Shown: positions 1-33,869, numbered from the stretch's first letter. The stretch: DNA of 33,869 nucleotides from an uncultured Thermoleophilia bacterium (GCA_947258365.1 CAMYIK010000007.1:1-33869), one strand, 5' to 3'. Made by a program: numbers and translations. The notes: generated by a model not told the origin, from the letters alone.

Positions 1-132
1 CGCCCCACAGGTGGCGGCACGGTATGGCTCGACCGCCAAAGCATCGCCGGCCGCATGGTCACCGCGCTCGCGGACGAGCGAGGTCGGCGGGACCACGTCC
101 AGGCCAACTACGGCAAGAGCAACCCCTCCTAG
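1..132 (+). CDS. C-terminal fragment of an unknown protein
   Basis: Frame 1 is open from the window edge to a TAG at 130-132 and gives about 43 residues ending in HVQANYGKSNPS. The start lies outside the window, so the ORF track does not list it. The gene faces mtnA, and the two stops share one CTAG: the plus stop is 130-132 and the minus stop is the reverse complement of 129-131. That neat tail-to-tail junction is the main reason to believe it is a real gene end. I do not recognise the family. The fragment is hydrophilic and shows no membrane segment. Confidence 0.5.
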   Translation, partial: RPTGGGTVWLDRQSIAGRMVTALADERGRRDHVQANYGKSNPS

Positions 133-1151
133 CCGGCGGCGAGGCTGCGCTCGTATGGCGGCCTCTGAACTCCGCGCTCGGTAATGATCGCGGCAATCAA
201 ATGGGCAGGCGTCACATCAAACGCCGGATTGGCCACGGGGGCGTCCGCGGGAGCAATCGGGCGGCCATGCAGCTCGAGTCCTCGCACCTCGTCGGCGCGA
301 CGCTCCTCAATAGCGATATCGCGCCCCGTGGGAGTCGAGAGGTCGACGGTGCTGGTCGGCGCCGCCACGTAGAAGGGCACATCGTGGGCGCGGGCGATCA
401 CCGCGAGGCCGTATGTGCCGATTTTGTTCGCGGCATCGCCGTTGGCGGCGATGCGGTCGGCACCGACCACCACATTGCTGACGCGGCCATCCGCCATCAA
501 CGCGGCGGCCATGTTGTCGCAGATCAGCGTGTACGTGATGCCGAGCCGATCCAATTCCCAGGTGGTCAGACGCGCCCCTTGAAGCAACGGGCGGGTCTCA
601 TCGACGACCGCCCGCACAGTACTGTCGGCCTCGTGCGCGGCACGAATGATTCCCAGTGCCGTGCCATAGCCGCCTGTCGCAAGAGCACCGGTATTGCAGT
701 GGGTGAGGATGCGAGCCCCGCGCCCCATCAGGGTCCGGCCGTGCGCGCCGATCTGCTCACAGCGCTGGACCTCCGCCTCATGCAAAGCGCGCGCGGCGCC
801 CTCGAGCTCGCTGACGAGTCGGTTGGGCTCGGCGCTGGAGGCCTCGTGGACCCGCGCAACCTGTGCGTCCACCGCCCACGCCAGGTTGACCGCGGTCGGT
901 CGGGCAACACGTATCGCCGCGCCCGCGGCGAGGGCCGCCTCCATGGGGTCCTCACCCGCCTCCAACGCGCGTCGAGCGGCGAGAGCCACGCCCATAGCGC
1001 CGGCGATTCCGATCGCGGGAGCGCCTCGGATCGCCAGGGTCGCGATGGCCTCGACGACCTCACCGGTCGAGGTCAAGCTCAGCCGGCGCTCCTGTGACGG
1101 AAGAGCACGCTGATCGAGTAGCGTGATCACCCCCTCGCCGAGGTCGATCAC
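129..1151 (-). CDS. mtnA: S-methyl-5-thioribose-1-phosphate isomerase
   Basis: MtnA isomerises 5-methylthioribose-1-phosphate to methylthioribulose-1-phosphate in the cytosolic methionine salvage pathway. The protein carries the family signatures THCNTGALATGG, with the catalytic Cys near residue 152, and VVGADRIAANGD, with the catalytic Asp near residue 232. It also has the N-terminal IRGAPAIGIAGA segment. The ORF track extends to 1286, but that extension overlaps the upstream isomerase gene. I prefer the GTG at 1151, which gives 340 residues, the usual family length, and begins a dozen residues before the conserved LLDQ. An AAGGAG lies about 15 nt upstream, which is rather far. The gene is last in the minus-strand sugar-phosphate operon, 19 nt after the PGI/PMI gene. 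No other methionine-salvage gene is visible here. A relative acting on ribose-1,5-bisphosphate is less likely given the exact MtnA motifs. Confidence 0.93.
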   Translation of the reverse strand: MIDLGEGVITLLDQRALPSQERRLSLTSTGEVVEAIATLAIRGAPAIGIAGAMGVALAARRALEAGEDPMEAALAAGAAIRVARPTAVNLAWAVDAQVARVHEASSAEPNRLVSELEGAARALHEAEVQRCEQIGAHGRTLMGRGARILTHCNTGALATGGYGTALGIIRAAHEADSTVRAVVDETRPLLQGARLTTWELDRLGITYTLICDNMAAALMADGRVSNVVVGADRIAANGDAANKIGTYGLAVIARAHDVPFYVAAPTSTVDLSTPTGRDIAIEERRADEVRGLELHGRPIAPADAPVANPAFDVTPAHLIAAIITERGVQRPPYERSLAAG

Positions 1152-1170
1152 GTCTCGGGGACGCAGCTCC

Positions 1171-2247
1171 TTAGGCGGTGCGCCCGTAGCCGACGACGGC
1201 AAGACGCTCCTTGAGCCGGCCGATGAGCTCCACGGGGGCCGGGTCGACCTCGCGCAACAAAGCCATGTAGAGCGACACGTAGTCACCCAACATCACCAGA
1301 TCGAGAGTCCGAGCGAGCGCGCCCTGCCCTTCGGCCATGACCTGGACGACACCCTTTACGTGCGGCTCGACCAGCTCGCGGGTGAGCTCGAAGCGACGCT
1401 GATTCTGCCGATGCTGTCGGGGATCCCTGAGCTCAACGATCTGCGTCTGCTGCCCAAGTTCGCCGATGCCCTCGAAGCCCACGATTTCGTTGTGATCAAG
1501 CTCCGGGATCTCCGCCCAGAAAGCCGGCACCTCTGCGTTCTCGTTGATCTGGGCCTTCCAGCGGCGCGCGACCCCGGCGGTGACCTCAGCGCCCCAAATC
1601 AACGGCAGTGTTCCGTGGAGCTGCACGGCCAGCTGCTTCGCCGGATTCTGCGCCACGGGAATCGACGAGCGATAGGCATCAGTGGCACTGCGAAGGGCGT
1701 GCTCGGTCTCGTCGAGATCCGCGCTGATGTCAGGAAAGGCGCCCATCCGGTTCAGGATCGTGGCCAGAGGGCCAAGTAGGTGCAAGAGTGCGGCGCGAGG
1801 CGGTAGCCCCGGCGGCAGATCGACGATGGGCACACCCATCTCACGGTAGTGGCCGTCGAGTTTCCCGCCGCTGGTGATCCCGACACAAAGCGCGTTGCGC
1901 TCGGTCGCCTGCATCGCCGCGGTGAGGGTCTCCTCGGTCTCGCCCGAGTAAGAACTCAGCACGACCAGCGTGTTCTCCCCGACCCAACCGGGCAAGTAGT
2001 AGTCGCGCAGAACCGCGGAGGGGTGACGGAGACGTTCGCGATACGCCCCAAGCACAAGGTCACCCGCGATCGCCGACCCACCCATACCGCAGATCGCGAT
2101 GCTGGAGACCTCATCGGGCGGGTACGGAATCTCGAGCGCCTCAGCGCTTGCTCGGCCGGAGACGAAGGCTTCAGCGGCGGCGTCGGCTATGCCGAACAGG
2201 CCCTGCGAGTCGAGAACGAATGTCTGTGGGTCATCGAGTGCCGACAC
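1171..2247 (-). CDS. Bifunctional phosphoglucose/phosphomannose isomerase (SIS domain)
   Basis: This enzyme interconverts glucose-6-P or mannose-6-P with fructose-6-P and so feeds hexose phosphates to NDP-sugar synthesis. The 358-residue protein has the SIS-domain phosphosugar site: GMGGSAIAGDL near residue 55 and the SSYSGETEETL loop near residue 99, which binds phosphate. The C-terminal half is of the PGI/PMI type and contains AEIPELDHNEIVGF. The start is GTG at 2247, with AAGGAAAGGG about nine bases upstream. The gene begins 17 nt after the nucleotidyltransferase stop and is followed closely by mtnA. The compact archaeal/actinobacterial PGI/PMI family differs from classical Pgi. Which substrate dominates cannot be read from sequence. 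The mannose-1-P guanylyltransferase neighbour suggests a role in GDP-mannose supply. Confidence 0.9.
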   Translation of the reverse strand: MSALDDPQTFVLDSQGLFGIADAAAEAFVSGRASAEALEIPYPPDEVSSIAICGMGGSAIAGDLVLGAYRERLRHPSAVLRDYYLPGWVGENTLVVLSSYSGETEETLTAAMQATERNALCVGITSGGKLDGHYREMGVPIVDLPPGLPPRAALLHLLGPLATILNRMGAFPDISADLDETEHALRSATDAYRSSIPVAQNPAKQLAVQLHGTLPLIWGAEVTAGVARRWKAQINENAEVPAFWAEIPELDHNEIVGFEGIGELGQQTQIVELRDPRQHRQNQRRFELTRELVEPHVKGVVQVMAEGQGALARTLDLVMLGDYVSLYMALLREVDPAPVELIGRLKERLAVVGYGRTA

Positions 2248-2264
2248 GTGTCGCGGCCCTTTCC

Positions 2265-3323
2265 TTAGGAGGCGGCCAGGACTCTACCGTCGGGCTGGAC
2301 CACCGCTCCTGTGGGGATGGCGCTGTCGCCGACCTCACAACCCGCACCGATCACGGCTCCGTCTCCGATCACGGCGCCCTCGAGTACCGAGGCCCCTGGC
2401 TCGATCACGACGTCATCTCCGATCAGCGCACCACGAATCTGCGCGCCCTGGCCAACGCGGACGCGAGCCCCGACGACCGACCGCGAAATGCTCGCGTCAG
2501 CGGCAACCTGTGTCGCGTCGCCGACGCAGGCATCGACCGCAATACGTCCCGACCCGGAACTCACCCCAGCCCCGAGGTATGGGCCAGGAGTTGGGGATTC
2601 GGTGACCACGACGCCGGCGAGGACATCGACATTGGCGTCGAGGTATGACGCCGGAGTACCGATGTCGCGCCAGTAGCTCTCGCTGGGGAAACCGAAGAGG
2701 CCTCCTGTGGCGGTGATCTTCGGGAACGTCTCACGCTCGATCGAGACTTTCTGTCCCGCCGGAATGAACTCGAGCGCCGAGCGCTCCATCAAGTAGGTGC
2801 CCGCGTTGATTCGGTAGGGCTCGCCAGGGCGAAGCTCGTCGGCGGACGGTTTCTCGAGGAACTCCTCGACCGAGTTGTCGTCATGAAGTCGCACGAGTCC
2901 GAAAGCGGACGGATCTTCGACAGGCGTCAAAGCGATGGTTCCCACAGCTCCGGTCGCCTGGTGCTGGGCGAGCATCGCGTGCAAGTCGAGATCGGTGAGG
3001 ATGTCGCCGTTGAGCACCAAGAAGCGATCGGCGTCGATGTACTCCTCCGCGTTCTTGACCGCGCCCGCAGTACCAAGGGGCTCGGGATCGACGACGTAAC
3101 GAAGTTTCACGCCGAAAGCGCGCCCGTCGCCGAAGTGCGACTCGAGCGCGTCCGGGCGGTACCCACAACTGAAGATCACGTCGCGCACGCCTGCGCGCAC
3201 CAGGTGGTCGATCTGATGGGCCACGAACGGCCGATCCACCATCGACATCATCGGCTTGGGCCGAGAGTCGGTGAGCGGCCGCAGACGCGTTCCTTGACCT
3301 CCCACCAGTACTACCGCCTGCAC
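2265..3323 (-). CDS. Mannose-1-phosphate guanylyltransferase-like nucleotidyltransferase
   Basis: This sugar-1-phosphate nucleotidyltransferase transfers NMP to a sugar phosphate, most likely forming GDP-mannose. The N-terminal domain shows GGQGTRLRPLT and the downstream KPM, followed by the metal-binding Asp in VLNGDILTDLD and the EFLEKP strand. From about residue 240 to the end, left-handed beta-helix hexapeptide repeats are visible (IGDDVVIEPGASV, IGDGAVIGAGCEV), as in GDP-mannose or glucose-1-P pyrophosphorylases with an LbH tail. The ORF track starts at TTG 3329, but that codon abuts the GAGGAG ribosome site. The GTG at 3323 sits six bases after it and gives MQAVVLVGGQG, the normal family N-terminus (352 residues). 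It heads the operon with PGI/PMI and mtnA, behind a plausible promoter. The nucleotide and sugar specificity (GTP/mannose against UTP or dTTP/glucose) is inferred. Confidence 0.88.
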   Translation of the reverse strand: MQAVVLVGGQGTRLRPLTDSRPKPMMSMVDRPFVAHQIDHLVRAGVRDVIFSCGYRPDALESHFGDGRAFGVKLRYVVDPEPLGTAGAVKNAEEYIDADRFLVLNGDILTDLDLHAMLAQHQATGAVGTIALTPVEDPSAFGLVRLHDDNSVEEFLEKPSADELRPGEPYRINAGTYLMERSALEFIPAGQKVSIERETFPKITATGGLFGFPSESYWRDIGTPASYLDANVDVLAGVVVTESPTPGPYLGAGVSSGSGRIAVDACVGDATQVAADASISRSVVGARVRVGQGAQIRGALIGDDVVIEPGASVLEGAVIGDGAVIGAGCEVGDSAIPTGAVVQPDGRVLAAS

Positions 3324-3353
3324 GTACAACTCCTCTGATCGTCGATGGCGACG

Positions 3354-3381
3354 AGTGTAGCGGCGCCCTCAACCTCGCCAA
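3354..3381 (-). promoter_or_regulatory. Candidate promoter of the nucleotidyltransferase - PGI/PMI - mtnA operon
   Basis: On the minus strand TTGGCG (3381-3376) is followed after 16 bases by TACACT (3359-3354). This resembles a housekeeping -35/-10 pair. Transcription would begin near 3347 and leave a leader of about 24 bases that contains the GAGGAG ribosome site. Position and match are good, but only by eye. Confidence 0.4.
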
Positions 3382-3507
3382 TCAGGGGGTACCAGGCAAG
3401 CCCGCGTACTTGTTAGCCGCAGGCAAGTCCCTCACAGAGGCATCACCTCCCGGCACCGAGCAATCGGCCTGTGTCGGTGCCCTGGGGCCACGGCACCGTG
3501 CGCGTCG

Positions 3508-3956
3508 GTGGTCCTGATTCGCGAACGCCGCCTCCTGTTGACCCTTCGGGCGCATAGCCCGTGGCGGGGCTGGTGGGAGATCCCGGGCGGCTTTCAGAAC
3601 GCCGGCGAGCACCCGGAGGATGGTGCCCGCCGCGAGATCGCCGAGGAAATCGGCGTGGAGGCGGAACTCTCGGGCTACTGCGCATCCATGTGCACGAGGC
3701 CCGCGGGGAGCACCGCCAGGTGACCACCTTTGTTGGCCGCTGCGACCGGGAACCATCGATCTGCTCGCCTGAGGTCGCGGGCCTGCAGTGCCCTAACCCT
3801 GGAGACCTGCCCGCGCGGCTCATCCCGAACCACCGACAACGCATCGACGACCTGCTCGCCGACGCCCGCTATTGGCCGCCCCACGAGGCGACCAACACCT
3901 ACCCCAGGCCGTTGGAGGAGGCAACGCCTTCCCCCAACACTCCAATTCCTTCGTAG
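3508..3956 (+). pseudogene. Nudix hydrolase, frame-broken
   Basis: A complete Nudix box is readable in the frame starting at GTG 3508: GFQNAGEHPEDGARREIAEE, followed by IGV. This fits the pattern Gx5Ex7REUxEExGU, which binds metal and hydrolyses nucleoside-diphosphate-linked substrates. After EAELSGY, near 3680, the family-like continuation jumps to the next frame (HVHEARGEHRQVTTFVGRCD ... RLIPNHRQRIDDLLADA) and runs to TAG 3954-3956. A single missing base near 3680 would explain this. The expected N-terminus is also degraded: upstream frame 1 reads APCAS just before the GTG, but there is no clear start or ribosome site. The tail overlaps the convergent ugd gene by 58 bases, perhaps read-through after loss of the original stop. 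Either the gene is decayed or the sequence has errors. The region 3382-3507 holds nothing else that I recognise. Confidence 0.7.
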
Positions 3957-5233
3957 GTGTAGCCGGCGGCACTCAGCGTCGCCGCGTCGAGAGCGTTGCG
4001 CCCATCGATAACCAGTGGAACGCGCATCCGCGACCGCAGCGCCGTCCAATCGAGTTCCGCGAACTGCTGCCATTCCGTCACCAGCACCGCCGCGTCGGAG
4101 TCGGCGATCGCGTCCTCGGCCGAGCTGGCGAACTCCACGCCGCTCAAACGCTCGCGGGCGGAGTTCATCGCGATCGGGTCGTAGGCCACGACATTCGCGC
4201 CCTCACCCATCAGGCGCGCTGCCAGAACCAGGCTCGACGCTTCGCGGATGTCGTCGGTGTCCGGCTTGAAGGCCAGGCCGAGCAGCGCCACCCGGCGGCC
4301 TTCGAGAGAACCGAGGTGCTTGCGGAGCTTGCCGATGACGCGCCGCTTCTGGAGTTCGTTGACCTCGATGACCGAGGTGAGCAGCTGGAAGTGGTAGCCG
4401 GAGTTTCCCGCGAGCTGCTTCAGCGCGCTGACGTCCTTGGGAAAGCAGCTACCCCCAAAGCCGATGCCGGCCTTGAGGAACGCGCCGCCGATACGGCTGT
4501 CGAGGCCCATGCCCTCTGCCACGACCGTGACGTCGGCACCGACCTCTTCGCAGACGTTGGCGATCTCGTTGATGAAGCTGATCTTGGTCGCCAGGAAGGC
4601 GTTGGACGCGTACTTGATCATCTCGGCGCTTGCGACACTCGTGCGGAGAATCGGAGCCTCGATGCCGCCGTAGAGTTCAGCGACGCGGTCACCGGTCGCA
4701 TGATTGAAGTCGCCAACGACGACCCGATCGGGGTCCATGAAGTCGGCGATCGCCGCGCCTTCTTTCAGGAACTCCGGGTTGGACGCGTACCCCACGGCGC
4801 TCAGCCCGCGAGCATTGAGCTCGGCGCGAACCCGCTCCCCGGTGCCAACCGGAACCGTGCTCTTCATGATCAACGCGTGTTGCTCGCCGGCGCCGGTCTT
4901 CTCGAGCTCGTCGAGTAACCCCATCACACTGGAAAGATCCGCGTCGCCTGAGTAGGTCGGCGGTGTGTCCACCGCGACGAAGATCAGCTCGGACGATTCG
5001 AGGAGGTCTGCGAGCGACAGCGTGTAGGCGAGCCGATCAGAGTGTTCGGCCATGAGGTCTTCAAGACCCGGTTCGTAGATCGGCACGTCGCCGTTGTTGA
5101 GCGCCTCGACTTTTGCGGGGACGATGTCACGGATGATCACTTCGTGACCCAGGGCCGCGAGGCACACACCTGTGACCAGGCCGACGTAGCCGGCGCCGAT
5201 GACGCCGATGCGCTGTCGGTTGTTCGCGCTCAC
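3899..5233 (-). CDS. ugd: UDP-glucose/nucleotide-sugar 6-dehydrogenase
   Basis: This enzyme oxidises the C6 hydroxyl of a nucleotide sugar, usually UDP-glucose to UDP-glucuronate, in two NAD+-dependent steps. The 444-residue protein starts with the Rossmann signature GVIGAGYVGL (residues 9-18). Other family features are VDTPPTYSGDADL, STVPVGTG, the NPEFLKEGAA segment, and GFGGSCFPKD with the catalytic Cys at about residue 263. It ends in a second nucleotide-binding domain with GLAFKPDTDDIREA. The start is the GTG at 5233, whose GTGA contains the stop of the LCP gene, so translation is probably coupled. It ends the run MFS - M20 - LCP - ugd. Coupling to an LCP ligase suggests a uronic-acid-containing wall or capsule polymer. 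GDP-mannose dehydrogenase activity is the main alternative, but the SRIGGAFLKAG region looks more UDP-glucose-like. Confidence 0.92.
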   Translation of the reverse strand: MSANNRQRIGVIGAGYVGLVTGVCLAALGHEVIIRDIVPAKVEALNNGDVPIYEPGLEDLMAEHSDRLAYTLSLADLLESSELIFVAVDTPPTYSGDADLSSVMGLLDELEKTGAGEQHALIMKSTVPVGTGERVRAELNARGLSAVGYASNPEFLKEGAAIADFMDPDRVVVGDFNHATGDRVAELYGGIEAPILRTSVASAEMIKYASNAFLATKISFINEIANVCEEVGADVTVVAEGMGLDSRIGGAFLKAGIGFGGSCFPKDVSALKQLAGNSGYHFQLLTSVIEVNELQKRRVIGKLRKHLGSLEGRRVALLGLAFKPDTDDIREASSLVLAARLMGEGANVVAYDPIAMNSARERLSGVEFASSAEDAIADSDAAVLVTEWQQFAELDWTALRSRMRVPLVIDGRNALDAATLSAAGYTYEGIGVLGEGVASSNGLG

Positions 5234-7077
5234 GGAGTGGAGGCTTCGAACTCGACATCGATCGCCTCGGGCACAGCGCCCGCCGGGAGCTTGGCCCGAT
5301 TGAGCGGCCGCGCCGACTTCGCGATCGCGTACATCTCGCGATCAGTCAGCTTGTAGTCGAGCGTGTTCGTGATCCAGTAGGTCATGTTCCCCTTGCGCCA
5401 GGCGAGGCGCTGCAGGTTGCGGCCGTCGTAATAGGTCCAATACTCACGACCACCGGTCCGCACCGCACCGGTCCTTCCGTCCAGGATCGGTGGGTTCTTC
5501 ATCTCTGTTTGGGTAATTCCGAAGTACTTGAAGCCTCCGACATCGAAGACCAACTTGATCGCGTTGGGCTCGTTGTCGCCTCCAGTATTGATCCGGTAGG
5601 CCCTGACACGTCGTGCCCGCGAGCCACGCGGCACCTTCAGTGGAACCATCAGGTTCATCTTCGTCGCTGATCGGAGGCGCTCAAAGACCGGAATGAGTGA
5701 TTCGGTGTCCACCATCGGACTTACTGGAGCAGCTTGCTCCGGCCGCTCCTCTGGTGCCGGCGGCTCCTGGAGTGCGCCGGCGTAGTCGGGGCCGACGACC
5801 GCGACGACGTCATAGCCGCGTAGCTCTTGTTCGGTACCGATCAGCAGGTTGGCCGACTCACCAAGGCGCTCCTTCACGACCTTGGCCGCCGAGCGCCCCT
5901 CATCGGAATGAAGGACCGTCGAGGCGGTGACCTGAGGGACCGTGCCGCCCGCGACGGCTTGGCGGAAGCCGACAGACACCAGCTGGTCGGTCACCTGCTG
6001 GCTTACCAAGAGCCGACCGCTGCCGTTGTCGACTCGCAACTGCACGGTGCCTGGAGTGACCGGCTGTTCGGGGTCCCCCTCCTCGAACTCCGGGTTCAGC
6101 CACTCCGCGACCTTGGACTGAATCTCGGCCTCTGAGGCCAGAACGACGGACAGCTCGTTGCGCATCGTGACGGCGCCCGTGATCCCGATGCGGGCGATCC
6201 GTTCATCGGGAGTAGTGAGCGCGAGCTCGATCAGCGAGATCAATTCGCGGATGTTGTCGACGCTGGTGACCACATTGTCGCCGAAAATCTCGGCGAACTC
6301 GCGGAACTTCCTAAGGTTCCCGAACTGCTTGGTCTGGCGCTTCAACTCGGCGAGGAACTTCTGCTGGCGCGCGGCGCGAGCAAAGTCGGAGTCGGTGTGG
6401 CGGTACCGCACGTAGTCCAGCGCGTCCTCGCCGACAAGACGCTGATACCCGGGCTCCAGATCGATCGCCTCATAGCTGGGCCCAGAGCCGCTGTTGTCGT
6501 TGAAGTACCGGCGATCGACGTCGATGTACACACCGTCGACGGCGTCGACGAGGTTCCGGAAGCCGTCGAAGTCCACGTTGACGTAGTGATTGACGTCCTG
6601 GCCGGTGAGGCTCTGGATCGTCTCGATCGCCTTCTCCGCACCACCGAAGCCGTAGGCGTTGTTGATCTTCGTGAAGCCGTAGCCCGGAACGTCGGTGTAG
6701 AGATCGCGCGGGAACGAGAGCATCGAGACGAATCCTCGCTTCTTGTCCAGGCGCACCAGGATGAGGCTGTCGCTAAGCCCGTTGCCAGTGCTGTCAGGCC
6801 GCACGTCAGAGCCGATCAGCAGCACGTTCACCGGCTCACCGGGAGTCGCCGGACGAGTCGCTGCGATGGCCCGCCGGTTCTCTTCTGTATCCGGGCTGGC
6901 TTGGCTGAGCGTGTCATCCAGGAAAAGGAACGAGGCGAAGGCAAGGCCGAAGACGACCCCGATGACCCCCCACACGGACCATCCGAGAATGCCAACCCAG
7001 CTGCGGCGCCGCCTGGGAACGCGGTAGTAGCGCGCCGTGTGGTGAAGCCCGTTGCCAGTCTCCTTGCCGTCGCTCAC
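5230..7077 (-). CDS. LytR-CpsA-Psr (LCP) family cell-wall polymer ligase with extra C-terminal domain
   Basis: LCP proteins transfer undecaprenyl-pyrophosphate-linked glycopolymers onto peptidoglycan at the outer face of the membrane. The protein (615 residues) has a basic cytoplasmic N-terminus and one membrane span around residues 29-52 (GWSVWGVIGVVFGLAFASF). The LCP domain follows, with NVLLIGSDVRPDS, SFPRDLYTDVPG, KINNAYGFGG and RYRHTDSDFARAARQQKFL, which include the conserved Arg/Asp pyrophosphate-binding residues. A LytR_C-type domain spans roughly 340-430 (VQLRVDNGSGR ... VVAVVGPDY). Beyond it lies a further domain of about 150 residues containing YWTYYDGRNLQRLAW and ITNTLDYKLTDREM, which standard LCP proteins lack. 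Start GTG 7077 overlaps the M20 gene stop by 4 nt and the stop overlaps ugd by 4 nt. The acceptor and donor polymers are unknown. Confidence 0.92.
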   Translation of the reverse strand: MSDGKETGNGLHHTARYYRVPRRRRSWVGILGWSVWGVIGVVFGLAFASFLFLDDTLSQASPDTEENRRAIAATRPATPGEPVNVLLIGSDVRPDSTGNGLSDSLILVRLDKKRGFVSMLSFPRDLYTDVPGYGFTKINNAYGFGGAEKAIETIQSLTGQDVNHYVNVDFDGFRNLVDAVDGVYIDVDRRYFNDNSGSGPSYEAIDLEPGYQRLVGEDALDYVRYRHTDSDFARAARQQKFLAELKRQTKQFGNLRKFREFAEIFGDNVVTSVDNIRELISLIELALTTPDERIARIGITGAVTMRNELSVVLASEAEIQSKVAEWLNPEFEEGDPEQPVTPGTVQLRVDNGSGRLLVSQQVTDQLVSVGFRQAVAGGTVPQVTASTVLHSDEGRSAAKVVKERLGESANLLIGTEQELRGYDVVAVVGPDYAGALQEPPAPEERPEQAAPVSPMVDTESLIPVFERLRSATKMNLMVPLKVPRGSRARRVRAYRINTGGDNEPNAIKLVFDVGGFKYFGITQTEMKNPPILDGRTGAVRTGGREYWTYYDGRNLQRLAWRKGNMTYWITNTLDYKLTDREMYAIAKSARPLNRAKLPAGAVPEAIDVEFEASTP

Positions 7078-8219
7078 GGAGTGGCCTCGTGTTCGACTAC
7101 CGGAGCGGGCTGGGCAAGAAACGCGCTGAGAGTGCGGGTGTAGGCGCGGAGGCTCTCGAGCTCGACATGTTCGTGCGGCCCATGGTGCCCGCCGCCGGTC
7201 GGCCCGAACTCGACCGCCGGGATGCCGCGGCGAGTGAACGCGACCGCGTCAGAGGCGCCGTGGCGGCCCACGGCGGTGGCCCCTGGCTCGTGATCTTCGG
7301 CAGCCCGAATCAGGCTCGCGACCAAGGGGTGGTCCGGCGAGACACCGACCGGCTCTTGTTGGAGAATCACGTTGAGCTCCGCATCGGTGAGAGACCGTAT
7401 CTCGGCGAGGATGTCATCAGGGTCTTGGCCGGGTACGTAGCGGATGTCGAGGTCCATCCAGCATTGCTCGGGAACGCGATTCAGTACATCACCGCCTTGG
7501 ATACGCGCCAGGTTCAAGGATGGCCGCGCGAACGCGGTCGATGACACCTTGGTGAAAGGTAGCCCTTCGATCAGTCGGAACAGTTCTCCTGCAGCGAGAA
7601 TGGCGTTTTGCCCCTCCCAGGGCGTCGATCCGTGGGCGCCAAGCCCGTTCACGAGAACGCGAAGCATCAGCACGCCCTTCGCCTCGATACCGATCTGGAA
7701 ATCGGTCGGTTCACCGAGGATCGCAAGGCCCGCGTCGATCAACCCCGCGTCGGCCAGTAGGTGGGTGCTGTTCGCCGTCGCCGGGGCTCCAGAGCGATCG
7801 TGGTCGACCCGCTCCTCATCAGGGGTCACGACCAGCATCGTCGATGCCCCGATGCCCTGGCTCCGCTCCACCAGCGCGTGCATCATCGCCGCGAGTGCAC
7901 CCTTCATGTCGTAGGCACCGCGTCCCACGAGCCGGCCCCCGTCCCGCACCGGCTCAAACTGCCCGGGCGCACCAGGAACGACGTCCAGATGGCCCACCAG
8001 CGCGACCTTGGGAACGCCATCGCCCACCTGGGCGATCAGACTCGGCAGACCACCCGCGACCCGATGCTCGGCGACGGCGATTCCCCGTTCCTGGAACCAG
8101 TCCCGAATGAGCTGCGTCCCGACCTCGACGCCTTCCGGGCACGAGGTGTCGATCGCGATAAGCCTTTCGGCGAGCTCAGTGGGGTCCGTCACGGACCGGG
8201 AGGGTACCCAAGCGCTCAC
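7074..8219 (-). CDS. M20-family metallo-amidohydrolase (DapE/ArgE-like)
   Basis: M20 enzymes are di-zinc hydrolases that cleave N-acyl amino acids or peptides, for example succinyl-diaminopimelate in lysine and peptidoglycan synthesis. Visible ligands are the His and Asp of GHLDVVP (about residues 77-79), the Asp of GRGAYDMKGALA (104), the Glu pair of TPDEE (135/136), GEPTD, and a late His in GGGHHGPHEHVE. The dimerisation-domain motif GLGAHGSTPWEGQNA is present. The ORF track begins at 8309, inside the MFS gene. The GTG at 8219 makes a 4-nt overlap with the MFS stop and gives 381 residues, about the family norm. GTG 8192 is a possible alternative. After TPDEE there is an unusual stretch (RVDHDRSGAPATANSTHLL) where relatives have a short Gly-rich turn. 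I cannot tell DapE from ArgE or a peptidase, so I give no symbol. Confidence 0.85.
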   Translation of the reverse strand: MSAWVPSRSVTDPTELAERLIAIDTSCPEGVEVGTQLIRDWFQERGIAVAEHRVAGGLPSLIAQVGDGVPKVALVGHLDVVPGAPGQFEPVRDGGRLVGRGAYDMKGALAAMMHALVERSQGIGASTMLVVTPDEERVDHDRSGAPATANSTHLLADAGLIDAGLAILGEPTDFQIGIEAKGVLMLRVLVNGLGAHGSTPWEGQNAILAAGELFRLIEGLPFTKVSSTAFARPSLNLARIQGGDVLNRVPEQCWMDLDIRYVPGQDPDDILAEIRSLTDAELNVILQQEPVGVSPDHPLVASLIRAAEDHEPGATAVGRHGASDAVAFTRRGIPAVEFGPTGGGHHGPHEHVELESLRAYTRTLSAFLAQPAPVVEHEATP

Positions 8220-9457
8220 GTTCCCGGCCTCGGAACGGGTGTCATGGCGTTCTCGGCGGATGGCTCGTCGATCTCGGGGATGCGATTGGCGAGACTCCAG
8301 ATGCCCCAAATGAAGAGAATGGCGGCCCAGATGATGAGTGTCGGAGCGATGCCGATCTGAGCCGCAACGGCCCCTGCCACCAGGGACCCGAGGCCGATTC
8401 CGCCCACTACCGCCAATTGGTAGAAGCCGAGCATCCGACCCACGTAGCTCGGCTCTGAGCGCAGCTGCATCGATGTATTAGTACCGCTGAACAGCCAGAT
8501 CCAGAACGCCCCACAGAACCCCATCAGCGGCAGCGTCAGCCAGATCCAGGGCGAAATCGCAATACCGAACAGACCCAGAGCGAAGACGAAGCTCGCGATC
8601 GGCAGCAGCGCGCTCGCGCCGATACCCCGGCGACGCAGGCCCTCATAGATCACCGCACCAACAACCCCTCCCCCGCCCATGGCCGAAAGGAGCGCACCAA
8701 GCTCAGGCGCCCCGCCGTCCAGGCGCCCGTTGATGACCGGGGCGAGTTCCTGAATCACTGCGGCGAATGTCGTGAACAGAGCCATGCCGATCAAGAGACG
8801 GCGCAGCGCGGGGTCAGCCATGGCATAGCGCAGACCGTCACGGATGCCCGCTCGCTGGCGCGGAGCGGGAACCGGCGCCCGGCCGGCCCTGACGAGTGCC
8901 ACGATGAGGACCCAGTACGAGACGGCGTTGAGGGCGAAGCACCAGGCAGGTCCGGCGAACGCCAACACCAGGCCGCCGATGGCCGGGCCGATGAGTCGGG
9001 CGACGTTGATACCGGCGGCGTTGACCGTCACCGCCTGGGAGAAGTGCTCGCGCGGCACCAGCTGCGGGATCAACGCAAGCATCGCGGGCAGGCCGAGGGC
9101 GAAGCCCGACCAGAGGACGGTGCTGAGCAGATAGATGGACGCGACGCTGAGCGCGTCGGCCGCAGCCGTCAGGGCCAGCAGGCTTGCGGCGAGAGACTGA
9201 AGGGCAAACGTCGCGACCGCGACCTTCCGGCGATCAAAACGGTCCGCGAGCTTTCCGGCAAGCGGAGCCAGGAACACGCTCGGACCGCGTGCGGTCACGG
9301 CGAGCACACCAACGGCGAAAGCGCTCCCGGTGAGCTCCCAGACCAGGAAGCCGGCCGCCACGATCTGCAACCAGGTCCCGCCGTTGCTGGCCAGGCTTCC
9401 CAGCCAGACCTCGCGGTAGGTGCGCACCCGCAGAACCGATGGGACGGCCCGCATCAT
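8216..9457 (-). CDS. MFS transporter (EntS/MFS_3-like exporter)
   Basis: This 413-residue integral membrane protein belongs to the major facilitator superfamily, and about twelve hydrophobic segments can be traced. The N-terminus (LRVRTYREVWLGSLASNGGTW) and the loop LAGKLADRFDRRKVAVAT between helices 2 and 3, the MFS A-motif, are typical of the MFS_3/enterobactin-exporter-like group. A long cytoplasmic linker with basic residues (RAGRAPVPAPRQRAG) separates the two six-helix halves. ATG 9457 is used, and ATG 9454 is equally possible. No strong ribosome site is seen. It lies 48 nt after atpC with no obvious terminator, so it may be read with the atp operon. It overlaps the M20 gene by 4 nt. The substrate is unknown. 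Coupling to wall-related genes might hint at a precursor or a small molecule, but that is speculation. Confidence 0.88.
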   Translation of the reverse strand: MMRAVPSVLRVRTYREVWLGSLASNGGTWLQIVAAGFLVWELTGSAFAVGVLAVTARGPSVFLAPLAGKLADRFDRRKVAVATFALQSLAASLLALTAAADALSVASIYLLSTVLWSGFALGLPAMLALIPQLVPREHFSQAVTVNAAGINVARLIGPAIGGLVLAFAGPAWCFALNAVSYWVLIVALVRAGRAPVPAPRQRAGIRDGLRYAMADPALRRLLIGMALFTTFAAVIQELAPVINGRLDGGAPELGALLSAMGGGGVVGAVIYEGLRRRGIGASALLPIASFVFALGLFGIAISPWIWLTLPLMGFCGAFWIWLFSGTNTSMQLRSEPSYVGRMLGFYQLAVVGGIGLGSLVAGAVAAQIGIAPTLIIWAAILFIWGIWSLANRIPEIDEPSAENAMTPVPRPGT

Positions 9458-9505
9458 GTTGTGGCGCGTCGCGGCCTATGCCCCGGCGACCGCGCGCTAC
9501 CGAAT

Positions 9506-9943
9506 CTAGCTCTCCGAGGAGACTCTGAGCCGGTTCTCCGCTCGCGCCTTGGAGCGGTCCGCGGACTGGCGCCCCACGGAGTCATCCTCCGACAGAGTCG
9601 ACAGCTGCTCCTCGGCCCGCTGCAGAGCGGCTTCAGCTCGATCGCGATCGATGTCGTCGGCACGCTCGCCCTGCTCGACGAGGATCAACACGCTGTTGCC
9701 CTCGACCGTCATATAACCCTCGCCCGTCGCGATGCGAATCAGCGTCTCATCAGCCAAGCGCACGCGGGTCTCCCCAACGCGCAGGAACGCCTCCAGCGGC
9801 GCGTGGCGCGCCAGGATAGCGACATCTCCCGCCACACTCGGCGCGATGACCATCCGCACGTCTCCCTCAAAGAGGGAGCCACGCGGGCTCAAGATGCTTA
9901 GCGGGACGGTTGCCTTGTCCGTCCCCGGTGTCGCGGTCGACAT
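9506..9943 (-). CDS. atpC: F-type ATP synthase epsilon subunit
   Basis: Epsilon joins the rotating central stalk of F1 to the c-ring and can inhibit ATP hydrolysis. The N-terminal beta-sandwich is clear (LSILSPRGSLFEGDVRMVIA, GDVAILARHAPLEAFL, GEGYMTVEGNSVLILVEQ). It is followed by a charged helical C-terminus rich in Ala, Glu and Arg from about residue 95. At 145 residues it is slightly longer than the usual 130-140 because of an Arg/Ser-rich tail. ATG 9943 lies 10 nt after the atpD stop, with AGGGGCC just upstream. It is the last gene of the canonical atp set. Confidence 0.95.
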   Translation of the reverse strand: MSTATPGTDKATVPLSILSPRGSLFEGDVRMVIAPSVAGDVAILARHAPLEAFLRVGETRVRLADETLIRIATGEGYMTVEGNSVLILVEQGERADDIDRDRAEAALQRAEEQLSTLSEDDSVGRQSADRSKARAENRLRVSSES

Positions 9944-9953
9944 TCAGTGGCCC

Positions 9954-11387
<1,434 letters not shown>

Positions 11388-11394
11388 TCAGCGC

Positions 11395-12291
11395 TTAGGT
11401 AAGCGCATCGGCACCCGCAACGACCTCCAGGATTTCCTGGGTGATCGCAGCCTGACGGGCGCGGTTCATCTGCAGTGTGAGTTGGTCGATCAACTCGCCG
11501 GCATTGTCGGTCGCGTTGCGCATGGCCGTTCGCCGAGCGGCGAGCTCAGCGGCGGCGCTCTCCAGCAAACCGCGATAGATGGTGATCTCGACGTATGTCG
11601 GCAGCAGGCGCTCGAGGAACTCCTGCGGATCGGGCTCGAAATACGCGACGCCTGCTGAGGCCTCGTGCTGCTCAGCCGCCTCCTGGCCGGTCTCCACGAA
11701 CTCGCGGGGAATCGGAAGGAGCTGCTCCATCGTCACGGTCTGCTCGAGCACCGACTTGAAGGCGTTGAAGACGATGAGCACACGATCGGTCTCGCCGGAC
11801 GTAAACGACTCCACCGCGTGAGCGGCCACCCTTTCGGCGTCGGAGTAATTCGGCTCGGTCGAGAAGCCCTCGAAGCTGCGATCGATGGGTAGGCCGCGAA
11901 AGCGCAGTGCCCCGGCGCCCTTCTTACCGACGGCGGTGTAGTCCACGTCACTCACGCCTCCGGAGCGGAGCTCGTCCGCTCGGATAAAGGCGCTGCGCAG
12001 GATGTTCACGTTGAACGCTCCGGCCAAGCCTCGGTCGCCCGTGATGGTCACGATGGTGGCGCTCTTGACCTCTTCGCGCTCCTCCAGGAGAGGCGTCGCC
12101 GAGACGGTGCCCGACCGCAGCGCGGCCTGGCCGGTCAGCCGGCGCATACCTTCGCCGTACGGTCGAAGCGCCTCGATGCGGTCCTGCGCCTTCTTGAGAC
12201 GCGCGGACGCCACGAGTTCCATCGCGCGCGTGATCTTGCGCGTGCCGCGGACCGAATCGATCCGCCGCTTGATGTCTTGCTGAGATGCCAC
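11395..12291 (-). CDS. atpG: F-type ATP synthase gamma subunit
   Basis: Gamma forms the rotating coiled-coil shaft inside the alpha3beta3 hexamer. The N-terminal helix has the conserved IKRRIDSVRGTRKITRAMEL and the C-terminal helix has TDNAGELIDQLTLQMNRARQAAITQEI, the two halves of the coiled coil. The central Rossmann-like domain contains TGDRGLAGAFNVNILR. The 298 residues are normal for actinobacterial gamma. The start is a GTG at 12291 directly after the atpA stop TAG with no spacer, so it probably depends on ribosomes finishing atpA. Confidence 0.96.
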   Translation of the reverse strand: MASQQDIKRRIDSVRGTRKITRAMELVASARLKKAQDRIEALRPYGEGMRRLTGQAALRSGTVSATPLLEEREEVKSATIVTITGDRGLAGAFNVNILRSAFIRADELRSGGVSDVDYTAVGKKGAGALRFRGLPIDRSFEGFSTEPNYSDAERVAAHAVESFTSGETDRVLIVFNAFKSVLEQTVTMEQLLPIPREFVETGQEAAEQHEASAGVAYFEPDPQEFLERLLPTYVEITIYRGLLESAAAELAARRTAMRNATDNAGELIDQLTLQMNRARQAAITQEILEVVAGADALT

Positions 12292-13839
12292 CTAGGCGGC
12301 CTGATCCCCGGTCTCGCCCTCGACGGCCTCAGTGACGTCGGCGACACCGATCTTCACGAGCAGGTCGCTGATCCAGGCGTCCAGGCGTTCGGCGAGCTCA
12401 TCGCTCCAGCCTTCGCGAATCTCGCCCAGCATCGTGCCCTCGTCGCGAAGCGCGCTACGGATCTCCTCGTTGACACCAGGGACCCGGCCCGGGTCGATCT
12501 TGTCGAGGTGCCCCTTACCGGCGGCGAAGATGATCGCGACCTGCTCTTCCACCGGCCACGGTGCGTACTGCGGCTGGTTGAGGGTGGCGACGAGCCGCTC
12601 GCCTCGCGCCAGGGTGGCCTGAGTGGCGGCGTCCAGCTCGGAGCCGAACTGCGCGAAGGCCTCGAGGTCGCGGTACTGCGAGAGCTCGAGCTTCAAGGAG
12701 CCAGCCACCTTGCGCATGGACTTCACCTGCGCGGCGCCACCGACGCGGCTCACCGAAATACCGACGTTCACCGCGGGGCGCACACCGGAGTAGAAGAGCT
12801 TGCTCTCCAGGAAGATCTGGCCGTCGGTGATCGAGATCACGTTGGTCGGGATGTACGCCGAGACGTCGCCCGCCTGGGTTTCAATGATCGGCAGAGCGGT
12901 CAGCGAACCGCCGCCCAGCTCGTCGTTGAGCTTGCACGCGCGCTCCAGCAGGCGTGAGTGGAGGTAGAAGACGTCACCCGGGAATGCTTCACGGCCTGGC
13001 GGGCGCCGCAGCAACAGCGACATCTGCCGGTAAGCGTCGGCCTGCTTGCTGAGGTCGTCGTAGATGCACAGCGCGTGCTGACCGCCGTAGAGGAAGTACT
13101 CCGCCATCGTCGCGCCCGAGTAGGGGGCGAGGTACTTCAGCGGCGCGGGCGCCGAGGCGGATGCCATGACGACGGTCGTGTACTCCATCGCGCCCGATGC
13201 CTTGAGGCGGTCGACCACGCCGGCGACCGTCGACGCCTTCTGGCCGATCGCGACGTAGAAACACATCATGTCGCCGCCGCGCTGGTTGATGATCGTGTCG
13301 ATCGCGATGGCGGTCTTGCCGGTACGACGGTCGCCGATGATCAGCTCACGCTGGCCACGGCCGATCGGGATCAGGGCATCGATCGCCTTGATACCGGTCT
13401 GCAGCGGCTCGGCGACGGGCTGACGCTGGACGACGCCGGGAGCCTTGAACTCCACCGGACGCCGGTGCTCGGTCTCGATCGGGCCGAGGTCGTCGAGCGG
13501 GTTGCCCAGCGGATCGACGACACGCCCCAGGAGGGCCTCGCCGACGGGCACCTCGATGACGCGCCCGGTGCGGCTCACCGGGTCGCCTTCCTTGATCTGG
13601 GTGGACTCGTTGAGGAGCACCACACCGACGTTGTCCTCTTCGAGGTTCAGCGCCAGTCCGGTCACGCCGCCAGGCAACTCGAGCATCTCGAGCGCCACGG
13701 CTGAGCCGAGGCCGTGGACACGGGCGATGCCGTCGCCGACCTGCAGGACGGTTCCGGTCTCTTCCGCCTCGACCCCGCCTTGATACTGCGAGATCTGCTC
13801 CCGCAATACCTTCGTGATCTCATCGGGTCGCAGCTGCAT
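12292..13839 (-). CDS. atpA: F-type ATP synthase alpha subunit
   Basis: Alpha alternates with beta in the F1 hexamer and binds non-catalytic nucleotide. The P-loop GDRRTGKT lies at residues 169-176. The alpha-specific N-terminus ([20 protein letters not shown]), the [17 protein letters not shown] stretch, and [10 protein letters not shown], which includes the [14 protein letters not shown] neighbourhood, are all present. The signature [17 protein letters not shown] follows. It has 515 residues and ATG 13839 is preceded by GGAAAGG. It sits 42 nt after atpH and abuts atpG. Confidence 0.98.
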
Positions 13840-13881
13840 CGCTGATTTACCTTTCCGTCGCTACGTCGTTCGTGGTTGGCG

Positions 13882-14427
13882 TCAGCCGGTCGCGCCGAGA
13901 GGCGCGCCGGCGAGGTTACGTCGAAGGGTGTCGAGGCGGCTCCGGAGCGATCCGTCGACGCGGATCTCACCGACCTCGAGCACCAAGCCGCCGATGAGGT
14001 TCTCGTCGACCCGCTCGGTCAGCGCCGCCGTACGTCCGGTCTGCCGCTCGATGCGCTGCACGATTTTCTCGCGCATGGAGTCATCCAGCGGAATCGCCGT
14101 TACGGCAGTGATCTCAATGGTTCCGGCGGCTTCTGCCACCCGAGCCTGAAAACCGCTTGCGATCAGAGAGAGGTCGCCGAGGCGCCCCCGGTCGACCAGC
14201 ACTTGGAGGAAGTTGGAGAGCACGGGAGAAGCGCCCTCGGTGATCTTCGCGATCACCGACTTCTTGGTACGCGAGTCGAGGTTGGGGCTGGCGAGCGTGT
14301 GAGCGAGATCCTCAGACGAGTCGACCGCAGTCGTGAAGGCCTTCAGGTCATCGGCTACCTGAGAGACGGCATCTGCGTCTGTCGCCGCCTCGAAGAGGGC
14401 TTCGGCGTATGTGGACTCGACGCTCAC
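13882..14427 (-). CDS. atpH: F-type ATP synthase delta subunit
   Basis: Delta clamps the peripheral stalk to the top of F1. The 181-residue protein starts with the family pattern STYAEALFEAA. It contains an all-helical N-terminal domain, with LASPNLDSRTKKSVIAKI and FLQVLVDRGRL, and ends in the conserved GGLVLEVGEIRVDGSLRSRLD segment. The GTG start at 14427 overlaps the stop of atpF by 4 nt (GTGA). It is a separate gene from atpF, unlike the fused b-delta gene of mycobacteria, which argues against a mycobacterial relative. Confidence 0.95.
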   Translation of the reverse strand: MSVESTYAEALFEAATDADAVSQVADDLKAFTTAVDSSEDLAHTLASPNLDSRTKKSVIAKITEGASPVLSNFLQVLVDRGRLGDLSLIASGFQARVAEAAGTIEITAVTAIPLDDSMREKIVQRIERQTGRTAALTERVDENLIGGLVLEVGEIRVDGSLRSRLDTLRRNLAGAPLGATG

Positions 14428-14972
14428 TTCAGCTTGCTCATGTCCGCTTCGGCGAGGGCCTCTTCGATGAACCGGCGGTGCTCGTCGTCGCTGAGCGTGC
14501 GACGCGTCACCTTCTCGGCCGCCAGCATCGCGAGTTCCACGACATCGTCACGGATCTGCGATGAGGCCTCACGGGTCTGGGCGGAAATGCGCTCCTCGGC
14601 ATCGGCCAAGACACGCTCGCGCTGTTCTTGGGCTGCGGTGAGGATTTCCGAGCCCTGGCGCTCCCCGTCCTTGCGGCCACGCTCACGAAGCTCGTCCGAC
14701 TCGTGGCGAGCCTCCTCGAGGCGGCTGTTGTACTCGCCCACCAACCGCTCCGACTCGAGGCGGTTGTTCTCGGCCTGGTCGAGGTCCTCGGCGATCCTTT
14801 GGCGACGGGCGTCAAGGAACTCTGCGACCGGGCCGAAGACATAGCGCTTGAGGACGAACAAGGTGATGAGGAACATCACCAGCGTCCAGACCATCAGCCC
14901 GGGCTGGGGGCTGAGCAACGGGTTGTCGCTCGAGGCGAGAACCGGCGAGATGTCGATCAACGGGAGAACCAT
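14424..14972 (-). CDS. atpF: F-type ATP synthase b subunit
   Basis: Subunit b is the membrane-anchored peripheral stalk. It has one N-terminal membrane helix around residues 26-44 (GLMVWTLVMFLITLFVLK) with the conserved PGLMVW entry. It then runs as a long charged amphipathic coiled coil (LDARRQRIAEDLDQAENNRL and following) to the C-terminus. Its 182 residues are typical. ATG 14972 is preceded by AAGGA about ten bases upstream. It lies between atpE and atpH and overlaps atpH by 4 nt. Confidence 0.95.
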   Translation of the reverse strand: MVLPLIDISPVLASSDNPLLSPQPGLMVWTLVMFLITLFVLKRYVFGPVAEFLDARRQRIAEDLDQAENNRLESERLVGEYNSRLEEARHESDELRERGRKDGERQGSEILTAAQEQRERVLADAEERISAQTREASSQIRDDVVELAMLAAEKVTRRTLSDDEHRRFIEEALAEADMSKLK

Positions 14973-14990
14973 GGCGCAGAGGTCCTTCGC

Positions 14991-15230
14991 CTATCCGATG
15001 AAGAAGGCGACGAAGCCCATCAGCAGGGCGTAGAACACGATCGCCTCCGTGAGCGCGAGGCCCAGGAACATGAGGCCCATGATCTCGCTGCGCATCTCCG
15101 GCTGGCGGGCGACCGCCTCGACGGTCTTACCCATGAGGTAACCGACACCGGCACCCGGACCGATCGCGCCGAACCCGGTTGCGAGGCCAAGCGCAAGGAT
15201 CTTGGCCGCATCTTCAATGTTTCCCTCCAC
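14991..15230 (-). CDS. atpE: F-type ATP synthase c subunit
   Basis: The 79-residue c subunit forms the ion-driven rotor ring. There are two membrane helices joined by the polar loop ARQPEMRSE. The first has the Gly-rich GAIGPGAGVGYLMG, and the second carries the ion-binding Glu at residue 62 (LALTEAIVFYALL). The position of the sodium-ligating Gln of Na+-type rings is Val here, and the residue after the Glu is Ala rather than Ser or Thr. This indicates proton coupling. The start is GTG 15230 with AAAGGAG upstream. The gene lies between atpB and atpF, in the standard order. Confidence 0.96.
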   Translation of the reverse strand: MEGNIEDAAKILALGLATGFGAIGPGAGVGYLMGKTVEAVARQPEMRSEIMGLMFLGLALTEAIVFYALLMGFVAFFIG

Positions 15231-15251
15231 GGGACTGTCTCCTTTGCTGGG

Positions 15252-16148
15252 TTAGTGCGGTGGCTCCACCGCATAGCCGATGTAGATGCCGCTGAGCATC
15301 GCGAAAATGTAGGCCTGGAGTCCGGCGATCATGACCCACTCGAACAGGTAGAAGAAGATGCCGACCGGCAGGGCGAGCACGCCGATGAAGCTGCCGAGCA
15401 GGATCACGAATCCCGCCGCCATGATGATCAGCAGGTGGCCGGCCAGAAGGTTGGCGAACAGTCGCACTGAGAGACTGACGAGACGCAGGATCTGAGAGAG
15501 CAACTCAAGCACGAAGATGACCGGCTTGATCGCTCCGGGAGCGTCGGGAATCATGGTTTTGAGGTACCCCACCGGACCATGTGCTTTTACGCCCTCGACG
15601 TTGTAGGCGACGAAGACGAGGATCGTGAGCGTGAGCGTGACGTTGATGTTGGCCGTCGCGGCGTAAAGACCGAGATCCGGTAAACCGCCGGGGAATGTGC
15701 CGCTCTCGTGTGAGACGGGAAGCGGCACGAAGCTCACGAGGTTGCTCGCCGCGATGAAGAGGAACAACGTGGCGATGAACGGGAAGTACCTGTGAAAGGT
15801 CTTCTCGCTCAGAGTCGGCTTGGCGATCTGGTCTTCCGCGAACTCGTAGGCCAGCTCCACCGCGTTCTGGATTCGGTTGGGCTTGAGTCCCATGCCCCCG
15901 CGGATACCGAATACCGCGATCAAGCCGAAGATGATGCAGATGGCGGAGGCGATCCAGAGGTAGATCACCGCTTTGGTGATCGAGAGGTCGACGAAGCCGA
16001 AGTCGAGATCCACGTAAGGAGTGAGCTCGAACTCCAAGGAGGGGTCGAAGTCCTCATCCTCGGCGGCAGCTGCCAGCCCCGGCAGCGAGAGCAGCGCGCC
16101 GAAGGCGACCGCCCAGATCCATAGCCAGCGGCGGCGCACCGCGTTCAC
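15252..16148 (-). CDS. atpB: F-type ATP synthase a subunit
   Basis: Subunit a provides the two half-channels that pass protons to the c-ring. The essential Arg is residue 229 in LSVRLFANLLAGH, and the later helices contain VILLGSFIGVL and AYIFAMLSGIYIGYA. PFIATLFLFIAASNL and KPNRIQNAVEL are family motifs. The first 30 residues form a basic and hydrophobic segment ending LPGLAAAAE, like a cleavable signal peptide, and an acidic stretch (EDEDFDPSLEFEL) follows. The GTG start at 16148 overlaps the AtpI-like gene by 4 nt. A shorter start cannot be excluded, but the reading frame and coupling favour this one. Confidence 0.95.
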   Translation of the reverse strand: MNAVRRRWLWIWAVAFGALLSLPGLAAAAEDEDFDPSLEFELTPYVDLDFGFVDLSITKAVIYLWIASAICIIFGLIAVFGIRGGMGLKPNRIQNAVELAYEFAEDQIAKPTLSEKTFHRYFPFIATLFLFIAASNLVSFVPLPVSHESGTFPGGLPDLGLYAATANINVTLTLTILVFVAYNVEGVKAHGPVGYLKTMIPDAPGAIKPVIFVLELLSQILRLVSLSVRLFANLLAGHLLIIMAAGFVILLGSFIGVLALPVGIFFYLFEWVMIAGLQAYIFAMLSGIYIGYAVEPPH

Positions 16149-16531
16149 TCCCCGGCCTCCGCCTTGCGGATCTTCTGGGTGATTCCGAACAGCACCGTCC
16201 GCCCCAGAAGATCAAAGGTGAAGGCGAAGATGAAGACGGCCGCGGCCGTCAGCGCGATCGGCTCGGAGAAGCGCAACGCAACCACGAACAGGATCCCCAC
16301 GACGATCCATGCACGGGCGATGAATGAGAGCCCGGCCAAGCCGACCGCGAACGTCGGCTCGATGTCCAGCGCGAACTTGCCGGTGGCCAGCGAGAGGCCC
16401 CAGTTGGCCAACCAGAGCCCAAGGCCGAGGTACCAGCCCTCGATAGGACCGCCCGCGAGCAGCACGAACGGAAGGGCGATGATGGCGACGGCGATGCCGA
16501 GTGTCGACGCCACGAATTGGACCGGGCGCAT
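16145..16531 (-). CDS. AtpI-like membrane protein of the ATP synthase operon
   Basis: This is a 128-residue, very hydrophobic protein with about four membrane helices (FVASTLGIAVAIIALPFVLL, a Trp-rich second segment, WIVVGILFVVAL and AAAVFIFAFTFDLLG) and a basic tail. The place between wecA and atpB is where actinobacteria carry atpI, the putative assembly or ion-supply factor of the ATP synthase. Sequence similarity to classical AtpI is weak, so the call rests mainly on position and topology. The ORF in the track runs up to 16987, which would overlap wecA. The ATG at 16531 fits the first helix. A GTG at 16561, with GGGG upstream, would add ten residues and is a fair alternative. It overlaps atpB by 4 nt. 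Confidence 0.7.
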   Translation of the reverse strand: MRPVQFVASTLGIAVAIIALPFVLLAGGPIEGWYLGLGLWLANWGLSLATGKFALDIEPTFAVGLAGLSFIARAWIVVGILFVVALRFSEPIALTAAAVFIFAFTFDLLGRTVLFGITQKIRKAEAGE

Positions 16532-16620
16532 TGCAGATGATGCAGGGGCGACCGCGGTCACGCGCGGCACCCCGAGTAGGTAACGGAGCGCACTGAGTTC
16601 AGGCGAGTCCTCGAAGCGGA

Positions 16621-16649
16621 CTTTTAAGCCGTAGTCGTCGTGAGCACAA
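16621..16649 (-). promoter_or_regulatory. Candidate promoter of the atp operon
   Basis: In the wecA-atpI gap the minus strand has TTGTGC (16649-16644), 17 bases, then TAAAAG (16626-16621). A second possible -10 (TATACT) lies about 60 bases further upstream, without a good -35. Both matches are moderate, and I offer this only as the likeliest place for an atp promoter. Confidence 0.25.
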
Positions 16650-16700
16650 TCTGTCGACCCGGCTCCGGGCGGGCCGGAGTATAACCAAAGGATCCACCTC

Positions 16701-16727
16701 CCCAGCTGCCCATCGGAGCAGCTTGGG
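16701..16727 (-). terminator. Terminator-like hairpin downstream of wecA
   Basis: On the minus strand CCC-A-AGCTGC, an 8-base loop TCCGATGG, then GCAGCT-GGG forms a stem of nine pairs with one bulged A. It starts 23 nt after the wecA stop. There is no clear U-run after it, so it could be an attenuator or RNA-end stabiliser instead. It suggests wecA and the atp genes are not simply one transcript. Confidence 0.4.
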
Positions 16728-16749
16728 ACAAGCGTCAGGCCGACGAGAA

Positions 16750-17874
16750 TCAGCCGCTCGCGGCCTTGGCCCGCGCACGCTCCTGGTTGCGCTCTCGCAC
16801 GATCTGCACGACCGGGGTCTTGCCCCACTTCAAGATCTCGAGCACGTAGATCAAGTAGACCGCCGCAAGCACCGCCACCGCTCCGAGCCCAAGCAGAGCC
16901 AGGCTGCCCCACAGTTGGTAGCCCCCGCTGCTGTCGGTGTACGGAATGAAGCGGATCGACACCGCGATGAGCCCCATCAGGACGCACCAGGCATAGACAG
17001 CCAGGACGGTGCGTCGTTGACTCCAGCCGATGTTCAGGAAACGGTGATGAAAGTGGCTGCGGTCGGCGGCGTAGACCGGCAAGCCATGCTTGATGCGCTT
17101 CATGACCACGAACGAGGTGTCGAGGATCGGAACCGCGAGGATCAACAACGGGGCGATCAGCGCGACCGCCGCCGCGCTCTTCATCACTCCCGAAACCGCG
17201 ACGCCGGCGAGCATGAAGCCCAAGAACATCGAGCCGCTGTCGCCCATGAAGATCCGGGCCGGGTTGAAGTTGAAGTAGAGAAAGCCCAAACAGGCACCGG
17301 CGAGCGCAGCAGCGAGGATCGCCGGGTCAGCGCGATCGAGTGACGCGGCGAGGATCGCGAAGGTCGTGGCCGAGATCGCTGCGATGCCGGCCGCAAGCCC
17401 ATCGACGCCGTCGGTGAAGTTGATCATGTTCACCAGCGCGACGAACCAGACCACCGTGATGACGTACTGGGTCGCGCCGAGGTCGTAGACACCGAGGAAC
17501 GGCAGCGTCACATGATCGATCGTCAGCCCGGCCGATACGGGGACGGCCGCGCACGCGAGCTGGCCGAGCAGCTTCGCGGCGGGCTTGAGACCCCAGATGT
17601 CGTCAATCGCCCCCAGGATCGCGATCGCGGTCGCACCGAGCAGAAGCGCCCGCGACTGCCCATCGACCGGGAAGAAGACGAGCGCGGGCACCAGAAAGCC
17701 GATCAGGATCGCCAACCCGCCGAGTCGCGGGGTGGCGATGCGATGCACGCGGCGCTCATCGGGCGCGTCCACCGCTCCGATGGCACGTGCCACCCGGCCG
17801 AGCCAGGGGGTGAGTGCGACGGCGGTGACCGCAGCGACGATGGCGCTGAGGACGGGAATGAGGGTCGTGGTCAT
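16750..17874 (-). CDS. wecA: Undecaprenyl-phosphate N-acetylglucosaminyl 1-phosphate transferase (WecA/TagO family)
   Basis: This polytopic enzyme moves a sugar-1-phosphate, usually GlcNAc-1-P, from UDP-sugar to undecaprenyl phosphate and so starts a lipid-linked glycan at the inner membrane face. About eleven hydrophobic segments are visible. Catalytic landmarks are DERRVHRIATPRLGG, the Asp pair in GAIDDIWGLKP, NFTDGVDGLAAG, RIFMGDSGSMFLG, and the cytoplasmic ADRSHFHHRF motif, whose HxHHR form separates WecA/TagO from MraY. It has 374 residues and the start is ATG 17874 (leader without a strong ribosome site). The wecA-atpI-atpB order is the one found in actinobacteria such as Mycobacterium. 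The product could serve the LCP/Ugd polymer genes further along. Confidence 0.92.
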   Translation of the reverse strand: MTTTLIPVLSAIVAAVTAVALTPWLGRVARAIGAVDAPDERRVHRIATPRLGGLAILIGFLVPALVFFPVDGQSRALLLGATAIAILGAIDDIWGLKPAAKLLGQLACAAVPVSAGLTIDHVTLPFLGVYDLGATQYVITVVWFVALVNMINFTDGVDGLAAGIAAISATTFAILAASLDRADPAILAAALAGACLGFLYFNFNPARIFMGDSGSMFLGFMLAGVAVSGVMKSAAAVALIAPLLILAVPILDTSFVVMKRIKHGLPVYAADRSHFHHRFLNIGWSQRRTVLAVYAWCVLMGLIAVSIRFIPYTDSSGGYQLWGSLALLGLGAVAVLAAVYLIYVLEILKWGKTPVVQIVRERNQERARAKAASG

Positions 17875-17901
17875 CAGCTGGGCGGGTTTTCGCCCGAGGT
17901 G

Positions 17902-17931
17902 ATCTTAGGCTTCAGCATCCGACGTCATCAA
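17902..17931 (-). promoter_or_regulatory. Candidate promoter of wecA
   Basis: TTGATG (17931-17926), an 18-base spacer, then TAAGAT (17907-17902) on the minus strand is a good housekeeping-type match, placed about 28 bases before the wecA ATG. The rest of the gap to the GH114 gene holds only a short GGGCG...CGCCC inverted repeat at about 17880-17895. Confidence 0.4.
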
Positions 17932-17975
17932 CGGTTCGGTCACTGAGAACGCCGGGCTGCTCTCGCGCAGGATCA

Positions 17976-18785
17976 CTACTGATCCGAGGCGCATGTCGCG
18001 CGATCAGCCAAAGCGAGGTCTCGATCCTTGAGGATCACGCTGATCCCCGCCTCGCGCGCCCGATCGCAGAACGGGGCGATGGAGTCGACGCGATCCGTGT
18101 ACTCGGCGGCCAGGATCGCTTTGCCGCGCGCGGCAAGTGGCTCCAGCTGATCGCACCAGCCGTCGGCGAAGCAGTCCTCGGTGACGGCGAAGTCGACCGG
18201 CAAGTCGGAAAGCTCGGGAGTGTTCTTCAGCGCGATCGCCAATCCACGGGCGTGGGCCTGCTCGATGAGCCACTCCAGGTAGCGCCGCGCGTCGGCCTCG
18301 ACCAGCCCGAAGCCCGTCCGCTCGGTGAAGCTGTCGATGACGTCCGGCTCGACAGCATCGAAACCCGCGTCGCGACAACGATCGAGTCGGGCTTCCATGA
18401 CCGGTCCGACCAGATCTCGACGCCGATAGTCGATGAAGCGTTCATCCGGCCACTCCCCCCATGTGCGACCTACGACCTCCGATGGGAAGTCCTTCGCGTC
18501 ATCGCGCCACGACTCGCGAGTGCCGGCGGTGAAGTAACAGATCAGACGGGCCCCCCGCGCCTTCAACGCCGAGACCTTCCTCGCGGGGGTGTCGATGTCG
18601 ATATCCCATACCGGCACCGGAGGGGTGGTGTCGAGTTGACCCTGGAGCTGCCACTGCCAGTCGACCCCGGGAGCCGGACTCCAGCGCGACTCGTCGTCGG
18701 AGGAGCCGCACGCCACTGCAGTGAGAAGACAGACGAGCGCGAGCGCGAGCCCCACGAGAAGAACGCACAGCGGCCGACGGTTCAT
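17976..18785 (-). CDS. Exported GH114-like glycosidase (endo alpha-1,4 polygalactosaminidase family)
   Basis: This 269-residue protein has a cleavable N-terminus: basic residues, a hydrophobic stretch LLVGLALALVCLLTAVA, and a Cys at 26 followed by GSSDDE. It is therefore probably a lipoprotein, although the lipobox (TAVAC) is imperfect. The mature part is a TIM-barrel protein of the GH114/TM1410-like type, with WQWQLQGQLDT near its start, DIDIDTP, ICYFTAGTRESWR, and the acidic strand end GFDAVEPDVID. Later come ALKNTPEL, FAVTEDCFADGWCD and AEYTD. Characterised GH114 enzymes cleave galactosamine-containing exopolysaccharide, but many family members are untested. It starts at ATG 18785, divergent from ychF across 69 bases, and probably forms its own transcript. 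Confidence 0.85.
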   Translation of the reverse strand: MNRRPLCVLLVGLALALVCLLTAVACGSSDDESRWSPAPGVDWQWQLQGQLDTTPPVPVWDIDIDTPARKVSALKARGARLICYFTAGTRESWRDDAKDFPSEVVGRTWGEWPDERFIDYRRRDLVGPVMEARLDRCRDAGFDAVEPDVIDSFTERTGFGLVEADARRYLEWLIEQAHARGLAIALKNTPELSDLPVDFAVTEDCFADGWCDQLEPLAARGKAILAAEYTDRVDSIAPFCDRAREAGISVILKDRDLALADRATCASDQ

Positions 18786-18854
18786 GCAGCGATGCTAGGG
18801 CCTCGCGCTCGCGCTATCGTGCCCCGCCGGTCCCGCCGTCCGTAAAGGAAGTCC

Positions 18855-19928
18855 ATGGAACGCTTTGGATTCGTCGGACTTCCCAACGCGGGTAAGTCCT
18901 CTCTCTACAACGCCCTTGCCGGGGGAGGCGCTCTCGCGGCGCCCTATGCCTTCGCGACCACCGATCCGAATGTCGGGGTGGCGATAGTGCCCGACTCCCG
19001 TCTGGATCAGCTCGCGGAGATGAGCGGGTCGGCCAAGACGGTCAACGCGCGGGTCGAGTTCACCGACATCGGCGGCCTCGTCGAGGGTGCAAGCCAGGGC
19101 GAGGGCCTCGGCAACAAGTTCCTCGCAGGTATCCGCGAGGTCGACGCGATCGTCTTCGTCCTGCGTGCCTTTGACGATCAGGACGTGCCCGGCCCGTGCG
19201 ATCCACTCGAGCACCTCCGCGTCGTCGAGATCGAGTTGGCGCTCGCGGACCTTGAGACCGCCGAGCGCCAGCACGAAAGGCAGGTCAAGGCGGCGCGGGG
19301 CGACAAGACCCTTGAGCCCGTCGTGGCGGCGCTGAAGGAGGCCTCCGACCTGCTCGCCGAAGGGACGCCGATCTACCGCAGCGACCTGAGCGATGAGACC
19401 CGCGAGATCCTTCGCCCCTTCTTCTTCCTGACCAACAAGCCCGTACTCGGGGTGGTCAACCTCGGCGAAGATCAGCTCGAGGACGGGGAGGCGATCGCCG
19501 CGCCGATCGCCGCTGAGCTCGCCGGCGCCCAGATCGTGCCGATGTGCGTCCAGCTCGAAGCCGAGGCGGCGCTTCTCCCGGCGGCTGAGCGCGCTGAACT
19601 ACTCGAGGGCCTCGGCCTCGGACAGGGCGCGCTCGCGACGTTCGTCAATGACGCGTACCACCTGTTGGGGCTGCGCACGTTCTTCACCACTGGCGAGAAA
19701 GAGAGCCGCGCCTGGACCTTCAGCGCCGGCGCCGGCGCCCCGGAGTGCGACGGCGTGAACCACACCGATTTCCACCGCGGATTCATCCGCGCCGAGACGA
19801 TCCATTGGGAGGACCTCGTCGCCAAGGGCTCGTGGGCCGCCGCGCGAGCCGAGGGCTCGGTCAGGAGTGAGGGTAAGGACTACCGCCCGCTCGACGGCGA
19901 CGTGATGGAGTTTCGTTTCAACGTGTGA
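18855..19928 (+). CDS. ychF: Redox-regulated ATPase YchF (Obg-family)
   Basis: YchF is a P-loop protein of the Obg group that binds ATP and associates with ribosomes. G1 is GLPNAGKSS at residues 8-16, the switch region contains EFTDIGGLVEGASQGEGLGN, and G4 is the degenerate VVNLGED instead of NKxD. That change gives the family its preference for ATP over GTP. The C-terminal TGS domain includes LRTFFTTGEKESRAW, followed by the conserved HTDFHRGFIRAETI and KGSWAAARAEG segments. The 357 residues match the family. ATG 18855 has AAAGGAAG five bases before it. It is probably single, and the next 104 bases (19929-20032) contain no gene. Confidence 0.97.
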   Translation: MERFGFVGLPNAGKSSLYNALAGGGALAAPYAFATTDPNVGVAIVPDSRLDQLAEMSGSAKTVNARVEFTDIGGLVEGASQGEGLGNKFLAGIREVDAIVFVLRAFDDQDVPGPCDPLEHLRVVEIELALADLETAERQHERQVKAARGDKTLEPVVAALKEASDLLAEGTPIYRSDLSDETREILRPFFFLTNKPVLGVVNLGEDQLEDGEAIAAPIAAELAGAQIVPMCVQLEAEAALLPAAERAELLEGLGLGQGALATFVNDAYHLLGLRTFFTTGEKESRAWTFSAGAGAPECDGVNHTDFHRGFIRAETIHWEDLVAKGSWAAARAEGSVRSEGKDYRPLDGDVMEFRFNV

Positions 19929-20032
19929 CCTGCGGCCAGGACTGGACGAAATGCCCAGCCCAACTTGTGAGTAAACGCTCCGCGCGCCGAAGGAGTGAGG
20001 GAACCCCTTTCACGTACCGCAGGAGCTTTGAC

Positions 20033-21485
20033 ATGAGACCATCCAGGCACGCATCGGTCTCGCCATCGCCACGGTCGCCGCAGGCGCGGCGCTCACGCCG
20101 CTTCAGGTTGGCGCCGCGACAGGCGCCGACCTGAGGGCGGTGGGCACCTGGCCGGCCGGCGGCGGCGAGCAGCAGCTGTCGGTCGACGACGCGAACGACC
20201 GGGTGTGGGGCCTGCCGGGAGACTTTGCGTACGTGGGAATCGGGGGGGCGCCGGCGCGCACCACGACCCGTATCGAGCTCCAGGACGGGACCCCCATCGG
20301 CACCCTCGTGCCTGGACGGGGAGTCTGGAGGCTCACCGCGCCCCGTGAAGCGTATTCCGGGACGATCTACGTCAGCTACACCGTTACGTCGCGCGGCCGA
20401 TCGTCGTTCGGCTTCGGATCCAGGTCGCGCACCCGGTTAGAACTCGGCAAGCTCGCCACGAAGAAGCTGCGTCCCCAGCCGGGGCCCGAGCGCTCGATCG
20501 ACACGATCGACGTCTCCGCGATCGTCGACGTCTCTGGCTCGATGGCCACCAACGACCCCGACTACAAGCGGCGCGACGCGGTCGACCTGCTGTTCCGGTC
20601 GAGCCGGACCGGCGACCGGATCGGGGTCACCACCTTCAACCACTTCGCGCAGACCGCGCTCTCGCCCACCGAGATCAGGACCCACTCGCAAGCCAGGACG
20701 CTGAGCAAGCGGGTGACGCCGAAAATCGTCAATGGTGGAGGTACAGACTACGACGGCGCCTTCGATCGCAGCTTCGTCTCGCTTTACGAGGACGCGAAGG
20801 CGCGCCAGACGTTGGCCGGCAGGCGCAAGCTCGCCATCTTCCTGACGGACGGGGGCCACCTCCATCGCGGAAGCTCAGCCTGGCCTCAGTACCGCAACAC
20901 CCATTTGCGATTCACCCACAGCCCGGGAGAGCACTCCTGGCCCGTCTGCGTGATCCAGCTCGGGGCGAGCTTCACCAGCCGCGACGTGAACCGCCTGAAG
21001 CGGATCGCTGCATCCACCGGCGGGCTCTACTTTCACGCGAATTCGAGTTCGAGTCTCGTCGACATCTCCGTTCGTGCCGCGGCATCGCGTCCGGTGAGGA
21101 GACGACCGGCGCGCGGTGCTGGGAGGGCGTGAAGCGTGGCGAGAAGCTCAAGCTCTCGGCGCGGGTTCCCTCACGCCGGCGCGCTGCGACGTTCCTGGTC
21201 ACCGGTCAGTTCAAGCGCCACCAGGTCACCTTCGTCGCTCCAAGCGGAACCCGTTACGCCGCCAAGGCGGCGAACAAGACACCCGGCATGCAGTACAAGA
21301 ACGGCAGGACCTGGGCCATGTTTGAGGTCGCCAACCCGCGCGCGGGCGCCTGGCATGTCGAGATAAATGCCACCGGCGTCCCGCGAGGCAAGAAGGACAC
21401 AGCCTGCGCGCGCCTGACTGTCGACGGGACGGGCGGCGGCCCACCGAGCGAAGACGACGCGCCCGAGCGCGACATCGAAGACTAG
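20033..21485 (+). pseudogene. Exported von Willebrand factor A-domain protein, interrupted by two frameshifts
   Basis: Three frames must be joined to read this gene. A strong ribosome site (GCAGGAG, 7 bases, ATG 20033) opens MRPSRH, but the signal peptide ARIGLAIATVAAGAALTP lies in the next frame, which has no start codon before GTG 20140. The main part (ORF 20140-21132) has a beta-rich domain and then a VWA domain with a full MIDAS: DVSGSM, the Thr of GGGTDYDGA, and the Asp of LTDGG. Near 21080 the frame breaks again. The continuation, from ASGEETTGARCWEGVKRGEK to the stop at 21483-21485, is in a third frame and encodes a C-terminal beta-sandwich-like domain (about 130 residues). Both breaks fit one missing base each. 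The intact product would be a secreted metal-dependent adhesion-type protein of about 480 residues. It converges on the SDR gene and shares a CTAG with it. Confidence 0.75.
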
Positions 21486-22270
21486 CGGCGCTCGCGGCGC
21501 CGGTGCAGGTAGGCCGCCACGCGGGTCGGCAAGGCTCGCGGTAGCGGCCTGCCGACCCGCGTGAGCGCGGCAACCGGCCCGACATCCACCCGAACGCGCC
21601 CGCGCCGCAGACCCTCCCAGGTGCGCTCCACGACCCGCTCGACCGGGCTGAACGGAACGGGCCCCTGGTAGCTCCCCGCCCCCGCCGCGGCGCCGAACTC
21701 CGTGTGCACCGGGCCGGGGCACACCGCGATCGCGCGTACACCGGTCCCGCGCAGCTCCTCGGCCAGCGCCGCGGTGAAATGCAGACCGAAGGCCTTCGTC
21801 GCGGCGTAAGTGCTCATAAAGGGAATCGGCTGATCCGCGGCCGCGGAGCTCACCACGATCACCGCGCCGCGGCCGCGGCCCACCATCTCGGGCAGCACAT
21901 CGCAGGCCAGATCCACCACGGCTGCGCAGTTCAGCCTGACCATGTCGGCTTCGCGCCGACGGTCCGCCTCGATCAGCGGGCCCAACGAACCGAACCCCGC
22001 GTTGAGAACGGCGACGTCCACTCTGTTCGGACCAAGGGCGTCTCTGCAGGCCTGCAGGCCGCTGGCCTTGGTGAGGTCCGCAACGACGTAGCGGACGGTT
22101 CCCGGCCCACGATCAGTCAACTCCGCGACCAGCTCCCGCAGCCGCTTCTCGCGGCGCGCCACCGCGATCACTTCGTAGCCGCGCTGGACGAGGCTTTCCG
22201 CGTAGGCCCAGCCGATTCCTGAGGACGCCCCCGTCACGAGGGCCGCTGCCGGTGGAGACCCGATCGGCAC
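21482..22270 (-). CDS. Short-chain dehydrogenase/reductase (classical SDR)
   Basis: This is an NAD(P)-dependent oxidoreductase of 262 residues. The cofactor motif is TGASSGIGWAYAE near residue 13, followed by VADLTKA, the NAGF motif, the active Ser in VVSSAAADQ, and the catalytic YAATK. An Arg-Arg pair (VARREKRLRELV) after the second strand suggests NADP(H). The GTG at 22270 is the start, with only 26 bases to the deacetylase stop upstream, so the two genes are probably cotranscribed. Substrate unknown. This SDR subgroup often acts on lipids or ketones, but nothing here fixes that. Confidence 0.85.
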   Translation of the reverse strand: MPIGSPPAAALVTGASSGIGWAYAESLVQRGYEVIAVARREKRLRELVAELTDRGPGTVRYVVADLTKASGLQACRDALGPNRVDVAVLNAGFGSLGPLIEADRRREADMVRLNCAAVVDLACDVLPEMVGRGRGAVIVVSSAAADQPIPFMSTYAATKAFGLHFTAALAEELRGTGVRAIAVCPGPVHTEFGAAAGAGSYQGPVPFSPVERVVERTWEGLRRGRVRVDVGPVAALTRVGRPLPRALPTRVAAYLHRRRERR

Positions 22271-22296
22271 GCGTCGAGCCTACCGGCCCCGTGGTG

Positions 22297-23469
22297 CTAC
22301 CGGCCGAGGCCCCTTGTGATCGAGGCCGCGCGTTCCTTCACCCTGCAGCCGCCCGCGATCTTGAGAGCGAAGCCCCGATCACCGTCTTTGAGCTCCAACG
22401 CCACACGCGGAATCTCAAGGGGCGCCCGCCAGGCGTCCTGCGCGCGCACCGGCCCATGCTTCATGGTGAAGGACAGGCGGATGTCGGCCTCTTTCAGCGC
22501 GGCGATCTCCGACTGCCGGTAGTCCGAGGGGCGGCCGTTGGGAAACGCGAAGGCGGTCACAGGCCGCCCTGCCTGCTCGGCAACGGTCGCGATCGATGCG
22601 TGAATCTGAGCCCGTGCGTCGTCCGGTGTCTCACTCGCGAGCACGGGATGATCGACGGTATGCGGCTGGATGGCGAAGCCGTGACTTGCCATCTCGCGAG
22701 CCTCCGACCAGGAGATGAAGTCCGGACGCTCTCGGAGCGGGCCCTCGACGCCGAGCGCAGCCTCGATCTCCTCGAGCAGCGGCTCTCTCACTCGAAATGA
22801 ACGCTTCTTCAGCGCGCTACTCGCGAGCCTCCACACACACTCGCGCATCTGCGGACCATCGAGTCTCACTCGCCCGATCTCAGGCAGCGCGGCCTGCGAC
22901 AGACGCGTGGTGCGCACGGAGTGCCAGAGGCGATCCCACCAGGCCATGCGGCCGGTACCCACGAGACCCGTCGTGACAAACAGGACTGCCGGGAGCCGCC
23001 GCTCCTCAAGGATAGGAAGAGCGATCTCATAGTTGTCGCGATAGCCGTCATCGAAGGTGATGAGCAGTGGGCGCGGCGGAAGCCGGCGGCCCTCGGTGAC
23101 AAATTCAAGGAGTCGATCGAGGTCGATCGGCGTGTACCACAGGCGCACGTAGTCCATCTGCCGCGCGAACTCCTGAGGGGTCGCGCTTGCGACGCCCGGC
23201 GCGCTTGCCTCGGCTACGGTCAGCTCGGCAATGCGGTGGTACGCGAGCACCGTCAGACGGTCGTATCCCCAGGTCATGTCCGCGAAGCGAGACAGCAGCG
23301 AGGACGGCAGCCTGTGGCTGGCGATGGAGGTGGGTCGTAATCCGGTCTCACGGGCGCCCGGTCGAGAGACCGGAACGGTGCGTGGATCAGACGGTCGCCT
23401 AGGGGGTGTTCGGCGTGTGGTTGCCAGGACTTCCTCCGCGGGGGGTGCGGTACACGAAGAGCTTTCCAT
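22297..23469 (-). CDS. Polysaccharide deacetylase (NodB domain, CE4)
   Basis: CE4 enzymes remove acetyl groups from sugars such as GlcNAc in surface polymers or peptidoglycan. The NodB domain is clear: LTVLAYHRIAEL, the catalytic TFDDGYRDNY, ALPILEERRLPAVLFVTTG, the metal-binding HTVDHPVL, and FAFPNGRPSDY near the end. No signal peptide or membrane anchor is evident, as in several cytoplasmic or lipid-linked-sugar deacetylases. The start is uncertain. The listed ATG 23469 adds about 64 Pro/Arg-rich residues across a stretch that contains an inverted repeat, while ATG 23277 (residue 65, MTWGYDRLTVLAYHR) gives 326 residues. Neither has a good ribosome site. It precedes the SDR by 26 nt, on the minus strand. 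Confidence 0.85.
   Translation of the reverse strand: MESSSCTAPPAEEVLATTRRTPPRRPSDPRTVPVSRPGARETGLRPTSIASHRLPSSLLSRFADMTWGYDRLTVLAYHRIAELTVAEASAPGVASATPQEFARQMDYVRLWYTPIDLDRLLEFVTEGRRLPPRPLLITFDDGYRDNYEIALPILEERRLPAVLFVTTGLVGTGRMAWWDRLWHSVRTTRLSQAALPEIGRVRLDGPQMRECVWRLASSALKKRSFRVREPLLEEIEAALGVEGPLRERPDFISWSEAREMASHGFAIQPHTVDHPVLASETPDDARAQIHASIATVAEQAGRPVTAFAFPNGRPSDYRQSEIAALKEADIRLSFTMKHGPVRAQDAWRAPLEIPRVALELKDGDRGFALKIAGGCRVKERAASITRGLGR
23342..23373. repeat. Inverted repeat upstream of the deacetylase domain
   Basis: CCGGTCTC (23342-23349) and GAGACCGG (23366-23373) are perfect 8-base arms around a 16-base loop that itself contains CGGGCGCCCG. If the deacetylase starts at 23277 this lies in its leader or promoter and may be an operator or an RNA hairpin. 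If it starts at 23469 it is coding. From 23470 to the terminator at 23639 I see no convincing gene. Confidence 0.45.
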
Positions 23470-23638
23470 CGGCGGGCGCCGCCAGGCGACCAGGCTCCAC
23501 GTGTCCCGCTACGAAGTTTCGCGGCATTAAGCGATCTTCTACCTCGACTTTCGTCTACTTCAGGCGGCTAGCGAGACGATGCCCATACGGCTCGTCCAGC
23601 CGATCAGCGGAGGTAGTCGAGGGGTCCCCAGAACGCGA

Positions 23639-23664
23639 ACAGCCGGCCCCAAAGGACCGGCTGT
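23639..23664 (-). terminator. Terminator-like hairpin after the cupredoxin gene
   Basis: ACAGCCGG and CCGGCTGT form an 8-bp perfect stem around CCCCAAAGGA, about 27 bases after the stop of the cupredoxin gene. A clear U-run does not follow. Its position at the end of the four-gene unit supports a transcription-end or RNA-stabilising role. Confidence 0.5.
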
Positions 23665-23690
23665 CGGTAAGCCTGTATGTCACTGCGGCG

Positions 23691-24161
23691 CTAGTTGGCG
23701 GGACCGAGCATCCGATTCATCTCTGCTTCCCAGGCTGCGTACACCGCGTCGTACTGATCGACGACGGTGATGTAGCCGACCATGCCAAGCGCTTCATGTC
23801 CTGGCAGGTTGCACCAGATCTTGTTCCGCCCAGGCTTGAGCGACGTGACGAGATCCCCGCGCGCGCCCGGTCCGAGATCGACCTTCTGCATCTGCCCTTG
23901 CGCGTCGAGCACGGCAAAATCGTGATCGTCTTCGCCGCGGTTGAAGATGCTGAAGTTGACGACTCCGGTCGGGTCGGCCGCCACGGTGATCCGTGACGGA
24001 ATGACCGACCATTCGTCCTCGTCGATCTGCAAGCCGGTCGGCACCCTCTCGGGCGCTGGATCGAACAACCGATGGACCTTCGCCGCGGCGAGGCTCGCTG
24101 ATGCGAGCATCGCCACGACGAGAGAACCGGCGACGAGGGCGTAGAGGCCCCGACGCCTCAT
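23691..24161 (-). CDS. Exported type-1 copper cupredoxin
   Basis: This is a small blue-copper-like protein of 156 residues. A signal peptide or anchor is visible (RRRGLYALVAGSLVVAMLASASLAAAK), and the mature part is a beta-sandwich. Type-1 copper ligands can be assigned by pattern: His 80 in GEDDHDF, then Cys 117, His 122 and Met 127 in the loop WCNLPGHEALGM. The loop spacing matches plastocyanin/azurin-like electron carriers. The ORF track starts at 24230, but the ATG at 24161 overlaps the DUF1501 stop by 4 nt (ATGA) and places the basic n-region correctly. No ribosome site of its own is seen, so re-initiation after DUF1501 is likely. It is the last gene of the GH26 - DUF1800 - DUF1501 unit. 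It probably carries electrons or copper outside the membrane; its partner is unknown. Confidence 0.85.
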   Translation of the reverse strand: MRRRGLYALVAGSLVVAMLASASLAAAKVHRLFDPAPERVPTGLQIDEDEWSVIPSRITVAADPTGVVNFSIFNRGEDDHDFAVLDAQGQMQKVDLGPGARGDLVTSLKPGRNKIWCNLPGHEALGMVGYITVVDQYDAVYAAWEAEMNRMLGPAN

Positions 24162-25666
24162 CCGATGATCGGTCGAGCGGTTGCTGCCGGTCGGCCCGGC
24201 AGGACCGCGTTCGGGTCGCCACCGAGCCATTCACTGACGACCTGGGCGTAGATCTGGCGGGGGTCGTTGGCCGCCCGGAGATCGTCACCCCGACGGGCGC
24301 GTTGCGCCGGAGCGATGCCGGGCCAGTCACCTGCAAGGCCACCGTTGACGCGGGATCCCATCAGCATCATCGGACCGGCCGTGCCGTGATCGGTGCCGTC
24401 GTCGTTTTGCTCGACGCGGCGACCGAACTCGGTGAAGACCATCGTCACGACCTTCGCCTCGACCCCACGCGCCGTGAGGTCAGCCTGGAACGCCGCGAGA
24501 GCGTGCGACAGAGTCGTCAGCTGAGGGTCCATGCTGTTGAGAATGTTCGCGTGGTTGTCGAATGAGCCCCAGTCGATGGTCACGATGCGCGTTCCGAGAC
24601 CCGCCCCAATGAGCGTCGCAGCAAGCTGCAAACGCGTCGAGAGGGAGCTCTGCGGATACCCCGCCCCCGCCGGCGCGTTCTCCAGCGCCTTCAGCGCCCG
24701 AGCGACGCGGACCGTGCGGTTGTAGGCCTCACGAGCGTGATTGAGCTGCTCGTTCTTCTTGGCAGCCTGCACGGACGACACCGCACCCATGACTTCGGTC
24801 GCGTCGGTCTCGCCGGAGTTCGAGACGTCGAACTCGACTCCATTGAGGTTGCTGACCGCACTGACCGGCGCCCGCGTGGTCCGAATCTGCTTGGACAGGT
24901 TCGAGCTGAGCGAAACGGCCTGGAGCGGGTTGGTCTTCGACCCGTAGAGGTCGAGCCAACGTCCGAGCCAACCAGTCTCGGTGTTGTCATCGGTCGTGCC
25001 GCGGAACCAGTAGTCGCGGCTGTCGAAGTGCGACCGGCTCGAGTTCTGGAAGAAGTTGACCGCCGGCCAGAGCGCCATGTCGGCGCCTGCGCCGGAGCCG
25101 TTGCCCCAAATGGTGTCAAAGCCGACCGTTTGCTCGTTGTTGCCGACACCGGAGACTCCGACGTTGGCAAAGCCGAACCGACCGCCGGTGCCCGGCATGG
25201 CGGTGGTGCCTACCTGGTTGGCGGCACTGGCTCCGAGAGCGCGACCCACGTTCGGGCGCGCCGTCGAGTAGTGCCCGAAGTCCGGATTCGCGATTGGCAC
25301 GAAGTTCTGCATGCCGTCGAATCCACCATTGAGGTAGAGACAAACCAGCACCGAACCGGGCTCGGCGGCCTCGGCCTTCGCGGCCTCAAACGCCTCTGTC
25401 CAGTCGATCTTGCTCGCCCCGTAGACGGCGGCCATTCCGAGCGCGCCGTTCTTGAGGAAGCTCTTGCGGTCATGCCGCCTGACTCGCGGAACACCATCGG
25501 CAAAACCGTTGACGGCCTCGATCGGAATCGGCATGTGGTCGACCGGCTCGATATCGAGCGCGGCACTGTCGCTGCGGGCGCAGTCGGCGCAGATCACGGC
25601 CTCGGAAAACCCGGGGTCGAGCGGCTTCTGTTCGCCCTCGTGCGTTTGGTGGTCGTTGCGATCCAT
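24158..25666 (-). CDS. DUF1501 family protein (alkaline-phosphatase/sulfatase-like fold), probably exported
   Basis: DUF1501 proteins belong to the alkaline phosphatase-like superfamily and usually sit beside DUF1800. Their biochemical role is not established. Family features here are VLVCLYLNGGFDGMQNFVP near residue 105, IVTIDWGSFDNHANI, and VFTEFGRRVEQNDDGTDHG with the metal-binding-type Asp and His. The first 60 residues are an acidic extension containing CADC. After it comes VRRHDRKSFLKNGALGMAA, which resembles a twin-arginine signal in which the second Arg is Lys and the hydrophobic part is short. Other members often have a Tat signal. The 502-residue protein starts at ATG 25666, one base after the DUF1800 stop, with AGGTGA upstream, and overlaps the cupredoxin start by 4 nt. 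Confidence 0.9.
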   Translation of the reverse strand: MDRNDHQTHEGEQKPLDPGFSEAVICADCARSDSAALDIEPVDHMPIPIEAVNGFADGVPRVRRHDRKSFLKNGALGMAAVYGASKIDWTEAFEAAKAEAAEPGSVLVCLYLNGGFDGMQNFVPIANPDFGHYSTARPNVGRALGASAANQVGTTAMPGTGGRFGFANVGVSGVGNNEQTVGFDTIWGNGSGAGADMALWPAVNFFQNSSRSHFDSRDYWFRGTTDDNTETGWLGRWLDLYGSKTNPLQAVSLSSNLSKQIRTTRAPVSAVSNLNGVEFDVSNSGETDATEVMGAVSSVQAAKKNEQLNHAREAYNRTVRVARALKALENAPAGAGYPQSSLSTRLQLAATLIGAGLGTRIVTIDWGSFDNHANILNSMDPQLTTLSHALAAFQADLTARGVEAKVVTMVFTEFGRRVEQNDDGTDHGTAGPMMLMGSRVNGGLAGDWPGIAPAQRARRGDDLRAANDPRQIYAQVVSEWLGGDPNAVLPGRPAATARPIIG

Positions 25667-25667
25667 G

Positions 25668-27086
25668 TCACATCACCTGTCCGTCAGGGCCACCGACCAT
25701 GAAAGTGCGCAGCACTCTCTGGCGAGCGATCCGGTCGTCCTCGTTGTCAGCGGCCGCATTCTTTGAGAAGAACAACAGCGCGCTGCGGGTCTTCGGCGCG
25801 AGCCACGGCTTCCCGACAGCGTTCCACGCGTTGGTGAACGCCTGGGTGCTGCTCTCGCTGCTGCCCGGGTCTTTGATCTCGTAGTTGTCGTCATTGATCA
25901 CCGCGTTGGCGAAGTCGAAACGCGACAACGCGGTGTTCGTGTTCAACCACGAGAGACCGCCTTCCCAACCGGCAACGGTCGGGGGGAAGTAGGGCTCTTG
26001 ACCCTGCTCGTCGAGTGCCCGACTGAGCTGGCTGCTCGTGATACCGCGGCGGAGGGCCCGCATCATGCCGACGGAGTAGACGATCGGCGGCTTGATCATG
26101 TCCGGCTCGATGTTGGCGAACATCGCGGGGTCGGTGAGGATCTTCTTCAGGACCGGGCGGATTTGGGTGCCGCCTCGCTTGTAGGTCCGAATCAGATCGG
26201 TGACCGTCGCCTTGTCCGGCGGCACGGTGATGAACTCGTTCCAGAGCTTGGTGACCAAGAAGAACGGGTGGTTCCAGTGGGCCAGCACGGAGTCCACCGC
26301 ATCCCGGTGCTTGAAGGCGGCCGTCTTGCCGAAGACCTTCTTGTCCGTGTCGTCCCAGCGGTCCTCATTGAAGATCGCGCGGGCCTGATCCGGATTGTCG
26401 TCCTCGATCTCCCAGCCGGTGAAGGCGCGGGAGAGCTCCTTGATGTCGGTCTCCGTGTAGGTGACGTTGCCACGCCGGTCGAGGATTCCGACCGCGAACA
26501 ACTCACAGATCTCGCGACCGTAGTTCTCGTTCGGGTTGTTCTTGGTGCTCCGCTCGCCGTTGAGGAAGCGCAGCATCGCCGGCCCCTCGCCCACCTCGTA
26601 GAGCATGTCCCGGAACTTGGCGGACGGGTTTGCCGCGATGTCGCTGTACTTGCGGAAGAGGTCGATCTGCTGCTGCATCAGCTGCGGCGGACTGACGTTT
26701 TCACGCTGAGTCGCGAAGTGGTTGTGCCAGAAGAACGCCATCCGCTCCGCGAACGGGTTCTTCAACCGGATCATCCGGTCGCACCACTCGAGCACAAGAT
26801 CAGTGTCGTCCTCAGTGGGGTCGAGCGGCGTCCGCGGATCGGCCTCGCGGTCCTGCTTGTACGGAGCCGCGCCCTGAAGACCACCCTGCGGTGTCGTCAG
26901 AAGCGCTTCCACGAAGTCCTGGACGCTCCGGCCGATCCACCTCTTGCGATCGGCGTCGGTCGGGCCGAAACCCGTCCGCCACATCATGCGATCGACCATC
27001 ACCTTGTTCATCCGCTTCTGTGGCCCTGAAGCCAGCGGACGACGCAGGCGTCGGCGTCGCGCCCCTGTAAGCACGCGTGTGCTCAT
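25668..27086 (-). CDS. DUF1800 family protein
   Basis: This 472-residue protein matches DUF1800, a helical family of unknown function almost always encoded next to DUF1501. Recognisable parts are the N-terminal RMMWRTGFGPT, the conserved ERMAFFWHNHFAT motif with two His, NYGREICELFAVGI, FTGWEIEDDNP, and the C-terminal FPPTVAGWEGGLSWLNT. The N-terminus is Arg-rich (RRRRLRRPLASGP) with no clear signal peptide, so export, if any, might occur with DUF1501. ATG 27086 overlaps the stop of the GH26-like gene by 4 nt and has a near-perfect AAGGAGG five bases upstream. Highly expressed translation of this gene within the unit is therefore plausible. Confidence 0.9.
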   Translation of the reverse strand: MSTRVLTGARRRRLRRPLASGPQKRMNKVMVDRMMWRTGFGPTDADRKRWIGRSVQDFVEALLTTPQGGLQGAAPYKQDREADPRTPLDPTEDDTDLVLEWCDRMIRLKNPFAERMAFFWHNHFATQRENVSPPQLMQQQIDLFRKYSDIAANPSAKFRDMLYEVGEGPAMLRFLNGERSTKNNPNENYGREICELFAVGILDRRGNVTYTETDIKELSRAFTGWEIEDDNPDQARAIFNEDRWDDTDKKVFGKTAAFKHRDAVDSVLAHWNHPFFLVTKLWNEFITVPPDKATVTDLIRTYKRGGTQIRPVLKKILTDPAMFANIEPDMIKPPIVYSVGMMRALRRGITSSQLSRALDEQGQEPYFPPTVAGWEGGLSWLNTNTALSRFDFANAVINDDNYEIKDPGSSESSTQAFTNAWNAVGKPWLAPKTRSALLFFSKNAAADNEDDRIARQRVLRTFMVGGPDGQVM

Positions 27087-28060
27087 TTGGCCCTCCTTCT
27101 CAGCATGGCCCGGAAGGTGCGGGTTGTCCGCTTGTTCTGCCGGACTCGGAAGTCACCATTCCGCTCCCTGACGTCGTACCAAACGAAGCCTTGGAGCAGG
27201 GGGAGTTTCGACTGGAGCTTCCCGAGTCGGGAGATCCAGAGCGCTTTGTTGCCGCCCTTGTTCGTCGAGGCCGTTTCTGCGATCCAGAACGGCTTCGCGG
27301 CAAGGGAGGTGATGTCGCGGTAGGCGACCCTGAACAGGTCGTACGGCTCAGCCCACGACAGTGACCTGACGGTCCCGAAGTTGTAGCCGCTGACCCCGAC
27401 GAGGTCGACGAACTTCCTACCCGGGAAGTAGTTGGCAATCGTGTTGGTCGGCCGCTCGGGGAAGCTGCGGACGTACGGGGCCCACATGATCCTGACGCGC
27501 TTGCCACCGCTCTTCTTGAGCCGGGCGCGCACCTTCTTGAAGGCTGCCTTGTACTTCTTCGCGTTGTTCTTGTTGACCGTGCCCGACCAGGGGTACCAGG
27601 GGGTGTTCATCTCCGGCATCGGCCGGATGATCGGAGCGATCTTCAGCTTCTTGGTCTCTTTGCCGAGCCTCGCGAGACGCTTGTTCTCGGAGCCCTTCGC
27701 GATCTTGGCCAGGCGGAACCGCGGCTGAACGCGCTTCGCCTTACCGTTGTCGGGCATCCAGGTGATCATCAACTGGACCTTGTTGCGGTTGGCCCATTTG
27801 ATCAGCGCGGGGTTGAGTGACTTACCCGTACTCAGGTAGACGCTCACCACGCGGACCTTCTTGCCTACGGCCTTCCGCAGGCCCGGGGTCTTCTGAACAG
27901 GGTTGTCTTGATAGACGCCCACTTTGATGCGCTTCGCCTCTGCTCTGTCGGCGTCGGCGGCCTGAGCGAATGTCAGGGCTACCGCGGCGCCGAGAGCTAT
28001 TGCAATCGCGCGGCGGGGGGCGTGGACCCGTCGCGGTCGGTGGAGCTCGGTCGTCGTCAT
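27083..28060 (-). CDS. Exported GH26-like glycoside hydrolase
   Basis: This protein has 325 residues from ATG 28060. The N-terminus is a signal peptide (RRAIAIALGAAVALTFAQAADA). The TIM-barrel part resembles GH26 beta-mannanase/endoglucanase-type enzymes. The acid/base Glu is about residue 150 in RPMPEMNTPWYPWSG, the nucleophile Glu is about 262 in KPFWIAETAS, and MWAPYVRS and DLVGVSGYNFG fall in their expected places. The ORF track's earlier start (28186) would precede the signal peptide with unlikely sequence. The mature protein is unusually rich in Lys and Arg (AKKYKAAFKKVRARLKKSGGKR), so it may bind acidic polymer. It opens the unit with DUF1800, DUF1501 and cupredoxin, overlapping DUF1800 by 4 nt. 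The substrate cannot be read from sequence. Confidence 0.82.
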   Translation of the reverse strand: MTTTELHRPRRVHAPRRAIAIALGAAVALTFAQAADADRAEAKRIKVGVYQDNPVQKTPGLRKAVGKKVRVVSVYLSTGKSLNPALIKWANRNKVQLMITWMPDNGKAKRVQPRFRLAKIAKGSENKRLARLGKETKKLKIAPIIRPMPEMNTPWYPWSGTVNKNNAKKYKAAFKKVRARLKKSGGKRVRIMWAPYVRSFPERPTNTIANYFPGRKFVDLVGVSGYNFGTVRSLSWAEPYDLFRVAYRDITSLAAKPFWIAETASTNKGGNKALWISRLGKLQSKLPLLQGFVWYDVRERNGDFRVRQNKRTTRTFRAMLRRRAK

Positions 28061-28344
28061 GGGCGGGACGCTAGAGGCGGTTCGCGGCGATCCCGAGCGT
28101 GGAAAGGAACGCTCAACCCTTTGCCCACAAAGCTCACACAAACCCCGATCTCTCTGGGAGGGACCCCGAAAGCAGTGGGATATCACCCTAATGTGCGACT
28201 TTCGGAGCGCCAGGAGGTGGCCGATGTACCTACTTGCATCGGTCCCGCTTACCCGTCTCCTAAGCCCCTCTCATGAAGTCGTTACCGAAGGGCTGCCGAA
28301 AGCGGCAGCGTAGGATTCGCCGGACGCACCTCGGAAAGGCCCGA
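28061..28344. other. Divergent intergenic region between the GH26 unit and the mutase operon
   Basis: About 280 bases should hold the promoters of two divergent operons. I found no convincing ORF, tRNA or known riboswitch, in particular no clear cobalamin B12-box. GTGGGATATCACC (28175-28187) is an imperfect palindrome around GATATC that could be an operator. The plus-strand ORF of the mutase extends back to ATG 28273, but its first 24 residues are Lys/Arg-rich and lack a ribosome site. Confidence 0.4.
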
Positions 28345-30491
<2,147 letters not shown>

Positions 30492-30495
<4 letters not shown>

Positions 30496-31463
30496 CCGAG
30501 CTCGCGGAGGGGGTCATCAGAGGTGACCGCCGAGCCTTGGCTCAGGCGATCACGCTGGTGGAGTCGACCCACGACGATGATCGCGAACGCGCTCTGGAGT
30601 TGATTCAGGAAGTCATGCCACGCTCCGGCCGGTCGCTTCGGGTCGGCATGTCCGGCGCCCCCGGCGCCGGAAAGTCCACCATGATCGAAGCGCTCGGCGT
30701 GCGTCTGACGGATGCGCGGAAGCGGGTCGGTGTTCTGACGGTCGACCCCACGAGTGCGCGCAGCGGCGGTTCACTCCTCGGCGACAAGACCCGCATGGAA
30801 GAGCTGTCTCGCCGCGACGGAGCGTTCATCCGTCCGTCCCCGTCAGGAGGCACGCTCGGGGGCGTGGCTCGCCGGACGCGCGAGGCGATGCTGCTCGTCG
30901 AGGCATGGGGCGCGGACGTCGTTCTGATCGAGACCGTCGGCGTCGGCCAGTCCGAGATCGCCGTGGCCGGGATGGTCGACCAGTTCGTTCTTCTGATCAA
31001 TCCGGGCGGCGGGGACGAGCTGCAAGGGCTCAAACGCGGCGTGATGGAACTCGCCGACGTCATCGCGGTGAACAAAGCCGATGGAGAGCTCGCGCCGGCT
31101 GCGGCACGATCACGATCCGAATACGCCGCGGCGGCGCACCTGATGAGACCGCGCCACGACGGGCTCGAGACGCCGGTGCTGGCGACGTCGGCTCTCGAAG
31201 GCGCCGGTCTCGACGAGTTGTGGTCCACTCTCGAGCAGCGCACCGACAGTCTGGCCAACGATGGCCGCTTGGCACAGCTTCGCAGCGCACAGGCACACGA
31301 GTGGCTCTGGACCGAGGTTCGCGAGGGACTCCTTGCCGAAATTGATCGCACGCCAGCAGCGGCCGCGATCGCGAAGCAAACAGAAGCTGACGTCGCCAAC
31401 GGCTCCGCTTTCCCGCCTCTGGTTGCACGTGAGATCGTCGAGGCCCTACTCGACCGGAGGTAG
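30492..31463 (+). CDS. meaB: Methylmalonyl-CoA mutase-associated GTPase MeaB
   Basis: MeaB is a G3E-family GTPase that loads and protects the adenosylcobalamin of the mutase. It has 323 residues: P-loop GAPGAGKST at 55-63, the [21 protein letters not shown] segment, the Walker B-like [10 protein letters not shown], and the nucleotide-base motif [16 protein letters not shown] and the [21 protein letters not shown] stretch are characteristic. The GTG start at 30492 overlaps the mutase stop by 4 nt, which implies coupled translation and a matched complex. It is followed after two bases by an unknown gene whose ribosome site, GGAGG, lies in the meaB end. Confidence 0.96.
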
Positions 31464-31465
31464 CC

Positions 31466-32101
31466 ATGCTGGACATGATCCGCGCCAAGATCTCCGCCGC
31501 CCAGGACGACGGGCCTCTTCGCGACCATCTCTCCTCCACGCTCGGCAGCCCTGACGACAACGTCATCTCCGAAGCCGTCACCATCAGCCGCCGATATGTC
31601 GACAGCGTGCCGATCCTGATGGAGCAGACGATCGGAGCGGCGCAGGTCACGGGTGGCCTCGAGCAGATCGCCCCGCTGATGGAAGAGGTCGGCCACTACT
31701 TGCTGCAGGACGAGGACCTCCTGCCGGATCACCTGGGCCTGCTGGGCTTGCTCGATGACGCCCTGTTCGCCAACCGAATGCTCGAGGTGCTGTCGGCGAC
31801 GTACCACCAGCTCGCGGGTGTACCACTCATTTCGGAGGATCTCGGACCCGCCAACCGGGCCGCCGCCGCGTTCCTCGGGGCGGACGTGGCGTCGACCATC
31901 TCCGGGGCCGTCGATCAGGCGGTGCACGAGCGGGTCGCCGAGGTGCAGCTACAGGCAGCCGCCGCTCAGGGATATTCGCCTCAGCCCGGCGGGAATGTCG
32001 GCGGCACCTTCGAGGATCAGGCCGGCCAATTCTTCGCCGAACACGGCGCGTCGTACGGCGGCTCGGCCGACATCGACATCTACCACAACCCGGTCTGGTA
32101 A
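31466..32101 (+). CDS. Unknown protein in the methylmalonyl-CoA mutase operon
   Basis: This is a 211-residue acidic protein with no signal peptide. Residues about 15-75 are helical and polar. A central amphipathic part contains LLQDEDLLPDHLGLLGLLDDAL. The LPDxLGLLGLLDDA core resembles the DUF1232/YkvA motif (IPDxxPxxGxLDD), but the rest does not obviously match that family. The C-terminal 45 residues are Gly/Ala/Gln-rich and end in DIDIYHNPVW. The ATG at 31466 follows meaB by two bases with GGAGG five bases upstream, so it is cotranscribed. Context suggests a role connected with the mutase or a membrane partner; function unknown. It faces the SDR gene tail to tail, five bases apart. Confidence 0.75.
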   Translation: MLDMIRAKISAAQDDGPLRDHLSSTLGSPDDNVISEAVTISRRYVDSVPILMEQTIGAAQVTGGLEQIAPLMEEVGHYLLQDEDLLPDHLGLLGLLDDALFANRMLEVLSATYHQLAGVPLISEDLGPANRAAAAFLGADVASTISGAVDQAVHERVAEVQLQAAAAQGYSPQPGGNVGGTFEDQAGQFFAEHGASYGGSADIDIYHNPVW

Positions 32102-32106
32102 CCGCC

Positions 32107-32835
32107 TCAGGCCGCCGCCGGGGCGCCCGCCGCCCAGAGGACTTCGCGAGCCCGCGGATCGGCGATCGCCTCGACGATCCTGACCGCGGCCTCCGCAGCG
32201 TCGGCGCCGTCCGACAACGCGGGTGGCTCGCCGGCGATCGCGCGTAACTCCATACCGGTATCCAGGTGGGGAGGCCGAGCGTCGATGACCCGCAATCCGC
32301 GGCGGCGAGCCTCACGGGCGGCGGCCGTCGAGAACGCTCTCAGGCCCGCCTTCGACGCCGAGTAGGCCGCCATTCCCGCCGTCGGCATTTCCGCCACGAT
32401 TCCGGAGATGTTGACGATCGCACCGCCGTCATCCATCACGCCAAGCGCCGTACGGGTAGCGATGATCGGTGCTTCGAGATTCACTGCGAGCAGTTCACCC
32501 GCCGTCTCGACATGCATGTCGTGCGCGCTCCCGAACGCCACGACTCCCGCGGCGTTGACGAGGACATCCAGCCCGCCGAGCGCGGCCCTCGCGGTGTCGA
32601 CGACGCGCGCCGCCTCCGTGGGCTCGGACAGGTCGGCTGGGAGAACGGTCACCGCCTTCAAGGTGCGAGCGATGTCCCTGAGACGAAGCTCGTCGCGACC
32701 GCTCAGAGCGAGATCGGCGCCACGACGATTGAGTTCGCTCGCGATCAGCGAGCCGAGGGCGCCCGTTGCGCCGATGACGAGGGCGCGGGCCCCGGCGAAC
32801 GTGAAGTCTCCGAGATTTCTGCTCGCGCTCGTCAT
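32107..32835 (-). CDS. Short-chain dehydrogenase/reductase
   Basis: This SDR-family oxidoreductase has about 242 residues. Motifs are VIGATGALGSLIASEL (cofactor loop), LSGRDELRLRDIA, the NAAG motif, the catalytic Ser in NISGIVAEM, and YSASKAG. An Arg after the second strand (SGRD) favours NADP(H). The family-typical PG after the active site is DARPPHLDTGM. The ORF track starts at 32847. I prefer ATG 32835, which overlaps the stop of the upstream small gene by 4 nt (ATGA) and drops a four-residue extension. It ends the minus-strand run of small membrane genes. The substrate is unknown. Confidence 0.85.
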   Translation of the reverse strand: MTSASRNLGDFTFAGARALVIGATGALGSLIASELNRRGADLALSGRDELRLRDIARTLKAVTVLPADLSEPTEAARVVDTARAALGGLDVLVNAAGVVAFGSAHDMHVETAGELLAVNLEAPIIATRTALGVMDDGGAIVNISGIVAEMPTAGMAAYSASKAGLRAFSTAAAREARRRGLRVIDARPPHLDTGMELRAIAGEPPALSDGADAAEAAVRIVEAIADPRAREVLWAAGAPAAA

Positions 32836-33092
32836 CCTGGGTACCACATTCTGGCGGGCTCGATTTCGGTCAGCTCCATCCTCACGGGCGGGTGCCCGGG
32901 TGCTGTCGCGTCGGGAGCATTCCCGCGCATCTCGGTGACGCGCGCCGGCGACGTATCCGTCGCCCGGACGGTCACCTCCGGCGGCTCCTGGCTACGACCG
33001 TCCATCACGGCCCCCCAGATCACGATGATCAGCGCGAACGCGACGACGATGGTCACGAGCGCACCCGCGATAAAGATCCCGACGTCGTTCAT
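32832..33092 (-). CDS. Small single-span membrane protein, unknown
   Basis: From ATG 33092 this is an 86-residue protein with one membrane helix right at the start (IFIAGALVTIVVAFALIIVIW) and a polar, Pro-rich tail ending MWYPG. GGAGGA lies about six bases upstream, and the ATG overlaps the stop of the preceding small gene by 4 nt. The longer ORF in the track (to 33149) would run into that gene. The orientation is probably tail-in or tail-out depending on the few charges, and I cannot decide. No family is recognised. Confidence 0.7.
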   Translation of the reverse strand: MNDVGIFIAGALVTIVVAFALIIVIWGAVMDGRSQEPPEVTVRATDTSPARVTEMRGNAPDATAPGHPPVRMELTEIEPARMWYPG

Positions 33093-33340
33093 TTTGACTC
33101 CTCCCGAGGAAAGACAAATGTGCCGAGGGCGATGATCGAGGGGACCCAAATCCCGACGAACAGCCCCTCGTCCGTGTTGCCGCTGAACCAGAGGCTCACC
33201 GAGAAAACGAAGGATGCGAGCGCGGCGAGCAGTACGAGCGTCCGCGCCTGAGCACGGCGCCCGACGGGCCCCACGATCGCCTCAGCCGCGGCGGCGCGCA
33301 CACTGCTCCGGCCGACATGTGTGGACGAATCTGTCGTCAT
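33089..33340 (-). CDS. Small two-span membrane protein, unknown
   Basis: This is 83 residues from ATG 33340, which has AAGGAG five bases before it. The N-terminal 30 residues are polar. Two hydrophobic segments follow (TLVLLAALASFVFSVSLWF and GLFVGIWVPSIIALGTFVF), joined by SGNTDE, then the short basic/acidic end PREESK. To my recollection, small actinobacterial membrane proteins with a similar FVGxWVPSI second helix are common and uncharacterised. That is recall, not a search. It overlaps the next gene by 4 nt. Confidence 0.7.
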   Translation of the reverse strand: MTTDSSTHVGRSSVRAAAAEAIVGPVGRRAQARTLVLLAALASFVFSVSLWFSGNTDEGLFVGIWVPSIIALGTFVFPREESK

Positions 33341-33377
33341 TGGTACTCCTTGCTGTTGGTCGTTGTTGGTGCGGATC

Positions 33378-33683
33378 TCATGCTCTCGATGGTCGGATGC
33401 CACCAATCGCCCTCAGCCGCGGCCGGATCGCCGCCGTGCCGACGAGCACGCGTCCGATGAGCGACGAGGTGGACCCCCCGAGCTCGGCGAGCGGACGACC
33501 GCGCGCGTCGCGAACCTTGATCAGCAGGTCACGCTCTCGCGCGAAGCGCGCGATCGCGCCGAGCTGACGACGGGACGGGCGCGGTGCGGTGCCCTGGAGA
33601 GTCACCACCACCTCGGGGCCGTGGCCTCCCACGATTACGGCACCGAGCGGACCGTCTGCCCGCAACACCCCGTCGATTCGCAT
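33378..33683 (-). CDS. Unknown 101-residue protein
   Basis: Starting at ATG 33683, one base after the stop of the partial gene upstream, the frame encodes a basic protein of 101 residues. It has a beta-rich first half (MRIDGVLRADGPLGAVIVGG, EVVVTLQGT) and an Arg-rich second half (RRQLGAIARFARERDLLIK). No membrane segment is visible. The track ORF to 33836 would overlap the upstream gene. I do not recognise a family. Confidence 0.6.
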   Translation of the reverse strand: MRIDGVLRADGPLGAVIVGGHGPEVVVTLQGTAPRPSRRQLGAIARFARERDLLIKVRDARGRPLAELGGSTSSLIGRVLVGTAAIRPRLRAIGGIRPSRA

Positions 33684-33684
33684 G

Positions 33685-33869
33685 TCAGTGACCTGGCTCG
33701 CTCGTGGTGATGGTGAGTCCGCCGGAAAGCGTCCACGTTGCGCGTGCAGCCTCGGAGCCGGTCGAGTTCGGAACGTCGACCTGCATATCGTCGAACTGGT
33801 ACCGAATCGCCGCGCCGCGCCCGGTAAGGCGCTCATAGAGCCCTTCAGCGAAGTCGGGCCAGCTCGTTT
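33685..33869 (-). CDS. C-terminal fragment of an unknown protein at the window edge
   Basis: A frame absent from the ORF track runs from the window edge (codon 33867-33865) to TGA 33687-33685 and encodes about 60 residues: it contains WPDFAEGLYERLTGRG, FDDMQVDVPNSTG and SGGLTITTSEPGH. Its stop is one base before the ATG of the 101-residue gene, which supports coupling. The start lies outside the window. A single alpha/beta domain without membrane helices is likely; function unknown. Confidence 0.6.
   Translation of the reverse strand, partial: TSWPDFAEGLYERLTGRGAAIRYQFDDMQVDVPNSTGSEAARATWTLSGGLTITTSEPGH

Follow-up and report, generated by a model that had tools for sequence, protein, structure and literature searches.

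We describe a cupredoxin-coupled version of the already known DUF1800-DUF1501 gene pair. The literature that we searched holds no description of a cupredoxin link to this pair. The core arrangement of DUF1800, DUF1501 and cupredoxin is typical of Thermoleophilia, a class of soil and sediment bacteria. DUF1800 and DUF1501 co-occur across many phyla without a known function, and the class-wide coupling of a cupredoxin is a testable hint, suggesting that the pair, at least here, carries out redox or copper chemistry outside the cytoplasm. A form of the operon that also contains a GH26-like glycoside hydrolase gene suggests a beta-glycan as substrate. Our preferred reading, which we hold tentatively and at slightly less than even probability, is that a Tat-exported DUF1800-DUF1501 complex would be served by a dedicated cupredoxin carrier, with GH26 added in one clade in which the system would act on beta-glycan.

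Organization of the operon

The window, a stretch of 33,869 nucleotides from an uncultured Thermoleophilia bacterium, carries the operon on its minus strand (28060-23691) in the 5' to 3' order GH26-like, DUF1800, DUF1501, cupredoxin; all coordinates below refer to this strand unless stated otherwise. The GH26-like glycoside hydrolase gene (27083..28060; 325 aa; Pfam GH26 E=2e-7; Sec signal peptide; E150 and E262) shares an ATGA stop/start overlap (27083..27086) with the DUF1800 gene (25668..27086; 472 aa; Pfam 1.8e-87), whose product lacks a signal peptide. A one-base gap (25667..25667) separates this gene from the adjacent DUF1501 gene (24158..25666; 502 aa; Pfam 3e-27; Tat-type N-terminus), and a second ATGA overlap (24158..24161) leads into the type-1 copper cupredoxin gene (23691..24161; 156 aa; Sec signal peptide). 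Both members of the same-strand DUF1800-DUF1501 pair score above their Pfam cut-offs (PF08811, 294.7 bits; PF07394, 96.2 bits). These junctions, read from the sequence and confirmed by a direct ORF check, bear out the compact four-gene unit that an earlier sequence-only reading of this DNA had described. The signal peptides that it had assigned to two of the proteins are seen in the sequences of the GH26-like protein and the cupredoxin, and the hairpin that it had placed after the last stop codon is present, with a 12-bp stem (23638..23665). A 66-nt segment at this site folds with an MFE of -31.1 kcal/mol (z=-2.9). The hairpin has no T-run and is thus not a canonical intrinsic terminator; that assignment at 23665-23638 was ruled out, with no terminator pattern found at the site.

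Short junctions recur among homologous loci. The GH26 and DUF1800 genes overlap by 4 nt in 9 of 10 cases, as measured from the start nearest the upstream stop, a choice that favours small gaps. The gap between DUF1800 and DUF1501 is at most 15 nt at 103 of 109 loci, and DUF1501 and the cupredoxin gene overlap shortly (-4, -1 or -8) in 63 of 74 cases. The GH26, DUF1800, DUF1501 and cupredoxin genes form a real conserved operon and are translationally coupled, and one transcript probably carries all four. Divergent from the operon, a methylmalonyl-CoA mutase gene is followed by MeaB (window 28273-31463). A PHROGs search returned no matches.

Linkage of the cupredoxin to the pair

PF08811 occurs in 90 of the 299 genomes of class Thermoleophilia. 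A coupled cupredoxin was found at 88 of 113 DUF1800 loci of the class, a figure that counts loci and not independent events, since the set includes a handful of additions from an order-level search and one near-identical pair of records (L055 and L186). The arrangement is DUF1800-DUF1501-cupredoxin at 66 loci, cupredoxin-DUF1800-DUF1501 at 13, with a further one truncated by the end of a contig, and a complete four-gene unit at 8; there are also 22 pairs without a cupredoxin and 3 broken or partial loci. Miltoncostaea oceani, a cultured relative, has the form in which the cupredoxin gene comes first. About 8 of the 25 loci that lack a coupled cupredoxin are contig ends or tandem copies, and about 16 are complete Thermoleophilia loci. 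Outside the class, a coupled cupredoxin was found at none of 42 DUF1800 loci, a modest sample that comprised 26 from other Actinomycetota classes and 16 plasmid loci (Pseudomonadota, Bacteroidota, Deinococcota and Acidobacteriota), the latter sampled non-randomly. At one locus outside the class, L197, a cupredoxin lies 3.9 kb from DUF1800-DUF1501 and is not coupled to it. In other phyla, as at the roughly 16 complete loci of the class, the pair evidently functions with no cupredoxin coupled to it, so it does not depend on this partner everywhere.

Within the class, the cupredoxin gene stands either after DUF1501 or before DUF1800, which argues that conservation acts on the association rather than on the position. 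A search of the flanks in the class revealed no further gene family recurring beside the core, the neighbors being mostly variable housekeeping genes. A pathway acting on extracellular polysaccharide with the help of electron transfer, as had been proposed from the sequence alone, is plausible, but a recurrent glycan-related neighbor of the core was not found in the class.

In a phylogenetic tree, coupled cupredoxins cluster in a clade of their own, to which 18 of 20 unlinked cupredoxins from the same bacterial family do not belong. One of the remaining two, in G005, lies at the start of a contig and may itself be linked, and three coupled cupredoxins (L146, L168 and L173) group with the unlinked set. 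The cupredoxin and DUF1501 trees correlate (r=0.73; 0 of 500 permutations), a match that would be expected for genes inherited together and to which species descent alone would contribute as well.

A predicted type-1 copper centre

The cupredoxin of the window has a full type-1 ligand set in cupredoxin order (H80, C117, H122 and M127). Among 86 homologues, the His, Cys and His ligands are conserved in 100% and the Met in 99%, and from this ligand set a blue, redox-active copper centre is predicted. The protein has no Pfam match at 1e-3, its best approach being a weak one to Copper-bind (15.7 bits against a cut-off of 21.2; E=0.02), and its orthologue in L040 and a form-B homologue in L044 pass Pfam Cupredoxin_1. 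Weak NCBIfam matches to CopI and EfeO were also obtained. The window cupredoxin resembles CopI-type cupredoxins and the cupredoxin domain of EfeO in weak profile similarity and in being an exported single-domain or N-terminal cupredoxin, but it scores far below the family cut-offs; a CopI identity was rejected at 24-25 bits against an NCBIfam equivalog cut-off of 200-280. EfeO works together with the Tat-exported peroxidase EfeB. Unlike Efe and copper-resistance systems, the operon described here is without EfeU, EfeB or copper-resistance genes.

Two observations were made at individual loci. A CopD-family (copper resistance protein D) gene adjoins the cupredoxin gene on the opposite strand at L039:8238-8735, and a clustered homologue of it lies at L038:7662-8189. 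A DUF1501-cupredoxin fusion in L035, suggested by a long open frame, was ruled out, as the two lie in different frames.

We propose that the cupredoxin, exported separately by Sec, would act at the cell surface as the dedicated type-1 copper electron carrier of DUF1800-DUF1501. It could alternatively be a CopI-like copper donor or buffer that loads copper into, or protects, a copper-dependent DUF1800 or DUF1501 protein and is not an electron carrier, a role in keeping with the weak similarity to CopI, the CopD-family neighbor in L039 and the conserved His, Glu and Asp residues of DUF1800, which could bind metal. We judge the donor role unlikely, as the intact H-C-H-M site, essentially invariant in the 86 sequences, is the signature of electron transfer and the CopI scores fall far under the model cut-off.

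Export and conserved residues of DUF1501 and DUF1800

The Tat-like motif noted earlier is present in DUF1501 as RKSFL (residues 67-71; 25454..25468), but with R-K instead of R-R at residues 67-68. The R-R pair occurs in 94% of DUF1501 homologues and in the window's congener, and the Tat motif is kept across phyla. No hydrophobic N-terminal segment was found in any of 110 DUF1800 homologues of the class, so DUF1800 may hitchhike on the export of DUF1501; beyond the class, some homologues do begin with a signal-like or Tat-like segment (e.g. L190, L191, L197 and L217), and hitchhiking is for this reason proposed for the class only. DUF1501 would accordingly be exported folded via Tat, probably with metal bound, and DUF1800 would leave the cell in complex with it. 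In Vibrio maritimus, DUF1800-DUF1501 is immediately preceded by a tatA gene in opposite orientation (L223:4311-4526), which fits Tat export. Ahead of the Tat motif, an N-terminal extension of the window's DUF1501 (25600-25480 region) carries a C-x-D-C motif (CADCARSDSA). This motif was found in 20 of 106 DUF1501 matches, including GH26-linked copies in the order, at loci that include L033-L040, L055, L185 and L186; a related C-x-[DE] motif is present in many other DUF1501 proteins.

D117, S212, H213, D370, H372, D426 and H427 are invariant among 32 DUF1501 sequences from several phyla. In order and type they appear to resemble the residues that serve the alkaline phosphatase superfamily as metal ligands and nucleophile, a superfamily in whose clan DUF1501 is presumably placed by Pfam, and they have the look of a two-metal hydrolase and not of a redox enzyme. 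DUF1501 showed no significant match to sulfatases in a profile comparison, PDB profile searches with DUF1501 and DUF1800 identified no relative by sequence, and no cofactor domain was recognised in either protein. AlphaFold2 models, generated for the proteins singly from three-sequence alignments, were unusable (pLDDT of 40.5 for DUF1800 and 31.0 for DUF1501).

In Dickeya, Pectobacterium and Agrobacterium vitis, the pair has been reported to share operons with genes for bacterial chitin synthase, and its DUF1501 member bears a Tat motif there (PMC5122149). The two systems are alike in having both families side by side, a Tat or Tat-like motif on DUF1501 and a polysaccharide-related gene in the operon. 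They differ in that the operons described there have a chitin synthase and a sugar epimerase, whereas those described here have a coupled type-1 cupredoxin, joined by GH26 in one clade.

The invariant residues bring in a further reading, in which DUF1501 is a Tat-exported, alkaline-phosphatase-type two-metal hydrolase or transferase that edits a surface polymer with DUF1800, and the cupredoxin is merely co-regulated with the pair, for example in copper or oxidative-stress tolerance. The order and type of D117, S212, D370-x-H372 and D426-H427-G agree with such an enzyme, as do the shared operons with chitin synthase in enterobacteria and the rule that, outside the class, pairs lack a cupredoxin. 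The non-significant sulfatase comparison and the lack of a PDB relative argue against it. As to mere co-regulation, no partner other than the cupredoxin recurs in the class, and it occurs on either side of the pair, which favours a direct link. Weighing both sides, we regard the hydrolase reading as rather doubtful and retain that of an exported complex with its own copper carrier.

Relation to gene clusters with electron-carrier domains

DUF1501 may be one of the families in the PSCyt gene clusters of Verrucomicrobia. These clusters encode planctomycete-type cytochrome c and have been proposed to act on carbohydrate (PMC5615132). As in the operon described here, electron-carrier domains are paired there with families of unknown function, together with carbohydrate-binding modules; the carrier there is haem c in place of type-1 copper, and no DUF1800 is described (PMC5615132). 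Among upregulated genes of Emiliania huxleyi, DUF1800 (2/10) and plastocyanin/azurin (2/9) domains are co-enriched (PMC7563939), which might reflect DUF1800-cupredoxin two-domain (fusion) proteins in a haptophyte.

A broader and more speculative possibility, to which we assign a low probability, is that the pair is in general a Tat-exported complex with metallo-oxidoreductase activity on polymers at the surface or outside the cell, with a blue-copper partner in Thermoleophilia and unlinked carriers in other phyla. If true, the operon would provide the first functional handle on two families that are spread over many phyla.

The GH26-like enzyme and the four-gene unit

The Pfam GH26 match (31.1 bits against a cut-off of 20.2) covers the central part of the protein. 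The closest PDB relative is the lichenase CtLic26A (endoglucanase H; PDB 2bvd and others), found at 2.6e-19, or at 1.2e-29 with a family profile. Both catalytic glutamates, E150 (acid/base) and E262 (nucleophile), are invariant in nine sequences and align with the CtLic26A motifs. The window protein differs from CtLic26A in having Pro for the His before the acid/base and Thr for the Gly after Asn. This His (R-P-x-H-E), typical of GH26 and not strictly defining, is Pro in all nine sequences, so GH26 activity or specificity may differ. That the substrate is of a beta-glucan type is a guess.

The GH26-DUF1800-DUF1501-cupredoxin unit was found in 10 genomes of 7 genera and 2 families, including two (G012 and G015) in which the unit is split over contigs and we infer part of the linkage. 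Nine of these genomes, from 6 genera, are among the 42 genomes of the order, and the tenth case, G180, belongs to another family of class Thermoleophilia. The outer flanks vary, with methylmalonyl-CoA mutase in the window's genome (G000), G007 and G012, a Sir2 gene in G009, DsrE in G021 and a clustered homologue of it in G020, and beta-lactamase and SDR genes in G014. Compact genomes do yield overlapping genes, and the four could in principle adjoin each other by chance. No support for this was found. The unit recurs in 7 genera with different flanks, and the cupredoxin is linked at 88/113 class loci against 0/42 outside; the neighborhood survey refutes chance adjacency, which we consider extremely improbable. 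The earlier claim that the unit is more than such an adjacency is upheld by the comparison that had been named for refuting it: relatives with this form of DUF1800/DUF1501 have retained both the GH26-like gene and the cupredoxin gene.

GH26 has been added in a single clade, which is Miltoncostaeaceae-like. The proposal that GH26 and the cupredoxin are both partners of the pair thus holds for the class-wide cupredoxin and falls short for GH26 as an equal partner, which is clade-specific and present at 10 of 113 class loci. Unlinked GH26-like paralogues (approximately 28-34% identity) occur in G018, G019, G020, G021, G011 and G012 of the same bacterial family. At three related loci without GH26, the head gene encodes a glycine-rich exported protein of 1067-1257 aa with no Pfam match (L055:2691-6464, L185:1305-4508 and L186:583-4356).

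The GH26-like gene may be a passenger on the operon promoter, with a core that is unrelated to polysaccharide. Its restriction to 10/113 loci, the unlinked paralogues in the same family and the unrelated glycine-rich protein at the head position in other members of the clade fit this explanation, but all nine close orthologues of the order (>44% identity) adjoin DUF1800, with the 4-bp overlap kept and the outer flanks differing. A passenger is possible, if on the improbable side. We prefer the reading in which a secreted GH26 beta-glycanase, added at the operon head in the Miltoncostaeaceae-like clade, would supply or trim glycan, and in which the complex of that clade probably acts on, or next to, beta-glycan at the cell surface.

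Additional copies of the pair were also observed. A further DUF1800-DUF1501 pair is present in the genome of the window (L046; G000:C79); it is of the form that elsewhere carries an upstream cupredoxin, but none was found beside it. In G012, a tandem duplicate of DUF1800-DUF1501 lies behind the GH26 gene (L037).
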